From the NCBI GenBank assembly GCA_937870635.1, contig CALMZP010000118.1:1-64000 (forward strand): a DNA stretch of 64,000 bases, given 5' to 3'. Positions 1 to 64,000 of the stretch are shown in pieces (position 1 is the stretch's first letter; each line of letters opens with the position of its first letter). The position numbers were made by a program, and so were the translations under genes. The notes beneath the pieces were generated by a model. That model was not told the DNA's origin. It did no database searches and saw only the letters and a program-made list of their open reading frames with translations. The DNA is from an uncultured Acidobacteriota bacterium. Its GTDB lineage: Bacteria; Acidobacteriota; Thermoanaerobaculia; Gp7-AA8.

Positions 1-1080
1 CGACGACGTGACCTTCGCGCGCACGAAGGTACCGGGCTGGAAGTCGCCCTCGAGCAGCACAAGCCCGTCCACCTCCGGCGCGTCGCGATACGAGCGGCCG
101 ACCGCGATCCCGCTCGGCTCGCCGTCCTCGCTCTCGCCCAGCGACTCGACGAGCACGTCTATCTCGCGGCCCACCATGCGCCTGTTGCGGATGATCGAGA
201 CCTGCTGTGCCACTTCCATGAGCTGGCGCTGGCGGCGCTTCTTCACCCTCTCCGGCACCTGGCCGGGTTCGCTTGCGGCCGGCGATTCTGACTGCGGCGA
301 GAACGTGAAGCAGCCGATGTGGTCGAACTCCATCTCCCGCACGAACGCCAGCAGCTCGCTGAACTCCTCATCGGTCTCGCCCGGGTAGCCGACGATGAAC
401 GTCGTGCGGATGGCGATGTCCGGCATCGACGCGCGCAGCGTCGCGAACATCTCGCGCACCATGCGCGTGTTGCTCGGCCGCTTCATGCGCCGGAGCACGC
501 TCTCAGCCGCGTGCTGCAACGGGATGTCGATGTACTTCGCGACGTTCGGGAGCCGCGCCATCGTCTCGGCGAGCCTCGGGGTGACGTGGCCGGGATACGC
601 GTACATGATGCGCAGCCACGGCACTTCCGGCACCGCCGCGGACAGCCGTTCGAGCAGCTCCGGCAGCGCGTCGCGCAGGCCCAGGTCGCGGCCATAGTCC
701 GTGCTGTCCTGCGCCACCAGCACGATCTCGCGCACGCCTTCGTCCGCGAGGCGGCGCGCCTCGGCCACCAGGTCGCCGGCGGGCGTGCTGTGCAGCTTGC
801 CCTTCATCTTCGGGATGATGCAGAACGTGCAGGGGGCGTTGCAGCCGTCCGAGATCTTCAGGTACGCGCTCGGACGGACTCCCCTCTCCACTCGATGGAG
901 AGGGGTCAGGGGGTGAGGCGTGTCCGGAATGTCGTACCGCTGTGCTTCCAGGATAATCGGCTCGATCGTCCGCGCGTAGGCGCCGATGCCGCTCCAGTCC
1001 TCAGCGCCGAACACGGCGTCCGACAATTCAATGTCGCCGACTTCGTTATTGTTTAAATTGCGAACCTTTGCGGTAGGCAT
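1..1080 (-). CDS. rimO: RimO-type methylthiotransferase lacking its N-terminal domain, with an L4-like N-terminus (partial, chimeric)
   Basis: This leftward frame is open to the window edge, so the C-terminus is missing. It matches RimO, the radical-SAM enzyme that methylthiolates ribosomal protein S12. The CxxxCxxC cluster motif reads DGCNAPCTFCIIPKMKGK and is followed by EIVLVAQDSTDYGRDLGL, MYAYPGHV and FIVGYPGETDEEF, with the start of the TRAM-like tail. A normal RimO has about 110 residues of MTTase domain before this point. Here the first ~20 residues (MPTAKVRNLNNNEVGDIELS) instead resemble the start of ribosomal protein L4. The join falls at DAVFGAE, a string plausible in both families. 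The first 20 codons are AT-richer than the rest (tta, aat). A palindrome at 881-905 is read through in frame. This is either a genuine fusion or an assembly chimera; the RimO body is secure. Confidence 0.8.
   Translation of the reverse strand, partial: MPTAKVRNLNNNEVGDIELSDAVFGAEDWSGIGAYARTIEPIILEAQRYDIPDTPHPLTPLHRVERGVRPSAYLKISDGCNAPCTFCIIPKMKGKLHSTPAGDLVAEARRLADEGVREIVLVAQDSTDYGRDLGLRDALPELLERLSAAVPEVPWLRIMYAYPGHVTPRLAETMARLPNVAKYIDIPLQHAAESVLRRMKRPSNTRMVREMFATLRASMPDIAIRTTFIVGYPGETDEEFSELLAFVREMEFDHIGCFTFSPQSESPAASEPGQVPERVKKRRQRQLMEVAQQVSIIRNRRMVGREIDVLVESLGESEDGEPSGIAVGRSYRDAPEVDGLVLLEGDFQPGTFVRAKVTSS
881..917. repeat. Palindromic repeat inside the rimO reading frame
   Basis: A perfect 10-bp inverted repeat (cccctctcca at 881-890, tggagagggg at 896-905) with a 5-nt loop is followed by a G-rich tail. 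It is translated as a Pro/Arg-rich linker just before the radical-SAM cysteines and looks like a REP-type insertion tolerated in frame. Confidence 0.6.
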
Positions 1081-1097
1081 AATCTCTCACTCCGTTC

Positions 1098-1172
1098 GAG
1101 TCTCAGGTCTCGAGTCTCAGGTCTCAAGTCTCTATCTTTGACTTGGGACTTGGGACTTTGGGACTTGGGACT
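1098..1172. repeat. Heptad tandem arrays in inverted pair
   Basis: A gtctcag/gtctcaa-type array (1098-1133) is followed after about 7 nt by a gacttgg-type array (1140-1172). The second is close to the inverse of the first with T/C changes. The unit is 7 bp. The pair separates two chimeric-looking genes. Confidence 0.7.
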
Positions 1173-1890
1173 ATTTCTTACTTGTCTTTTTCACCACCAC
1201 CAGACTTCCGTTCGCGCCCGGCACCGCGCCGCGCATGCGGTCGGCATAGGGCTCGGCGCGCTGCGGCCGGTCGGAGGCTTCGACCGCATGGATGTAGAGG
1301 TGGATGGCGCCGATGTGGTCGGGGTCCTTCGCCAGCACGCGTTCGAGCGTCGGCACGATCGCGGCGACGAGCCCGGCCAGATAAAGCGTCGCCCCGGAGA
1401 GGAACACGAGCGCGAACCACCACATCGCCCATCCGCGGCGCCTTGTCATCGCGTACAACTCGAGCGCCACGAACGCTCCGGCTAGAAAGAAAATCCCCAT
1501 CGCGTACGGCCGCACCTCCTGCGAATAGCGGACGTGACTGGGCCACACGGCGAGAAGCGCTCCGGCGGCGATGCCCGCCACGGGCGAGTGCCAGAAGTTG
1601 CCGAGGAACATGAGGAACACGATGGTGAAGACGCCGCAGATCACGGCGGGGAGGCGGCGCGCCCATTCGACCGCATGCAGGGAACCGAGGGCGTGCTGGA
1701 CGACGTAATCGAGAGGAGGATGGACCTGGTCGCGCTTCAGTTCGCCGATGAGCTCACGGAAAGTGCCCGATGACCATCGGACCTCGGCGATCTCGTCGTT
1801 GTTGAGGGCCCAGGTGCCGATGCCCCACAACCGAAGGGCGGTGGCGACGACAACGACGAGTGCAAAGAGAGTCCAGTGGGCGCGAGTCAT
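1171..1890 (-). CDS. GT39/PMT-like membrane protein joined to a TPR-protein fragment (chimeric)
   Basis: Starting at ATG 1890, the first ~170 residues look like the N-terminal half of a GT-C (GT39, ArnT/PMT-like) glycosyltransferase. There is a membrane segment, then LRLWGIGTWALNNDE with the family's luminal acidic residues, then HPPLDYVV, then several hydrophobic helices. After LYLAGLVAAI the sequence changes to VPTLERVLAKDPDHIGAIHL followed by YIHAVEASDRPQRAEPYADR. That is typical of soluble TPR proteins and unlike a membrane enzyme. The last ~15 residues (SLVVVKKTSKK) may again be a glycosyltransferase tail. A real GT39 protein is 450-600 residues, so this 239-residue product is probably non-functional. 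Heptad repeats lie on both sides. A misassembly cannot be excluded. Confidence 0.6.
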   Translation of the reverse strand: MTRAHWTLFALVVVVATALRLWGIGTWALNNDEIAEVRWSSGTFRELIGELKRDQVHPPLDYVVQHALGSLHAVEWARRLPAVICGVFTIVFLMFLGNFWHSPVAGIAAGALLAVWPSHVRYSQEVRPYAMGIFFLAGAFVALELYAMTRRRGWAMWWFALVFLSGATLYLAGLVAAIVPTLERVLAKDPDHIGAIHLYIHAVEASDRPQRAEPYADRMRGAVPGANGSLVVVKKTSKK

Positions 1891-1945
1891 GATGCCGTCG
1901 AGAGCTTGTACGGCATCAGCGGCGGCGGCGTCCACCTGGAGTTAC

Positions 1946-2222
1946 GAGTGACGGAGTGACGAGTGACGGGTTCGCTGTCATCCCGAGCGTAGCGAGCGAC
2001 CTGAGGGCGGCTCGAAGATCATGCCTGCCGCCCCCTTCACCCCCAAGTCCTCGCTGCCCTGAAGATCAGTGACACTTGCGGAGACTGACGTGGCGCCGGC
2101 TTTAGCCGGCGATCGGGCGACCGACAAAGAGCCGCCGGCTGAAGCCGGCGCCACGTCAATCCCGATCATGGCCCGAACATCTTCTCCAACGCGGCCGCAG
2201 GCCGGCGTCACTCGTCACTCCC
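1946..2222. repeat. Composite intergenic repeat island
   Basis: No gene is seen here. A gagtgac heptad array (1946-1968) is inverted at 2207-2222. Between them lie a hairpin-type repeat beginning tcatcccgagcgtagcgag (1979-2000, also at 11282 and inverted near 22165) and an inverted pair of tgacgtggcgccggct elements (2087-2112 and 2132-2157). The latter sequence recurs at 13585-13600 at the edge of an HlyD remnant. Confidence 0.75.
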
Positions 2223-4844
2223 TCAATGCACGCTCATCGGCTCCGGCTCGAGCGACATGTCCACCTTGCCGTTCTTCATGTTCACGAAGACCGTGTCGCC
2301 CGGCTTGAACTTGCCTTCGAGGAGGCGCATGGCCAGCGGATCGATGATCTCCTTCTGGAGCGTTCGCTTGAGCGGACGCGCTCCGAACGCCGGATCGTAG
2401 CCTTCGCGGGCGAGGAACTCCTTCGCATGATCGCTGATGTCGACCGTGAGGCCGCGCTCGCTGAGCATCGCCGTCAGCTTCTTCAGCTGGATCTCGATGA
2501 TGCGCTTGATGTGCCCCATCTCCAGAGCATGGAAGATGATGATGTCGTCGATGCGGTTGAGGAACTCGGGGCGGAACTGACGGTGCAGCTCCTCCTCCAC
2601 CTTGTTGCGCATCGCCTCTTCCTGATCGGGCGACTTCGTCCCCTGCTGATATTCGTGGATGTACTGCGACCCGACGTTCGAGGTCATGATGATGACGACG
2701 TTCTTGAAATTGACGACCCGGCCCTTCGAGTCCGTCAGGCGTCCGTCATCGAGGATCTGCAGCATGATGTTGAAGACCTCCGGGTGCGCCTTCTCGATCT
2801 CGTCGAACAGCACGACCGAGTAGGGGCGGCGCCGCACCGCTTCGGTCAGCTGCCCCCCTTCCTCGTAGCCCACGTATCCGGGCGGCGCTCCGATCAGGCG
2901 CGCCACCGCGTGGCGCTCCATGTACTCGGACATGTCGATGCGAATCATGGCGTGCTCGTCGTCGAAGAGATACTCGGCGAGAGCGCGGGCCAGCTCGGTC
3001 TTCCCGACGCCCGTGGGCCCCATGAAGATGAACGAGCCGATCGGCCGGTTCGGGTCCTTGAGCCCCGCGCGCGAGCGCCGGACCGCATTGGAGACGGCAG
3101 CAACCGGTTCCTCCTGGCCGACGACGCGGTTGCGGAGCACGTCTTCCATCCGGATCAGCTTCTGAATCTCCGACTCGAGCATCTTCGTGACAGGGATTCC
3201 GGTCCACTTCGAGACGATCTCGGCGATGTCTTCGTCGGTGACCTCTTCGCGCAGCAGGGCGCCGCCCTTCTGCAGCTCCACGAGCTTCGCATTCGCGGCG
3301 TCGAGGTCGCGCTGGAGCTGCGGCACGTCGCCGTAGCGCAACTGCGCGGCCTTGTTGAGATCTCCATCGCGCTCCGCGCGATTGGCGGCCTCGCGCGTCT
3401 CCTCGAGACGCCGCTTGAATTCGTTGATCTGGTCGATGACCGCCTTCTCGCCTTCCCACTTCGCCCGAAGGCCGGAGATCTGCTCGCGCAGCGCGGCAAT
3501 CTCCGATTCGATTCCTTCACGGCGCTGGTTCGCGAACGGGTTGTCTTCCTTCGCCAGCGCCTTCTGTTCGATCTCGAGCTGCCTCATGCGGCGCTCGAGC
3601 TCGTCGATCTCTTCCGGCCTTGAAGTCAGCTCCACGCGCAGGCGCGCGGCGGACTCGTCGATGAGGTCGATCGCCTTGTCCGGGAGGAACCGATCGGTGA
3701 TGTAGCGGTGCGACAGCGTCGCCGCAGCGACGATCGCCGAGTCCTGGATCTTCACGCCGTGATGGACTTCGTAGCGCTCCTTCAACCCGCGAAGGATCGC
3801 GATCGAGTCCTCGACCGAAGGCTCGGGGACATACACCGGCTGGAACCGCCGCTCCAGCGCGGCGTCCTTCTCGATGTGCTTCTGATATTCATTGAGCGTG
3901 GTAGCCCCGATCGTCCGCAGCTCGCCACGAGCGAGCGCCGGCTTGAGGAGGTTCGACGCATCCATCGCTCCCTCCGACGCGCCTGCGCCGACGAGCGTGT
4001 GCAGCTCGTCGATGAAGAGAATCACCGCACCGTCGCTCTCCTCAACCTCCTTGATGACGGCTTTCAAGCGGTCTTCGAACTCACCGCGGTACTTCGCGCC
4101 CGCGATCATGGCGCCGAGGTCGAGGCCGACGAGGCGGCGGTTCTTCAGCGATTCAGGAACGTCGCCTTCCACGATCCTGCGCCCGAGACCTTCGACGATG
4201 GCCGTCTTACCGACGCCCGGCTCGCCGATGAGAACCGGATTGTTCTTCGTTCGCCGCGAGAGAACCTGAATGACACGGCGGATCTCTTCATCGCGGCCGA
4301 TGACCGGATCGATCTTTCCGCGCCGCGCGAGATCGGTCAGATCGCGCCCGTACTTTTCGAGCGCCTGGTATTTGTCTTCCGGATTCTGATCGGTGACGCG
4401 CTGCGTCCCGCGAACCGACTGGAGACCTTTCAGGAGTGCATCAGGGACGGCGCCATGCCTCCCCATCACCTTCGCCGCCGTGGTCTCCTTCACCTCGGCC
4501 ACCGCGAGGAGGAGATGCTCGGTCGACACGTATTCATCGTTGAACTGCGTCGCCAGGTCGAATGCCTTGTCGAAGACTTTGCGAAGGGTGCTCGACACCA
4601 TCGGCTCGGCCGACGACCCGCCGACCTTCGAGTACTTCGCCGTTTCGGCCGCGACTTCCGCCTCGACGGTCCCCGGATTCACGCCGAGCTTGTTGAGGAT
4701 CGGGACGACGATCCCACCCTCCTGGCGCAGCAGCGCAAGCAGGAGGTGCTCAGGCGTCGTCTCGGGGTTTCCGGCGCCACGGGCGAGGTTCATCCCGTCG
4801 ACGACCGCCTCCTGCGCCTTGACCGTTAGCTTATTGAAATTCAT
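2223..4844 (-). CDS. clpB: ATP-dependent disaggregase ClpB
   Basis: ClpB is the hexameric Hsp104-type chaperone that threads aggregated proteins through its pore with DnaK. The start is ATG 4844 ([14 protein letters not shown]), preceded by a gaggta ribosome site; an upstream in-frame ATG would add 29 unlikely residues. Domains in order: double Clp-N repeat (1-145), AAA-1 with Walker [11 protein letters not shown] and Walker [11 protein letters not shown], a long coiled middle domain (about 410-530) with [13 protein letters not shown], then AAA-2 with [21 protein letters not shown] and the sensor GARPLKR. The length of 873 residues is normal. The middle domain separates it from ClpA/ClpC. A HAIR-like inverted repeat lies just upstream, suggesting heat-shock control by an HspR-type repressor. 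Confidence 0.97.
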
Positions 4845-4857
4845 CGTGTTACCTCGC

Positions 4858-4878
4858 ATTGAGTCTGCCATACTCAGA
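4858..4878 (-). promoter_or_regulatory. HAIR-like HspR operator upstream of clpB
   Basis: The inverted repeat TTGAGT-N7-ACTCAG (4859-4877) is very close to the HspR element CTTGAGT-N7-ACTCAAG known from dnaK and clpB promoters. It lies about 14 bp upstream of the clpB ATG. Repression of clpB by an HspR homologue encoded elsewhere is inferred. Confidence 0.6.
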
Positions 4879-4931
4879 TTGCTAAACCGGCAACTTTTAC
4901 CGGTAATTCCGCGTGCAAAATGCCATCCCAT

Positions 4932-5016
4932 GGAGCCGCGGGCGAGGTCGCCCGCGCTCCACCCGAAACGCGATGACCGCCATCACGGTTAACGGTTAAC
5001 GGTTAACGGTTAACGG
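4932..5016. repeat. REP palindrome plus GGTTAAC heptad array
   Basis: The palindrome gcgggcgaggtcgcccgc is at 4938-4955, followed by four tandem GGTTAAC units at 4987-5016. They fill the gap between divergent clpB and the fumarase genes, ending about 20 bp before the fumarase ATG. Confidence 0.85.
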
Positions 5017-5037
5017 CTTGATAGACTCCCGACGACC

Positions 5038-5949
5038 ATGACTGCATCCGCTCCCATTCGCGACATCTCCGCCCAGCCCGCGCTCTTCCAGACCATCCTC
5101 GAACTGATCCGAAGAACCTCGACTCAGTTGCCGGATGACGTCGTCCGCGCCGTCACCGCTGCGCGCAAAGAGGAAGCGGAAGGATCGAACGCCGACGTGG
5201 CCTTGAACGTCATCGGCTGCAATATCGGCCTGGCGCGCGAAAACTCGCTGCCGCTCTGCCAGGACACGGGGACCATCCTCTTCTACGTGCACACTCCGGT
5301 CGGATACGACCAGATCGAATTCGAGGAGATCGCCACGCAGGCGGTTCGCGAAGCGACGAAGGTCGGATACCTGCGGCAGAACAGCGTCGACAGCATCACC
5401 GGCAAGAACACCGGCGACAACACGGGTCCGGGCTCGCCGGTCTTTCACTTCATGCAGTGGCGCAAGCCGCACGTGGAAGTGAAGCTGATGCTCAAGGGCG
5501 GCGGCTGCGAGAACATGAACGCGCAGTACTCGCTCCCCCATCCCGACCTCGGCGGACGCGATCTGAAGGGCGTGGAGAACGCGATTCTCGACGCCGTCCT
5601 CCAGGCGCAGGGACAGGGCTGCGGCCCGGGAATCCTCGGCGTCTGCATCGGCGGGGATCGCGCCACCGGTTACTCGTACGCGAAGGAGCAGCTGCTTCGC
5701 ACGATGGACGACACCAACGACGATCCGCTTCTCGCTGACCTCGAGTCACGCGTCGTCGACAAGGCGAACCAGTCCGGCATCGGCCCGATGGGTTTCGGTG
5801 GCAGGACCACCCTCCTCGCCTGCAAGATCGGCAAGCAGAACCGCCTGCCCGCCTCGTTCTTCGTCAGCGTCGCCTACATGTGCTGGGCCTACAGACGCCG
5901 AGGTGTGACGGTGGACATGGCCGGCAATGCAGGGGAATGGCTGTACTGA
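5038..5949 (+). CDS. fumA: Class I (Fe-S) fumarate hydratase, alpha subunit
   Basis: This is the alpha chain of the oxygen-sensitive [4Fe-4S] fumarase/tartrate dehydratase family, which hydrates fumarate to malate in the TCA cycle. The start is ATG 5038. Cluster cysteines are visible in LPLCQDTGT, KGGGCENMNAQ and GQGCGPGILGVCIGGDR; the C-terminal GPMGFGGRTT and VAYMCWAYRR blocks are family-typical. At 303 residues it matches two-subunit enzymes such as TtdA rather than one-chain FumA. The beta subunit follows 8 bp downstream. The name fumA is used in the two-subunit sense; tartrate dehydratase cannot be strictly excluded, but the adjacent aspartase-like lyase supports fumarate as substrate. 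Confidence 0.93.
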   Translation: MTASAPIRDISAQPALFQTILELIRRTSTQLPDDVVRAVTAARKEEAEGSNADVALNVIGCNIGLARENSLPLCQDTGTILFYVHTPVGYDQIEFEEIATQAVREATKVGYLRQNSVDSITGKNTGDNTGPGSPVFHFMQWRKPHVEVKLMLKGGGCENMNAQYSLPHPDLGGRDLKGVENAILDAVLQAQGQGCGPGILGVCIGGDRATGYSYAKEQLLRTMDDTNDDPLLADLESRVVDKANQSGIGPMGFGGRTTLLACKIGKQNRLPASFFVSVAYMCWAYRRRGVTVDMAGNAGEWLY

Positions 5950-5957
5950 GCCGACAC

Positions 5958-6530
5958 ATGGCGACCGTCAAACTCACCACTCCGATCGACGAAGCAACCA
6001 TCCGTTCCCTTCATGTCGGCGACACCGTCTCGATCTCGGGGCGGCTCTACACAGGTCGCGACGCCGTCCACCACCGCCTCCATGAGGGCGTCAAACCGCC
6101 TGTCGACCTCAAGGGCCAGATCATCTACCACTGCGGCCCGGTCATGGTGAAAGAGGGTGACAGGTGGGTCTGCAAGGCGGCCGGCCCGACCACCAGTTCG
6201 CGCGAAGAGCCGTACCAGTGGGAAGTCATCAGGAACTTCGGGATCCGAGGTGTGATCGGCAAAGGTGGGATGGGCGAAAAGACCCTCAACGCCTGCCGCG
6301 AGTACGGTGCCGTTTACATGCATGCGATCGGCGGCGCGGCGCAGGTCTGCGCGGCGTCGATCAAGCGTGTGGATGGGGTCGACTGGATGGATCTCGGCAG
6401 TCCCGAGGCGATCTGGCATCTGTGGGTCGAGGAGTTCATGGCCATCGTGACGATGGATGCCCATGGCCAGTCGCTCCACAAGCAGGTCTTCGAGGAGTCG
6501 AAACGGAAGCTCGCAGCCCTCAAGGCATGA
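5958..6530 (+). CDS. fumB: Class I fumarate hydratase, beta subunit
   Basis: This 190-residue protein is the C-terminal (beta) half of class I fumarase. It begins at ATG 5958, eight bases after the alpha stop. Family landmarks are VGDTVSISGRLYTGRDAVHH, IIYHCGPVM, AGPTTSSR, GKGGM and the AIGGAAQ loop. It should combine with the alpha chain to form the active hydratase. There is no terminator between the subunits, so they are surely co-transcribed. A repeat array follows the stop codon directly. Confidence 0.93.
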   Translation: MATVKLTTPIDEATIRSLHVGDTVSISGRLYTGRDAVHHRLHEGVKPPVDLKGQIIYHCGPVMVKEGDRWVCKAAGPTTSSREEPYQWEVIRNFGIRGVIGKGGMGEKTLNACREYGAVYMHAIGGAAQVCAASIKRVDGVDWMDLGSPEAIWHLWVEEFMAIVTMDAHGQSLHKQVFEESKRKLAALKA

Positions 6531-6531
6531 A

Positions 6532-6622
6532 GTTGGCTCTCGTTGGCTCTGGGCTCTGGGCTCTGGGCTCTTGGGACGCCGGGTTCTCCCCAGAGCCAAG
6601 AGCCAAGAGCCAAGAGCCAACC
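6532..6622. repeat. Inverted heptad arrays (GGCTCTG / AGCCAAG)
   Basis: A left arm of ggctctg-type units (6532-6574) and a right arm of agccaag units (6589-6622) flank a ~14-nt spacer. They could fold into a long hairpin between fumB and the lyase. The right arm ends 7 bp before the next ATG, so no ordinary ribosome site is left for that gene. Confidence 0.85.
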
Positions 6623-6629
6623 AGCATCC

Positions 6630-8027
6630 ATGCGAATCGAACGCGACACCCTCGGCGAGGTCCAGGTCCCTGACGACGCGCTTTACGGCGCGCAGACGCA
6701 GCGGGCCGTGGAGAATTATCCGATCAGCGGGCTTCGCGAGCATCCGCTGTTCATTCGCGCATTCATCCAGCTCAAGAAGGCGGCCGCGCTCGCGAACCTC
6801 GAGCATGGAACTCTCGACGAGAAACTGGCTCTCGCGATCTCGGCAGCGTGCGACGACATTCTTGCGGACGAGACGAAGTTCGCGCGGCACTTCGTCGTGG
6901 ATGTCTTCCAGGCCGGCGCCGGCACCTCGTTCAACATGAACTGCAACGAGGTTCTCGCGAACCTCGCGAACGTGAAGCTGGGAGGAAAGATCGGAAGCTA
7001 CAAGCCGATTCATCCCAACGATCACGTGAACATGGCGCAGTCGACGAACGATGTCTTTCCGACCGCGATCCGCGTCGGTACGCTTCTCCTTCTCGATCAG
7101 CTTCTGCCCGCGCTGGACGATCTCGGAAGTGCGCTCGACGACAAAGGCAATCGGTTCAGCGGCGTGATCAAGTCCGGCAGGACGCACCTGCAGGACGCCG
7201 TGCCGGTGACGCTGGGACAGGAATTCAAGGCGTATGCGGCTGCGATGCGGCGATCCACTCGACTCCTTCGCGACGCGTCTTCAGAGCTCCGGATCCTCGG
7301 CATCGGCGGAACGGCCACAGGCACCGGGATCAACACTCCGGTCGGATACCGTTTCACGGTCGTCCGTCTTCTCAGCGACATCAGCGGCCTGCCACTCGAG
7401 GCAACCGATGATCTTCGTGAAGCGATGCAGTCACAGCTCCCGGTCGTGGCCGTGTCCGCGGCGCTGCGGAACCTGGCCCTCGAGCTGACGCGCATCACGA
7501 ACGATCTCCGTTTGCTCGCCAGTGGTCCGCAGACGGGACTCGCCGAGATCGTCCTCCCGTCCGTTCAACCCGGATCGTCGATCATGCCGGGGAAGGTCAA
7601 TCCCTCACTTCTCGAGTGCATGAACCAGGTCCTCTTTCACATCATCGGCGCAGATACGGCGGTCGCCTACGCATCGCAGGCGGGACAGCTCGAGCTGAAC
7701 GTGATGATGCCGCTCATGGCGTTCGAGGTCACGTTCTCGATGGAGATCCTCAAGAACTTCCTGCCGGTCTTCACCGAACGCTGCATCCGCGGAATCGAGG
7801 CCGACCGGTCGAGGACGGAGGCGTACTACATCCGCTCACCGTCGCTGGCGACGGCGTTGAACCCGCTCATCGGGTACGCCGCTGCCGCAGAAATTGCGAA
7901 GGAATCCGCAAAGACGGGAACTCCGATTCCGGACCTTCTGCGAAAGAAGAAGCTCCTGCCGGAGGAGAAGATCCGCGAGATCTTCACGCCGGAGTTCCTC
8001 GCAGGACAGGCTGACCGGAAGGAGTGA
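6630..8027 (+). CDS. aspA: Aspartase/class II fumarase family lyase (probably aspartate ammonia-lyase)
   Basis: This 465-residue member of the fumarase/aspartase superfamily carries the signature GSSIMPGKVNP and the HPNDHVNMAQSTND block. The N-terminus (MRIERDTLGEVQVPDDALYG), GRTHLQDAVPVTLGQEFKAY and the NDLRLLASGPQTGLAEI stretch look more like aspartase than FumC. Aspartase deaminates aspartate to fumarate, which would feed the class I fumarase encoded just upstream. The start is ATG 6630; an extension to 6543 would translate the repeat array and is rejected. Substrate assignment remains inference, since FumC and AspA are close relatives. Confidence 0.8.
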   Translation: MRIERDTLGEVQVPDDALYGAQTQRAVENYPISGLREHPLFIRAFIQLKKAAALANLEHGTLDEKLALAISAACDDILADETKFARHFVVDVFQAGAGTSFNMNCNEVLANLANVKLGGKIGSYKPIHPNDHVNMAQSTNDVFPTAIRVGTLLLLDQLLPALDDLGSALDDKGNRFSGVIKSGRTHLQDAVPVTLGQEFKAYAAAMRRSTRLLRDASSELRILGIGGTATGTGINTPVGYRFTVVRLLSDISGLPLEATDDLREAMQSQLPVVAVSAALRNLALELTRITNDLRLLASGPQTGLAEIVLPSVQPGSSIMPGKVNPSLLECMNQVLFHIIGADTAVAYASQAGQLELNVMMPLMAFEVTFSMEILKNFLPVFTERCIRGIEADRSRTEAYYIRSPSLATALNPLIGYAAAAEIAKESAKTGTPIPDLLRKKKLLPEEKIREIFTPEFLAGQADRKE

Positions 8028-8028
8028 C

Positions 8029-8583
8029 ATGCGCCTCTTCGTTGCGGCATCGCTCCCCGATGCAGTCACGCAAGAGTTGAACAGGCGCGTCCTGGCCGTG
8101 AAGCCCAGGCTCGGTCCGGCGAGCTACGTGCGGCCCGAGACCCAGCACCTCACCTTCGCCTTCGTCGGCGAACAGGATGAATCCCTGGTTGGTGACCTTG
8201 GCGCGGCAATCGACGCGCGGCTCAGGACGACGCCGCAGTTCGAGGCACGGCTCCGCAGCTGCGGATTCTTCCCGAATCCGCGTCGCGCAAGAGTCGGATG
8301 GGTGGGACTCGATCCGGAGCAACCGTTCATCGATGTCGCCGCGAAAGTGCGCGACGCGGTCACCGCGACGGGAATCACGCTCGATGAGGCCCACTTCAAG
8401 CCGCACCTGACGATCATGCGCATCCGCGACCCGTGGCCGCACGCCTGCATCGAGGCCTTCGAACAGGCATTGGGAAGCTACGATTCAGCGCCCTTCAAGG
8501 TCAGCAGGGTGACGCTGTACTCGAGCAAGCTCCATCCGAGCGGCGCCATTCATACGGCCATCCGGGAGTTTCCGCTCAGATGA
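8029..8583 (+). CDS. thpR: RNA 2',3'-cyclic phosphodiesterase (ThpR/LigT)
   Basis: This is a 2H-phosphoesterase of 184 residues. Both HxT motifs are present: HLTFAF near residue 43 and HLTIMR near residue 125. Family members hydrolyse 2',3'-cyclic phosphate RNA ends to 2'-phosphates. The ATG at 8029 lies 1 bp after the upstream stop, with an aaggag site inside the aspA 3' end, so translation is probably coupled. It converges with rlmN across an inverted repeat array. Confidence 0.9.
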   Translation: MRLFVAASLPDAVTQELNRRVLAVKPRLGPASYVRPETQHLTFAFVGEQDESLVGDLGAAIDARLRTTPQFEARLRSCGFFPNPRRARVGWVGLDPEQPFIDVAAKVRDAVTATGITLDEAHFKPHLTIMRIRDPWPHACIEAFEQALGSYDSAPFKVSRVTLYSSKLHPSGAIHTAIREFPLR

Positions 8584-8586
8584 GGC

Positions 8587-8661
8587 GATTTTGGATTTTG
8601 GATTTTGGATTTTGGATTGAGATTCCGGAGCAATCCAAAATCCAAAATCCAAAATCCAAAA
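8587..8661. repeat. Inverted GGATTTT heptad arrays between convergent genes
   Basis: The left arm is ggatttt units at 8587-8619 and the right arm is the inverse at 8631-8661, with a ~11-nt spacer. It sits between convergent thpR and rlmN, where a long A/T-rich hairpin could act as a bidirectional terminator. The same unit recurs at 34385, 35329 and 61755. Confidence 0.88.
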
Positions 8662-8667
8662 TGATTC

Positions 8668-9750
8668 TCATCGTCGCCCTGCGACGATGCGTCCGCCCGT
8701 AGCGCGGCTCTTCGCCTCCGTCTTGCCGCGCAGCTGACCGCATGCCGCGGCGATGTCGCGGCCTTTCGAGCGGCGCACCGTGACGCGCACCCCGGCGTCG
8801 ACCAGTGTGTCGACGAAGCGATCGATCGCCGCTTCGGAAGGCCGCTTCATCCATGAGGGAAGGTTCACGTCCTCGTTGAACGGAATGGCGTTGACCTTCG
8901 ACTGGAATCCGCGGATGAGCTTCGCGAGTGCACGGGCATCAGCGGGCGAATCGTTGTAGCCGGCAAGCAGGACGTATTCGATGGTGATGTCGCGCCCCTT
9001 CTCCAGCGGAAAGCGCCGCAGCTCCGCCATCAGCTCGTCGAGCGGATACTTCGTGGTGATGGGCATGATCTCTTCGCGGCGCTTGCGATCGGGCGCATTG
9101 ATCGACACGGCGAGATTGGGACGCCGTTCGAGCTTCGCCAGCTCCTGGAGGCCGGGGATGATGCCCGACGTGGATACGGTGATCCGCTTCGGCGCGATGT
9201 TCATGTAGAGGACGTCGAGCGTCGTGACGAGATTTTCGAAGTTCAGGAGCGGCTCGCCCATGCCCATGAACACGACATTCATCGACTCCGTCGGAATCTG
9301 TTTTTCATTGCGGACGACGAAAAACTGCCCCAGCATCTCGGAGGGCATCAGGTTTCTGCCGGCACCGAAAAACCCCGTCACACAGAAGGTGCAGCCGACC
9401 GCGCATCCGGCCTGAGACGAGAGACAGATGCTCGTCCTCTCGCCCATCGGCATGTACACCGACTCGATGCGATTCCCATCGGCGAGGCTGAACAGGTACT
9501 TCTGCGTCCCGTCAGGGGCAGGTTCGGTTCGTTCGACGACGTGGGGAAAGGCCAGAGTGAAGCGGGCGGCGAGATCCGCGCGAACATCTTTGGGGATGTT
9601 CGACATGACGTCGAACGATCCGGCGCCGCGCCCGTGCATCCACTCCTCGATCTGTTTGACACGGAACGGTGGAGACACGATCGCGCCGAGCGTCGCGCGG
9701 AGCTGGTCCGGCGCGAGGTCGTGAAGGTTGCGAAGGAGCTCAATCGTCAC
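8668..9750 (-). CDS. rlmN: Dual-specificity RNA (adenine-C2) methyltransferase RlmN
   Basis: RlmN methylates A2503 of 23S rRNA and A37 of some tRNAs using radical SAM chemistry. The CxxxCxxC motif is AGCAVGCTFCVTG; other family marks are NVVFMGMGEPL, ITVSTSG, SINAPD and AIPFNED. The mechanistic C-terminal cysteine appears in DIAAACGQL. The likely start is GTG 9750 (VTIELLRNLHDLAP), which overlaps the end of the upstream gene by 11 bp; earlier in-frame ATGs read through that gene. The length of 360 residues is normal. Confidence 0.93.
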   Translation of the reverse strand: MTIELLRNLHDLAPDQLRATLGAIVSPPFRVKQIEEWMHGRGAGSFDVMSNIPKDVRADLAARFTLAFPHVVERTEPAPDGTQKYLFSLADGNRIESVYMPMGERTSICLSSQAGCAVGCTFCVTGFFGAGRNLMPSEMLGQFFVVRNEKQIPTESMNVVFMGMGEPLLNFENLVTTLDVLYMNIAPKRITVSTSGIIPGLQELAKLERRPNLAVSINAPDRKRREEIMPITTKYPLDELMAELRRFPLEKGRDITIEYVLLAGYNDSPADARALAKLIRGFQSKVNAIPFNEDVNLPSWMKRPSEAAIDRFVDTLVDAGVRVTVRRSKGRDIAAACGQLRGKTEAKSRATGGRIVAGRR

Positions 9751-10096
9751 TGGTCTGCGCCAGAGGCTCGACACGGCGCGCCGTCCTGACCTTGCGCGTC
9801 GGATCGATGCCGAGCGACCGGAGTAGGCCGAGATCATTCACGTTGATCCGGAACTGCACGCTCTCTTCGCGCGATTCATCGCGCAGAGTGAGCTCGGTGG
9901 TGGTTGCCGGGACAGCTTCCCCCTCCTCGTCGCCGTCGTTCCTGTTCAAGCCGATGGTGGCATCGAGCACGACGTAAAGGTTGTAGCCCTCGTCGCGAAT
10001 TTTCTGGATCTGGCGGCTGACGTCGTCGGAGCCTGAAATCGACTCGTTGATGGCAGTGCCGAGGTCCCGGAGAAGCTGTTTGATCCTGTCGTCCAC
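9740..10096 (-). CDS. Small uncharacterised protein
   Basis: I do not recognise this family. The reading frame from GTG 10096 (DDRIKQLLRDLGTAINESIS) gives 118 residues: a helical N-terminal half, a YNLYVVLDATIGL strand, an acidic linker (DGDEEGE), then a short tail ending in TSDD. It has no membrane segment or known motif. It overlaps the rlmN start, so the two are likely co-transcribed. The start is uncertain, as no ATG lies nearby. Confidence 0.6.
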   Translation of the reverse strand: MDDRIKQLLRDLGTAINESISGSDDVSRQIQKIRDEGYNLYVVLDATIGLNRNDGDEEGEAVPATTTELTLRDESREESVQFRINVNDLGLLRSLGIDPTRKVRTARRVEPLAQTSDD

Positions 10097-10163
10097 GTGG
10101 GTCTCACTATCCGGTTCGCAGCGGCTCCGGTCAAGCTGCCACTCGCGCTCCGCGGGGAGTACA

Positions 10164-11057
10164 CTATTTGTCCCCACCGGCTTCGGGCTGCAAACGCTCG
10201 GCCACTGATTTCCACAGTTCCGACCAGTAGGCGAGATACTTCCACCGTCCCCATTTCGAGTACCGCCGCAGCATCGCGGCATCGGAGACTTTCCTTCCGC
10301 GATGGTACGTTTCGCGGACAAACCGGCGGAACTCGGAGTCAACGGCGATGAAGTCATGGCGGCCGTCCATGGCGAGCAGATGAGCCGCTCCGTAGGGTCC
10401 GACACCGGGTAACGTGCGATAGCTCCGAAACAATCCTTCCGTGGTCTGCGAAGCTTCGCTGACCTCCGCAAGGTCGATCGTTCCCGATGCAACTCCTGCC
10501 GCCAGCTGGTGAATCGACTTCGCGCGGTAGCCGAGTCGGCAGTCGCGCTGAAGCTCGTCGACGCTGAAGCGGACGATGTCCGCCGGCTGAGGAAACGCGG
10601 CGAATCCCGACTTCGATCGCACACCGCACTTCTCGACGAGCAGCTCGACCATGCGCACGGTCTGGCGCCACGTCGTGTTCGTCGTGGCGATGATCTTGAC
10701 CGCATCCTCGAAGAGCGTGGTTCCGCAGAGCAACCGGCCGAATCCTGCCCCGGCCACCCACTCGTGGGCAGGGGAGGATCGTGCAAGCTCGGCGAACTCG
10801 GCCGTGTCGACATCGAGCTGCAGCATCCGCACGATACGGTCGCGAAGGAGGGCTGCGTCAAAGCCGCTCGAGCTGACGCCGGCGTCGATCGATCCTCGCC
10901 GGAACCTCACTTCGAGATCGACCACCAGACCGTCGAGAACCTCGGGCCGGCGAAGGACTTTTTCCTTGCGGGACCAGCGGAACGGGGCCAGGAGGTACCA
11001 GCCGTGTGACTCGACCGTCGGCAGGAACGTAAACCCGGCGGGTGCCGCGATCCGTAA
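10164..11057 (-). CDS. AlkA-like DNA glycosylase (HhH-GPD superfamily)
   Basis: The C-terminal half carries a helix-hairpin-helix LPGVGPYGAAHLLAM followed by the catalytic aspartate in FIAVDSEFRRFV, the layout of DNA-3-methyladenine/AlkA glycosylases that excise alkylated bases. The N-terminal ~100 residues (TVESHGWYLLAPFRW) resemble the AlkA N-domain. No ATG, GTG or TTG lies between the tRNA-Cys 3' end and this conserved N-terminus; the nearest in-frame start is a GTG at 11120 inside the tRNA gene. The coordinate given begins just after the tRNA; the true start is unresolved and may be a rare codon. The downstream end is secure. Confidence 0.8.
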   Translation of the reverse strand, partial: LRIAAPAGFTFLPTVESHGWYLLAPFRWSRKEKVLRRPEVLDGLVVDLEVRFRRGSIDAGVSSSGFDAALLRDRIVRMLQLDVDTAEFAELARSSPAHEWVAGAGFGRLLCGTTLFEDAVKIIATTNTTWRQTVRMVELLVEKCGVRSKSGFAAFPQPADIVRFSVDELQRDCRLGYRAKSIHQLAAGVASGTIDLAEVSEASQTTEGLFRSYRTLPGVGPYGAAHLLAMDGRHDFIAVDSEFRRFVRETYHRGRKVSDAAMLRRYSKWGRWKYLAYWSELWKSVAERLQPEAGGDK

Positions 11058-11059
11058 AT

Positions 11060-11134
<75 letters not shown>

Positions 11135-11280
11135 CCTTCCAGAAACGGCGGGGAAGCGAGTCTAGTGAACAGGGGATAACGCGTCAAATATTCGGAGTGC
11201 AGTCAAGGCAGCAGGCACAGGGATGAACGATAAAAGCGGTTGTCTTCGCCACCGTGCGGCACCGTTGCCGTCGCACCCAA

Positions 11281-11384
11281 TGTCATCCCGAGCGTAGCGA
11301 GGGACCTGGGTGGGCGGGTGGCGCCAAGATCATGCCTCGTGCCGCCCATCCCCCAGGTCCCTCGCTCACGCTACAGGGATGACA
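11281..11384. repeat. Long inverted repeat, tcatcccgagcgtagcgag family
   Basis: The left arm (11282-11310) and its inverse (11355-11384) flank about 45 bp that themselves fold (gggcgggtggcgcc). The same core occurs at 1979-2000 and inverted near 22165. It occupies most of the 300-bp gap between tRNA-Cys and the sigma gene; no gene is seen in the gap. Confidence 0.8.
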
Positions 11385-11436
11385 CGCTTTGAGACGGTCT
11401 CCAAGCTGCCGCACTCCAGGCATACACTCCCCCTGC

Positions 11437-12018
11437 ATGTCCGAGTCCGACCTCGTCAGCGGCCTCCGGGCGGGGAGCGAGGATGCGTTCGATCGCCTGA
11501 TCAAAGTCCATGGCGGGCGGATGCTCGCCGTGGCGAAACGATTCTTGCGCAACGAGGACGACGCCCGCGACGCCGTGCAGGATGCGTTCATCTCGATCTT
11601 TCGATCGGTCGGCAACTTCGAAGGCACCTCGCAGCTGGCTACCTGGATTCATCGGATCGCCGTCAATGCGGCACTCATGAAGCTCCGTTCCCTCAACCGT
11701 CAAGCCCAGGAGGAGAGCATCGAGCCGCTGCTCCCACAGTTCCGCGCGGATGGACACCAGGTCGCGAGTTCCGTCCCCTGGCGCGGAGCCGACGAAACGC
11801 TCCAGGAGAAGGAGCTTCGCCGGATCGTCCGGGACGCCATCGAGAAGCTGCCCGAGTCGTATCGCGTCGTCCTCCTCCTTCGCGACATCGAGGAGCTCAC
11901 GCCGGAGGAGACGGCGCATTCACTCGGGATCACCAGAACTGCGGTCAAAGTCCGGCTGCACCGCGGACGGCAAGCTCTTCGCACGCTGCTTGACCCGCAT
12001 TTGAGAGAAAGACCATGA
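11437..12018 (+). CDS. ECF (sigma-70 family) RNA polymerase sigma factor
   Basis: This 193-residue factor has region 2 (DLVSGLRAGSEDAFDRLI through DARDAVQDAFISIFR and the -10-binding LATWIHRIAVNAAL) and region 4 (LPESYRVVLLLRDIEELTPE with a helix-turn-helix around ITRTAVKVRLHRGR). That is the sigma-E type of extracytoplasmic function factor. ATG 11437 is chosen because region 2 begins immediately after it. The next gene, a zinc-finger anti-sigma, overlaps by 4 bp, and the downstream redox genes are its most likely first targets. Confidence 0.93.
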   Translation: MSESDLVSGLRAGSEDAFDRLIKVHGGRMLAVAKRFLRNEDDARDAVQDAFISIFRSVGNFEGTSQLATWIHRIAVNAALMKLRSLNRQAQEESIEPLLPQFRADGHQVASSVPWRGADETLQEKELRRIVRDAIEKLPESYRVVLLLRDIEELTPEETAHSLGITRTAVKVRLHRGRQALRTLLDPHLRERP

Positions 12019-12215
12019 CGGAACGCGAATCGATCACCTGCAGAGACTTCATCGAATCGCTGGACGACTTCGTGGCGGACGAGATGACACCCGAAAAAAA
12101 GTCCGCGGCGGTCGCGCACCTCGGCGAATGCCGCTCCTGCGTCGCCTACGACGAGAGTTACCGGCGGACGATCGCGCTCGAGCGGAGTCTCAAGGCCGAC
12201 GACCGGCAAGCTTGA
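12015..12215 (+). CDS. Zinc-finger anti-sigma factor (ZAS/zf-HC2 type)
   Basis: This 66-residue protein has the ZAS signature H35-x3-C39-x2-C42 (HLGECRSC) plus a further cysteine at position 9. ZAS proteins hold an ECF sigma inactive, often releasing it when the zinc site is oxidised. It overlaps the sigma gene by ATGA and the next gene by TTGA. It lacks a membrane anchor, so it would be a soluble, cytoplasmic redox sensor. Function is inferred from motif and position. Confidence 0.85.
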   Translation: MTERESITCRDFIESLDDFVADEMTPEKKSAAVAHLGECRSCVAYDESYRRTIALERSLKADDRQA

Positions 12216-12835
12216 AACCGCGGCGCTTCGACGCGCATCCTACTGACGGTGACTTCTTGAAGAGGCTCGTCCGCAAGCACCCCCTCGCGATCCGGTGGTT
12301 TCACTGGATCAATTTTCCGCTCCTCTTTCTCATGATCTGGAGCGGGATCCTCATCTACTGGGCCTACCCCGTTTACCGCATCGGCCTCGGCGACTTCTAC
12401 CTGGTCAAGATGAATCTCGATCAGCCCACATGGCGGCAGCTCGGCATCAACAACCGTCTCGCCGAGGGAATGGCGCTGCATTTCTTCTTCATGTGGCCGT
12501 TCGCGATCAACGGTCTTCTCTACGTCGCGTACCTGATCGTTGCGGGTGAGTGGCGCGCGATGCGTGAGAAGTTCAACCCGATCCAGCGTCTCGCGTACAT
12601 CGGGATCACAATGATGGGTGCCGGATCGCTGCTCACAGGACTGGCCATCTACAAACCGGTGCAGCTCTCCTGGCTCACCGCCCTGTTCGGCGGATATCCG
12701 ATGGCGAGGTTTCTTCATTTCTGGATCACGGTGGGCTTCGTCGTCTTCTTCGTGATTCACGTCATTCAGGTCATGCGCGCGGGGTGGAACAACTTCAGGG
12801 CCATGGTGGTCGGTTACGAGGTACGCCATGACTGA
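12212..12835 (+). CDS. Cytochrome b561/YedZ-like membrane subunit
   Basis: The protein is a four-helix integral membrane b-type cytochrome. Candidate haem-ligating histidines are seen in RWFHWINF, MALHFFFMW, RFLHFW and VIHVIQV. Such subunits pass quinol electrons to a periplasmic molybdopterin partner, and that partner is encoded next (8-bp overlap). The TTG start at 12212 overlaps the anti-sigma stop (TTGA) and gives 207 residues; a second TTG at 12257 is the alternative. It is not a canonical MsrQ but plays the equivalent part by position. Confidence 0.82.
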   Translation: MKPRRFDAHPTDGDFLKRLVRKHPLAIRWFHWINFPLLFLMIWSGILIYWAYPVYRIGLGDFYLVKMNLDQPTWRQLGINNRLAEGMALHFFFMWPFAINGLLYVAYLIVAGEWRAMREKFNPIQRLAYIGITMMGAGSLLTGLAIYKPVQLSWLTALFGGYPMARFLHFWITVGFVVFFVIHVIQVMRAGWNNFRAMVVGYEVRHD

Positions 12836-13559
12836 CGAAGACGTCGACGCTGCAGTGCGGCGGCTGTCGCGGCGCGGATTCGCGACGATGGCGGTCGCCG
12901 CCGCGGCAGGATTTGCGGGTTACAGGTGGCTGCGCACGCGGCCGCGCGTGGGCGGACTCGAGCTGCCGTTTCGCCGCGCCCTCTGGATGAACGAGTCGAT
13001 CGCGCGGGCCTTCTATTCGCCGGATCGGCTCAGCCCTCTCTTTCGCCCATCCGATGTCACGAAAGCCCGCGTGAACGGCCACCTCGGTCTCGTCGAGAAC
13101 GTCGACGCGAATGCCTGGCGCCTGGCGATCGAAGGCGCGGCCTTGCCGGCGTCTCTGACGCTCGAGGAAATCCGGCAGCTTCCGGTGCACGAGATGATCA
13201 CCGAGCTGCGATGCATCGAAGGGTGGTCGACGATCGTGAAGTGGAAGGGCGTGCGATTGCGCGAGCTGATCGCTCGGTATCCGCCACCGTCTCCAGTCCG
13301 CTACGTGTCGATGGAAACGCCTGGCCGCGGTTACTACGTCGGCCTCGACATCGAAAGCGCTCTGCATCCGCAGAGTCTTCTCGTGTACGAGATGAATGAT
13401 CGTCCGCTCGACTGGCATCACGGCGCGCCGCTGCGCCTGGCCATGCCGATCAAGTACGGCATCAAGAGCATCAAGCGCATCGGCACGATCCGCTACACGG
13501 ACGTTCGCCCGCCTGATTTCTGGGCCGACCGCGGTTACGACTGGTACGCGGGGCATTGA
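12828..13559 (+). CDS. Tat-exported molybdopterin-dependent oxidoreductase (MsrP/sulfite oxidase family)
   Basis: A twin-arginine signal (SRRGFATMAVAAAAG, from residue ~14) directs export of the folded enzyme. The sulfite-oxidase fold follows, with the molybdenum-ligating cysteine in RCIEGWSTIVKWKG and the family block LRLAMPIKYGIKSIKRI. MsrP repairs methionine sulfoxide in periplasmic proteins; other relatives oxidise sulfite. With the cytochrome b upstream it forms a two-component quinol-linked reductase. Linkage to an ECF/ZAS pair suggests induction by oxidative damage. Substrate is not proven. Confidence 0.85.
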   Translation: MTDEDVDAAVRRLSRRGFATMAVAAAAGFAGYRWLRTRPRVGGLELPFRRALWMNESIARAFYSPDRLSPLFRPSDVTKARVNGHLGLVENVDANAWRLAIEGAALPASLTLEEIRQLPVHEMITELRCIEGWSTIVKWKGVRLRELIARYPPPSPVRYVSMETPGRGYYVGLDIESALHPQSLLVYEMNDRPLDWHHGAPLRLAMPIKYGIKSIKRIGTIRYTDVRPPDFWADRGYDWYAGH

Positions 13560-13592
13560 AGCTGACCCACGGCGATCGCGGAGATTGACGTG

Positions 13593-13905
13593 GCGCCGGC
13601 TGTCGTCGAAGGCGAGAACGTCGTGACGATCGCCGACCTGTCGCACCTTCGGGTCGAATCCGAGGTGGACGAGTTCGACGTCGCGCGCATCAAGCCCGGC
13701 GCGGCGGTCACGATCGCGGCCGAAGGCCATGACAAGTCCTGGCAGGGAACCGTCGAGGAGATCCCTCACGCGGTAGTGAGCCGGCGGCTCAACCCTCCCG
13801 ATCCGTCCAAGCCGATCGACACCCGCGTCCTGCTCGTGAAGATCGCATTCACGGAAAAGGCCCCGCTCAAGCTGGGGCAGAGGGTGGGAAGTGCAGTTCG
13901 AGTGA
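13593..13905 (+). pseudogene. Remnant of an HlyD/RND-type membrane fusion protein
   Basis: The fragment encodes only the C-terminal beta-barrel/membrane-proximal part of an efflux adaptor (VVTIADLSHLRVESEVDEFD, then VLLVKIAFTEKAPLKLGQRV). The N-terminal ~200 residues are missing. The break sits at the end of a tgacgtggcgccggct repeat (13585-13600). A single extra G near 13886 shifts the frame; without it the protein would end naturally as QRVEVQFE with a stop at 13903-13905. A degenerate cacagag-type short repeat lies just beyond (13931-13960). Confidence 0.8.
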
Positions 13906-13984
13906 GAGCTCCGATTCGCCGCCGGTCAACCACAGACGACACAGAGTGCACAGAGGTGTTTGGACCGCACCGGATGTCGGGATG

Positions 13985-15196
13985 TCAACGCGCCAGTTCC
14001 TGGCCACGCGTCTCGGGAAGCATCCAGATGAGACCACCGCCGACGGCGAAAAACATCGCACTCGCCGCAATCGCCGCCCCCAGGCCGTATGTCTGCGCGG
14101 CGGACCCGATCGCGAGCGGCGCGGCCGCTGAAACGAGACGGCCGGCGTTGTAACAGAAGCCCTGTGCACTGGCGCGGATGGCGGTTGGAAACAGCTCCGA
14201 CAACATCGCCCCGAAGAGCGAGAAGTACCCATGCGCGAAATACCCGACGAACGGGCCGATTGCCAGGAGCGTGTATCCCGACCTCGCGCCGAACGCGAAG
14301 ATGGGGACGACCGCCGTTGCACCGACCATGAACAGCGTGAACGCCGGTCGGCGTCCGATCCGGTCGGCAATCCATCCGAAGGTGATGTATCCGAGGAATG
14401 CGCCCACCTGAACGACGATGAGCCAGGCCGCCGACCGGGTGATGTTCAGTCCCGCTCCTCCTTCGGATACCGGCGACGCGAGGAACGCCGGCAACCAGGT
14501 GATGAGTCCCCAGTACGCGACCAGAACACTGCTCGCGACGAGCGTTGCCACGACCGTGCGTTGAACGAGCGCGGGGCCGAACATGTCCCGCCATCGAACG
14601 GTTGATGCGACGCGCTCCGTCCACACTTCTGGCTCTTCCACCGTGCGTCGGATGAAGAAAGCGGCGAAGGCCGGGAGCACGCCGATCACGAACAGCACGC
14701 GCCAGCCAAATCGCTCGAGAACGAGCGCGGAGAGCGCCGCCGCGAAGAGAGCTCCGATCGCCCAGCCGGACTGCATGATGCCCATCGCCTTCGCTCGATG
14801 CTGCGCCGGCCACGTCTCGGCCACGAGGACCGATCCGGCCGACCATTCTCCACCCATGCCGATCCCGACCAGCACTCTCCAGGCGACGAGCTGCCACAGA
14901 GCTGTGGCCGTCGCCAGTCCCGCCGTGGCGCCGGAGTACAGAAGGATGCTGATCGTCATCGCACGAACACGGCCAAGACGGTCGGCGAGGTGTCCGAAAA
15001 GGATTCCTCCGGCGGCGCTCGCCACGAGCGCGACCGAGGTGAGGGCGCCCATCATCGGCCGGGAAAGGCCAAACTCTTCGCGGATCTGAATGACGGCGTA
15101 CGTGAAGAGGAGGAAGTCCATGGCATCGAGCATCCACCCGAGCTGCGCAGCCATGAGGGCCCGCCACGCGCGGCGGTCGACGCCGAGGAGCGACAT
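13985..15196 (-). CDS. MFS transporter
   Basis: This 403-residue, twelve-helix major facilitator starts at ATG 15196 (MSLLGVDRRAWRALMAAQLG). Family signatures include the loop 2-3 motif GHLADRLGRVRAM and a second copy, GWIADRIGRRPAF, in the other half. MDAMDFLLF and GMGGEWSAGSVLVAE match the sugar/aromatic-acid H+ symporter groups. It is divergently placed from the sensor kinase with a 75-bp gap. The substrate cannot be read from the sequence. A longer frame (to 16015) is antisense to the kinase and is rejected. Confidence 0.88.
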   Translation of the reverse strand: MSLLGVDRRAWRALMAAQLGWMLDAMDFLLFTYAVIQIREEFGLSRPMMGALTSVALVASAAGGILFGHLADRLGRVRAMTISILLYSGATAGLATATALWQLVAWRVLVGIGMGGEWSAGSVLVAETWPAQHRAKAMGIMQSGWAIGALFAAALSALVLERFGWRVLFVIGVLPAFAAFFIRRTVEEPEVWTERVASTVRWRDMFGPALVQRTVVATLVASSVLVAYWGLITWLPAFLASPVSEGGAGLNITRSAAWLIVVQVGAFLGYITFGWIADRIGRRPAFTLFMVGATAVVPIFAFGARSGYTLLAIGPFVGYFAHGYFSLFGAMLSELFPTAIRASAQGFCYNAGRLVSAAAPLAIGSAAQTYGLGAAIAASAMFFAVGGGLIWMLPETRGQELAR

Positions 15197-15271
15197 GGAT
15201 CGAATTGTAAGGGTGAACGACTCCTGGGTCAGATTCGTGGTATCCCTGTTCGCGTGACCTTGCGCGGAATC

Positions 15272-16744
15272 ATGAGAAAACTGATGCCGTGGCTCGTCGC
15301 GATCGGTGGCACTGCTGGCGTGACGGCCGTCGGATACGCGATGCGGCTGAACGCGAACACGGCTGGTTTCGCCTTTCTCATCATCGTCCTGCTCTCGTCG
15401 CTGCGGGGCGGGTTCCTCGCCGGCGCACTCGCGTCGATTGCTGCGACGCTCTGCTACAACTTCTTCTTCTTCGACCCGCTGCACACGTTCACGATTGCGG
15501 AGCCCGCGAACTGGGTTGCCCTGGCCGCCTTCCTCGTCACCTCGGTCATCGTGAGCCGCCTCGTGATCGCGTCGCACACCCAGGCTGACAATGCGGAACG
15601 ACGACGGACCGAGCTCGAAACGCTGTACGGCCTGAGCGTCGATCTCTTTACCGCGACGAACCGCGTCGGCGCTCTCGGGGAGGCTGCCGGCCGTGCTCTC
15701 AAGCTGCTCGGCGCCCGCGAAGGCGGGCTGGTTCTTTTCGACGGAAGCCCATACCGTCAGAGGGTGATCTGGTGGGTGGGCGAAAAACCCGACGAAATCG
15801 AGGATTTGATCGCCGGCATCGGCCGGCACAAGGAGCCTCTCGAGTTCTCCTCTGCTCTCGGGCGGGATGTTTATCTCCCTCTGATCATCGGGCAAAAAAC
15901 GGCGGGCGCACTCGTTGCGCGAGGCACAGAAGCATCCATGCATGCCCTGGTGTCCGCATCGGGACTCGTAGGCCTCGCGGTGGAGCGGGAGAAGTTCATC
16001 GAAGAGAACGCTCACATGGAAGCGATTCGCGAGAGCGAGGTTCTGAAGACGTCGCTTCTGCGCGCGGTCTCACATGATCTGACGACGCCCCTGACGAGCA
16101 TCGCGGTTCACATCGAAACACTGAAGCGAAAGGCCCATGCTGACGATGAGCTGAAGCCGGCGGTCGTCGGAATCACCGAGGAAGCGCAGCGGCTGAAACG
16201 GCGCATCGACAATCTGCTCTCGATGGCGCGGCTCGAAGCGGGAAAGGCAAAGCCACGACGCGAGCCGACGCCGCCCGCGGACATTTTCCGTGCCGTCCGT
16301 GACAATCTCCCTCTCGTGTTCGACTCGAGGCCCGTCACGATTCGAGTGGCCGAGGATTGCCCCGATGCCAACGTCGATCCCTCCCTCGCGCTCGAGATTT
16401 TCGTGAACCTCATCGAGAACGCGCACCGAGTATCTCCGCCCGGCGCGGCGCTCGAGCTTTCAGCGCGACCGCATCCGCTCGATCCCACCCGCATCCGCAT
16501 CGAAGTTCTGGACCGCGGACCCGGGATCCCTGCGGGCGTCGCCGATGCCGAGGGCAATCTGCTGTCAGGGGCGACGAGCGACGTGGCACAGCGCGGGCTC
16601 GGGCTGGAGATCGCGCGGAGTCTCGCCATGGCAAATGGCGGTTCGATCGGCATCACTCCGCGAGAAGGTGGCGGCACGGTGGCCCGTGTCGATTTGCCCG
16701 CGGCTCTGCTTCCGGCCGCAATTTCACAACTGGAGTTCCCGTGA
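15272..16744 (+). CDS. KdpD-like sensor histidine kinase (DUF4118-GAF-HisKA-HATPase)
   Basis: The N-terminus has closely spaced membrane helices of the KdpD/DUF4118 type (CYNFFFFDPLHTFTI is diagnostic). Then come a GAF-like region (about 120-250), the dimerisation domain with phospho-accepting His268 (SHDLTTPLTSI), and an ATPase domain with NLIENAHR, DRGPGIP and GLGLEIA. Unlike KdpD it lacks the cytoplasmic KdpD and Usp domains. It forms a 4-bp overlapping pair with the response regulator. Proximity to Kup suggests sensing of K+ or ionic stress. An upstream GTG (15254) is possible. Confidence 0.9.
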   Translation: MRKLMPWLVAIGGTAGVTAVGYAMRLNANTAGFAFLIIVLLSSLRGGFLAGALASIAATLCYNFFFFDPLHTFTIAEPANWVALAAFLVTSVIVSRLVIASHTQADNAERRRTELETLYGLSVDLFTATNRVGALGEAAGRALKLLGAREGGLVLFDGSPYRQRVIWWVGEKPDEIEDLIAGIGRHKEPLEFSSALGRDVYLPLIIGQKTAGALVARGTEASMHALVSASGLVGLAVEREKFIEENAHMEAIRESEVLKTSLLRAVSHDLTTPLTSIAVHIETLKRKAHADDELKPAVVGITEEAQRLKRRIDNLLSMARLEAGKAKPRREPTPPADIFRAVRDNLPLVFDSRPVTIRVAEDCPDANVDPSLALEIFVNLIENAHRVSPPGAALELSARPHPLDPTRIRIEVLDRGPGIPAGVADAEGNLLSGATSDVAQRGLGLEIARSLAMANGGSIGITPREGGGTVARVDLPAALLPAAISQLEFP

Positions 16745-17430
16745 CTCTCGCCTCGGTGATTCTGGTAGTGGACGATGATCCCGCGATCCGCGAGTCGATG
16801 GCTCGCGAGCTGCGCGTCAGCGGTTACTCGGTCATTCTGGCCGGCGACGGATTGGAGGGGGTCGGCGCGTTTCAGAAGCATGCGCCGGACCTCGTGCTCA
16901 CCGACCTGTCGATGCCGCGCTCGGACGGTTTCGAGCTGATCTCGGCGATCCGGGCCACCGCGCAGATTCCGATCATCGTCCTCTCCGTGCGCGGCAATGA
17001 TGCCGACAAGATCAGGGCACTCGATCTCGGTGCCGATGACTTCGTGACCAAGCCGTTCTCGGTGGCCGAGCTCCTGGCGCGCATCCGGGCCCAGCTCCGC
17101 CGGATCGGAGCGGCGGCGCTGAAGACCCTCGCCTTCGATGGTCTGGCGATCGATCTGGAGCGGCGTCGCGTCGTCCAGGGCGGCCGGGACGTGCATCTGA
17201 CGCCGACGGAATATTCGCTTCTGGAGCTGCTCGCCGTCAACGCCGGCAAGCCGGTCTTCACGGACCACATCATCGCGCGCGTCTGGCGTGACGCGGCGGG
17301 CACCACGGCGGACACGGTGCGCGTCCACATGAGCGCACTCCGGAAGAAGATCGAGCCGGACCCGTCCCTGCCGCGTTACATCGTCACCGAACCGTGGGTG
17401 GGATACCGGTTCATTGCCGAGCCGGTCTAG
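16741..17430 (+). CDS. KdpE-like response regulator (OmpR family)
   Basis: The receiver domain (1-120) has the acidic pocket DDD at 11-13, phospho-acceptor Asp55 (LVLTDLSMPR) and the signalling lysine in DDFVTKPF. A winged-helix Trans_Reg_C domain follows (LTPTEYSLLELLAVN, VRVHMSALRKKIE, GYRF). The GTG start at 16741 overlaps the kinase stop as GTGA. It is 229 residues, as in KdpE. A 14-bp sequence recurring inverted before the next two genes is a candidate binding site. Confidence 0.93.
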   Translation: MTLASVILVVDDDPAIRESMARELRVSGYSVILAGDGLEGVGAFQKHAPDLVLTDLSMPRSDGFELISAIRATAQIPIIVLSVRGNDADKIRALDLGADDFVTKPFSVAELLARIRAQLRRIGAAALKTLAFDGLAIDLERRRVVQGGRDVHLTPTEYSLLELLAVNAGKPVFTDHIIARVWRDAAGTTADTVRVHMSALRKKIEPDPSLPRYIVTEPWVGYRFIAEPV

Positions 17431-17431
17431 C

Positions 17432-17462
17432 CCGTTAACCGTTCACCGTTCACCGTTAACGG
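17432..17462. repeat. GTTAACC/GTTCACC heptad array
   Basis: Four 7-bp units follow the regulator stop codon directly. This is the same GGTTAAC family as at 4987, 22133, 39368 and 59595, here with A-to-C variants in the middle units. Confidence 0.8.
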
Positions 17463-17463
17463 C

Positions 17464-17477
17464 CTTAATGGTTTCTT
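17464..17477. promoter_or_regulatory. 14-bp shared motif, copy 1 (candidate KdpE-like site)
   Basis: CTTAATGGTTTCTT here is the exact reverse complement of 18019-18032 upstream of kup. This copy also starts a partial palindrome ATGGTT-N8-AACCAT (17468-17487). It lies about 90 bp before the small membrane protein gene. A role as regulator binding site is inferred from recurrence and position only. Confidence 0.45.
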
Positions 17478-17567
17478 CATGAACCATTTCGAGTTTCCAG
17501 CGCGAATCCTTCGCCTTTCTTCGCGACTGCGACTGTGACGATCGGTTGAAAGAGTCAGGAGGTCGAG

Positions 17568-17990
17568 ATGACCACCATGGCTCACCCCGCCGGGCGATTC
17601 GCGTATCGACATCATCACCCTGCCACGACGGCAGCGCTCGTGGCGGCGTTCTGGGTGGTCGCCGCCACACTCGTGGCGGCCGCGCACGTCACCATCGAGC
17701 CCCGATCGAGACTGACAGGAGCGGCCGCGACGATCGCATCCGTGATCGCGACCGCCTTCGCGTATTCACGAGTCGCCGCGCGCCGGGCCACGGTAACCCA
17801 TGCGCTCGGAGTCGGAATTGCGTGGCTCGTGCTGTCGATGGGAACGGAGATCGTGCTGGCCACCCAGGTCGGTCACGGTTGGTTCACGCTGCTGGGCTCT
17901 CCCGACCGGCCGCTGCTGCGGAGCGTGCTGCTCTTCGTCTGGATCTTTACGCCATCGTTCTTCGCCCGGCGAGAGGTGGCTGATGAGTGA
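17568..17990 (+). CDS. Small membrane protein between kdpE-like and kup
   Basis: I do not recognise the family. The 140-residue product has about four hydrophobic segments (TTAALVAAFWVVAATLVAAA; TIASVIATAFAY; GIAWLVLSMGTEIVLA; SVLLFVWIF) and a His-rich N-terminus (RHHHP). ATG 17568 has a good ribosome site, caggagg. The two-component system lies upstream and Kup downstream, so a role in ion transport or its regulation is likely but unproven. Confidence 0.75.
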   Translation: MTTMAHPAGRFAYRHHHPATTAALVAAFWVVAATLVAAAHVTIEPRSRLTGAAATIASVIATAFAYSRVAARRATVTHALGVGIAWLVLSMGTEIVLATQVGHGWFTLLGSPDRPLLRSVLLFVWIFTPSFFARREVADE

Positions 17991-18018
17991 CGTGCGTGCG
18001 GAGTCTGACTCTGACCTT

Positions 18019-18032
18019 AAGAAACCATTAAG
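18019..18032. promoter_or_regulatory. 14-bp shared motif, copy 2, upstream of kup
   Basis: AAGAAACCATTAAG is the inverse of copy 1 at 17464-17477. With the flanking CTTAA it makes CTTAA-N7-TTAAG. It lies 44 bp upstream of the chosen kup ATG, which favours that start over an upstream in-frame ATG at 17983. Confidence 0.45.
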
Positions 18033-18075
18033 TTTCGTCGGGTCAACCAAATCCGCGGCTAGACTGCCTCGGTCG

Positions 18076-20025
18076 ATGCCCACCGAGAATCCGCTTGCCG
18101 AATCCGGCGACGCACCACCCAAAAACCCTTCACCAGCAACCCCCTGCGGTCGCGAGCCCGGCCCCAAACGGCTGCTTGCGTTATCGCTCCTTGCGCTCGG
18201 GATCGTCTACGGTGACATCGGGACGAGTCCGCTGTACGCGCTGCGGGAGTGCTTCCACGGGCCGCATGCGATGCCGCTCAATCAGGCCAACATCTACGGC
18301 GTTCTCTCGTTGATCTTCTGGACGCTCGTGATCGTCGTGACACTGAAGTATCAGCTGTACGTCATCCACTTCGACAACCGCGGGGAGGGCGGCATCCTGG
18401 CGCTGCTCGGCCTGATCGGCACGACCAGGCGGCGACACACCCTCGTCAAGGCCACGCTCGTCGCCCTTGGTGTATTCGGCGCCGCCCTTCTGTATGGCGA
18501 CGGCATGATCACCCCCGCGATCTCGGTGCTCAGCGCGGTGGAAGGACTGGAGGTGGCGACGCCTTTTTTCAGACCGTACATCGTCCCGATCACGATCATG
18601 GTGCTGGTGGGGCTGTTCGCGATTCAGCGACGGGGAACCGCGGGTGTGGGGATCATCTTCGGACCCGTTGCTCTGCTCTGGTTCACGACGCTGGCGATCT
18701 TCGGCATTCGCGGCATTCTCTGGCATCCGTCGGTGGTCCTCGCACTCAACCCTGTTCACGCTGTCACCTTCTTCATGAATAACGGGGTGCCAGGTTTCTT
18801 CGTGCTGGGCGCGGTCTTCCTCGTCGCCACCGGCGGTGAAGCGATGTACGCGGATCTCGGGCACTTCGGCTCCCGCCCGATTCAGATCGACTGGTTCCTC
18901 ATCGTAGCACCGGCCCTCATGCTGCAATACCTCGGGCAGGGCGCGCTGCTCATCGAGAATCCGAGCGCCGCCACGAATCCGTTTTACCTGCTGGCTCCGA
19001 AGTGGGCTCTGTATCCACTCGTGATCCTGGCCACATGCGCGACGATCATCGCCTCGCAGGCCATGATTTCCGGCGCTTTCTCACTCACGCGTCAGGCCAT
19101 CCAGCTCGGCTACCTCCCGCGCATGGAGATCATCCATACCTCGAGTGCCGAGATCGGTCAGATCTACATGCCGACGGTGAACTGGACGCTGATGATCGCC
19201 ACGATCGCGCTGGTCATCGGGTTCGGTTCGGTGAGCGCCATCGCCGGGGCATACGGAGTAGCCGTCAGCACGACGATGCTGATCACCACCATCCTCGCCT
19301 ACGTGGTGGCCCGCGAGCTTCGGGGATGGAGCCGCATCGTTGCGGGACTCGTCAGTGTCGGCTTTCTGGTGGGGGACGTCGCATTCCTCGTAGCGAACTA
19401 CGCGAAGATCGCCGCGGGCGGCTGGTTCCCGCTGCTGATCGCCGTGATCGTCTTCACGATCATGACCACGTGGCTCCGCGGCCGCGAGATCCTCACAGGA
19501 AAGCTGCGCGAGGGTGCGCTTTCGACCGAAATGTTCATTCAGTCGCTGCGGATCCGCCCTCCGGTACGCGTGCCAGGTACAGCCGTGTTCATGCATCGCA
19601 ATCCGGAAGCCGTTCCGTCGTCGCTTCTCCACAGCTTGAAACACTACAAGGCGCTTCATAGAAACGTCATCCTGCTCACGCTCCTGACCGAGGAGGTGGC
19701 GCACATCGCGGACGAGGAACGGTTCACGATCGAGGATCTCGGAGAGGGGATTCACCGGCTCAAAGCACGATACGGCTACATGGAGGACATCGACGTGCCG
19801 GCGCTCATGGAACGAGCCGCCGCGGCCGGACTGCCCGCTCCTCCGATGGACACGACCTACTTCCTCGGACGCGAGACCCTGATCGTCACGAGACGTCCCA
19901 GCGGAATGATGCAGTGGCGGGAGAAGCTGTTTGCATCGATGATGCGGAACGCCGAGACCGCCGCCCGTTTTTTCCGCCTTCCTCCGAACAGGGTGGTGGA
20001 GCTTGGTGCCCAGATCGAGTTCTGA
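18076..20025 (+). CDS. kup: Potassium uptake protein Kup
   Basis: Kup is a K+/H+ symporter of the KUP/HAK/KT family. The N-terminal signature GIVYGDIGTSPLYALRECF is clear, followed by HFDNRGEGGILALL, ALLYGDGMITPAISVLSAVE and FIQSLRIRPPVRVPGTAVFM in the C-terminal cytoplasmic domain. About twelve membrane helices precede that domain. The ATG at 18076 gives 649 residues (E. coli Kup is 622). The earlier ATG at 17983 would translate a non-conserved stretch holding the shared 14-bp motif. Control by the upstream two-component pair is inferred. Confidence 0.93.
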   Translation: MPTENPLAESGDAPPKNPSPATPCGREPGPKRLLALSLLALGIVYGDIGTSPLYALRECFHGPHAMPLNQANIYGVLSLIFWTLVIVVTLKYQLYVIHFDNRGEGGILALLGLIGTTRRRHTLVKATLVALGVFGAALLYGDGMITPAISVLSAVEGLEVATPFFRPYIVPITIMVLVGLFAIQRRGTAGVGIIFGPVALLWFTTLAIFGIRGILWHPSVVLALNPVHAVTFFMNNGVPGFFVLGAVFLVATGGEAMYADLGHFGSRPIQIDWFLIVAPALMLQYLGQGALLIENPSAATNPFYLLAPKWALYPLVILATCATIIASQAMISGAFSLTRQAIQLGYLPRMEIIHTSSAEIGQIYMPTVNWTLMIATIALVIGFGSVSAIAGAYGVAVSTTMLITTILAYVVARELRGWSRIVAGLVSVGFLVGDVAFLVANYAKIAAGGWFPLLIAVIVFTIMTTWLRGREILTGKLREGALSTEMFIQSLRIRPPVRVPGTAVFMHRNPEAVPSSLLHSLKHYKALHRNVILLTLLTEEVAHIADEERFTIEDLGEGIHRLKARYGYMEDIDVPALMERAAAAGLPAPPMDTTYFLGRETLIVTRRPSGMMQWREKLFASMMRNAETAARFFRLPPNRVVELGAQIEF

Positions 20026-20083
20026 TCCGGAACGACAGTAAGCGTGAATCGTGGGGCGGATCGACCTATGATCGCCACATTCC

Positions 20084-20120
20084 ACCAATGAGCGGAAGCT
20101 GGAGATGGTCGCCGAGCGGG
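20084..20120. repeat. 37-bp imperfect direct repeat, left copy
   Basis: This sequence recurs at 21741-21779 with three mismatches and a 2-nt gap (shared core ggaagctgg-gatggtcgccga). The copies bracket the ClC gene and tRNA-Asn, 1.66 kb apart. The rest of the kup-clc gap (20026-20223) shows no other feature. Confidence 0.7.
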
Positions 20121-20223
20121 CCGTCCGCAAGTCGACCCGGTGCCAGGTAGTTGCTGTGAGAAAATGGGCGCAGAAGCCTCGCTTTGCGGCGCCTGGTGGG
20201 CCCGGCAATAGGGATCTTCTCTC

Positions 20224-21606
20224 ATGACGGACGCCGACGAACGGGATGGAGCGGGTGGGGACGACGCGCAGGGCGCCCATCCTGCCGGTCTGAAACGATT
20301 GCAGATGGCGACGGTCGGGCTGCGATTTGCGGTCGGCCTGGTGATCACCGCGCTCATCGCGGCAGCATTCGCCACTGCTTTTCGCGGCTCGATCGCCGCG
20401 ATTCTCGATCTGTCTATCCACCGGGGTGACGTTCCTTCGGCGATGGCCCGGCTGCCATGGTGGGGACGACTCGGTCTTCCGGCGCTCGGCGGACTAGGCG
20501 TGGGCGTGCTGGTGGCGTTCGCGGCGCGGCGGCGTGGTGGACATGGCGTAAGCGATGTCATGGAAGCTGTCGTCGCGGGGAATGTCCACCTGTCGATGCG
20601 ACTGACTTTGCTCAAGTCAGCCGCTTCGTGGCTGGCAATCACGACGGGAGGCTCCCTCGGCCGCGAAGGTCCGCTCATACAATTCGGGGCTACCGCGGGC
20701 CAGACGATCGGAGGTCGCCTCTCGCTGCCACCCGATCGCGTCCGTGTCCTGATCGCCGCCGGTACGGCCGCCGGATTCGCCGCTGCCTACAACACACCGT
20801 TCGCAGCGGTGTTGTTCGTGCTGGAGATCGTCACCGGAGTGTTCGCAGCGGAAGTTGTTTTGCCGACGCTCGTCGCCGTTGTCATTGCGACCGCCGCGAC
20901 GCGCGCCGCGATGGGTGACCAGCCGCTCTACGGCGTTCGTACCTTCGCGCTGCACTCGCCCCTGGAGCTGTTTGCATTCGGCATGCTCGGTGTGGTTGCC
21001 GCATTGGCCGCGCAAGGTTTCATGCGCCTGCTCGCGCACGCTGAGGAATGGTTCGCCCACCCTTTCTTCCGCACGCCGTGGCGACCGGCGCTCGGCGGTC
21101 TGATCTGCGGCAGTCTCCTGATATTGATTCCGGAGGTCGCGGGCAATGGCTACGAGCCGCTTGACGCGCTGATCGATGGAAGGTACGCAGTCGGGTTCGT
21201 CGCCGTCTTGCTCATCGCGAAGTGTATCGCCACGACCGCTTCTGTTTCGTCCGGAAGTCCCGGAGGCGTTTTCACTCCGACGATGCTCATCGGTGGCGCG
21301 GTTGGTTTTCTGTACGGCACGATCCTGTCTTGGGTGTTCGGCGCCCATGTGGGCGCGGCCGGTGGATACGCGCTCGTCGGAATGGCGGCGACCACCGCGG
21401 CATCCACTCACGCTCCCCTGATGGCGGCGGTGCTGGGATTCGAGCTTTCGGGTGACTACGCAATCGTTTTGCCGCTGGTGCTCGCGACCGCCGTTGCGAT
21501 GGCTGTTTCGCGCCGGCTGCGGCACGACTCCGTCTACACCGCCGAACTCCACCGCCGGGGCATCCGCTGGAGGTTGACGTTGGATGGCCGCCGTATCGTC
21601 GAATGA
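20224..21606 (+). CDS. ClC-family chloride channel/transporter
   Basis: This 460-residue ClC has the gating-glutamate signature GGSLGREGPLIQFGA and the third signature SSGSPGGVFTPTMLIGG. The usual first GSGIP motif reads GHGVSDVMEAV, as in some bacterial ClC subgroups. The GREGP form with its glutamate argues against the fluoride-specific CLC-F class. There is no C-terminal CBS domain. It follows Kup in the same orientation, making a K+/Cl- pairing plausible, but ~200 bp and a repeat copy intervene. Confidence 0.92.
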   Translation: MTDADERDGAGGDDAQGAHPAGLKRLQMATVGLRFAVGLVITALIAAAFATAFRGSIAAILDLSIHRGDVPSAMARLPWWGRLGLPALGGLGVGVLVAFAARRRGGHGVSDVMEAVVAGNVHLSMRLTLLKSAASWLAITTGGSLGREGPLIQFGATAGQTIGGRLSLPPDRVRVLIAAGTAAGFAAAYNTPFAAVLFVLEIVTGVFAAEVVLPTLVAVVIATAATRAAMGDQPLYGVRTFALHSPLELFAFGMLGVVAALAAQGFMRLLAHAEEWFAHPFFRTPWRPALGGLICGSLLILIPEVAGNGYEPLDALIDGRYAVGFVAVLLIAKCIATTASVSSGSPGGVFTPTMLIGGAVGFLYGTILSWVFGAHVGAAGGYALVGMAATTAASTHAPLMAAVLGFELSGDYAIVLPLVLATAVAMAVSRRLRHDSVYTAELHRRGIRWRLTLDGRRIVE

Positions 21607-21665
21607 TCTGAGATCCCTCAGCACGGTCGCCGGCGGGGCGTTCCGCGCAGGTCTATCAAAGAGAC

Positions 21666-21741
21666 TGGCTGTGGCGGGAGGGCTCGAACCTCCGACCACC
21701 GGATTAACAATCCGGCGCTCTACCAACTGAGCTACACCACA
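21666..21741 (-). tRNA. tRNA-Asn (GTT)
   Basis: On the minus strand acceptor TGTGGTG pairs with CGCCACA (one wobble), with discriminator G and encoded CCA. The D-arm is GCTCAGTTGGTAGAGC; the anticodon loop TTGTTAA is closed by CCGGA/TCCGG, giving anticodon GTT. The T-arm has GGTTCGAGCCC. Confidence 0.95.
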
Positions 21742-21779
21742 CCAATGATCACGGAAGCTGGTGATGGTCGCCGATCGGG
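21741..21779. repeat. 37-bp imperfect direct repeat, right copy
   Basis: This is the partner of 20084-20120. It abuts the 5' end of tRNA-Asn, which is unusual because integrase target sites normally lie at tRNA 3' ends. Confidence 0.7.
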
Positions 21780-21824
21780 GCGCGAGTGTCAAATAGCCCT
21801 GCAACGCCCCGGGATCGAGCCTCG

Positions 21825-22105
21825 TCACTCTCCAGAGACTTCGGGAGATTCGCGGTCAGCGTCTGCATCGAGCCAGCGCTTCGCTACATTCTTCACGTCG
21901 ACCGTGGTTGCTCTGGTCAGACGTTCCAGCCGCTTCCGGTCTGCATCCGGTTTTCCGCCGAACGTCATACTCTCCGCGAGGTATCCGAGCGCCCGCCAAA
22001 CCCGCCCAGGCGTTCCATGCCGCGGGTGAAGCCGGCGACGTCGCGGCTCCTCGAGCCTTCCAGCTCTTCACCCGTCGGGCCTTCGGTGAGGAACTGGTGA
22101 TCGTT
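21825..22105 (-). pseudogene. Remnant of an M16 (pitrilysin/insulinase-like) peptidase
   Basis: Only the C-terminal ~95 codons of an M16-type protein remain. One frame reads FLTEGPTGEELE and GMERLGGFGGRSD; after a 1-bp deletion near 21983 the homology continues in the next frame as YLAESMTFGGKPDADRKRLE and VAKRWLDAD. The 5' edge (about 22105) lies directly against a gcgggcaacctcgcccgc REP (22113-22130) and a GGTTAAC array. The zinc-binding half is absent, so this is debris. Confidence 0.7.
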
Positions 22106-22195
22106 AGCCGCCGCGGGCAACCTCGCCCGCGCACGGTTAACGGTTAACAACCTCTGCCGGTGCTTCCGGAGATCCCTCGCTTCGCTCGGGATGAG
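22106..22195. repeat. REP palindrome, GGTTAAC units and inverted agcgag repeat
   Basis: A REP at 22113-22130, two GGTTAAC units at 22133-22148 and the inverse of the tcatcccgagc family near 22165-22194 lie together between the M16 remnant and the end of the ABC permease gene. Confidence 0.75.
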
Positions 22196-22202
22196 GTCAT
22201 CG

Positions 22203-23015
22203 TCACTCCCCCTTCACCCCTCCCGCCATCAACCCCGCGATGTAATACCGCTGAAGGGCCAGGAAGAGAATCAGTACAGGGGTGACGGTTAAGACGGAGC
22301 TGGCCATCATCAGCTCCACGTCCATGACGTGCTCGCCGGAGAGATTCGCGATAGCGACTGGCAGCGTGTACTTGTCGCTGTCCGTGAGAATGATCAGCGG
22401 CCACATGAAGTCGTTCCACATGTTCATGAACGTGAAGATCGCCAGCGTGACGAGGACCGGACGCGCCAGCGGCAGGACGATCGACCAGTAGATCTTCCAC
22501 TCGCTCGCGCCGTCGATCCGCGCCGCGTCGAGAAGATCCTGCGGAATCGACAACATGAACTGTCGCACCAGGAAGATGCCGAGGATGCTGGCCATGCCGG
22601 GGATGATGACGCCCCAGTAGGTGTTCACGAGCCCGAGCCACTTCATGAGAAGGAAGAGGGGAAGCATCGAGATCTGCACCGGAATGGCCAGCGCGGCGAT
22701 GAGCAGGGCGAACGTCCGGTCGCGCCCGCGGAAACGGAGTCGCGCGAACGCGTAACCGGCCATCGAGTTGAAGAGCACCGAGATCAGGGTGATCGACACT
22801 GCCAGCAACATGCTGTTGAAGAACGAGCGGCCGAGGTTGAGGCGGCTGAACATCTCGGCGTAATGCTCGAAGGTCACGCGGCTCGGGAACATCCGCGGAG
22901 GTACAGCTGTAGCCTCTCCTCCCGGCATCAGTGATGCCGACACCATCCAGACCAGCGGCGTGGCGGTCACGATGGCGCCAAGAACGAGAGCGAGCAGAAG
23001 GAGCGTCTTCTTCAT
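22203..23015 (-). CDS. Carbohydrate ABC transporter permease (MalG-like)
   Basis: This 270-residue inner-membrane permease has about six helices and the EAA loop LLDAARIDGASEWKIYWSIV, which docks the ATPase. It starts at ATG 23015, overlapping the MalF-like stop by ATGA. The full cassette is binding protein, MalF-like, MalG-like. No ATP-binding subunit is encoded here, so a shared MsmK/UgpC-type ATPase elsewhere must energise it. It is the last gene of the glucan operon. Confidence 0.92.
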   Translation of the reverse strand: MKKTLLLLALVLGAIVTATPLVWMVSASLMPGGEATAVPPRMFPSRVTFEHYAEMFSRLNLGRSFFNSMLLAVSITLISVLFNSMAGYAFARLRFRGRDRTFALLIAALAIPVQISMLPLFLLMKWLGLVNTYWGVIIPGMASILGIFLVRQFMLSIPQDLLDAARIDGASEWKIYWSIVLPLARPVLVTLAIFTFMNMWNDFMWPLIILTDSDKYTLPVAIANLSGEHVMDVELMMASSVLTVTPVLILFLALQRYYIAGLMAGGVKGE

Positions 23016-23890
23016 GCTTCCTTCCGGCGCAGGCGCAACTGGATGAGGCTCGTGGCGACGATGATCACGAAGAGGACGGCGGCGATCGCCGCCGCATAGC
23101 CGAGGGTCCACCAGCGGAACCCTTCGCGATACATGAGCATGACGACCGAGAGGGTGCTGTTGAGCGGGCCACCCTCCGGCGTCATCACATACGGTTCGGC
23201 AAAGAGCTGCAGGTAGCCGATAGCGGTGATGATTCCGACGAAGAGAAACGTCGGCCCGAGCATCGGCAGAGTAATGTGGCGGAACTGGCGGAGGGCGCCG
23301 GCGCCGTCGATCCTGGCGGCTTCGTAGAGATCGTCGGGGATGCTCTGCAGCCCGGCGACGAAGATGATCATGTTGTAGCCGAAGTTCTTCCAGATCGCGA
23401 GGATGGCAATCGCCGGAAGCGCATAGCGCGGATCCCCGAGCCAGTCGATGGCTTCGACGCCGAACCACCCAAGGACCGTATTCAGCAGGCCGAAGCGCGG
23501 GTGGAACATGTACCGCCAGACGATGGCCACCGCGACGAGTGTGGTCACGACAGGGGCGAAGAAGATCGTGCGGAAGAGCGGCTTGAGGGGCGAGAGCTTC
23601 GCGTTGAGAAGCAGCGCGGATCCGAGTGAGGCGATGACCGTCAGCGGACCGGCCAGAATCGCGAAGATCAGAGTGTTTCGCAGCGCGGCCCAGAACACGG
23701 GGCTCTTCGAGAGCGCCTCGTAATTGCCGAAACCGACGAACCGGATGTTGCGCACGTCGGCGAGCGCGTAAATGTCGAAGTCGGTGACGCTGAGCACGAA
23801 CCCCGCGGCGACGGGCAGAAGGAAGAAGACGCAGATCACCGTCAGCGCGGGCGCGAGAAACCAGATCGCAGCGCGGCCTTCGTTCGTCAC
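23012..23890 (-). CDS. Carbohydrate ABC transporter permease (MalF-like)
   Basis: The 292-residue permease has an N-terminal helix (AIWFLAPALTVICVFFLLP) typical of UgpA/MalF-type subunits and the EAA motif LYEAARIDGAGALRQFRHIT. It overlaps both neighbours by 4 bp, so binding protein and permeases are translated together. It should heterodimerise with the MalG-like subunit to import an oligosaccharide delivered by the upstream lipoprotein. Confidence 0.93.
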   Translation of the reverse strand: MTNEGRAAIWFLAPALTVICVFFLLPVAAGFVLSVTDFDIYALADVRNIRFVGFGNYEALSKSPVFWAALRNTLIFAILAGPLTVIASLGSALLLNAKLSPLKPLFRTIFFAPVVTTLVAVAIVWRYMFHPRFGLLNTVLGWFGVEAIDWLGDPRYALPAIAILAIWKNFGYNMIIFVAGLQSIPDDLYEAARIDGAGALRQFRHITLPMLGPTFLFVGIITAIGYLQLFAEPYVMTPEGGPLNSTLSVVMLMYREGFRWWTLGYAAAIAAVLFVIIVATSLIQLRLRRKEA

Positions 23891-25170
23891 GGTGCGCTCT
23901 CCATCCGGGCCATCATCCAGCGGCGCTTCTCCAGGATCGCATCCGTCCTCTGATCAAGGCTCCTTGCCGCCTCGGCGGGCGGCGTCCCGCGGCGGATGGC
24001 CATGTCCGCAACGTCGAACACGGCCGTCACAATCTGCTCCCACTGCGGCACGTCTGGCGTAGGCACGACGTTCTCCAGCTGCTGACGGTAGGCCTTCAGA
24101 TATGGATCGGCAGACACCGCCGGCGCGTTCCAGGCGCTGCGGCGGGCCGGCAGATCACCGGTCAGATCGAAAAATCGGGCGTGCTGTTGCGGCTGCGACA
24201 GATACTCGATGAGCTTCCACGCCGCGTTTTTCTTCTCAGACCGGCTGAAGATGACGAGGCTCCCCCCGCCGGCCAGCGACGCGCCCGGCCACGGCTTCCC
24301 ATCAGGTGCGGGCAGGGCCGCGGTCATCCACTTCGTTTGAAACTCTTCGGGCAGCCGCCGCTTCACCTCGCCGATTTGCCACGGACCGCCCACGAACATG
24401 GCGAGATCGCCCTCACCGAACTGCTGATACTGATTGGCGACTTGCCCGGCGGTCATGACCGGAGCATATCCACGCCGGAAGAATTCGAAGTAGTAATCGA
24501 GCGCGCGAATGAACGCCGGATTGGAAAAATCGCCGTAGCGCCCGTCCTCGCGCAGGAACTCCGCGCCCTGCTGCAGGCCAAGGGCGATCGGTTGCGCCCA
24601 TTCGTTCGTCGGCAGGAGGATTGGCCACGGAGTGCCCTGCGCTTTGAGCTTCGCGCATGCGTCGAGCCACTGGGTCCAGGTCTTCGGGCCGTCGGGGTAG
24701 CCAGCCGCGGCCAGAAGATCGCGCCGGAAAAAGAGAACGCGCGTATCGACGTACCAGGGAATTCCATAGAGCACCCCGTCGACTTCGTTCGTCTTCCAGA
24801 TGCCGGGAAAGTAATCTGCCTGATCGAGCGAGGTGACGAACGGCCGCAGGTCGGCGATGGCGTTGACGGCCTGAAACTCAGGAACCCAGCTGTTGCCGAT
24901 CTGCGCCACATCGGGTGTGGCATCGCCGACGATCGCAGTGAGAAGCTTCTCGTGTGCCGCCGTCCACGGCATCTGCTGCACATCGACGGCAATGGTGGGG
25001 TTCAGCTTCTCGAAATCACGAACGAGCTTGACGACCTCTTCACCCTCGCGGCCCAGCGCCCAGAATTCTATGTGAACGCGGCCGTCGTCACGGGGGGCGC
25101 ATGCGAGAAGAATCGCGATCAAAAGCAAATGTTGAATGTTGAATGTTGAATGTTGAATGTTGAAGCGCAT
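23887..25170 (-). CDS. Sugar ABC transporter substrate-binding lipoprotein, N-terminus partly repeat-encoded
   Basis: This is a cluster-B extracellular solute-binding protein of 427 residues (VHIEFWALGREGEEVVKLVR; VGDATPDVAQIGNSWVPEF; FGEGDLAMFVGGPWQIGEVK). The signal peptide ends in the lipobox LLAC, so the mature protein is lipid-anchored. Its n-region (FNIQHSTFNIQH) is translated straight from a TGTTGAA heptad array (25129-25163). ATG 25170 is the only plausible start. The array either invaded the signal peptide without killing it or the start has been re-made from repeat DNA. Genes upstream and downstream point to beta-glucan oligosaccharides as ligand. Confidence 0.9.
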   Translation of the reverse strand: MRFNIQHSTFNIQHLLLIAILLACAPRDDGRVHIEFWALGREGEEVVKLVRDFEKLNPTIAVDVQQMPWTAAHEKLLTAIVGDATPDVAQIGNSWVPEFQAVNAIADLRPFVTSLDQADYFPGIWKTNEVDGVLYGIPWYVDTRVLFFRRDLLAAAGYPDGPKTWTQWLDACAKLKAQGTPWPILLPTNEWAQPIALGLQQGAEFLREDGRYGDFSNPAFIRALDYYFEFFRRGYAPVMTAGQVANQYQQFGEGDLAMFVGGPWQIGEVKRRLPEEFQTKWMTAALPAPDGKPWPGASLAGGGSLVIFSRSEKKNAAWKLIEYLSQPQQHARFFDLTGDLPARRSAWNAPAVSADPYLKAYRQQLENVVPTPDVPQWEQIVTAVFDVADMAIRRGTPPAEAARSLDQRTDAILEKRRWMMARMESAP

Positions 25171-25217
25171 CGTCTCGGCCTTTCAGTTCAACATTGAACA
25201 TTCAACATTCAACATTA
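25129..25217. repeat. Inverted TGTTGAA heptad arrays overlapping a CDS start
   Basis: The left arm (25129-25163) lies inside the binding-protein signal sequence; the right arm (25185-25217) lies in the 52-bp gap after the glucanase stop. The start codon of the binding protein is in the loop between the arms, so the hairpin could mask translation initiation. Confidence 0.85.
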
Positions 25218-25222
25218 GGGTT

Positions 25223-26650
25223 CTACTGAGGCAGCCACCCGTCCGTAAACCCCGCCCGCTTCAGTCCCCGAACGAGGTGCTCATTCTTCCTCATGACATT
25301 CCACACCAGCCCTGTCCGGTGATTCTCGATCATCGTGACGATCGGGCCCTGGTCGATGCCGAGGTAGTCGTGGTCGAACCAGCCCGCGCCGGGAACGACA
25401 TGACCGTGCTGGAGCTTGAGGTCGGTGCCCCTGAGCGTCTCGTTGAAGGCGTCGACGAATCCGTACTGCTTGTACAGGTTGTCGCCGTAACGGCGGACCA
25501 TCGCTTCGATGGCAGCCGTCGACTCCGCGGGGGTAAACGCAATCGATGATGCGGCGGCCGTCGGCGCGATGGTGCCGTCGTCGCGGATCTCGCCTCGCGC
25601 GGCGCCGCGGGCGTGGTAGGTGTGAAAAAGAATGGGCCGGCGGTCGACTTCATACGTGCCGTCGATCGGACCGTCGCACGCCGTGAGCCCCCAGATGTCC
25701 GCGCCGTATCCGGCGAAGCGGTTGGGATTGTCGATAGCGTAGGCGCGCTGCGAGAGCGTGGCGCGGCGCGAGTTCTCGAAGTAGTCGATCCCCTTGTCCC
25801 GCATGTAATGGTCGGCGATTCCTCGGAAATCGATCCAGATATGCGAGTACTGATGCCCGAAGAGCGGCGCGAAATTCGCGTGCTCGTATCCGTAAAACTC
25901 GCCCCACTGTGCCGTCTTCATGAACTCGGGCCAGGCGGCTTCCGTCACCGGATGGGTCGGAGAACCGAGAGCGAGGATGTAGAGCAGGTGTGCTTCGTTG
26001 TACGCGCGGTACTCTGCGCGCTCGAACCCGCGTTCGGGCGTCCAGGCCATCGTGATCGCGGGAGAGTGAACCTGATAGAAATCCCATTCGACGCGGCGAT
26101 AGAGTTTTTCGGCAACTTCGCGGATCTCGCGCTCGGCGGGATCATCACGATCGAAATACGACTGGCAGAACAGCGCTCCCGCCATGAACAACGAAGTGTC
26201 AATGGACGACAGCTCGACGCGCTCGAAGCGGTGGCCCGTCTGCATGTCGAGGAAGTGGTAGAAGAAGCCGCGATAGCCGGTCATCCCCGACGCCGCGGTT
26301 CCCTGCGGTGCATTCCAGAAGAAGCGAAGAGTCGTCAGCACGCGGTCGCGGGCCGCTTCGCGCGTGACCCATCCCCGCTCGACCCCGATCGGATAGGCCG
26401 TCAGGCCGAATCCCACGGCCGCGACGCTGCTGAATGATTTCGTCGGCCAGCGATCGGGCACGAGTCCGTTGACCGGATTCGTCGTGTCCCAGAACCACTG
26501 GAAGGTGCGGCGCTGGAGCTCGTCGACGATGGGAGAGACGCTCGGGTTGGCGGCGCGCCGGCGCATGTCAGCCGAGCTCGTGCATCCCAGAAAAAACAGA
26601 AGGAGAGTGGCTTGCGCCACTCTCCTTCGCGCGGACGATTGGATTTTCAT
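25223..26650 (-). CDS. PF10091 (glycoamylase/GH144-like) glucanase lipoprotein
   Basis: The 475-residue protein has a lipoprotein signal (LLLFFLGC) and an (alpha/alpha)6-barrel of the PF10091 family. Typical blocks are FQWFWDTTNPVNGLVPDRWP, SSVAAVGFGLTAYPIGVERG, DTSLFMAGALF, HQYSHIWIDFRGI, WGLTACDGP and IDQGPIVTMIENHRTGLVW. Characterised relatives include GH144 endo-beta-1,2-glucanases that cut cyclic or linear beta-1,2-glucan into sophoro-oligosaccharides. The start at ATG 26650 overlaps the receptor stop (TGATG). With the TonB receptor, ABC importer and GH1 enzyme it completes an uptake-and-digestion route. The exact linkage is inferred. Confidence 0.88.
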   Translation of the reverse strand: MKIQSSARRRVAQATLLLFFLGCTSSADMRRRAANPSVSPIVDELQRRTFQWFWDTTNPVNGLVPDRWPTKSFSSVAAVGFGLTAYPIGVERGWVTREAARDRVLTTLRFFWNAPQGTAASGMTGYRGFFYHFLDMQTGHRFERVELSSIDTSLFMAGALFCQSYFDRDDPAEREIREVAEKLYRRVEWDFYQVHSPAITMAWTPERGFERAEYRAYNEAHLLYILALGSPTHPVTEAAWPEFMKTAQWGEFYGYEHANFAPLFGHQYSHIWIDFRGIADHYMRDKGIDYFENSRRATLSQRAYAIDNPNRFAGYGADIWGLTACDGPIDGTYEVDRRPILFHTYHARGAARGEIRDDGTIAPTAAASSIAFTPAESTAAIEAMVRRYGDNLYKQYGFVDAFNETLRGTDLKLQHGHVVPGAGWFDHDYLGIDQGPIVTMIENHRTGLVWNVMRKNEHLVRGLKRAGFTDGWLPQ

Positions 26651-29607
26651 CAGAACGCGATGCGGGTGCCCACCTGGTAGCGGCGGGTGTTGAACGCGCA
26701 GGTCGGCTGACCAAAACGGGGGTTGGGCTCGCCCGGGGCGCCGGCCCATCCTTCCAGGCAGCCGAAGTTGTCGAAGTTGAAGACGTTGAACGCCTCCCCG
26801 ATCAGGCTGATCTTCACATCTCCGAACCGCGGTGCGTCCCATTGCAGGCGCGCGTCGACGCTCCGATAGCCGAATTCGTCGATACCGAGGAAAGACTCCG
26901 GCTCCACGCGGATCTGGTTCGGGAGGAAGCGGCACTTATCCCATCCTTCCAGACAGTTGGTGCCGCTGTACGGTGTACCGGAGGCGAGGGTGACGATCGA
27001 GGAAGCTTCGAATCCGAACGGCAGACCGGCGCTGCCGCTCATGACCAGACGATGACGCTCGTCGCTGTTGGAGGGGAACATCGGCCAGTTCCCGGGGAGG
27101 AAGTCGAACGAGAAGGCAACGCCGTCATCGAGTGAAGCGTTCTGGAAACCTTTCGACCACGTGTAGGCGATGTTGGCGCCCCAGCGCGAGCCAGCCGTTC
27201 TCGGCCGGTCGAGCGTCAGGTACACGCCGTCGTACTCCCGGCGGCGCTCGTCGTAGCTGCGCAGGATGATTGCGTAACCCGGAATGCTGACCCAGCTGCC
27301 CCACCGATCGTTGAACTTGGTGTCGGGTGGAAGCGTGCCGAAGCTCCAGGCCAGACCGTTCTTGCTTCGTGAGTTGGCGTACGTGAGAGATCCGAGCCAG
27401 TTGCGGCTCAGCTGCTGGCGAACTCCGAAGGTCCACTGCGTCGATTGGGGCGCCTTGGTGTCATTGGCCAGCAGATAGATCTCCGGGCCGCCAGTGACGC
27501 CACTCTCGACCAGCTGGCGGATGGCGTCGGCGTTCAGATACCGCTCGTCCCACTGTACGGCGGGTGAGCCGCAATCGCGCGGCTGTGTGCCGTCCTTGGT
27601 GAAACAGATCTCGTACTGTTTCCACTGATGGCGGAACGCTTCGTCGTAGATGTCGTTGAGTGTGACGCGGTCGTAGTAGAGACCCCATCCTCCAAAGACC
27701 ACCGTGCGACCGTTTCCGGCCATATCCCAGCTCAGTCCGAGACGGGGCTGGAACATGTCGGTTGGAGATTCACGGTTGTCGCCCGTGGAAATGTAGTCGT
27801 CCACGTCGAACAGATCGCGGATGCACCACTCGGTTCGGCCGCCGACGGGCTGGCTGTAGGTCCGGCAGGCCGTGCGCAGTCCGTTGGCAACGTCGGGCGG
27901 CGTCACCCAGTCGTTGTTCAGCATGTTGGTTTCGTAATCCCAGCGGAGACCTGCGCTGAGCGTGAAGCGGGCGATGCGCCAGTCGTCCTGGGCGTAAACA
28001 CCGAACTGGGTGTTGTCGAAGGTGAGGTCAGGCTGGCCGAAACCGAAGCGCGCTTTGAAGGGGAACTGCCAGTTCTCCTCTCTCCGGTACTCGAAGTAGG
28101 GGCTGACGAATGCCGCCTTCGTCAGGCTGTAATCGACGTTGCTGAAGACTCCGCCCACCTTGAACGTGTGCGATCCACGCCAGTCGGCATAGAGGCTCAG
28201 GTCATCGCGGAAGGTGATCCTTTTCTGCTCGAGATCCTGGATGAAGTCCTTGCTCCCGATATCGAGGAGGTTGATGTAGTTGCGGTGCGGCTGACCGAGA
28301 TCGGTGGCGGTATCGGCCCACGCCAGATTCTGATAAGCGAGATTGGCTTCGTTGAGAGCGTTTTCGCTGAAGACGAGCTGGTGCCGCAGCGTCGCCGCGT
28401 CGGTTCCGATGACGATGTTGGAGCCGCCTTCGCGAACGCGCTGTCCGCCGAAACCGCGGATCTCGTTTTCATCTCGCTGGTGGATCGAGAGTTCCGCCGA
28501 TTGGGTTCCGGACGGTTGGAACGAGACTTTTCCGAACCAGAGCGTCGATTCGAACGGCGCGCTGACGGTCCCGATCTCATAACCGTCGAGGATGGCTGCC
28601 ACGTTGGCGGGACGGCTGGCCCACTCCGATCCATGAACGATGGAGCTGACCACGTCGCGCTCGTTGCGCTCGGCCGTGACGAAGAAGTTCATGCGATCCC
28701 GCATGATCGGACCGCCGAGAGAGAAGCCGTACTGGTTGCGCTCGTAAGGCGCCTTCTTGTCGCCGCGCCGGATCGCGAACTCGTCCTGCGCGACCATCCC
28801 CTTGTCCTGAAAGAACCAGAAAACATCGCCTGTAAAGTCGTTGCCTCCCGACTTCGTGACCGCCGTGATCACCGCGGCGGTGGCTTTCTCGTACTCGGCC
28901 TTGTAGTTCTGCGTCAGCACCTGATACTCCTGCACGGCGCTCTGCGGGAAGGGATTGCCGCGGCTGGAGTCCTGCATGAATGCGCCACCTTTGATGATGT
29001 CGTTCTTGAACGACACACCGTCGATGAACACGTTCACCTGTTTCGCGTCCTGAGCGCCGCTGCTGAAGACCTGCCCCTGGGCGTCGGTGTTCGCCGTGAA
29101 CGAGACACCCGGCGCGAGGCCGGCGAAGGCGAGGAAATTCCGGTTGTTCAGTGGCAGACTCTCGATCTGCTGCTGTGTGATGTTGGTGCTGATCTCAGGT
29201 GAACGCATATCGACCAGCACCGGCGTTCCCTCGCCGACGACTGTCAGCGTCTCGGCGTACACGGCGTCGACGGTCAGACGGAAATCGGCTGTTGATTCCT
29301 GGCCGAGGAGAAGCTGAACGGTGCGTGATTGCTCCCTGTAGGCCTCGGCCTTCACCGTGATGGTGTAGGTGCCGGGCTGGAGACCGCCCAGCTGATACCT
29401 GCCGTCGACGCCGGCTGTGGCTTCGCGGCTGAAGCCGGTCCGCGTATTCGACGCCACGACCTGCGCTCCCGGAACGGGACCGGTCGCGTCGGTGACGGTA
29501 CCCGAAACCGTGGCTGTGCTGATCTGCGCCCAGGCGGGTACGGCCAGCAGAAACGCGAGCAGTGCCACGAGCAACGGACAATTCCAACGAGTGCTTCGAC
29601 GCCTCAT
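26650..29607 (-). CDS. Oar-like TonB-dependent outer-membrane receptor (glucan locus)
   Basis: The 985-residue receptor begins at ATG 29607 after an aggaggaa site. A signal peptide (LLVALLAFLLAVPAWA) precedes a carboxypeptidase-regulatory-like beta-sandwich (VSGTVTDATGPVPGAQVVAS), a plug region (ESLPLNNRNFLAFAGLAPGV; FIDGVSFKND; AVITAVTKSGGNDFTGDVFW) and a large beta-barrel ending in the outer-membrane signature phenylalanine (VGTRIAF). It has no SusD partner. Its position between lacI and the glucanase implies it binds or imports the polysaccharide or its fragments. Confidence 0.93.
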   Translation of the reverse strand: MRRRSTRWNCPLLVALLAFLLAVPAWAQISTATVSGTVTDATGPVPGAQVVASNTRTGFSREATAGVDGRYQLGGLQPGTYTITVKAEAYREQSRTVQLLLGQESTADFRLTVDAVYAETLTVVGEGTPVLVDMRSPEISTNITQQQIESLPLNNRNFLAFAGLAPGVSFTANTDAQGQVFSSGAQDAKQVNVFIDGVSFKNDIIKGGAFMQDSSRGNPFPQSAVQEYQVLTQNYKAEYEKATAAVITAVTKSGGNDFTGDVFWFFQDKGMVAQDEFAIRRGDKKAPYERNQYGFSLGGPIMRDRMNFFVTAERNERDVVSSIVHGSEWASRPANVAAILDGYEIGTVSAPFESTLWFGKVSFQPSGTQSAELSIHQRDENEIRGFGGQRVREGGSNIVIGTDAATLRHQLVFSENALNEANLAYQNLAWADTATDLGQPHRNYINLLDIGSKDFIQDLEQKRITFRDDLSLYADWRGSHTFKVGGVFSNVDYSLTKAAFVSPYFEYRREENWQFPFKARFGFGQPDLTFDNTQFGVYAQDDWRIARFTLSAGLRWDYETNMLNNDWVTPPDVANGLRTACRTYSQPVGGRTEWCIRDLFDVDDYISTGDNRESPTDMFQPRLGLSWDMAGNGRTVVFGGWGLYYDRVTLNDIYDEAFRHQWKQYEICFTKDGTQPRDCGSPAVQWDERYLNADAIRQLVESGVTGGPEIYLLANDTKAPQSTQWTFGVRQQLSRNWLGSLTYANSRSKNGLAWSFGTLPPDTKFNDRWGSWVSIPGYAIILRSYDERRREYDGVYLTLDRPRTAGSRWGANIAYTWSKGFQNASLDDGVAFSFDFLPGNWPMFPSNSDERHRLVMSGSAGLPFGFEASSIVTLASGTPYSGTNCLEGWDKCRFLPNQIRVEPESFLGIDEFGYRSVDARLQWDAPRFGDVKISLIGEAFNVFNFDNFGCLEGWAGAPGEPNPRFGQPTCAFNTRRYQVGTRIAF

Positions 29608-30689
29608 GACTTTCCTCCTGAAGATCGTTTCATGCGTTTCGCGGCTGCTGTTGCACCACACGACTCGCGGACCACGAGTGTCGTGGACAACGTTTCGCGT
29701 GGCGGCCGCCGCGAATCCTTATTCACTGTTGTATCGAGAAGAACTTCCAGCGCGCGCCGACCGAGCTCGGCAATCGCCACGGTGACCGTGGTCAGACGAG
29801 GTGTGACGTAGCGCGCGATCGGTATGTCGTCGAATCCGACAATGGCCACATCCTCGGGCACACGAACTCCGTGCTCGCGGAGCGCGAAGAGCGCTCCGAC
29901 CGCCATGGCGTCGTTGGCGGCGAAGATCGCCGTCGGGCGCGGCTTCATCTCCAGAATCTTCAATGCGGCGTCGTAGCCCGACTCTTCGCTGAAATCACCA
30001 GGAAACTCGAGATCGGATGAACAGACAACCAGGTGCGTCCTGCATGCGTCACGATAACCGCGCAGGCGCTCGGCCGCGTCGGCGTTGCCGGCAGGCCCCG
30101 TGATGAACGCGATGCGCTGATGGGCGAGAGCAGCCAGGTGACGGATCACCGTGCGCGCGCCGCCGTAATTGTCGATGGTCACCGATGCGAAGCGCTTCGC
30201 TTCGCCGCTCACCGTCACGAGAGGCATCGCTGCCGGCAGCTCGCTGACGATGCTTTCGATCGCGAGCTCCGGCGACATGAGGATGAGGCCATCGACTCGC
30301 CCGCGCATCGCGCCGAGCACCGCGGCCATGTCATCGGCATTGTTGTGCGATCCGGAGACGAGCAGATGATAGCCGCGGCGTCGCGCTGCCAGGTCGGCGC
30401 CGCGGATCACCTCGGAGAAGAACTCACCGTGAAGATCGGGAAGGACCAGGCCGATCGTGTGCGTCGTCTTCGTGCTCAGGCTGCGCGCGCCGCTGTGCGG
30501 GACGAAGCGAAGTGCGCGGGCAGCTTCGAGGACGCGGTCGAGAGTGGCCTGCTTGACGGGGCCGATGCCGTTCAGCGCACGGGAAACAGTAGCTACAGAT
30601 ACTCCTGCGCGGGCCGCGACCTCTTTGATCGTGGTGGGCCGGGTGCGAGACGTGCTGCGTGGCTTCGAGGACGCCGTTGAAATCGGCAT
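29604..30689 (-). CDS. LacI-family transcriptional repressor of the glucan locus
   Basis: This 361-residue regulator has an N-terminal helix-turn-helix and hinge (TIKEVAARAGVSVATVSRAL, residues 20-39) and a periplasmic-binding-protein-like effector domain (GLVLPDLHGEFFSEVIRGA; DGLILMSPE; AIFAANDAMAVGAL; VGFDDIPIARYVTPRLTTV). It is the first gene of the leftward operon and overlaps the receptor by ATGA. A perfect LacI-type operator lies 5 bp upstream of its ATG, so it should repress both itself (with the whole operon) and the divergent GH1 gene until a sugar, perhaps a sophoro-oligosaccharide, binds. Confidence 0.93.
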   Translation of the reverse strand: MPISTASSKPRSTSRTRPTTIKEVAARAGVSVATVSRALNGIGPVKQATLDRVLEAARALRFVPHSGARSLSTKTTHTIGLVLPDLHGEFFSEVIRGADLAARRRGYHLLVSGSHNNADDMAAVLGAMRGRVDGLILMSPELAIESIVSELPAAMPLVTVSGEAKRFASVTIDNYGGARTVIRHLAALAHQRIAFITGPAGNADAAERLRGYRDACRTHLVVCSSDLEFPGDFSEESGYDAALKILEMKPRPTAIFAANDAMAVGALFALREHGVRVPEDVAIVGFDDIPIARYVTPRLTTVTVAIAELGRRALEVLLDTTVNKDSRRPPRETLSTTLVVRESCGATAAAKRMKRSSGGKS

Positions 30690-30694
30690 ATCGC

Positions 30695-30708
30695 TGTAAC
30701 CGGTTACA
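30695..30708. promoter_or_regulatory. Perfect 14-bp LacI-family operator
   Basis: TGTAACCGGTTACA is a perfect palindrome with the central CG typical of LacI-family operators. It lies 5 bp from the lacI ATG and 27 bp from the GH1 ATG, in a position to control both divergent transcripts. Confidence 0.85.
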
Positions 30709-30711
30709 CGT

Positions 30712-30733
30712 GCTGGGGTACGCTATCCCAGCA
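30712..30733. promoter_or_regulatory. Second inverted repeat before the GH1 start
   Basis: GCTGGG (30712-30717) and CCCAGC (30728-30733) form an inverted repeat with a 10-nt loop ending 2 bp before the GH1 ATG. It could be a second protein site or a hairpin hiding the start; no Shine-Dalgarno sequence is visible there. Confidence 0.4.
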
Positions 30734-30735
30734 CT

Positions 30736-32091
30736 ATGGCAATGTCAACGAAGCCGAAGACCCCCTTTCCCCCCGATTTCCTCTGGGGTGCCGCCACCGC
30801 GTCCTATCAGATCGAGGGCTCGCCTCTCGCCGACGGCGCCGGTCCTGGAATCTGGCACCGCTTCAGCCACACCCCGGGTCGCACGAGCAACGGCGATAGT
30901 GGCGACATCGCCTGCGACCACTATCACCGCTTCCGGGACGATGTCGCCCTCATGCGCGACCTCGGCCTCCGCGCCTACAGGTTCGGAATCGCCTGGACGC
31001 GCATCTACCCCGAGGGAAAAGGGAGAGTGAACCAGGCTGGACTGGACTTCTACCGCCGGCTACTCGATGAGCTGCATGCCGCAGGCATCCAGCCTCTGGT
31101 CACCCTCTATCACTGGGACCTTCCGGCCGCACTCGACGACCTCGGAGGCTGGCTCAACCGCGACGTCGCGTCCTGGTTTGCCGAGTACGCGACGACCGTC
31201 TATCGCGCGTTCGACGACCGTGTGCCGATGTGGGTCACGCTCAACGAGCCGTGGGTCGTGACCGACGGCGGCTACCTTCACGGCGTGCTTGCGCCCGGAC
31301 ATCGGAACCACTTCGAGGCGCCGATCGCGACGCACAACCTGATGCGGGCCCACGGTGCTGCGCTCGCTGCGTATCGTGCGGTCGGAAAGAATCAGATCGG
31401 CACGGTGGTCAACCTCGAGCCGAAGTATCCAGCCTCGCAGAGCGACGAAGATCTGGCGGCAACCAGGCGCTCACATGCGTACATGAACGAGCAGTACCTC
31501 GACCCGCTCTTCCGCGGATCGTATCCGGACGAGGTCGTGAAGATGTTCGGTGAAGCCTGGCCGAAGCTCCCCTCCTCCGACTTCGACTCCATCCGCCAGC
31601 CCATCGACTTCCTGGGCATCAACTATTACAAGCGGTCGGTCGTGAGAAATGATCCGCAGCAGGTGATCGAGCGAGCCAGCCATGTGCCTCAGCCGGATGC
31701 GATCCGGACGACGCTCGACTGGGAGCTTTACCCGGCGGGGCTGACCGACATCCTGGTGTGGGTGAAGGAGAGGTATGGCGACCTGCCGCTGTACGTGACG
31801 GAAAACGGGGCGGCGTTTTACGATCCGCCGTCGGCAGTCGATGGGGCGGTCGACGATCCGCTGCGCGTCCACTATCTGCAGACACACATCGCCGCGGTTG
31901 GCGAGGCGATCCGCCGCGGAGTGAACATGCGCGGCTACTTCGTGTGGTCACTCCTCGACAACTACGAGTGGAGCCACGGCTATTCAAAAAGGTTCGGCAT
32001 CGTGCACGTGGACTACGCCACGCAGAAGCGAACCATCAAGAGCAGCGGACGGTGGTACGGGGAAATGATTCGAGGGAACGGGATTCGATAG
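30736..32091 (+). CDS. GH1 beta-glucosidase
   Basis: This 451-residue family 1 glycoside hydrolase has the N-terminal signature FLWGAATASYQIEG, the acid/base glutamate in TLNEPW and the nucleophile in YVTENGA. There is no signal peptide, so it acts in the cytoplasm on imported beta-linked oligosaccharides. It is divergent from the lacI operon and shares its operator. In this locus it would finish the breakdown of oligosaccharides released by the PF10091 glucanase. Confidence 0.95.
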   Translation: MAMSTKPKTPFPPDFLWGAATASYQIEGSPLADGAGPGIWHRFSHTPGRTSNGDSGDIACDHYHRFRDDVALMRDLGLRAYRFGIAWTRIYPEGKGRVNQAGLDFYRRLLDELHAAGIQPLVTLYHWDLPAALDDLGGWLNRDVASWFAEYATTVYRAFDDRVPMWVTLNEPWVVTDGGYLHGVLAPGHRNHFEAPIATHNLMRAHGAALAAYRAVGKNQIGTVVNLEPKYPASQSDEDLAATRRSHAYMNEQYLDPLFRGSYPDEVVKMFGEAWPKLPSSDFDSIRQPIDFLGINYYKRSVVRNDPQQVIERASHVPQPDAIRTTLDWELYPAGLTDILVWVKERYGDLPLYVTENGAAFYDPPSAVDGAVDDPLRVHYLQTHIAAVGEAIRRGVNMRGYFVWSLLDNYEWSHGYSKRFGIVHVDYATQKRTIKSSGRWYGEMIRGNGIR

Positions 32092-32158
32092 CCCGAAGGC
32101 CGGATGAGGGGCTGCGCGAAGTCGAATGAAAGACGTTCGAGAAAGTCGAAGGGACGGG

Positions 32159-32275
32159 AATGGTGAATGTTCAATGGTGAATGTTGAATGTTGAATCAGG
32201 GGCTGTGGGATTCACCATTCACCATTCAACATTGAACATTCAACATTCAACATTGAACATTTACCATCCCCGCTC
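32159..32275. repeat. Inverted heptad arrays (TGTTGAA/TGGTGAA)
   Basis: A left arm (32159-32196) and a longer right arm (32210-32275) mix TGTTGAA, TGTTCAA and TGGTGAA units around a ~13-nt spacer. They lie between the convergent GH1 and pxpA genes. The unit matches that at 25129-25217, 7 kb away, at the other end of the glucan locus. Confidence 0.87.
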
Positions 32276-32284
32276 CCTGCCCCC

Positions 32285-33007
32285 TCATCCGCCGCTGCGC
32301 GGCACCTTCTTCCCCACTCTTCGGTGGGGGAGAAGGATTCTTTTCCGAATCGCCACAAGCCTCTCCACCGCCCCCTCCATGTCCGCATGAATGCACAGCG
32401 TGTCGAAGTCCGAGGCGGTGGCGAAGCGCGCGGCCTGCCCGGCGGCTTCCTCTATTGATAACAGTGCTCCCGGCTCGGATCGCGGGATGAGCGAGCCGTC
32501 CGGCCGATAACCGCGGTCGCCGAACACCTCGCGGATCACGGGTACGCCCGCTTTGCGGGCAACGGCGGCGATCTGCGAGCTGTCGATCGCGACGATGGCC
32601 ACGCCAAAGCGGCGCACCGCCTCGACGATCGCGTTCGCCACGGCTGGGTCGCGATGCGCGTCGTTGTACAGCGCGCCGTGCGCCTTCACCCGCTGGAGCG
32701 TCACGCCTTCCGCTGCCCCGATCGCTCGCAATGCCTCGATCTGTTCGACCAGCGACGCAACGAGCGCGTCGCGATCGATGCTCATCGTCTTACGCCCGAA
32801 ATTCGCGCGATCCGGATAAGAAGGATGCGCCCCGAAGATCACGCCCAGCCGCGCGGCCGTCCGCGCTGCCTCGCGCATCGAGTTCTCGTCTCCTGCGTGC
32901 CCGCCGCATGCGACGTTCGCCGCACCGATCAACGGCCAGATGGCGCGCTCGACTTCGCGGCCGCGATCATCGGAGGCTTCACCGAGGTCCGCGCTGAGCT
33001 CGATCAT
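32285..33007 (-). CDS. pxpA: LamB/YcsF family protein, 5-oxoprolinase subunit A-like
   Basis: The 240-residue protein matches PxpA/YcsF: an N-terminal SADLGEA motif, ANVACGGHAGDENSM, GAHPSYPDRANFGR and VKAHGALYNDA. PxpA acts with PxpB and PxpC in ATP-dependent opening of 5-oxoproline to glutamate, but neither partner is encoded nearby. ATG 33007 overlaps the holA stop by ATGA. The last ~15 residues (RRVGKKVPRSGG) run into a cccc-rich hairpin repeat and are probably repeat-derived. Confidence 0.85.
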   Translation of the reverse strand: MIELSADLGEASDDRGREVERAIWPLIGAANVACGGHAGDENSMREAARTAARLGVIFGAHPSYPDRANFGRKTMSIDRDALVASLVEQIEALRAIGAAEGVTLQRVKAHGALYNDAHRDPAVANAIVEAVRRFGVAIVAIDSSQIAAVARKAGVPVIREVFGDRGYRPDGSLIPRSEPGALLSIEEAAGQAARFATASDFDTLCIHADMEGAVERLVAIRKRILLPHRRVGKKVPRSGG

Positions 33008-34386
33008 CTGCGCACGCGTGAGAGAAGGAATGTCTCCATGCTGAGATCGACGGGGAGGCCGCCCGACTTTCGCTTCACTTCGATGTCGGCCACGGCAGCC
33101 AGCGCCCGGAAGAGATCCGCCTCCCCTTGAGTTCGTGCTGCCTCCCACTTCTTGTGGAGAGGGAACGGATGCGGGCGCTGTCGCACGAGGCCGAGGCCCT
33201 TGAGATAGTCGCCAAGGGAGTCGGCCACGGTGTCTTTGAAGCGGTTGTACTGAATGCTGGAGCGGAGGTCGATCTTCCGGCCGCGCGCATAGGAGTGAAT
33301 GGCGATCATCTGCCGGATCTCATCCGCGAGAGGAAAGAGGAAGCGGCCGTACTGGATCTCGATGGAGGCCTTCGGGTCGTCCCGTCTCGCCTGCGCCACG
33401 AGGTCGCGCAGCTTCGAGACCGCCTCCACGTATTTCCCTTCGGTAAAGAGCGAGCCGAGCTCGTAGCGTGCGCCCCCTTCCACCGACTCGACTTCGCGAT
33501 CGACCATCTGCGCGGTGACACGCTCACCCGCACCGGCAAGAGTCACCAGCCGCTCGGCTTCGGATACAGCGATCCGGAGATCGGGAACGTCCTTCGCGAA
33601 CTTGTCGGCGAGCGTCCGCTCGATTCCGAGTTTCTGCCGGAGGCGATTCAAGGCGGCGGGCTCGAACTTCACGTCAGCCTCCGCCGCGACCTCCGCCACG
33701 GCCTCGGCCAGCACCGCGTTGAAGTTCTCGCGCGACACGTCTGCGACGACGACCGCTCCGTTTCGATCGATCAGGTCGACCGTTGCCGACTCCCGCGGCA
33801 TCTCCCCGCCGCTCCGCATGAGGAGAATCGTTCCCGCGGCGCCTCCGCGCGCGACGGCTTCCGTGAGGAGAGCCGCATCATCTTCTCCACGTCCCGCTTT
33901 CTTGCCCGTTGCGCGGCTGAACGTGAGCATGGCGGTGAGCGTGTCGTCGAGAGGGACGCCGAGGGCGTTCGCGATGGCGTTGTCCTTCATGTCGAGATCA
34001 CACCCGACGAGACCGAGGACGTGAAGGAGCTTGGCGGAGGCCGTGGCGCGCTTGCGGTCGGTCTTCGCGCTCTTCCACTCGCTCACCGACTTGTCGAACA
34101 GGGACGTCAGCTCTTTCGCCGAAACGAACGCATTGACCTCGGGCAGCACCATGAGGCGAGGCCCGCCGAAGAGCGACATCGTGCGAAAGGAATCGATGAC
34201 CGCCGCGAGCTCGAATCCGGGCTCGAACGCTTCGACGTTGATCCCGGGATTCGCGGCGATGATCGCATCGCGAATCTCATGGAATGCGCGCTCGGAAAGA
34301 AACTCAGATGAGCCGCCGACGAGGATTACCGGCGGAGTTGCCTTCTTCGCGATCGCGTCGAGAACCTTCTGGAGTGGTTTGGGCAA
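33004..34386 (-). CDS. holA: DNA polymerase III delta subunit (clamp loader)
   Basis: HolA opens the beta clamp during replication. The N-terminal Walker-like VILVGGSSEFLSERAF, the MSLFGGPRLMVLPEV strand and the C-terminal collar (FLFPLADEIRQM; YNRFKDTVADSLGDYLKGLG) fit the family. At 460 residues it is longer than the usual ~340. The start is a TTG at 34386 that lies at the edge of a GGATTTT array; no Shine-Dalgarno site is available, only repeat sequence. Next comes the terminator of the upstream dksA-like gene. Confidence 0.85.
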   Translation of the reverse strand: MPKPLQKVLDAIAKKATPPVILVGGSSEFLSERAFHEIRDAIIAANPGINVEAFEPGFELAAVIDSFRTMSLFGGPRLMVLPEVNAFVSAKELTSLFDKSVSEWKSAKTDRKRATASAKLLHVLGLVGCDLDMKDNAIANALGVPLDDTLTAMLTFSRATGKKAGRGEDDAALLTEAVARGGAAGTILLMRSGGEMPRESATVDLIDRNGAVVVADVSRENFNAVLAEAVAEVAAEADVKFEPAALNRLRQKLGIERTLADKFAKDVPDLRIAVSEAERLVTLAGAGERVTAQMVDREVESVEGGARYELGSLFTEGKYVEAVSKLRDLVAQARRDDPKASIEIQYGRFLFPLADEIRQMIAIHSYARGRKIDLRSSIQYNRFKDTVADSLGDYLKGLGLVRQRPHPFPLHKKWEAARTQGEADLFRALAAVADIEVKRKSGGLPVDLSMETFLLSRVRR

Positions 34387-34417
34387 AATCCAAAATCCAA
34401 AATCAAAAATCCAAAAT
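34385..34417. repeat. GGATTTT heptad array at the holA start codon
   Basis: A single-arm array in minus-strand GGATTTT units; the holA TTG start is at its end. Its A/T-rich, unstructured character makes it the de facto leader of holA. Confidence 0.8.
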
Positions 34418-34423
34418 AGAAAA

Positions 34424-34443
34424 GGGAGCGGTTCCCCGCTCCC
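34424..34443 (-). terminator. Intrinsic terminator after the dksA-like gene
   Basis: An 8-bp perfect stem (GGGAGCGG/CCGCTCCC) with a 4-nt loop is followed on the minus strand by ttttctatttt. It ends the transcript of the TraR/DksA-like gene. Confidence 0.85.
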
Positions 34444-34472
34444 TCAAAATACAAGAATCATGGCAGGGAGGC

Positions 34473-34844
34473 CTAGGTGAGGAGTCCCTTTTCCTGCAGC
34501 TCCTGGCAGTCGATGCAGAACGGCGTCCAGGGGACAGCCTGCAGGCGCTTCTCGCCGATCGTGGCGCCGCAATTGGTGCAGACGCCGAACTTGTCGGCCT
34601 TCATTCGGTTGAACGCCTCTTCGATGAGCATGAGCAGGTTGCGCTCGGCGTCGGAGAGGGAAAAGTTGAGTTCCTTCGAGTAGGCGCTCGCGGCCTTGTC
34701 GGCCAGGTCCTGGATCCCGTCATCGGGCAGGGCGTTGCCCGCGGCCTTGTCGCGCTCGTAGGAGTCGAACAGTTCATTCTGTTTCTTCCGCAGGGCATCC
34801 TCGTAGGGCTGCCACGGATTTGCTTTGGTCTTCGTTCTCGCCAT
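34473..34844 (-). CDS. TraR/DksA-family zinc-finger regulator
   Basis: The 123-residue protein has a helical coiled N-terminal half and a four-cysteine zinc finger, CTNCG...CIDCQ, near its C-terminus. DksA-type proteins bind the RNA polymerase secondary channel and, with ppGpp, retune rRNA and amino-acid promoters. The usual acidic tip is not obvious (AGNALPDDGIQDLADKA may serve). It lies 13 bp downstream of rlmH and is followed by a strong terminator. Confidence 0.87.
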   Translation of the reverse strand: MARTKTKANPWQPYEDALRKKQNELFDSYERDKAAGNALPDDGIQDLADKAASAYSKELNFSLSDAERNLLMLIEEAFNRMKADKFGVCTNCGATIGEKRLQAVPWTPFCIDCQELQEKGLLT

Positions 34845-34857
34845 CAGAGCCGGCTCC

Positions 34858-35328
34858 TTACTTGTGGTATGCGATGTTCCGCATCAACGTACATGCCCGA
34901 TAGATCTGTTCCAGCAGTACAACCCGGGCGAACTGATGCGGCAGGGTCATTTTCGAGAGGGCCAGCAGCTTGTCGGCACGGTTGCGTACGCTGTCGTCGA
35001 TCCCGACGTCGCCTCCGATGACGAAGGTGACGCCGTATGGACTGTCGATCGTCAGCCGCTCCAGCCATCTCGCAAACTTCAAAGAATCAAGGTTTTCACC
35101 GCGCTCATCGAGGACGACGGTGTACCCGCGATCAGGGATCGCGGCCCCCAGGCGCGCGGATTGAGCGCGCATGATAGACGCATCATCGGATGCTTGTCTA
35201 CCGCGCTCCGGAGCCACTGTAACCACCTCAATTGGAAAGAAATGCCTGATCCGTTGGAGGTAGCGTCCGGCAACCGCTCCCAGCTCTTTGTCGGCGTTCG
35301 AGCCGGCCTGGATGATGCGGACTTTCAT
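34858..35328 (-). CDS. rlmH: 23S rRNA pseudouridine-1915 N3-methyltransferase RlmH
   Basis: This 156-residue SPOUT enzyme methylates pseudouridine 1915 of 23S rRNA. The SAM-binding knot is visible as VVLDERGENLDSLKFA, VTFVIGGDVGID and the C-terminal MTLPHQFARVVLLEQIYRA. The ATG at 35328 is immediately preceded by a GGATTTT array, so no Shine-Dalgarno sequence exists; the leader is pure repeat. rsfS and nadD lie upstream across the regulator gene, an association common in bacteria. Confidence 0.93.
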   Translation of the reverse strand: MKVRIIQAGSNADKELGAVAGRYLQRIRHFFPIEVVTVAPERGRQASDDASIMRAQSARLGAAIPDRGYTVVLDERGENLDSLKFARWLERLTIDSPYGVTFVIGGDVGIDDSVRNRADKLLALSKMTLPHQFARVVLLEQIYRACTLMRNIAYHK

Positions 35329-35403
35329 ATTTTGGATTTTGGATTTTGGATTTTGGATTTAGACGGACTTCAATCCAAAATCCAAAATCGCAAATCCAAA
35401 ATT
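35329..35403. repeat. Inverted GGATTTT heptad arrays at the rlmH start
   Basis: The left arm (35329-35359) touches the rlmH start codon; the right arm (35371-35403) nearly reaches the stop of the regulator gene. Inverted arms flank a ~11-nt spacer. The unit is the same as at 8587, 34385 and 61755. Confidence 0.88.
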
Positions 35404-35406
35404 TCC

Positions 35407-36333
35407 TCACTCGATCCCGTACTTCCTTCGCTTTTCCAGCAATGTTTTCCGATTGATTCCCAGGATCTCCGCCGCGCGGGAGAAGTTGGAGCGGGTCGCT
35501 CGGAGGACCTCCCGGATGTAGGCCGCTTCGAGTCGCTCCAGGGACCATTCACCGCGGGCCGCGGCCGCCACCAGTTCCTGTGCCTGCAGCGGAAACGCAT
35601 CCGCGGTCAGATTCCCCTCGCTCACCAGCACCCCGCGCTCGAGGACGTTCCGCAGTTCGCGAACGTTGCCGGGCCAGGGATGCGCGGTGAGAAGCGACAT
35701 CGCCTCGTCATCCACCTTCCTGCGCCGTCCCACGAATTCGGCAACGAGCGCCGGAATGTCCTCGGCGCGCTCGCGAAGCGGCGGCATCGTGACGGTGACG
35801 ACGTTGATCCGGTAGAAGAGATCGCGCCGGAACGTGCCTGCAGCGAGAATCGTTTCAATGTCGGCACTCGTCGAGACGATCACTCGCGCCTTGAAGGGAA
35901 CGACGTCGTTGCCGCCGAGGCGGGTGAAGCTCTTTTCCTGAAGGGCGCGTAGAAGTTTCGCCTGCAGCGGAGGGGTCAGCGCGGAGATTTCATCGAAGTA
36001 CACCGTGCCTTCGCCCGCGGCCTCGAGTTTCCCCAGCTTGCGCGCGTGCGCGTCGGTGAACGTTCCTTTCTCGTGACCGAAGATCTCGCTCTCGAACAGT
36101 TCGACGGGGATGCTCGGACAGTCGATCTCCACGAACGGCTTCTCGCGGCGGACGCTGCAGGCATGGATGGCCTGGGCGAGACGGTCTTTTCCGGTGCCGG
36201 ACTCGCCGCGGATCAGGATCGGCACGTCGTGATCGAGCACCTTGCCGACGGTCTGCAGAAGGTTGCGCAGGGCCGGCACACGCGTGCGAAAGAAATCGCT
36301 CAGGCGCGGGTCACGACGTTTTCTTGATGGCAT
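35407..36333 (-). CDS. Sigma-54 activator-like AAA+ protein with altered GAFTGA loop
   Basis: The 308-residue protein is an AAA+ domain plus Fis-type helix-turn-helix without a receiver or sensor domain. Walker A is GESGTGKD, Walker B TVYFDEIS, and the arginine-finger segment FRRDLFYRINVVTVTMPPLR is intact; the C-terminal HTH is NFSRAAEILGINRKTLLEKR. The sigma-54 contact loop, normally GAFTGA, reads GTFTDA. Loss of the loop in TyrR-like proteins goes with loss of sigma-54 activation, so this may act on sigma-70 promoters. It overlaps rsfS by 23 bp, embedded in a translation-related operon. Confidence 0.88.
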   Translation of the reverse strand: MPSRKRRDPRLSDFFRTRVPALRNLLQTVGKVLDHDVPILIRGESGTGKDRLAQAIHACSVRREKPFVEIDCPSIPVELFESEIFGHEKGTFTDAHARKLGKLEAAGEGTVYFDEISALTPPLQAKLLRALQEKSFTRLGGNDVVPFKARVIVSTSADIETILAAGTFRRDLFYRINVVTVTMPPLRERAEDIPALVAEFVGRRRKVDDEAMSLLTAHPWPGNVRELRNVLERGVLVSEGNLTADAFPLQAQELVAAAARGEWSLERLEAAYIREVLRATRSNFSRAAEILGINRKTLLEKRRKYGIE

Positions 36334-36709
36334 TCCGCGGCGCGGGCGCCTCTTCGCTGTACTCCGCCGTCACGTTCGGCGCATCGCCCCACAGCCTCTC
36401 CAATCCATAGAAGCGCCGGCAGTCTTCGGTGAACACGTGGAAGATGAAATCACCGAAGTCGAGGAGGATCCAGCGGCCCGGTGTCGTTCCTTCGACCAGA
36501 AGCGGCTTCACATCCAGATCATCCTTGAGCTTCGAGACGACGCTGTCGGCGATCGCCTGGGCCTGCCGCTCGGAGGTCGCCGAGCAGAGGATGAAGTAAT
36601 CGGCGATCGACGTGAGCTCTCCCACGGAGAGCACATCGAGATCGATGGCCTTCTTGTCGAGTGCTGCTGCCACAGCCACGCGTACACGACTTTCGATGGA
36701 ATCCGTCAC
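36311..36709 (-). CDS. rsfS: Ribosome silencing factor RsfS
   Basis: RsfS (Iojap/RsfA) binds ribosomal protein L14 and blocks subunit joining during starvation. The 132-residue protein has the family core ADYFILCSATSERQAQAIAD, the GRWILLDFGDFIFHVF strand pair and RRFYGLERLWGDAP. The GTG start at 36709 overlaps the nadD stop as GTGA. The nadD-rsfS order is conserved widely. Confidence 0.95.
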   Translation of the reverse strand: MTDSIESRVRVAVAAALDKKAIDLDVLSVGELTSIADYFILCSATSERQAQAIADSVVSKLKDDLDVKPLLVEGTTPGRWILLDFGDFIFHVFTEDCRRFYGLERLWGDAPNVTAEYSEEAPAPRNAIKKTS

Positions 36710-37341
36710 GTTTGGACCTCTTGATAGAGTCGGTTGTGCTGAATGTACCGCGCCACGAGCGGATCGACCAGATCTCTGATCCCTTCGCCCGCGCGAACTC
36801 GCCTGCGTATGTCGGTTGCCGAGACCGGAACCTGCACGTTCCTGGCGAAAACGATCCCGCCCCACGTGCCACGTTTCTCCGCCGTCGTGATGCGTCCCGA
36901 GACCAGTGGAGAGCGGGCGACCTCGCCCGCGTCGCGGCTCTCATGTCTCGTCAGCACCACGAAGTTTGCCAGCTCGAAAATACGATCGATCTTCTTCCAC
37001 GATCTCAGCTCCGCGACGTTGTCGTCTCCGATGATCCAGTCGAGAGTGGCTTCCGGATACTCGCGCCGGAGTTCTTCGAGCGTGTCCACGGTGTAGGAGA
37101 TCGTTCCGCGGTCGAGCTCGCGCGGAGATACGAACACGTCATCGAGAGTGTGTGTCGCGAGAACTGCCATCGCGAAACGGTGGTAACCCGATGCCGATTG
37201 CCTGTCAGTCTTGAAGGGTTGCCGCCAGGCGGGAACGTACAGGATCACACTCCACTGGAGCTCGTCGCGCACCGCGAGAACCGGGTCGAGATGACCTCGA
37301 TGGAACGGATCGAACGTACCGCCGCAGATCGCGATTCTCAT
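36706..37341 (-). CDS. nadD: Nicotinate-mononucleotide adenylyltransferase NadD, with a REP read in frame
   Basis: NadD makes nicotinate adenine dinucleotide in NAD synthesis. The nucleotidyl-transferase motifs are GGTFDPFHRGHL at the N-terminus and VSATDIRRRV near the C-terminus. It has 211 residues from ATG 37341, which overlaps the obg stop by ATGA. Inside the gene a gcgggcgacctcgcccgc REP (36913-36930) is translated as AGEVAR between VLTRHESRD and SPLVSGR, in a variable loop. The protein therefore probably still works. Confidence 0.93.
   Translation of the reverse strand: MRIAICGGTFDPFHRGHLDPVLAVRDELQWSVILYVPAWRQPFKTDRQSASGYHRFAMAVLATHTLDDVFVSPRELDRGTISYTVDTLEELRREYPEATLDWIIGDDNVAELRSWKKIDRIFELANFVVLTRHESRDAGEVARSPLVSGRITTAEKRGTWGGIVFARNVQVPVSATDIRRRVRAGEGIRDLVDPLVARYIQHNRLYQEVQT
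36913..36930. repeat. REP palindrome inside the nadD coding sequence
   Basis: An 18-bp palindrome of the GCGGGCGACCTCGCCCGC family, identical in core to intergenic copies at 4938, 46208, 46264 and 49371, sits in frame within nadD. Confidence 0.85.
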
Positions 37342-38366
37342 CCAGGCGTGGATGCCGTCTCCACTTCCTCCTGCGCGGCCTCCCGAACGATGCGCGCCAG
37401 CATCCGGATCAGATCCTTCACTCCTTCGCCCACGACTGCCGAGATCTCGTGATACTCGTGGCCGTTCTTCGTAGCCCACGCGCGAAGCTTCGCGGAGTTT
37501 CCTTCGATCGCGGAATCGATCTTCGATCCGCACACGATGCGCGGCTTCCCAGCAAGTAGCGGCGAGTAGAGAGCGAGTTCGCGCGCAACCGTCTCCGCAT
37601 CCTTCTCCGGATGCTCGTTGAGCGACAGGTCGACGAGATGCACCAGCACCGAGCAGCGCTCCACGTGACGCAGGAACTGATCGCCGAGGCCGTGCCCTTC
37701 ATGGGCGCCTTCGATGAGTCCTGGGATGTCCGCCACGACAAAGGTCTGGTCATCATCCGCGCTCACGACGCCGAGGTTGGGGACGAGTGTCGTGAACGGA
37801 TAGTCGGCGATCTTCGGCTTGGCCGCGCTGATCACGGAGATCAGGGTCGATTTCCCTGCATTCGGCAGTCCGATGATCCCCACGTCGGCGATGAGCTTGA
37901 GCTCGATCAGAAGCTCGCGCTCTTCTCCCTCTTCGCCGGGCTGAGCAAAGCGCGGCGCCTGACGCGTCGCGGTGGCGAAGTGCTGGTTGCCCTGCCCTCC
38001 GCGTCCGCCCTTCGCGACAACGATCGTCTGCCCGTCCTCCACGAGGTCGGCCAGAATCTCGCCCGTAGCCTGATCGCGGACGACCGACCCGATCGGCAGC
38101 TCGACGATCGAGTCCGCCCCGGCTTCGCCCGAACAGTTCGATCCCATCCCGTGCTCCCCGCGGCCCGCCTTCCACTCACGCTTGAACTTCAGGTGATAGA
38201 GGGTATTGAGGCGTTTGGACGCCACGATCAGGACCGAGCCCCCCGCGCCGCCGTCGCCGCCGGAGGGACCACCCTTCGGGACGAACTTTTCGCGGCGGAA
38301 CGCCACGCAGCCGCTCCCGCCGTCGCCGGCTTTGACCCGGATTGTCGCCTGGTCGATGAACGTCAT
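37338..38366 (-). CDS. obg: GTPase Obg (CgtA)
   Basis: Obg is an essential GTPase of 50S assembly and stress control. The glycine-rich Obg fold is clear (KAGDGGSGCVAFRREKFVPK; GGPSGGDGGAGGSV; GGRGGQGNQHF), followed by the G domain with GLPNAGKSTLI, DYPFTTLVPNLG, DIPGLIEGA and GSKIDSA. The G4 motif reads GSKID in place of NKxD. There are 342 residues from ATG 38366. It lies downstream of rplU-rpmA, the universal arrangement, but a terminator and repeat arrays intervene here. Confidence 0.95.
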   Translation of the reverse strand: MTFIDQATIRVKAGDGGSGCVAFRREKFVPKGGPSGGDGGAGGSVLIVASKRLNTLYHLKFKREWKAGRGEHGMGSNCSGEAGADSIVELPIGSVVRDQATGEILADLVEDGQTIVVAKGGRGGQGNQHFATATRQAPRFAQPGEEGEERELLIELKLIADVGIIGLPNAGKSTLISVISAAKPKIADYPFTTLVPNLGVVSADDDQTFVVADIPGLIEGAHEGHGLGDQFLRHVERCSVLVHLVDLSLNEHPEKDAETVARELALYSPLLAGKPRIVCGSKIDSAIEGNSAKLRAWATKNGHEYHEISAVVGEGVKDLIRMLARIVREAAQEEVETASTPG

Positions 38367-38422
38367 TGCTGCTGGAAGTGCGAGGGGTGTTCCAACTGAC
38401 TATACCCCGTTGCGGCGCCGGA

Positions 38423-38498
38423 CTCCTGGCTCTTGGCTCTGGGGGGGATCGTGGCAAAGACCTCCCAGGAGCCCAGAGCCCAGAGCCTGGAGCCAGCC
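38423..38498. repeat. Inverted GGCTCTT/AGCCCAG heptad arrays
   Basis: The left arm (38423-38447) and right arm (38461-38498) flank a short spacer between obg and rpmA. The unit is related to that at 6532-6622. Confidence 0.8.
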
Positions 38499-38507
38499 AA
38501 AGAAAAA

Positions 38508-38525
38508 AGCCGCCCGAAGGCGGCT
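38508..38525 (-). terminator. Intrinsic terminator of rplU-rpmA
   Basis: A 7-bp stem AGCCGCC/GGCGGCT closed by a UUCG tetraloop on the minus strand is followed by a T-run. It separates rpmA from obg. Confidence 0.88.
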
Positions 38526-38549
38526 GGAGAGACTACGAACATGAGGAAA

Positions 38550-38822
38550 TCAAGCCTGTTCGCCGGCGGTCACCGGCGTGACCGTGACAAAGCGGCCACG
38601 CTCGCCCTTGTCCTTGAAGTCGACGACGCCGTCGATCTTGGCGTAGAGCGTATGGTCGCGTCCGATTCCGACGTTCACGCCGGGATAGAACTTCGTGCCG
38701 CGCTGGCGGACGATGATCGAGCCACCGGTCACGAACTGACCGGCGAACCGCTTGACACCCAGCATCTTCGGCTGCGAGTCGCGGCCGTTGCGCGATGAAC
38801 CCTGTCCTTTTTTATGAGCCAT
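38550..38822 (-). CDS. rpmA: 50S ribosomal protein L27
   Basis: The 90-residue protein opens with [19 protein letters not shown], the universally conserved N-terminus that reaches the peptidyl-transferase centre, followed by [20 protein letters not shown]. No N-terminal extension like the Firmicutes cleavage site is present. It lies 24 bp downstream of rplU and is followed by a UUCG terminator. Confidence 0.98.
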
Positions 38823-38846
38823 TTGGTTTGCCCCCTGAGTCGCGCC

Positions 38847-39164
38847 TTAGACGTTGACGCTGTCGATGCGAAGCTCGACCAGATCCTGACGGTGGCCGTG
38901 CTTCCGCTTGGTGTGATTCTTCCGGCGTTTCTTCTTGAAGACGATGATCTTGTCCCCACGCGACTCGCGAAGGACCGTCGCCACCACCGATGCGCCCTGA
39001 ACCGTCGGTGCGCCGACCTTCGGCTGGTCGCCGCCGATCATGAGCACCTCGCTGAACGTTACTTTGTCTTTGTCTGCCGAACCGAGGACATCCCGTTCAA
39101 CGCGAACGACTTCGCCTTCGGCAACACGGTACTGCTTTCCACCGGAACGAATGATGGCGTACAA
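38847..39164 (-). CDS. rplU: 50S ribosomal protein L21
   Basis: The 105-residue protein begins MYAIIRSGGKQYRVAEGE and has the basic KKKRRKNHTKRKHGHRQ stretch that binds 23S rRNA. It is the first gene of the leftward rplU-rpmA unit. The 260 bp upstream carries REPs and a heptad array; I see no clear L21 leader structure. Confidence 0.98.
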   Translation of the reverse strand: MYAIIRSGGKQYRVAEGEVVRVERDVLGSADKDKVTFSEVLMIGGDQPKVGAPTVQGASVVATVLRESRGDKIIVFKKKRRKNHTKRKHGHRQDLVELRIDSVNV

Positions 39165-39269
39165 GAAAACCTCCAGAAATGGACCCGCCCTTTTAACACA
39201 GCGATTTCCGCCGGGTCAATTGGTCGGGCACGAGTAAACGGCGGTGGGTGAGGAGGTTATTCCGTTACG

Positions 39270-39398
39270 TGAGTGGAGCCGCGGGCGATCTCGCCCGCGG
39301 TGGCGGACGCGGAAGAGATCCGCGGGCGGGATCGCCCGCGGCTCCACCATCAGCGGACTTCGCTCAACGGTTAACGGTTAACGGTTAACGGTTAACGA
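39270..39398. repeat. Paired REPs and GGTTAAC array
   Basis: REP copies at 39281-39298 and 39322-39339 lie head to head, followed by four GGTTAAC units at 39368-39398. Together they fill the gap between rplU and the preceding receptor gene's stop. Confidence 0.85.
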
Positions 39399-39424
39399 TT
39401 GACAGCTAAGAACTTAGGTCCCTG

Positions 39425-42346
39425 CTAGAACGTGAATTTCACCCCCAGCTGAACCGTACGGGGCGCCTGGATCCGGATCGGCGTGCCGTAATACGGGCTG
39501 GACGGTAACTCCTCGTTATAGGCTGGGTTGCCGAAGAAATCGAGGTTCTCGTCCTCTTCCCATTCCTCGATCCCCGGCATCCCCTCATAGATATAGTCCT
39601 GGTCGACTTCGAGCGTCTCGTCATTGTCGAGAGCATTGAAGACATCGACGATCAGCGACAGACCCCGCCCCGTCCCCTTGAACATCGGCAGGAGGTAATC
39701 AGCGTGCAGGTCGAGGCTCCAGTACGTCGGAGTCCGCCCGGCCGAGCCGCGCGGCAAAAGGAAGATGGTGCCGTCGCCGTATCCGTTGTAGATCTCCGGC
39801 CCCTGGGTCGAGATCGGTACACCGGCCGAAACAAAGAGTCCTTCCGAGACCGTCAACCCGAACGGGAACCGATAGGATCCGTGCACCTTGACCTGATACG
39901 GCTTGTCCGCACGAAGCTTTCCTTCGGCGTTCTGGAGGAACGACGGGATGTCGTAGAGGGCGAGAATGTTCGGGTCGAGCTGCTCGTAACCCGTCATGTA
40001 GAGCCCTTCGTAGTTACCACGAGCACGGGCATACACAAATGAGGAGAACAGCTGCCAGTTGTTCGAGAACGCGCGCTGCAGCGTCATCTCGAGTGCCTGA
40101 TACGTACGCTTCGGTTTGTCGAAGTCCGACCCCAGGGCACCTTCGCCCGGATTGCCGATGGAGTAACCGGTGAGGTGCAGGGGATCGGATGGATCGCCGA
40201 ACACGCCGAAGTCTTCGATCACCCGCTTGATGCGGCGGTCGACATACCGTGCGCCGGCGGACCAGAATGCGCCGAACTGATACTCCGCCCCGATCAGCCA
40301 CTCATCCTGATACTGCGCCTTCAAATCCTCGGACAGCGGCGTGGCGGTGGCCGCGGTCAGGACGGACTGAACGTAGCGCTCCCATCCCGGACGGCTGATC
40401 GGTGTGCCGGCTGGGTTCCACCAGTCGTCCGCGCCGTGGCGGCCGGTCGGGTGGTAGTACTGGCTGATGATGTAGTCCTCGCCGTTGAGAGCACGGATGT
40501 TGATGTCGAGCGGAATGGCCTCGTAAAATCGCCCGGCCGACGCATAGATTTTGCCGCGGCCGTTGTTCATCGGGTCCCAGATGACGCCGAGCCGCGGCGC
40601 CCAGTTTCCGTCGAGTGTGAATGAATCCTGATGGCGCGGACTCAGGACTTCGTCGTTGTTCGCCGCCACGAAGACTCCGCGTCCGGATTCCATGTGCTGC
40701 TCTTCGTAACGGACTCCGAGGTTGAACTGAAGATTCGACAGAAGCTTCCACTGGTCCTGAAGAAAGTACGCGGAGTTCCTCGTGGTTCCTGAGCCTCGAA
40801 CGAAGTAGCTGCGTTCTTCGATGCGGTCACAGCTCGCGCAGAGCTCTGTCCCGGACCGAACGATGCGGCGCGGGCCGAAGAAGCGGTACCACGTCTCGTG
40901 GAGGTCGGCGATGTATTCGTTCTCCTCGACGTCGATGCCATAGCGCAGCTCGTGCGCCCGAAAGAAGTTCGACACCTTGATCGCGTAGGCATCGCGCGTG
41001 GCTTCGTCGTTCGCGAAACGCTGGAACCCACCGTGCTCCCAGATGTTGACCTCGTCCAGCTGGCGTGGGACATTGCGCCCTTCATCCGTGGAGGGCGCGA
41101 GCTTGTTCTCCTTGGTGTACTGGCCAAAGTTTCCTTCGAGGAGGAAGCTCGAGCCGAAGATGCCGCTGTAGCGAAAGTTGTAACTGCTGCTGCCGATCTC
41201 CTGCGTGCGAAGCGCCGCGCCGGGGTCGGAGGAAGCGCCGTAAGGAGTGAGCCACCCCTCGCGCGACGTTGGATCGCCGAATGCGGTCAGTACGAAATTG
41301 TGGTTCGTGTTCGCCGCAAAGGTGAGCTTCGCCGCGTAGCTGTCGGTGTCAGTGTCGTACTCGATTCCTTCCGCCGAGTAGCGCTCGCCCGTTTCCTGGT
41401 CGATCGAGTCGCCGACGAACGTCGTGCGCCGCGAGGGATTGAACGCGCCGAAGAACCACAGCCGGTCGCGCATCACCGGCCCGCCGAGCGAGAGTCCGAC
41501 GTCGGCGCGATCGCTGAGCTCCGACTCGAAGCTCGTGCCTTTGGAAGCCTCGCGGACCCGTGCTTCCGAAAAGTCGGCGGCGCTGTAATAGCCAAAGACA
41601 TCGCCATGGAACTCATTACCGCCCGACTTGGTGATGACGTTGAAGACGCCGCCTGTCGATCTTCCGAACTCCGCCGAGTAACCGCCGGTCATGACCTGCA
41701 CTTCTTCGACGAAGTTCATCGTCAGGTTCGTGCCCGAGGTTCCATAACGGGGATCGGTCGTGGAGATGCCGTCGATAATGTAGTTGTTCTCCGGCGCGGA
41801 CGAGGCTCCGACGTTCGGACTGTTGGCGAGAGCCGCGCGCGTGTCGCCCATCTCCATGGTCACGCCGGGAGCGAGCGTCGTCAGTTGCTGGAACGAACGC
41901 TGCGTCGGGAGCGACTCGAACTGACGTGAGGTGACGTTCACCCCTGTCGTCGTTTTCGAGACATCGACCAGCGGCGCCTCCGCCGTAACCGTGATCGCCT
42001 CAGCCAGCGCCGCGCTCAGATTGAAGTTCACCGTGCCTTCCTGTCCGAGGAACACACGTTGAATGGTTTTTGTGGAGACCGCGAAGCCCTCGAGCGTCGC
42101 CGTGATCCGATAATCCTGACCCGGCGGGACGTTGAGAATCCGGTACTGTCCCTGGGAATCGGTCACGGCCGAGCGGGTGCCCTGCATGGCGGCGCCGGTG
42201 AGCTCGATGGTCACGCCGGGGAGGGCGGCGCCCGAGGAGTCGGTCACCTGACCCGCGATCGCGCCCGACGTCGAACTTTGAGCCGGGAGCGAAGAAGCCA
42301 TCACCAGAAGGAGAAGCGAGAGCGCTAAGGGGAGACGCCGGGCCAT
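39425..42346 (-). CDS. Oar-like TonB-dependent receptor 2
   Basis: The 973-residue protein starts at ATG 42346 behind a ggaggaaag site. Order: signal peptide (LALSLLLLVMASSLPAQ), carboxypeptidase-regulatory-like domain (IAGQVTDSSGAALPGVTIEL), plug (FESLPTQRSFQQLTTLAPGV; YIIDGISTTDP; GGVFNVITKSGGNEFHGDVF), then a large barrel ending VQLGVKFTF. It has no adjacent enzyme, SusD or regulator that would name a substrate. Possible cargo is peptide, glycan or metal chelate. Confidence 0.92.
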   Translation of the reverse strand: MARRLPLALSLLLLVMASSLPAQSSTSGAIAGQVTDSSGAALPGVTIELTGAAMQGTRSAVTDSQGQYRILNVPPGQDYRITATLEGFAVSTKTIQRVFLGQEGTVNFNLSAALAEAITVTAEAPLVDVSKTTTGVNVTSRQFESLPTQRSFQQLTTLAPGVTMEMGDTRAALANSPNVGASSAPENNYIIDGISTTDPRYGTSGTNLTMNFVEEVQVMTGGYSAEFGRSTGGVFNVITKSGGNEFHGDVFGYYSAADFSEARVREASKGTSFESELSDRADVGLSLGGPVMRDRLWFFGAFNPSRRTTFVGDSIDQETGERYSAEGIEYDTDTDSYAAKLTFAANTNHNFVLTAFGDPTSREGWLTPYGASSDPGAALRTQEIGSSSYNFRYSGIFGSSFLLEGNFGQYTKENKLAPSTDEGRNVPRQLDEVNIWEHGGFQRFANDEATRDAYAIKVSNFFRAHELRYGIDVEENEYIADLHETWYRFFGPRRIVRSGTELCASCDRIEERSYFVRGSGTTRNSAYFLQDQWKLLSNLQFNLGVRYEEQHMESGRGVFVAANNDEVLSPRHQDSFTLDGNWAPRLGVIWDPMNNGRGKIYASAGRFYEAIPLDINIRALNGEDYIISQYYHPTGRHGADDWWNPAGTPISRPGWERYVQSVLTAATATPLSEDLKAQYQDEWLIGAEYQFGAFWSAGARYVDRRIKRVIEDFGVFGDPSDPLHLTGYSIGNPGEGALGSDFDKPKRTYQALEMTLQRAFSNNWQLFSSFVYARARGNYEGLYMTGYEQLDPNILALYDIPSFLQNAEGKLRADKPYQVKVHGSYRFPFGLTVSEGLFVSAGVPISTQGPEIYNGYGDGTIFLLPRGSAGRTPTYWSLDLHADYLLPMFKGTGRGLSLIVDVFNALDNDETLEVDQDYIYEGMPGIEEWEEDENLDFFGNPAYNEELPSSPYYGTPIRIQAPRTVQLGVKFTF

Positions 42347-42469
42347 CTTTCCTCCGAAATCCGTTTGTTGGGGAAAGCCGGTATGTTAACAGCTGAGCAC
42401 GCCGAATACGGTCGATGCGACGAGAGTCCCGGCCAGCTGATCGGTGTTCAAAAAAAAGAAGGACGGCGT

Positions 42470-42922
42470 TTACTGTCCGCGCCCGACGAAGTTGCGCCGC
42501 ATGCTGCCCTTCGCACTGTCGAACCGCGCCGAGCCGCGCAACATGACCGGCGTAGTCACCATCCCGCTGACATCGGCCTGAAGCGGTTGGACCCAGGCAC
42601 GAAGGTCGATCGCCTCGACCGAGTTCGCAGCGATGATTCTGTCGAACTGGTGACGGACGCGCTTCATCTCATAGGCGCCCGACTGCCCGACGGATTCGAC
42701 TTCCACCGATACGAGCGTGACGGGATACGGGAGGTCGTTGGAGATCTTCAACTGGTACTGAATGGGCAGTCCCGACGCGGACTGCACGCGGGTATTGGGG
42801 AGGTGGGACATCTGGACCAGCGCCACCTGGGGCGGTTGATCTGCGCCAGAGGTCGCGCAGGCGGCGGCCAGCGCGAGGAGGACTGTGAAGAGCAGAGCGA
42901 AGATGTTCGATCTCAATCTCAT
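42470..42922 (-). CDS. Small predicted lipoprotein (LEA14/DUF-type beta-sandwich)
   Basis: The 150-residue product has a lipoprotein signal (LLFTVLLALAAACA; lipobox AAAC). The mature part reads like a small beta-sandwich (GLPIQYQLKISNDLPYPVTL and VSVEVESVG, then SVEAIDLRAWVQP), somewhat like LEA14/WHy folds. I cannot assign a function. It lies between two receptor genes in the same direction and begins 18 bp after the terminator hairpin of the upstream receptor, so it probably has its own promoter. Confidence 0.8.
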   Translation of the reverse strand: MRLRSNIFALLFTVLLALAAACATSGADQPPQVALVQMSHLPNTRVQSASGLPIQYQLKISNDLPYPVTLVSVEVESVGQSGAYEMKRVRHQFDRIIAANSVEAIDLRAWVQPLQADVSGMVTTPVMLRGSARFDSAKGSMRRNFVGRGQ

Positions 42923-42939
42923 GGAACCTCCAAAAAAAA

Positions 42940-42961
42940 GGGCGGGACCGAAGTCCCGCCC
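42940..42961 (-). terminator. Intrinsic terminator after receptor 3
   Basis: A 9-bp perfect stem GGGCGGGAC/GTCCCGCCC with a UUCG loop is followed on the minus strand by eight Ts. It ends the 42989-45988 transcript just before the lipoprotein ATG. Confidence 0.92.
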
Positions 42962-42988
42962 TCCACAAAAAGATGACAGGCGCCCCGA

Positions 42989-45988
42989 TCAGAACGTGAA
43001 CTTCGCGAAGAGGCGAACCTCGCGCGGGTCCTGGAACTGATTGGCCTGGCCATACAGCGGATTACGGTTGTTCTCGACGTTGCCGATTCTCGTCAGCGGG
43101 TCGAAGCCCTGGAAGAAGGTCTCGTCGGTGACGTCGACGCTCGTGGTGCTGAAGTCGTTGACCACATTGACGGCGGTGTCGTGATCGAACAGGTTGAGGA
43201 CGTTGACGCCGACCTGGAGACCGTAACGGCCTCCGACGTTGAAGCCATGCTGCACCTGGACATCGGTCCGCTTCAGGGTCGGGGTCCGGCCCATGTCACC
43301 GCGGCCATACGCGAAGAATGGAACGCCGTGATAGTAGAACTGCGTCGAGTTCGGCGTGCCGCTGCCGATGTACTGGTTCAGGCCGATCGCGGTTCCCCAC
43401 GGAAGAGCGTAGCTGACCTGGGCCTTGAAGACGTGCGGCCGGTCGGTGGCGAGCTTGCCTTCCACCGGCTTGCCATTCGCGTCAAAGCTGTTGAACAGAT
43501 TGTCGAAGTAGCGGTTGACGTTCGGGGAATTGCGTCCGTTTTCGTCCGAGCTGGCCAGGCCGCCATAGTTGCCCTCGAGGGAGCTGTAGACGTAGCTCGC
43601 GTGCGCACCCCAGTTGCTGGAGAAGCGCTTGGTGACCTCGAACTCGAAGGCCTGGTAATCCCGCTTGGCTTTCGGAAGTGCCGGGCAGCTCGGGCAGGTC
43701 GGAGCGAGGATGCGCGAGGCCACGCCGAAACCGGGGTTGGCGGTGAAGTACTCCTCGGATGAGGATCCGTCACCGTGGTCGACCAGGACGCCGACGTCTT
43801 CGATCGTCCGGACGAGGTGCTTGTTCACGTAGCGGAAGCCGAGTGCGAACATGCTGCTCAGTTCGTGCTGGGCGCCGAGGGTGAACTCCACCGACTCCAT
43901 CGGCTTCAGATCGGGTTCGATGAGGTCGAAGTTCACCGCGCGAAGGTTCACATTGTTGACGTACTCGAGTCCGCCGGTGCACGTCGGAGGGGTGCTCGCA
44001 CTCGTACCGACATTCGTGCAGTTCCACTTCGTCCAGTCGGGGTTTTCGATGGCGAAATTGAACCAGATCCACTTGTCGCCACCGAACGACCCGCGAGGCA
44101 TTTCCATCTTCGTGACGTCGAAGTACTTGCCGTAGCTGCCGAAGACCTTCGTGCGTCCAGTTCCGAAGAGGTCATAGGCGAAGCCGAGCCGCGGTGCCAG
44201 CTTGTCGCCGTAGTCGAACTGGATTGCGTATTCAGGAAGGCCGAGCGCCGGATCAGCGTAGCTCGGAACCTTCTCCTGCTCCGCTCGAACGCCGATGTTG
44301 AGCGTCAGACGATCGTTCATCGTCGTCCAGGAATCCTGGAGGAAGAGACCGGTATTCTCGCTCTCGACCGCGCCGAACGTCTTGAAGACGTAGACGCCGA
44401 CCATTCCGTAGGTGCCGCGGTTCTGCTGCGTGCCGAATGGTCCGGGAGTATTCCAGTAAGTGCGGAAAACGTGATTCTGGAATCCCCTGTTGACTTCATT
44501 CTTCAGGTTCGCACGCTGAACGCCGGCCTTGATCTGATGGTTTCCGGCGAATGTCGGGAACCACGTCGCGTCAAAGTCGAAGCTGTCACGGGTGTACGCG
44601 TCCTTCGTGATGGCGGAGTTGCTGGTGAGTGTGCGGAATCCCGCCGGGCGAACGATGGCGGGATCGATGCCGGGAAACACACTGGGCGAGCCGCCCGCGA
44701 ACCACACGTACGGATCGGATGGGATGCCGCCCTGCGAGAGGTTGTCGTAGTAGCGGCCGCCTTTCGCCGAGAAATACCATTCCGGCGAAGCGATGAAGTC
44801 GGCGTAGCCGGAGAACGTCCAGTTCTCGCGCTCGAGCGTCTGCCCTTCATACGCCGCAGGATTGGGGTTGCCACGGCCGTCGACGCCGGGCAGGATGTTG
44901 GTTTCCTCGTACCCGCTGTTGTTGCCGGAGGCCTTGAAGAGCAGCTTCGAGCCGAGGTTGCCCGACAGCGAGCCCGCCCAGTTCTGGCGCACGAACTCCT
45001 GGTTGATGGTGGACGTCGACCCGTTGAGGAAGGTGACGGTGCGGTCGGTGTCGCGGGTGCTCGGCGAATAGGCGCCGAAGAACCACAGACGGTCGCGCAT
45101 GATCGGTCCGCCGAGAGTGATCGTGGGTTCGACGATCGTCTGGTCGTCCTTGTCGTACGTCACGTACTCATGCTGGCGCGCGTTGGCGGCGCTGATCTGC
45201 AGCGTCGGCCGGGCCGCGCCGCCCCACTCGTTGTTGATCATCTGAGCGCCGAGCGAGCCGCGGAATTCATTCGTTCCCGTCTTGGTAATGACGTTGACGA
45301 CGCCGCCGATCGCGCCGCCGAACTCCGCCTGGTATCCGGCCGACTTGACCTGGATCACATCGACGAAATCGGTGACGACGATCTTTCCCTGAGTTCCCGT
45401 CTGGGGGTTCGTCGTGTTGACACCGTCGACCACGTAGACGTTTTCAGATCCGGAAGCGCCGTCGATCGAGATGCCGCCGGACCCGCCTGCGCCCTGCTTC
45501 GTCTCGAAGTTTGCTGAGGCTGCCTGCGTGATGACCGTCGAAAAATCACGGCCCTTCGGCAGCTGCTCGAACTCCTCGGACGAAAGCTCGGTCGTCGTGG
45601 CGCTCGACGTCACGTCGACGAGGGGCGCCTCGGCGGTCACCGTCACCGCCTCCGCGAGTGCCGCTACGCGAAGGGTGATGTCCGCTCTCGGCGACACGCC
45701 AACACGGACATCCATGTTCCGGACGACTCCCGGCTCGAGACCAGCCAGCGTCGCCGTCACGGTATACGTCCCCGGCGGAACCGCGGGGAAGCGGTAACTG
45801 CCCGCGCTGTCAGTCTGGGTGGTCAGCCTCACACCCTTGGTTGATACCGCTTCGACGGTGACGCCGGGCAGGGCCCCGCCACTCTGGTCGGTGACCGTGC
45901 CCTGGATCGAAGCAGTCTGTTCCTGTGCGGCAAGCGGTAGCGTGCCGATCAGGAGCAGCAATAAGGCAAATCTTACGAAATTGCGCAT
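42989..45988 (-). CDS. Oar-like TonB-dependent receptor 3
   Basis: The 999-residue receptor starts at ATG 45988 behind aggaggag; an extension to 46063 is not supported. Signal peptide FALLLLLIGTLPLAAQ, regulatory-like domain (IQGTVTDQSGGALPGVTVEA), plug (FEQLPKGRDFSTVITQAASA; YVVDGVNTTNPQTG; GGVVNVITKTGTNEFRGSLG) and barrel ending VRLFAKFTF. A candidate promoter is at 46035-46063 and a strong terminator follows, so it is probably monocistronic. Substrate unknown. Confidence 0.93.
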   Translation of the reverse strand: MRNFVRFALLLLLIGTLPLAAQEQTASIQGTVTDQSGGALPGVTVEAVSTKGVRLTTQTDSAGSYRFPAVPPGTYTVTATLAGLEPGVVRNMDVRVGVSPRADITLRVAALAEAVTVTAEAPLVDVTSSATTTELSSEEFEQLPKGRDFSTVITQAASANFETKQGAGGSGGISIDGASGSENVYVVDGVNTTNPQTGTQGKIVVTDFVDVIQVKSAGYQAEFGGAIGGVVNVITKTGTNEFRGSLGAQMINNEWGGAARPTLQISAANARQHEYVTYDKDDQTIVEPTITLGGPIMRDRLWFFGAYSPSTRDTDRTVTFLNGSTSTINQEFVRQNWAGSLSGNLGSKLLFKASGNNSGYEETNILPGVDGRGNPNPAAYEGQTLERENWTFSGYADFIASPEWYFSAKGGRYYDNLSQGGIPSDPYVWFAGGSPSVFPGIDPAIVRPAGFRTLTSNSAITKDAYTRDSFDFDATWFPTFAGNHQIKAGVQRANLKNEVNRGFQNHVFRTYWNTPGPFGTQQNRGTYGMVGVYVFKTFGAVESENTGLFLQDSWTTMNDRLTLNIGVRAEQEKVPSYADPALGLPEYAIQFDYGDKLAPRLGFAYDLFGTGRTKVFGSYGKYFDVTKMEMPRGSFGGDKWIWFNFAIENPDWTKWNCTNVGTSASTPPTCTGGLEYVNNVNLRAVNFDLIEPDLKPMESVEFTLGAQHELSSMFALGFRYVNKHLVRTIEDVGVLVDHGDGSSSEEYFTANPGFGVASRILAPTCPSCPALPKAKRDYQAFEFEVTKRFSSNWGAHASYVYSSLEGNYGGLASSDENGRNSPNVNRYFDNLFNSFDANGKPVEGKLATDRPHVFKAQVSYALPWGTAIGLNQYIGSGTPNSTQFYYHGVPFFAYGRGDMGRTPTLKRTDVQVQHGFNVGGRYGLQVGVNVLNLFDHDTAVNVVNDFSTTSVDVTDETFFQGFDPLTRIGNVENNRNPLYGQANQFQDPREVRLFAKFTF

Positions 45989-46034
45989 CTTTGAACTCCT
46001 CCTTCTGTGACTTCCCTGAACCTTGCGTGGCGGG

Positions 46035-46063
46035 ATTGTAACGATGAGGTCACGAAGAGGCAA
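46035..46063 (-). promoter_or_regulatory. Candidate sigma-70-type promoter of receptor 3
   Basis: On the minus strand TTGCCT and TACAAT are separated by 17 bp, about 47 bp upstream of the ATG. The -10 region lies in GATTGTAACGA (plus strand), the same 11 bp found upstream of receptor 4. Confidence 0.5.
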
Positions 46064-46197
46064 ACCGGCTGCCGAATGATGACATCCGCCAAACCACAGA
46101 AATTACATGATTTGAGGTCTGGGAGGGGTCCGGACGATCCATATTTGTGGATGCCGGGTTACGGATTCATGAAGAATCCGACACAGGAAGGTGGCGA

Positions 46198-46292
46198 GTT
46201 GGAGTGCGCGGGCGAGGTCGCCCGCGCTCCACGCACTCGCGCAAGAAACGCGACCCATATGGAGGGCGGGCGACCTCGCCCGCCCCCACCGG
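46198..46292. repeat. Paired REP (BIME-like) element
   Basis: REPs at 46208-46225 and 46264-46285 are joined by a spacer with gctccac-cactcgcg and aaacgcgaccca. A near copy with the same spacer is at 49367-49447. The rest of the 46000-46300 gap shows only the promoter. Confidence 0.87.
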
Positions 46293-46302
46293 GGAAAACT
46301 GC

Positions 46303-49260
46303 CTAGAAGCTGACCCGCGCTCCCACCTGGAACCGCCGCGGATCGAGAATCGTCCTCGTCTCCCCGAACCGGGGGAAGGTCAGATCGTTGTGGACGATCT
46401 CCTGGTACAGCGCGTCCTGGTTGTTGAACACGTTGTAGACGTCGAGAAAGAGGTCAAGACCCGCGCCGCGCATCAGGCCGAGGTTGTACGCGAACTTCAG
46501 GTCGAGGATCGAGAAGCTCGGATGCTGCTTGTCGCCGAGCTTCGTGAAGTTGAAGTCGTGCGAGTCGTTGGGCGTCAGATCGTGCGGAATGACGATGCCG
46601 TACGCACGATCGCCTTCCGTGAAATACGAGCCCGCGCTCCAGTAGTAGAGCGCGCCGATCTCGACGTTGATGGGCGTCTTGTACATGCCGTATAGCTTGA
46701 TCTGGTGCGGGATCGTTCCGGGCAGACGGCCGTTCATGTACGGCTGACGCGGATCGACTTCCAGCAGATCACCCTGCAGGTCGGCATTGGCATCGGAGCT
46801 CGTGTTGCCCTTGCCCTGCTTCCACGAATACTGAACGCTGCCACGCCAGTTGTTCGCATAGCGGCGCTCGATCGCGAGGTCGATGCCGATCGTCTCGCGC
46901 TTTGCGCCGATGAGATTTGCCAGGAAGTAGTTCACATTGCCAGGACCTTCCGGCCCATAGCCGAAGTCCTCGGGTCCCAGGCTGAGATTGCCGGCGGCGC
47001 CATCGAAATAGACGGCCGGGTCGTAGTCCTCGACGAGGTTGTGATCCGTCCGGCGGTAGGCCTGTGCGGTGAATCCGATCATCGGTGAAACATTGATGCC
47101 ATAGGTGAGCGAATACTCATCCTGATAGGGGCTCTCGATGTTCGGCGCGAAGCCGGCGTCCCGCCGCTCGCGCGAACCACGGGTACGATAGGTGTACCAG
47201 TCGTTGCCGATCCACACCTGCTCGTCGAGCACGCGCCCGGAGACATTGCCCGCGAAGTGGGCCATGTCCATGCGGATCGGGTCGTAGTAGCGGCCGAAAA
47301 ACGCGGAAACTTTCTGCCGTCCCTGTCCGCCTACGTTCCAGGTCAGACCGAGACGAGGCGCAACCGTCGGGTCCATGTCGACGATCGTCGAGCCGTCGGA
47401 GGCCACGTACTTGAGATCCTCAACGCGCGCGCCGAGATTGATCGCGTAATCGTTGATGATGATGTCGTCCTGGACAAACACCACGTTGTAGTCCTGGCGG
47501 ACGTTGTTGGCGCCGGACTGGACGATGAGGTTGCGGAAGTAGTTGAGCTCCCCGTTCGGATTTCCGGCCGTCGACGTAAAGGTGAGATTGTTGAATTCCT
47601 CGACGCTCAAGGTCCCGTCGCCGTTCTTGTCCGCGAACCGGAACGCCGCCGATGACTTGTCGTTGCGGAGTTTGTTGTAGATGTAGTCTTTGTCGGTGCG
47701 GCTGATGTTGCGCGTGTACAGCTCGTTCCAGGTGATGCCCGAGTACCGCGATGCAATCGAGGTGAAGGTCATCCCGTTGAGGAAGGTGCTCTCGGTCATG
47801 TCCTGTAGCTTGTTGTACTGGAGACCGGCTTTGATGGTGTGGCTGGCCCCGGCGTTGAGGAAGTACGTTCCCGACAGATCGACCTGATCGCGTTTCTGAA
47901 CCTGCGTGAACGCCGTGGCCGAGCCCCCCAGAAGGCGCTGGTAGTTCGGAACGGCACCTTCAGCGTTGTCGTAAAGCACAGTGTTCTGCGGTCCAAGGCT
48001 CGGATCGGCAGCGCCCTGGAAGTAATCCCATTTCATCTGCCCCACCCGTCCATCGAGGAGGAACTTGCCGCCGAACAGGTGCTGGCCCGTCACCCACATG
48101 GTCTTTGGCGTGCTCTCAATGACGTCATATCGGGAGGGCGGCGTGTTGACGCTCGTCGAGCCGGACGTCTCCTGCGGGTCGGCGAAATACTGGCCGATGA
48201 TGGTCGTCTCAGCGGTCGGCTTGAGGGTCAGTTTTCCGAAATAATTCTTCCGGTCGTTTTTATACTCCTGCTTACCGCCAGTCGGAGAGGCGGACGACGA
48301 CAGCTGCACCTCGTCGGAATTTTCACGCATCTGTCCGGAAAGGAAGAACCAGGCACGGTCGCGCATCAGCGGCCCGCCGAAAGTCAACGCGGCGTCATTC
48401 TTGTCTTCGAGGTTCGTGTGCAGACGATCGTCGCTGGTCTTGAAATCCGAATAGAAGTCGGGGCTCATCATGTAGTAATTGACCGAGCCCGAAAACTCGT
48501 TGCCACCCGACTTGGTGACGATGTTTCCGACGAAGCCCTTCCCGCCCGCGAACTCGGCCGGAATCCCCGACGTGATGACCTGCTGCTCGAGGATGACTTC
48601 GTTGTTGAACGACATGCTCCCGACACCGGATGAGATGTCGGTGATGATCAGACCGTCGAGGTAATACTGGTTGTCGCGCGAGCCGGTGCCGCCGGTGCGC
48701 CCTTCGGGAGTACGGTCGCGATAGTTGTTCCCACCCTTCGACGCCGGATCGACCGGGACGTCGCGGCCACCCTGGTTCGGAACGACGTTGACGCCCGAGA
48801 CGAGCTGCGCGTATCCGCGATAGTCACGGCTGACCGGCAGCGATTCGACTTCGGCGAGAGTGACTTCATCGGAAACCGTCGCGCGATTGGTTTCGACGAG
48901 CGGCGCTTCGGCCGTGACCGTGATCGACTCGGCGACCGTGGCCAGCGCAAGAGCCGTCTTCAGCTCAGTCGTCTCGTTTTGCGAGATGTGCGTCTTCATC
49001 GTGGCCGACCGGAAACCGGCCAGCGAGACGCGCACGCTGTAGCTTCCCGGCACCAGCGCCGTGAGGAGCGCGGTCCCCGTGGAATCGGTCACCGCCGTGC
49101 GGCTGCCGATGAACACCGGCGAGGTCGCTTCGACGGTCGCGCCCGGAATCGGAGCGCCATCGGTGTCGGTGACTGTGACTTTGATCGTGCCGTAGGTCGC
49201 GCCGAGCACAACAGTGGCCAGCAGCGCGAAGATGGCCCCCAGGACAATGGTTCGCCTCAT
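46303..49260 (-). CDS. Oar-like TonB-dependent receptor 4 with an EF-hand-like loop
   Basis: The 985-residue receptor has a signal peptide (VLGAIFALLATVVLGA), a regulatory-like domain (VTVTDTDGAPIPGATVEATS), plug (VESLPVSRDYRGYAQLVSGV; QYYLDGLIITDISSG; GFVGNIVTKSGGNEFSGSVN) and barrel ending FQVGARVSF. Residues 544-555 read DKNGDGTLSVEE inside RFADKNGDGTLSVEEFNNL. That is a full EF-hand calcium loop (D1, N3, D5, G6, E12) in what should be a surface loop of the barrel. Few outer-membrane receptors carry this. A single EF-hand may bind Ca2+ to order the loop. Substrate unknown. Confidence 0.92.
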   Translation of the reverse strand: MRRTIVLGAIFALLATVVLGATYGTIKVTVTDTDGAPIPGATVEATSPVFIGSRTAVTDSTGTALLTALVPGSYSVRVSLAGFRSATMKTHISQNETTELKTALALATVAESITVTAEAPLVETNRATVSDEVTLAEVESLPVSRDYRGYAQLVSGVNVVPNQGGRDVPVDPASKGGNNYRDRTPEGRTGGTGSRDNQYYLDGLIITDISSGVGSMSFNNEVILEQQVITSGIPAEFAGGKGFVGNIVTKSGGNEFSGSVNYYMMSPDFYSDFKTSDDRLHTNLEDKNDAALTFGGPLMRDRAWFFLSGQMRENSDEVQLSSSASPTGGKQEYKNDRKNYFGKLTLKPTAETTIIGQYFADPQETSGSTSVNTPPSRYDVIESTPKTMWVTGQHLFGGKFLLDGRVGQMKWDYFQGAADPSLGPQNTVLYDNAEGAVPNYQRLLGGSATAFTQVQKRDQVDLSGTYFLNAGASHTIKAGLQYNKLQDMTESTFLNGMTFTSIASRYSGITWNELYTRNISRTDKDYIYNKLRNDKSSAAFRFADKNGDGTLSVEEFNNLTFTSTAGNPNGELNYFRNLIVQSGANNVRQDYNVVFVQDDIIINDYAINLGARVEDLKYVASDGSTIVDMDPTVAPRLGLTWNVGGQGRQKVSAFFGRYYDPIRMDMAHFAGNVSGRVLDEQVWIGNDWYTYRTRGSRERRDAGFAPNIESPYQDEYSLTYGINVSPMIGFTAQAYRRTDHNLVEDYDPAVYFDGAAGNLSLGPEDFGYGPEGPGNVNYFLANLIGAKRETIGIDLAIERRYANNWRGSVQYSWKQGKGNTSSDANADLQGDLLEVDPRQPYMNGRLPGTIPHQIKLYGMYKTPINVEIGALYYWSAGSYFTEGDRAYGIVIPHDLTPNDSHDFNFTKLGDKQHPSFSILDLKFAYNLGLMRGAGLDLFLDVYNVFNNQDALYQEIVHNDLTFPRFGETRTILDPRRFQVGARVSF

Positions 49261-49317
49261 CTCTTCCTCCTGATGGTTGGTGGAGCTGGAAGGGGAAACT
49301 AGATTGGATGGACGCGG

Positions 49318-49347
49318 ATTGTAACGAAATGGTGAGTGGAGTCACAA
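49318..49347 (-). promoter_or_regulatory. Candidate promoter of receptor 4
   Basis: On the minus strand TTGTGA and TACAAT are 18 bp apart, about 58 bp upstream of the ATG, with the GATTGTAACGA string shared with receptor 3. Confidence 0.45.
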
Positions 49348-49366
49348 CAACATGTTACATAGGGGT

Positions 49367-49447
49367 GAACGCGGGCGAGGTCGCCCGCCGCTCCACTCAC
49401 TCGCGTGGAAACGCGACCCAGTGGAGGGTGCGCGACCTCGCCCGCCC
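49367..49447. repeat. Paired REP (BIME-like) element, second copy
   Basis: REPs at 49371-49388 and 49429-49446 with an internal spacer closely similar to 46226-46263, showing that the whole ~80-bp unit is duplicated. Confidence 0.85.
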
Positions 49448-49453
49448 TCGTGA

Positions 49454-51612
49454 CTACCGGGCCTTCGCTCTCCACGCCGCCGCCCGCCGCTGGTCGCCCA
49501 CCTCGGCGAACGTCCGGGCAGCAAAGAGGTAGGACGCGCTCCCGGGATTCGCCTCGACAAATCGTCGCATCGTCGCCTCCGCCTCGGCGCCCTTCCCCTG
49601 CAGCAGCTGCAGGACGGCCAGCGATGCATAGGCCTCCCGCTCATGCGGAAACGTTTCGATCTCCCGCCGGAAGGCTGCCTCGGCTTCCGCCGCACGTCCG
49701 CTGAAGGCGTGCACATTTCCGCGCACGTAATCGACGAGCGGAACGGGATTCGCGCCGGTCTCCCGCGTCAGCCGCTCCGCGTCGTCGGCGAGACTCATCG
49801 CCTGCCCGAAATCGCGCTCGATCAAAGCCACCTGCGCAAGCAGGACCAGCGCCGCCGGCTTCGATGACGGATCGGACCCGGCTTCCCGCCCTTGGCGTTT
49901 CGCGGTCGCGAGGTCACGACGCGCGAGCGCGACACGTCCGATCACGATCCGCCCCGCGGCAGGATGTCCACGCATCGCCAGCTGCGCATGCTTCTCCGCC
50001 TCCTCGAGATTGGCGAGGTTGAGGTAGAGCGCCGCGAGCGACAGCGCTTTGTCCGACGACATCGCCGGCGCGAGCTGGATGCTCCGCCGATAGGCATCGA
50101 CGGCGCTGCCGAAGTCACCCTTCAACTCATACGTTCGCGCGAGATGCGTCCAGGCGTCAGTCAAGCGCGGATTCTTTGCGATCACCGCCCGCAGAGCCGC
50201 AATCGCCTTGTCATGCTCGCCCCGATCCGCGAGCCGCACCCCTGCGTTCATCTGAGCGATCTCACCGATGCGATCCTTCGGGTCGGGAAGATTCGCGTCC
50301 GCGGCGTTCTCCGTCCCCCCCAGATAGCCGAGCGCCGCGAGCTTCGCTGCCTCCTCGGGATCGATCTTATCCGGAGCCATGAACGTACCGCGCGCCTTCC
50401 TGGCCTGCTCGCGCAGCTCGAACAGTGCTCGGCGATCCTCTTCGGCGAGATTCGTCTTCTCCTCCGGATCGCGAGAGAGGTCGTACAACTCGGGACGCGG
50501 TGCTTCGATGAAATGCCGGTCGCCATCGATGACCGACTGAAGATCGCTCCAGCCGAGGTGAATGCGGGGGTAGAAGGTCTCGCTGTACACCGTTCGAGCG
50601 GTGCTGTCCTCGATGAGAGATCGTCCCGAAAGTCCGTCCGGAGGCTTCACCCCGGCCGCGGCGAGGACGGACGGCATGACATCTATGAGCTGCACCGCGT
50701 GGGTGACGGTCTTGCCGGAACGTTCCTGCCTCGGGAGCTTGACGACCAGCGGGACCTGAATCGATTCGCGGTAAAGAAAGATCCCATGCTCATCTTCGCC
50801 ATGGTCGCCGAGGCCTTCGCCGTGATCGGAAAGAATCACGATCAGGGCCTCGTCGTACAGGTTCATCTGCTTCAGTTGCTGAAAGAACGCGCCGAGGATC
50901 CTGTCGACGGCTCTGATCTCGTCGTCGTAGGAATTCTCATACGGCGTATGCGGCTCGAAGAGGTGGAGGAAAAGAAATTCCGGTTTGTCGCGTTCCTGGC
51001 TCAACCAGTCGACGGCCTTCGCCACAGTCTCGCCGCCGCGCCGCTGGATCCCGCCGACGGACTCACCGCCGCGCTGCAGGATCTGGTCTTCATAGAACTC
51101 GAAACCTTTGCCAATACCCGTCACCCGGCGCAGGACGTAAGACGACACGGCCGCCCCGGTCGCGTAGCCGTTCTCACTGAGCAGTGACGCCAGCGTCGGA
51201 TGACCGTCCAGCGTGTAGCCGATGTTGCCGCGCACTCCGTGCTGAGGGGGAAGCAGCCCGGTCATGAGCGACGCGTGCGAGGGAAGGGTCAGTGGTGCGT
51301 GCGAGTACGCGCGCTCGAACAGGATGGCGTCGCGGCGAAAAGCATCGAGGTGCGGCGTCTCGATGCCCTCGTAGCCGTACATGGGAAGCCGGTCCGATCG
51401 GAGCGTATCGATGGAGATGAGGACGATCGGAGGCCTGGGGGCTGGGGCGGGAGTTTCCCGGGAGCAGGCCAGGACGAGGAGGAACGCGATGGAGAGACCC
51501 TTACCGCAGAGACGCAGAGAACGCGGAGGGACGCAGAGAAGGCGAGACCCTCCGCGTCCCCTCCGCGTTCTCTCCGTCTCTGCGGTTGCTTTTGGGTGGC
51601 GGCCGCGAATGA

Positions 51613-51616
<4 letters not shown>
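49454..51616 (-). CDS. Sulfatase/alkaline-phosphatase-fold protein fused to TPRs, putative lipoprotein
   Basis: The core (from about residue 63) is a type I sulfatase fold: [40 protein letters not shown] (the usual Cys/Ser-x-Pro-x-Arg formylglycine position is replaced by TLPSHAS), [19 protein letters not shown]. About 250 residues of TPR repeats follow. This S/T-nucleophile pattern suggests a phosphotransferase-like rather than a true sulfatase. The GTG start (51616) overlaps the carboxylase stop (GTGA). It adds ~38 residues, mostly translated from a repeat array (51504-51588), before the lipobox LVLAC. The signal may be impaired. Confidence 0.87.
51504..51588. repeat. Inverted CGCAGAG-type arrays inside the sulfatase N-terminus
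   Basis: A left arm (51504-51540) and right arm (51549-51588) of 7-8 bp cgcagag/cgcggag units lie entirely within the translated leader of the sulfatase-TPR gene. Confidence 0.78.
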
Positions 51617-53138
<1,522 letters not shown>

Positions 53139-53142
<4 letters not shown>

Positions 53143-53318
53143 TGGCGGTCGGATCGCAGCGCGTCTTCAGCCTCGAACCGGCGAATCTGGTCATTGAGGG
53201 TGTTCACGACGACCTGGATGCCGGTCTCGGCATCGTGGAACTCGATGAGACCGCGGTCTTCGAGCCGGTTGACGATCGCGCGCGCGAGGAATTCGATCTG
53301 TCGGAGGTTGGAGCTCAT
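53139..53318 (-). CDS. Small protein, N-terminal half of DUF507-like
   Basis: A 59-residue frame (ATG 53318) reads [20 protein letters not shown] then DRGLIEFHD and [16 protein letters not shown]. It resembles the N-terminal half of DUF507 proteins (helical, LSRAIVDRLVERGLIE-like). It is too short for many gene finders. The stop overlaps the carboxylase ATG (ATGA), which argues that it is translated. Function unknown. Confidence 0.65.
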
Positions 53319-53401
53319 GCGGGACCGATTATGTCATCGGCACGGTCCCTTCGGCTTCGGCTCGCTTGGCCCGCGGGCGACCCACCGAGGCCTCGGCCGG
53401 A

Positions 53402-53522
53402 TTCGACCTTCGACCTTCGACTTTCGACCTTCGACCTTGGACGTGCACTGGAAACTGCACCTACGGAGCCGAGACCCCGCTGACATCCCGAAGGTCGAAG
53501 GCCAAAGGTCGAAGGTCGAATC
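53402..53522. repeat. Inverted GACCTTC heptad arrays
   Basis: The left arm (53402-53440) and right arm (53489-53522) flank a ~48-nt spacer. They lie between the small DUF507-like gene and the TldD-partner gene. No gene is seen in 53319-53571. Confidence 0.85.
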
Positions 53523-53571
53523 ATCCCGTTGCCGCCAATCGCGAGGGCCCCGAACGAGCGGCCCGGAGTGC

Positions 53572-54405
53572 TCAGGTGGCCACCTCCCCCTCCCCCGCCC
53601 AGACGCCCGGGCCGTAGGGATAGCGGCGAGTGGGCTCCGAGATCGCATCGATGCGGATGATCCGCAGGGATGTGGGATACACCTCATCGCCTTCGACGCA
53701 CAGGACGTCCAGGACGAGGCCCTGCGGTGGAGCGAGCAGCGCGATGGCCCTCGGCAGATCCTCGTTGACTTCGGTGACGCTGCACGTCGCCACGAGGTTG
53801 AACGCCATGCGCAACGGCCGGAGGCGGTAGCTTGGACGGTACCAGTTTGGCCATTCGGGTCCGACTGAATCGAGAATCGGGTTTCCCTTGCCGTCCATAC
53901 CTCCCGCGCGCTGGTGCAATCCGACGTTCGGCGGCACCACGCCGATGAGCGAGCGCGTCAGCGGCGCCATCACCCGCGGGGCGAGGCGCAATACCGGCGG
54001 AGCGGGACGCTCGCGGCCCATCTTCGCGAACGGCGGCGCGATCTCATCGATGGCCGTCGTGTCATACGTGTCTTCGTCGATGAGCACGCGGCGGTCGTGC
54101 TTGACGAGTGACAGGTGGACGCGCCGCGTCTTCTCCGTCCACGATCGTCCCGCGAACTCGTGAATGGCCTGCCCTTCGGTGACGATGAGCCGTTCGATCG
54201 CCACGTCGGCCGACGCTGTCTGAACACGCCCGACGAATCGTCGCAACTCTCCATCGTCGACGCCGGGTGCATCACTTCCGCCGGGCGCCGGAGCGCATCG
54301 AAAGAGCATCCCGTCCTCGACCGCTTCTCCCGATTCACGCACGCGAACGAAGACGCCGTTCTCGTACCTCACGATCGATCCGCGCTTTCGATAGGTCTCG
54401 GCCAT
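53572..54405 (-). CDS. Unknown protein paired with a TldD-like peptidase
   Basis: I do not recognise this 277-residue family. It has no signal peptide or membrane segment. Notable stretches are RRVHLSLVKHDRRVLIDEDT, IDEIAPPFAKMGRERPAPPV, NWYRPSYRLRPLRMAFNLVA and PQGLVLDVLCVEGDEVYP. The ATG overlaps the TldD-like stop (TGATG), so the two are translated together. TldD normally works with TldE/PmbA; this protein occupies the partner's place but lacks obvious TldE motifs. It may be a substrate-presenting or diverged partner. Confidence 0.65.
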   Translation of the reverse strand: MAETYRKRGSIVRYENGVFVRVRESGEAVEDGMLFRCAPAPGGSDAPGVDDGELRRFVGRVQTASADVAIERLIVTEGQAIHEFAGRSWTEKTRRVHLSLVKHDRRVLIDEDTYDTTAIDEIAPPFAKMGRERPAPPVLRLAPRVMAPLTRSLIGVVPPNVGLHQRAGGMDGKGNPILDSVGPEWPNWYRPSYRLRPLRMAFNLVATCSVTEVNEDLPRAIALLAPPQGLVLDVLCVEGDEVYPTSLRIIRIDAISEPTRRYPYGPGVWAGEGEVAT

Positions 54406-55343
54406 CAGAACACCACGAGGATCTCCGGCGCGTGCGATCCGACGAAGATCTCCTGTCCTTCGGTGGAACAGATCACGCCCGGATATCGCTCCGGCTCGCC
54501 GCGGGCACCTCGAATCGCACTCGCAATCCGTTCGCGTGATTCGCGAATCACGAATGGACGGACGCCGCGCGCCACACCATCCTCGACGAGATCGGCGGCC
54601 GCGACGAAGATGCTCACCGTGGCGGTCAGCGGATCGTAACGGCCTCCAGCGATCAAAAGAATGTCGAGATGCGTCGCTGGTGCTTCGAACGGCGCGCCGT
54701 CGTGCCGGACCACCACATTCGAGAGCCGGGGCAGCGGGACGTCGGCGAAGGAGCTTCGTCTCATGGCCGCCGGTCTGTCGCCTCGGAGCAGGTCCACCGC
54801 CTTGACCGGACGTCCGGCGTCATCGAACTCGAACGACGGTTCGTCGCGGACCGATAACCACCCCGGCCATCGAATCGCAGCGTGGCCGTGTTCGGCGGGA
54901 TGCCCGGCTGCTTCGTGCAGGAGCACCGAAGCGCTTCCGTTTTTCCAGATCATCGGAATGCCATGCGCGTGGGCCGACTGGTCGATTTCCCGCGCTGCGA
55001 TCCGCAACAGGCGCTCCCGATCGGCGTCTGCGTGAGCCGGAGACGTGACGACCGACAGCGCTCCTGCCGACAAAGTGATCACCGATTCCGTGATGACTGA
55101 CGCAGGTGTCCGGCGCGCCGTCGCGACGATGCGAGCCTCCAGACGGGCCTGTCCGCCGACGACGGTGGAGCGAGCGGCGCTCATCTCCTGTTCGGACAGA
55201 TCGAGGAGCTCACGATCGACCGCGTCGGTCGCGACGATCTCGGAGCCGAGGAGAGTCGCTTCGCCGTGGGTGAGCCGCCGATCGTGAAGAATGTCCGGCG
55301 AGCCGAGACTCCATCGCTCGTCACGGGAGACGATGGAAAACAT
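54405..55343 (-). CDS. TldD-like (PmbA/U62 family) metallopeptidase, short form
   Basis: The zinc motif HEAAGH (in SVLLHEAAGHPAEHGHA) fits TldD's HExxxH, and the C-terminal GGRYDPLTATVSIFVA resembles TldD's GGxVDxxTGxF strand. At 312 residues it is far shorter than TldD (~480), missing much of the N-terminal domain. TldD/E digests unfolded leader peptides, including those of microcins and RiPPs. Both neighbours overlap it (TGATG at each end), placing it in a kinase - peptidase - unknown string. Assignment is by motif; the family link needs a profile search. Confidence 0.68.
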   Translation of the reverse strand: MFSIVSRDERWSLGSPDILHDRRLTHGEATLLGSEIVATDAVDRELLDLSEQEMSAARSTVVGGQARLEARIVATARRTPASVITESVITLSAGALSVVTSPAHADADRERLLRIAAREIDQSAHAHGIPMIWKNGSASVLLHEAAGHPAEHGHAAIRWPGWLSVRDEPSFEFDDAGRPVKAVDLLRGDRPAAMRRSSFADVPLPRLSNVVVRHDGAPFEAPATHLDILLIAGGRYDPLTATVSIFVAAADLVEDGVARGVRPFVIRESRERIASAIRGARGEPERYPGVICSTEGQEIFVGSHAPEILVVF

Positions 55344-57400
55344 CAGTTCATGACGTACGCGAACGTCTTGTTCTGCGCGTTGTACGTGATGGTCAGCCGC
55401 TGCGTCGTTCCGGGACGGAAGTTGTAGGGCAGCGTGTGATGCTCGTTGACTCTCTGGCCCGGCACGACGATCCAGACCTGCAGATCGGTGTTCTTCGGGA
55501 CGATCTGCGTCGTCGCGTTCACCGGCTTCGGAGTTCTCCGGCGGATGAAGCGGCCTCCCGCCTCGAAGAGATTCTCCTGAACGATCGTGTCGGCCCCGGC
55601 CCTAACGATGATGTAGCCCTCGTTGAACGGGTGCGTGAAGGTCGTGGTCAGCAGTGCCGGTTGGACCGCGGGGAGGGTGCCAGTCGGGCCCCGCTGCGGC
55701 TGCTTGGCCTGCCCCTGCGCATTCGCAGCACGCTGGTCACGCGCAACACGGGCCGCTTCCACCTTGGCCTGCTCTTCCTGCGCGGTCTGCAGATAGCGCT
55801 CGACGTCGGGGTGATTCGGATTCAGCGAATGCGACGTCTGCAGCACCATGATCGCCTCGGGATACTTCTTCTGGTTGATGAGAGCGATCCCTTCGTCGAG
55901 TTTCTGCTGCGCGAGAATGACTTGGGCGCGGCCGATGTCTTCCTGCGTCCGCAGCGCCGAGATTTTCTGAAGAAGGACGTTCACGGCCGGTGAGTTCGGC
56001 GCGATCCTGGCCAGCTCTTCGAAACGGTCGTAGGCATCACGAACGCGCCCCTGCCGCAGGAACTCGTTTCCCTCGGTGCGGAGCTGCCGCTCCCTCTCGC
56101 GCAACTCCACCGCCGCGGTGTCAGTGACGGGCACGGGCACGTGGCGATTACGAATGGTTACGACCGCGATGAGCAGTCCGGCCGCAAGAAGAAAGACGAT
56201 CGCCGCCGCCAGGGGTGCCGGAACTTTCCGGCCCATCTTCGGATGTGCGTTGAGCTGATTGAGCGTCTGGCTGAATTTGTCGACGACCGGATTCTTCCTT
56301 GTACTGAACGCCGCTGCAGCACCTGCGGCCGCGGGCCGCGTTCCGGCCGATCCCGCGCCGACGCGGCGTGCGGCGGAACCTCCATCGTCCACTTGCGCCG
56401 CTTCGGGGAACGGCATTTCCATGGTTGGAAGGCGGTCGCGATCATTCGTGACGACCGTTTCCTCGTTGAGCATGGGCTCGGCGCGCTTGGGCCGCTCGCC
56501 GCGGACGACGGCCCTGAGTGCGCTCGCGAGCTCACGGCCGCGCTGATAACGCTTGGCGGGATCCTTGGCCAGGCACTGCGCGACGACTTCTTCGAAGCCC
56601 TCGGGAATCTGCGGGTTGATCTCGTGCAGCGGTGGGAACGGCTCGTGGACGATCTTGTACGAGATCGACGTGAGCGAATCGCCGCCAAAAGGCTTGCGCC
56701 GCGTCAGGCTCTCGTAGAGGCAGATGCCGAGCGAGAACAGATCGGTGCGGCCGTCGACCGGCGTCCCTTTGATCTGCTCCGGGGCCATGTAGTTGGGCGT
56801 GCCGAGGAACTGGCCGGTGCTGGTGAGGTTGCCGCCGCCGGTGGCGATTTTGGCGATGCCGAAGTCCATGATCTTCGCTCGATTGCCGTCGAGAAGAATG
56901 ATGTTGGCGGGCTTCACGTCGCGATGGACGATTCCCTTGGAGTGCGCGAAGTCGAGCGCGTCAGCGATCTGCGCGATGAGCTCCCCGATCTGCTCGAAGG
57001 TCAGCGCCCGTCCCTGCGCGAGCACCTCTTTGAGATTGCTGCCCTCCACGTACTCCATGGCGATGAAGTTCATCGCCGTCGGTTCGTCCTGGCCGATGTC
57101 GAAGACCGTGACGATGGAAGGGTGGTTGAGGATGCCCGCTGCCTGCGCCTCGCGGATGAAGCGCTGCTGGAATTCCTTGGTTTCGTCGTCGTCGTAGTTC
57201 GCGGCCGGCCGGATCGTCTTCAGCGCAACGAGGCGGCCGATGAGCGGATCTTTGGCGAGGTAGACGATTCCCATCGCTCCCTTGCCAAGCTCACGCACAA
57301 CTTCATAACGGCCAAGTTTCAAATGGGGTAGTTCTCCGGCGGACTCGTACGTAGGAGCATCCGCGCCGGAACCGGTGGGGGGAGCTCCTCGAATGGACAA
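55343..57400 (-). CDS. Pkn-type Ser/Thr protein kinase with transmembrane helix and TPR region
   Basis: The 685-residue protein starts at TTG 57400 with an aggag site 8 bp before it. The kinase domain (about 30-300) has LGKGAMGIVYLAKD, VALKTI, the catalytic HRDVKPANI, DFG and GTPNYMAPEQ. A membrane helix (APLAAAIVFLLAAGLLIAVV) lies near 405, followed by periplasmic TPR-like helices (NEFLRQGRVRDAYDRFEELA) and a C-terminal beta-rich tail. It should sense an external cue and phosphorylate cytoplasmic proteins; the overlapping TldD-like gene may be in its pathway. Confidence 0.92.
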   Translation of the reverse strand: MSIRGAPPTGSGADAPTYESAGELPHLKLGRYEVVRELGKGAMGIVYLAKDPLIGRLVALKTIRPAANYDDDETKEFQQRFIREAQAAGILNHPSIVTVFDIGQDEPTAMNFIAMEYVEGSNLKEVLAQGRALTFEQIGELIAQIADALDFAHSKGIVHRDVKPANIILLDGNRAKIMDFGIAKIATGGGNLTSTGQFLGTPNYMAPEQIKGTPVDGRTDLFSLGICLYESLTRRKPFGGDSLTSISYKIVHEPFPPLHEINPQIPEGFEEVVAQCLAKDPAKRYQRGRELASALRAVVRGERPKRAEPMLNEETVVTNDRDRLPTMEMPFPEAAQVDDGGSAARRVGAGSAGTRPAAAGAAAAFSTRKNPVVDKFSQTLNQLNAHPKMGRKVPAPLAAAIVFLLAAGLLIAVVTIRNRHVPVPVTDTAAVELRERERQLRTEGNEFLRQGRVRDAYDRFEELARIAPNSPAVNVLLQKISALRTQEDIGRAQVILAQQKLDEGIALINQKKYPEAIMVLQTSHSLNPNHPDVERYLQTAQEEQAKVEAARVARDQRAANAQGQAKQPQRGPTGTLPAVQPALLTTTFTHPFNEGYIIVRAGADTIVQENLFEAGGRFIRRRTPKPVNATTQIVPKNTDLQVWIVVPGQRVNEHHTLPYNFRPGTTQRLTITYNAQNKTFAYVMN

Positions 57401-57489
57401 TGATAACTCCTGCGACCTGACACGCCCGGCCCGCCATTTTAAATTATGATCTACCGCCTGTTTGTGAAATCCCTGCTGAGGTTCCGGTC

Positions 57490-59595
57490 ATGAAAGTCTA
57501 CTCTGGAAACGAGATCCGTAACGTCGCGCTGGCAGGTCACAACGATACCGGCAAGACCACCCTGGTCTCCCAGCTCCTGTTCAACTCCGGCGGCGTCACG
57601 CGGCTCGGCCGCATCGAGGACGGCACCACCGTCACCGATTTCGACCCGGATGAGATCGAGCGCAAGCACTCCATTTCCGCCGCGATCGCGTTCGCGGAAT
57701 GGAAAGACACGAAGATCAACCTCCTGGATACCCCCGGCTTCGGGATTTTCCTCATGGAAACCCGCACCTCGATGCGCGTCGCCGATGCCGCCGCGATCGT
57801 CGTCAGCGCCGTGACCGGCGTAGAAGTGACAACCGAGAAGGTCTGGAAGTTCGCCGACGAGTTCAACCTCCCCCGCCTCGTGATCGCCAACAAGATGGAC
57901 CGGGAGCGGGCCTCCTTCTCCCGCACACTCGACGCCCTGCAGAAGAAGTTCGGGAAGAACGTCGTCCCCATTCAGATCCCGATGGGCGAAGAGAAGGACT
58001 TCTCGGGGATCATCGATCTCATCTCCATGAAGGCCTACCGTTACCCGGCCGACACGTCCGGAAAAGTCGAGATCGCGGACATCCCGGCCGAGTACAAGGA
58101 CGAAGCTGCCCAGTGGCGCGAGAAACTGATCGAGAAGGTCGCTGAGGGCGACGACAAGCTCATGGAGAAGTTCTTCGATCAGGGAGGCCTCTCTCAGGAA
58201 GATCTCGTCGACGGCCTGAGGCGCGAAGTCCTCCACCATCAGATTTACCCGATGCTCCTCACCTCGGCTTCCCACAACGTCGGCGGACACGCCGTTCTCG
58301 ATGCCTTCGTGTCCCTCCTGCCGGCTGCAGACGAAGTGAAAACGATCGAAGGAAAAGACAAGAAAGGCGAGGCCATCACGTTCGACCGCCGGGCCGAAGC
58401 TTTCCCCGGGGCACTCGTTTTCAAGACTTTCTCGGACCCCTTCTCCGGACGGGTGTCACTCTTCCGCGTGTTCAGCGGCACATTGAAATCCGACGCCACC
58501 TACTGGAACGCGTCGCGCGATCACGAGGAGCGCGTCGGCAAGCTCCAGCTCCTTCAGGGCAAGCAGCAAAGCCCCGTCTCAGAGTTGAAAGCGGGCGACA
58601 TCGGCGCCGTCGCCAAGCTCAAGGACGTGCACACGGGCGACACGCTCTCCGCCAGGGACCACGTCATCACCTTCCCCTTCGTCACCTACCCGGAGCCGGC
58701 CATATCCTTTGCATTGGAAGCCAAGGCCCGCGGCGACGAAGACAAGCTCGGGACGGCGATCGCCCGCATCGTGGAGGAAGATCCAACGATCAAGTTCGGC
58801 CGCGACGAGCAGACCAAAGAGCTCCTCATCAGCGGTCAGGGACAGCTTCACGTCGAGATCGTCGTCTCGAAGCTCAAGAAGAAATACGGCGTCGATGTGA
58901 TCCTGCATCCGCCGAAGGTTCCGTATCGCGAGACGATCACGCGCGCGTCCGATGCGCACGGGCGGCACAAAAAGCAGTCCGGCGGCCACGGCCAGTTCGC
59001 CGACTGCAAGATCACGATGGAGCCGCTGCCGCGCGGTGCTGATTTCGAATTCGTGGACGAGATCTTCGGAGGCGCGATTCCGCGTCAGTACATCCCCGCC
59101 GTCGAGAAAGGCATTCAGGAAGCGCGCGTGAAGGGCTATCTGGCCGGATTTCCGGTCGTCGACTTCCGCGTCCGCCTCAAGGACGGCCAGTATCACGACG
59201 TCGACTCCTCGGAAATGGCGTTCAAGATCGCCGGCTCGCTCGCGTTCCAGCAGGGCATGGAGCAGGGCAAGCCGACGCTCCTCGAGCCGATCATGCACGT
59301 GGACATCACCGCCCCCGGCGAGTACATCGGCGCCCTCACCGGCGACCTGACCTCACGTCGCGGAAAGATGGAAGGCGTCGATGCTGAGGCTGACGGAGAC
59401 TCGCAGACATTGAAAGCGCGCGTACCGCTCGCCGAGATGCTCACGTACGGCTCGACGCTCCGGTCGATCACTCAGGGCCGCGGCACGTTCCACATGGAGT
59501 ACTCGCACTACGAAGAAGTGCCGCGCAACCTGCAGGAGAAGATCATCGCCGAGTCGAAGAAGGCGAAGGAAGCCGCGCAGGCAGCACACCACTGA
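57490..59595 (+). CDS. EF-G paralogue (FusA2/spdEFG2-like) lacking the catalytic histidine
   Basis: The 701-residue GTPase has all EF-G domains. G1 reads GHNDTGKTTL, G3 reads LDTPGFG and G4 reads NKMD. In translocating EF-G the DTPGH histidine positions catalytic water; here it is Phe. That, and overall sequence, fits the second EF-G group (spdEFG2) rather than the main factor. Domain IV is intact (PPKVPYRETI; HKKQSGGHGQFADCKI) and domain V carries LEPIMHVDITAPGEYIGALT. Probable roles are recycling or stress translation. Confidence 0.9.
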   Translation: MKVYSGNEIRNVALAGHNDTGKTTLVSQLLFNSGGVTRLGRIEDGTTVTDFDPDEIERKHSISAAIAFAEWKDTKINLLDTPGFGIFLMETRTSMRVADAAAIVVSAVTGVEVTTEKVWKFADEFNLPRLVIANKMDRERASFSRTLDALQKKFGKNVVPIQIPMGEEKDFSGIIDLISMKAYRYPADTSGKVEIADIPAEYKDEAAQWREKLIEKVAEGDDKLMEKFFDQGGLSQEDLVDGLRREVLHHQIYPMLLTSASHNVGGHAVLDAFVSLLPAADEVKTIEGKDKKGEAITFDRRAEAFPGALVFKTFSDPFSGRVSLFRVFSGTLKSDATYWNASRDHEERVGKLQLLQGKQQSPVSELKAGDIGAVAKLKDVHTGDTLSARDHVITFPFVTYPEPAISFALEAKARGDEDKLGTAIARIVEEDPTIKFGRDEQTKELLISGQGQLHVEIVVSKLKKKYGVDVILHPPKVPYRETITRASDAHGRHKKQSGGHGQFADCKITMEPLPRGADFEFVDEIFGGAIPRQYIPAVEKGIQEARVKGYLAGFPVVDFRVRLKDGQYHDVDSSEMAFKIAGSLAFQQGMEQGKPTLLEPIMHVDITAPGEYIGALTGDLTSRRGKMEGVDAEADGDSQTLKARVPLAEMLTYGSTLRSITQGRGTFHMEYSHYEEVPRNLQEKIIAESKKAKEAAQAAHH

Positions 59596-59626
59596 CCGTT
59601 AACCGTTAACGGTTAACGGTTAACGG
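59595..59626. repeat. GGTTAAC array, self-inverting, providing a stop codon
   Basis: Two CCGTTAA units face two TTAACGG units across a GTTAAC centre. On the minus strand it supplies the last residues (PLTVNR) and the TAA stop of the PEGA protein; the plus-strand EF-G stop is just outside. Confidence 0.88.
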
Positions 59627-60199
59627 CTGAAGCTTCACGTCGATGTGCACGATGTCGCGCTCCGCGTCGTCGGCTGCGGTCACGACGAAGTGGCGCTGCT
59701 GAAAGCCGGGGGCGACGATCTTCACGTCATAGCTTCCCGCCGCCGCGAAGTCGTACACCTCATCCTCGGAATCGAACTGTTTTGCCTGGCCGACGGCGAC
59801 GTCATTCACATAGACGACGGCGTCGGGGGGGCTCGACGTGATGAGCATTCCGCGCCGCGCGTTCATCCGGACGACGGCGTTCACGCCCTCCGGTCCGCCT
59901 TCGATCGTGGCGCGGGTCTCACCTTCGTACGGCGCGTTCGCCGGCGGCACGTTCGCACCCGCGTCACCGGGGAAGACGAGCGACGCGCCGGGCTCCGGCT
60001 CGCCGGGTGGCCCCCCCGAGCTGCGGCGCGCTTCAGACTGCGGACGAATGATGTTGACCAGGGTGTTGTCGCGATACCGCAGCCCGGTGATCACCGCCAG
60101 CGCGGCAAGCGATACGAGCACCGCTCCGATCGCGATCGGCACCCACCGGGGCATGACCGGAGCGCTCGGCTCCTGCTCGGGCGGTGGCAATTCGCTCAT
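59606..60199 (-). CDS. PEGA-domain membrane protein
   Basis: The 197-residue protein has a short cytoplasmic N-terminus, one membrane helix (WVPIAIGAVLVSLAALAVIT), a Pro/Gly-rich linker and a C-terminal PEGA domain (GMLITSSPPDAVVYVNDVAV; AAGSYDVKIVAPGFQQRHF). PEGA domains occur in surface-layer and kinase-associated proteins. The C-terminal PLTVNR and the stop are encoded by the GGTTAAC array. ATG 60199 overlaps the DUF2007 gene by ATGA. Confidence 0.85.
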   Translation of the reverse strand: MSELPPPEQEPSAPVMPRWVPIAIGAVLVSLAALAVITGLRYRDNTLVNIIRPQSEARRSSGGPPGEPEPGASLVFPGDAGANVPPANAPYEGETRATIEGGPEGVNAVVRMNARRGMLITSSPPDAVVYVNDVAVGQAKQFDSEDEVYDFAAAGSYDVKIVAPGFQQRHFVVTAADDAERDIVHIDVKLQPLTVNR

Positions 60200-60570
60200 T
60201 GCTCTGGTTCAGTCTCTGCAGACGCCGAATCGTCGATGTCCGCGGGGCCCTCATCGGTGACGACGGTCTCGGTGTCATCGTCGAGGCGTTCGTACGCGCG
60301 CTCGCGCTGCCGCAGGAGTGCCTGCGCGCGCTGTTCATCCTGCTGTCCTACGTAGATGCGAATATCGCCCATCGTGCCGAAGTTGATCGGCTCCATCGAG
60401 AATTTTACGTTCTCGATCTGCGCAGGAATCCCCTCGGCTTCAAGAAATCCGCGAAGCAGCGTGGCCTCATCCTCCGTGCCAGTGCTGGCGATCTCGATCC
60501 ATGTGACGTTCTCACCTTCGACGGTCTGAACGTTCTCCTGATCGACCGGGGGGCGGGCTTCGTCTGCCAT
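60196..60570 (-). CDS. DUF2007 domain protein
   Basis: The 124-residue protein has an N-terminal DUF2007 (putative signal-transducing, PII-like) domain: ATLLRGFLEAEGIPAQIENV and then DIRIYVGQQDEQRAQALLRQ. The acidic tail is disordered. Function unknown. It lies between selD and the PEGA protein in one leftward string, 12 bp after the selD stop. Confidence 0.85.
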   Translation of the reverse strand: MADEARPPVDQENVQTVEGENVTWIEIASTGTEDEATLLRGFLEAEGIPAQIENVKFSMEPINFGTMGDIRIYVGQQDEQRAQALLRQRERAYERLDDDTETVVTDEGPADIDDSASAETEPEQ

Positions 60571-60582
60571 TGTGCAATCTCC

Positions 60583-61653
60583 TCACGGGACGAGGCTGAT
60601 GAGTCCGCTCTCGTCCATCATCCTTCCAACCTTTGCACAGAACAGGCCGCCTTCGGTGGCGGCGCGCTCGAACGCCGCAGCACGTTCCGGGGCCATGGCG
60701 ATCAGCAGCCCGCCGCTCGTCTGCGCATCACACATCAATATGTATTCGGATTCCGAAACGGTCACCTTCACATGCGGGCGAAACGTCTCCGCGTTGCGCA
60801 CGGTGCCCCCTGGTCGATGTCCCCGCGCCAGATAATCGCGCGCGCCGTCGAGAACCGGAACCGCGCCGGCGCGGATCTCCGCGCCGAGACCGGCGCCGTC
60901 GCACATCTCACGCAGGTGGCCGACGAGACCATAACCGGTGATGTCGGTGGCAGCGCTGGCACCCGCTTCGACCATGATCGCCGCCGCGTCGCGGTTGAGC
61001 GCCATCATCCACTCGATCGCCTGATCGAGCGAAGGGGCGCCGCGTTTCAACAGACGGCTCTTCGTTCGCGCGCGATACGCGCTGACGAGAATCCCGTTGC
61101 CGATCGGTTTCGTCAGATAGAGGAAATCGCCGGCCTTTGCGGTCGAGTTGCGGACCAGGCGATCGACCGCGACGATGCCTGTGACCGCGAGGCCGTATTT
61201 CGGCACATCGTCGATGATCGTGTGCCCGCCGCCGATGGGAAACCCCGCCTCGGCGGCTTTCGCTGCGCCGCCGCGCAGAATCTCCTCGAGCGTCGACAGC
61301 GGCAGTTTGTCGGTCGGGAAGCCGGCAATGGCTAGACCCAGGATCGGGCGCGCGCCCATCGCGTAGACGTCGGAGACGGAGTTCGCCGCGGCGATCGCAC
61401 CGAACACGTACGGATCGTCGACGATCGGCGTGAAGAAATCGACGGTCTGGACGATCGCCTGATCGCCGCTGATTCGAAGAACCGCCGCGTCGTCCGCGGT
61501 TCTCGTTCCGACAAGAAGATCCCCCAGCCCTTCGTTCGAAGGGAGTTTCGAGAGCACGGAGCGCAGGTCATCCTGACCCAGCTTGCAGGCTCAACCGCCG
61601 GTGGTCGCAAACGACGACAACGCGGGGTAACTGGTGTGGAGCTTGTGCTTCAC
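60583..61653 (-). CDS. selD: Selenide, water dikinase, itself a selenoprotein (in-frame UGA at the active site)
   Basis: SelD makes selenophosphate for selenocysteine. The frame from GTG 61653 reads MKHKLHTSYPALSSFATTGG, then a TGA (61591-61593), then ACKLGQDDLRSVL and on without a break through GLGDLLVGTRTADDAAVLRI, MGARPILGLAIAGFP, GGGHTIIDDVPKYGLAVTG and ATDITGYGLVGHLREM. The UGA stands where E. coli has catalytic Cys17, three residues before the conserved Lys. It is therefore read as Sec21. A SECIS-like hairpin lies just downstream. An ATG-only call would miss ~33 residues, including the active site. Confidence 0.9.
61566..61593 (-). promoter_or_regulatory. Bacterial SECIS-like element
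   Basis: Twelve nt after the UGA the transcript can form GGUCA-GGA-UGACC, extendable by two wobble pairs. The apical loop begins with G about 17 nt from the UGA, within the accepted range for bacterial SECIS elements. Not folded computationally. Confidence 0.65.
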
Positions 61654-61678
61654 GGCGGGGAGTTTACTGCGAGATGGG

Positions 61679-61787
61679 ACTGGACCTTGGACCTTGGACC
61701 TTGGATCTTGACCTTGGATCTTGGATCTTGGAGTTTGGATCTTGGATTGATTCAAATCCAAAATCCAAAATCGCAAATCCAAAATCC
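61679..61787. repeat. Heptad arrays GACCTTG / GATTTTG, mixed inverted pair
   Basis: A long left arm (61679-61750) drifts from GACCTTG to GATCTTG, and the right arm (61755-61787) is the inverse GGATTTT type. One arm thus shows unit-to-unit change toward the sequence of the other. Confidence 0.85.
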
Positions 61788-61790
61788 CCA

Positions 61791-62072
61791 TCACGACGGT
61801 TTGATAACCGGTTCGCCGAGGACTGTGGCGCGGGCGGTTTCGCAGGCGGCGAGGATCTCCTGATACACGTTGAAGGCGAGCTCGGGATTGAGCGGCTCGG
61901 GTGCGTTTTTCGCGACGATCGCCGCGATCTGCGATGCGTAGTGAGAGGCCACCGGAAGGCGCTCGCCGGAATCGCGGATCATGCGGAAGCCAACCGAGAG
62001 CTCGTTCTCGAGCTCCTGGCGGAACGTGCCGGTGACGATATCGTTCTCGAGCGATTCGTAATTGACGTTCAT
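61791..62072 (-). CDS. Small uncharacterised protein
   Basis: The 93-residue product (ATG 62072) is probably all helical: YESLENDIVTGTFRQELENE, SVGFRMIRDSGERLPVASHY, VYQEILAACETARATV. No family recognised. It overlaps the upstream peptidase gene by ATGA and ends at the repeat array. Confidence 0.7.
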   Translation of the reverse strand: MNVNYESLENDIVTGTFRQELENELSVGFRMIRDSGERLPVASHYASQIAAIVAKNAPEPLNPELAFNVYQEILAACETARATVLGEPVIKPS

Positions 62073-63232
62073 CGGAGAAAGCGTTCCATCAGCTCGCGGT
62101 CTGCGCCGTACGCGACACGCACATCCTTTCCCTTCTGCGTGTGGAGGAAACCGATGTCCCTGTTGTCGAGAAACGTTGTGTACGCCTTCGCGAACCTCTC
62201 CGCCGCCGCCTCGGACTCCCACGACGTCTCGACGAGGACCGTCGGGATGCACGCCGCGTCGTGCGCGATCGTCACGCGGTCGGACATCCACCCGCGCGCA
62301 TTCTCTTTTCCGGCGAGAAAACCCCAATGGAACTCTCCGAGGTGCTCGACGCTGATGGTGGGAACCGGAAAGGGCGGCTTCGGTATGAATGTCTCCGGGG
62401 TGAAGCGCCCCTCGAAGTAATCGTCCGGATGCAGCAGCTCCCGCGTGGACCGCGGAGGATTGCTGTGAACGCGGTCGATCGCTTTCCAGCCGCCGCGGCG
62501 GTAGGCCTCGATCACGAAGCTCAAGCCCTGGAGATAAGGAAACTTCAGCGACTCGGCGAAATATCGGGGGGTGGAGGGATCGACGGTCATGTCGGCGCTG
62601 GCAGCTGACGCGAGCAGGCCGTCGAACATCGGCTGACGGACCAGCGTGTCGAAGTCGGCGCCGCTCTGTCCGATGAGGTACGCGAGCATCACCAGCGTCG
62701 CTTCACCCTCGAGGACCGAATGGTAGGCGAGGCTGCCGTCGGTATCTTTCTGAAGTGACAGCGCGCGGCGCCCGATCGCGTGATGCTGATCCTGCAGGGC
62801 GTGCACGAGCTCGTGGACGATGACTCCATCTGCCGTGGCGAGGCCACCGGGAAGATTCTGCAGGGCGGGGGGAGGTTCGGCGAGCGCGTAGTACGTGCGG
62901 GTGTCGGGATCGTAGTAAGCGAGCACCTGCGCTTCGTAAAGATCGATGAGCCTGTCGAACGGGTTGCCCGGGCCCTTCTCGATGAGGAGCAGCGCCTCGA
63001 GGATGCCCGCCCACTCGTCGATCGAGTACGGGAGGGTCCTGGTGAGCTGGTTCCGGAGGCGGTCGGGCAACTCGGCCCGGTCGATCGTTACGGACCGGAC
63101 CGGTTCCCGGAAGGTCAGACCGCGGATGCTCTCCACCGCTTCCATCTGCCGCTGGAGATCCGCCCCCGCAGCGGCAGAGACGGCTACGAAAAGGAAGGAA
63201 AGGAGGGCAACGGTGGCGGAAACCCGCGACAT
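62069..63232 (-). CDS. Secreted zinc metallopeptidase (HEXXH)
   Basis: The 387-residue protein has a signal peptide (TVALLSFLFVAVSAAAG) and a zincin motif HELVHALQDQH near residue 145, with a likely third ligand glutamate in VLEGEATLVM. The upstream DLYEAQVLAYYDPDTRTYYA block matches a bacterial family usually annotated as hypothetical or DUF-type peptidase. It is probably periplasmic. The downstream overlapping gene may be a small partner. Substrate unknown. Confidence 0.8.
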   Translation of the reverse strand: MSRVSATVALLSFLFVAVSAAAGADLQRQMEAVESIRGLTFREPVRSVTIDRAELPDRLRNQLTRTLPYSIDEWAGILEALLLIEKGPGNPFDRLIDLYEAQVLAYYDPDTRTYYALAEPPPALQNLPGGLATADGVIVHELVHALQDQHHAIGRRALSLQKDTDGSLAYHSVLEGEATLVMLAYLIGQSGADFDTLVRQPMFDGLLASAASADMTVDPSTPRYFAESLKFPYLQGLSFVIEAYRRGGWKAIDRVHSNPPRSTRELLHPDDYFEGRFTPETFIPKPPFPVPTISVEHLGEFHWGFLAGKENARGWMSDRVTIAHDAACIPTVLVETSWESEAAAERFAKAYTTFLDNRDIGFLHTQKGKDVRVAYGADRELMERFLR

Positions 63233-63308
63233 GGGCTGCTCAACGGGAGGCGGGAGGCGCCGATTCCTCCGGCGGCCAGTTTCCTGATCCCGGCGACTTT
63301 CACTTAGA

Positions 63309-63779
63309 ATGCCGCTCGTTCAACCGATGGAACGTGGCGAAAGCGAGCGGATCGAGATCACTATCAGCAGCCGCTTCGAAAATATCGAACTTGTTCAGGT
63401 GATCGCAGAACACCTGTGCGAGAACGCGGGAGTTGATGAGGACGGATCCCACTGGGTAGGAATGGCCGTTCGCGAAGCGGTGGCGAACGCAATTAAGCAC
63501 GGGAACAAACTAGACATACGGAAAAAGGTCAACGCGACGTTCGATCTTCGCGGGTCAGAGCTCGAGATCACCGTCTCCGACGAGGGAGCGGGATTCGATC
63601 CGGCGAATGTCAGCGACCCGTTGAACCCCCAGAACCTGATGAAGACCAGCGGTCGCGGGATCTTCTACATGAAAACCTTCATGGACCGGGTCGACTATTC
63701 GTTTCATCCGAACGGCGGGACGTCACTGGTCATGACCAAGAATCTGGCAGCGCAGCAGGGAATCGCAAAAAGTTCATAA
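63309..63779 (+). CDS. RsbW-like ATP-binding anti-sigma kinase
   Basis: The 156-residue GHKL protein has an N-box (VREAVANAIKHGN), G1 (DEGAGFDP) and G2 (SGRGIFYMKTFMDRV) motifs of RsbW/SpoIIAB-type anti-sigma factors, which phosphorylate a STAS antagonist. ATG 63309 is taken; ATG 63327 (MERGESERIEIT) is a possible internal start. The STAS gene follows 36 bp downstream, completing a partner-switch. Confidence 0.87.
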   Translation: MPLVQPMERGESERIEITISSRFENIELVQVIAEHLCENAGVDEDGSHWVGMAVREAVANAIKHGNKLDIRKKVNATFDLRGSELEITVSDEGAGFDPANVSDPLNPQNLMKTSGRGIFYMKTFMDRVDYSFHPNGGTSLVMTKNLAAQQGIAKSS

Positions 63780-63815
63780 AGAGGCTCTTGCAGCATCGGG
63801 TCAAAGGAGAAAGCA

Positions 63816-64000
63816 ATGAAATCCAGCACACACACCGTCGACGGAGTCGAGGTCATCAAGCTCGAAGGAAAGATCACGATCGGGTCGGGTGACTCTCAGC
63901 TGCGCGAGGTGATCACCAACGCGCTCAACCAGGGCCACAACAACCTGCTGCTCGACATGGGCGGCGTGACGACGATCGACTCGTCGGGCATCGGCGAGCT
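63816..64000 (+). CDS. STAS-domain anti-sigma factor antagonist (partial)
   Basis: The N-terminal 61 residues are present (MKSSTHTVDGVEVIKLEGK onward) with the phosphorylatable serine loop TTIDSSGIGEL at the window edge. A ggag site (aaaggagaaagca) precedes ATG 63816. It should be the substrate of the upstream RsbW-like kinase and release a sigma or other target when unphosphorylated. Confidence 0.9.
   Translation, partial: MKSSTHTVDGVEVIKLEGKITIGSGDSQLREVITNALNQGHNNLLLDMGGVTTIDSSGIGE

Follow-up and report, generated by a model that had tools for sequence, protein, structure and literature searches.

A selenoprotein gene for selenophosphate synthetase, with a conserved in-frame UGA and adjoining hairpin, predicted in an acidobacterium of the class Thermoanaerobaculia

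The window considered here (the whole stretch of 64,000 nucleotides from an uncultured acidobacterium of the Thermoanaerobaculia) carries a selD-like reading frame which is interrupted by a TGA close to its 5' end, and the question is whether this codon ends a protein or is read as selenocysteine (Sec). The first-pass annotation had taken the frame for a selenoprotein gene with the UGA at the catalytic position (GGUACK). Our comparison upholds this reading, and, as judged from sequence comparison, the locus almost certainly encodes selenophosphate synthetase (SelD) as a selenoprotein of the ordinary bacterial kind in a soil-type acidobacterium. The genome holding the window (G000) is a metagenome-type assembly of 4.52 Mb with 98.7% completeness and 2.98% contamination, and its nearest named relatives are metagenome genomes of Thermoanaerobaculia or group-7 Acidobacteria. 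The features on which the argument is built are collected in Table 1.

Table 1. Positions of the selD features in the window and of related genes elsewhere in genome G000
Feature	Location	Strand	Remarks
selD coding sequence	window 60583..61653	-	GTG start, 356 residues, Sec at residue 21, TGA stop at 60583-60585
GTG start codon	window 61651..61653	-	homologous GTG or ATG in all relatives
TAAACT, -10-like (TANNNT) box	window 61661..61666	-	spaced 7 nt from the GTG; probably the promoter of a leaderless transcript
UGA codon read as Sec (predicted), residue 21	window 61591..61593	-	opposite E. coli Cys17; TGA in 17/18 family genomes
Bacterial SECIS hairpin (predicted), GGUCA-GGA-UGACC	window 61566..61578	-	stem of 5 bp, apical loop GGA of 3 nt, 17 nt from UGA to loop
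selA	G000:C110		404 bits, with Se-cys_synth_N
selB	G000:C19		full-length, 629 aa, 349.7 bits; GTPase, SelB beta-barrel, C-terminal winged helix SelB-wing_3
tRNA-Sec (L010)	G000:C108		anticodon UCA, 71 bits against a gathering score of 47
SelW-like CGVU protein (L170)	G000:C57:3023-3226	+	conserved as Sec in relatives
Candidate Sec peroxiredoxin (L189)	G000:C54:4086-4475	+	FYPLDWTPVU
Candidate Sec PrxQ/BCP-like peroxiredoxin (L190)	G000:C148:9323-9694	-	FYPKAGTSGU

The frame obtained by reading through the UGA matched the SelD profile TIGR00476 over residues 12-324 (E=1.7e-112, 375.7 bits against a cut-off of 125) and E. coli SelD (PDB 3u0o) with E=1.3e-74, and it is the only strong SelD match in the genome. 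In the alignment with 3u0o, U21 stands opposite Cys17 ('LTQYSHGAGCGCK' in E. coli and 'LSSFATTGGUACK' here), and the N-terminal active-site motif of Cys/Sec and Lys is present, with GGUACK opposite AGCGCK. Orthologues within the family are 61-74% identical across nearly the whole SelD length, and all of them are read through a UGA except one Cys form. Codon 21 is thus TGA in 17 of the 18 family genomes, G000 included, and TGC in the remaining one (G010); TGA also occupies the Sec codon of selD in a genome of the same order (G018) and in several other families of the class.

Under standard translation the protein does end at the UGA and is followed by an open reading frame of 324 residues initiated at GTG 61557, as would be expected if the codon were a true stop, arising from pseudogene formation, from a sequencing error or with a restart that yields a protein lacking the active site. 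A sequencing error at the TGA is contradicted by the same codon in 16 other genomes of the family. Moreover, the frame 5' of the UGA is conserved (P-x-LSSFAT[T/S]GG), the wobble positions 3' of it are frozen and the genome encodes the Sec machinery; the comparison already refutes a true stop, to which we give practically no weight. With the UGA read as Sec, the consequences for annotation are the ones foreseen in the first pass. No in-frame ATG occurs before codon 99 (61359), so an ATG-only call drops about 98 residues, U21 and Lys24 among them; where GTG is admitted too, the call can start at codon 33, the next GTG after the UGA, and U21 and Lys24 are still missed. Plain open reading frame calling recovered only the 324-residue product. 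Automatic annotation of the selD, SelW-like and peroxiredoxin genes is therefore liable to truncation or splitting at the UGA.

A SECIS-like hairpin had also been claimed to follow the UGA, and a stem of five base pairs was found there. When a single sequence is folded, its energy is unexceptional against shuffled sequences. A 43-nt segment folded with -16 kcal/mol (z=-0.95, 28 of 200 shuffles being as good), and a 61-nt segment gave z=+0.64. An Rfam scan of the window returned two tRNAs only and no match to a SECIS family. The published rule for bacterial SECIS elements asks for a loop of 3-9 nt, a stem of at least 4 bp, a G in the first two loop positions, a spacing of 16-37 nt and a minimum free energy of -7.5 kcal/mol or lower (PMC13188914), and GGUCA-GGA-UGACC falls within it, with its spacing of 17 nt and the energy of the 43-nt segment. 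We read the hairpin as the SECIS element, and as more than a chance structure, because of the comparative evidence from conservation, pairing and covariation rather than because of folding energy. Codons 26-29 (GGT CAG GAT GAC) are identical in all 17 Sec selD genes of the family, and where a residue is invariant, codon identity averages 0.85 over codons 22-30 and 0.54 downstream of them (p=4e-5; 100,000 permutations, 17 Sec genes). In an alignment of 15 rows, 93.3% of the cells are paired, against 15-47% when the pairing is slid along, and the changes covary, with double replacements of A-U by C-G and of G-C by A-U at pairs 20-24 and 16-28. Over a wider set, the five pairs are formed to 91% in 39 distinct Sec selD genes and to 47% in 56 Cys genes, a comparison which is supportive rather than decisive, as the 39 genes include other phyla, maybe with a different and more downstream hairpin.

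Nature provides a control for SECIS function in the Cys orthologue of G010. This gene is set among the same neighbouring genes as the Sec genes of the family and carries TGC at the Sec codon, its peptide (CACKLGQDDL) being otherwise identical downstream. Its codons, however, read GCA TGC AAG CTG GGG CAG GAC GAT CTC, and owing to synonymous changes among the last five of them the hairpin cannot form. The same genome retains SelB, tRNA-Sec and a Sec-containing SelW-like gene; therefore SelD has passed there from Sec to Cys while Sec decoding was kept, the SECIS element decaying alongside. This control bears on the view that the bases after the UGA are conserved through protein constraint or codon bias and form no SECIS element. 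Strict conservation of the ACKLGQDDL peptide does fix most of these bases, yet four of the five relevant wobble bases are changed in the Cys orthologue with the same peptide. GGT makes up only 6 of the 38 Gly codons further down selD, and outside the hairpin region selD also employs alternative codons for Gly, Asp and Leu. Other invariant residues lack such conservation as well, fully identical codons amounting to 56% over codons 22-30 and to 4.5% elsewhere, and the four outer pairs are all formed in none of the 56 Cys selD genes. Protein constraint or codon bias without a SECIS element is accordingly very improbable, and selection on a SECIS hairpin is the preferred explanation.

Decoding of the UGA as Sec also depends on the rest of the genome, for which SelA, SelB and tRNA-Sec had been postulated. 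A search for selA, selB and selC found all three in G000, at the scores listed in Table 1. The remaining, lower-scoring matches to RF01852 were rejected as ordinary tRNAs for Ser, Leu, Cys, Tyr and Gly. Since selA, selB, selC and selD lie on different contigs, their joint presence rests on the binning, and this is backed by the recurrence of the same set in most relatives: SelB was found in 17 of the 18 family genomes, and 12 of the 18 gave a high-scoring tRNA-Sec match (near 70 bits); those near 50 bits may represent serine tRNAs. The gene, its kept UGA and hairpin, the Cys control and the three machinery genes are thus read from the sequences themselves. From these we infer Sec insertion, SelB binding and enzyme activity as follows. 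SelB carrying Sec-tRNA-Sec(UCA) would bind the hairpin just 3' of the UGA, whereby Sec would be inserted as residue 21 in the place of the catalytic Cys; together with the nearby Lys it would enable SelD to convert selenide, with ATP, into selenophosphate. This product would then be used by SelA to charge tRNA-Sec, which in turn would supply SelD itself, the SelW-like protein and the Sec-peroxiredoxins.

An in-frame UGA that is read through might equally be expected if UGA were reassigned genome-wide to another amino acid, or if a near-cognate tRNA read it without a SECIS element. Against this, selD and several SelW-like genes, including that of G000, terminate in UGA, the genome has tRNA-Sec (UCA), SelA and SelB, the only replacement within the family, Cys, coincides with loss of the hairpin, and UGA was not seen at many non-Cys positions. 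We consider such reassignment or readthrough exceedingly unlikely, and Sec remains the reading adopted.

More selenoproteins had been thought probable, and the family-by-family search gave at least three candidates in G000 beyond SelD, namely the SelW-like CxxU protein and two peroxiredoxins. The SelW-like gene was found in 16 of the 18 family genomes, with TGA in all 16, and its SECIS hairpin (GCC TCC AGT CTG GCG) is nearly frozen across the family genes. In both peroxiredoxins the UGA falls at the peroxidatic position: it is aligned with a Cys in peroxiredoxins whose structures are known, and its context agrees with the PxxxTxxU motif. The hairpins of SelD and of the SelW-like gene have in common a 3-nt apical loop with G first and closed by A-U, and the formate dehydrogenase hairpins of relatives look alike; this likeness would be expected if one SelB reads all of them. 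The same search found no Sec formate dehydrogenase, YbbB or YqeB in G000, where the molybdopterin-enzyme matches were rejected as Sec formate dehydrogenase for want of a TGA. Relatives (L154, L156, L158, L160 and similar) possess an open frame of about 1030-1130 aa resembling Sec formate dehydrogenase, with one TGA in [VI]UH[GS], which was not found in G000 as searched.

At its 5' end the frame had been described as open to a GTG, and this start was found exactly at the position given. It cannot lie further 5', because an in-frame stop occurs a few codons upstream in at least eight relatives. A TANNNT box precedes the selD start by 6-8 nt at 19 of 19 family and order loci, none of them with a Shine-Dalgarno sequence, and is found upstream of all six stand-alone selD loci examined from further families of the class; the rows in both counts are related, so that their independence is overstated, yet the bases further upstream are not conserved. 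The local background of TANNNT is 0.27% per position, or about 1% for the four allowed positions, and a comparable box precedes only 1 of the 44 open reading frames of the window. In Acidobacteria 10-19% of genes are reported to be leaderless, their signature being a TANNNT about 12 bp 5' of the start (PMC3160421), and the selD locus shows this pattern of a -10 box directly 5' of the start and no Shine-Dalgarno sequence. From the box abutting the start we infer that the selD mRNA of G000 is probably leaderless, most likely beginning at or next to the GTG. The box abuts the start across families, including stand-alone Cys forms, and it is reasonably likely, though far from certain, that leaderless selD is class-wide and that initiation at a 5'-terminal GUG or AUG is an old, selected trait.

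In comparison to the known Sec-SelD proteins (Zhang et al. 2006, PMC1794560; Mariotti et al. 2015, PMC4561486) nothing essential differs: Sec occupies the position of E. coli Cys17, a bacterial SECIS element lies immediately 3' and the full SelA/SelB/SelC set is present, the likely loop of this clade being placed 17 nt after the UGA. By inspection, a longer hairpin (around GGCUCAGGUUCUGAGCC) is found further downstream in many selD genes of other phyla, unlike in this clade. E. coli SelD (3u0o) is homologous over nearly its whole length and has the N-terminal Cys/Sec and Lys motif in common with the G000 protein, whereas it has Cys in place of Sec. Among prokaryotic selenoprotein families Sec-SelD ranks second in breadth of distribution (PMC13188914), and the present selD is a further example of a well-known gene type for which the evidence is unusually clean. 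According to a proposal of Zhang et al. (PMC1794560), it is Sec-SelD that maintains the Sec trait in genomes lacking Sec-FdhA, in most cases together with the use of selenouridine; G000 fits the first half of this proposal, YbbB not having been found. No mention of Thermoanaerobaculia was found in the selenoprotein literature examined, and the locus provides clean comparative evidence for Sec decoding in this class.

Another form of SelD, with Cys and fused behind a cysteine-desulfurase-like domain (L038, L064, L069 and others), occurs in other families of the class and in other phyla and was not found in G000; it has a SelD domain in common with the G000 type, here with an ACKLRPQ motif, and differs from that type in the fusion and in the Cys. 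Some genomes of the class (e.g. G027, G036, G057 and G060) have a long-frame Cys-SelD plus a second SelD with an in-frame TGA. Around selD, the order HATPase, ORF of 387 aa, ORF of 93 aa, selD, DUF2007, PEGA and EF-G-like gene (57490-63779 of the window) is largely kept in about a dozen relatives of the family. The window also contains tandem repeats of the heptamer TTGGATT (24 matches against 0.16 expected) at 61686-61790, 8591-8659, 34387-34421 and 35332-35399, mostly as two inverted blocks, one set lying between selD and the ORF upstream of it.
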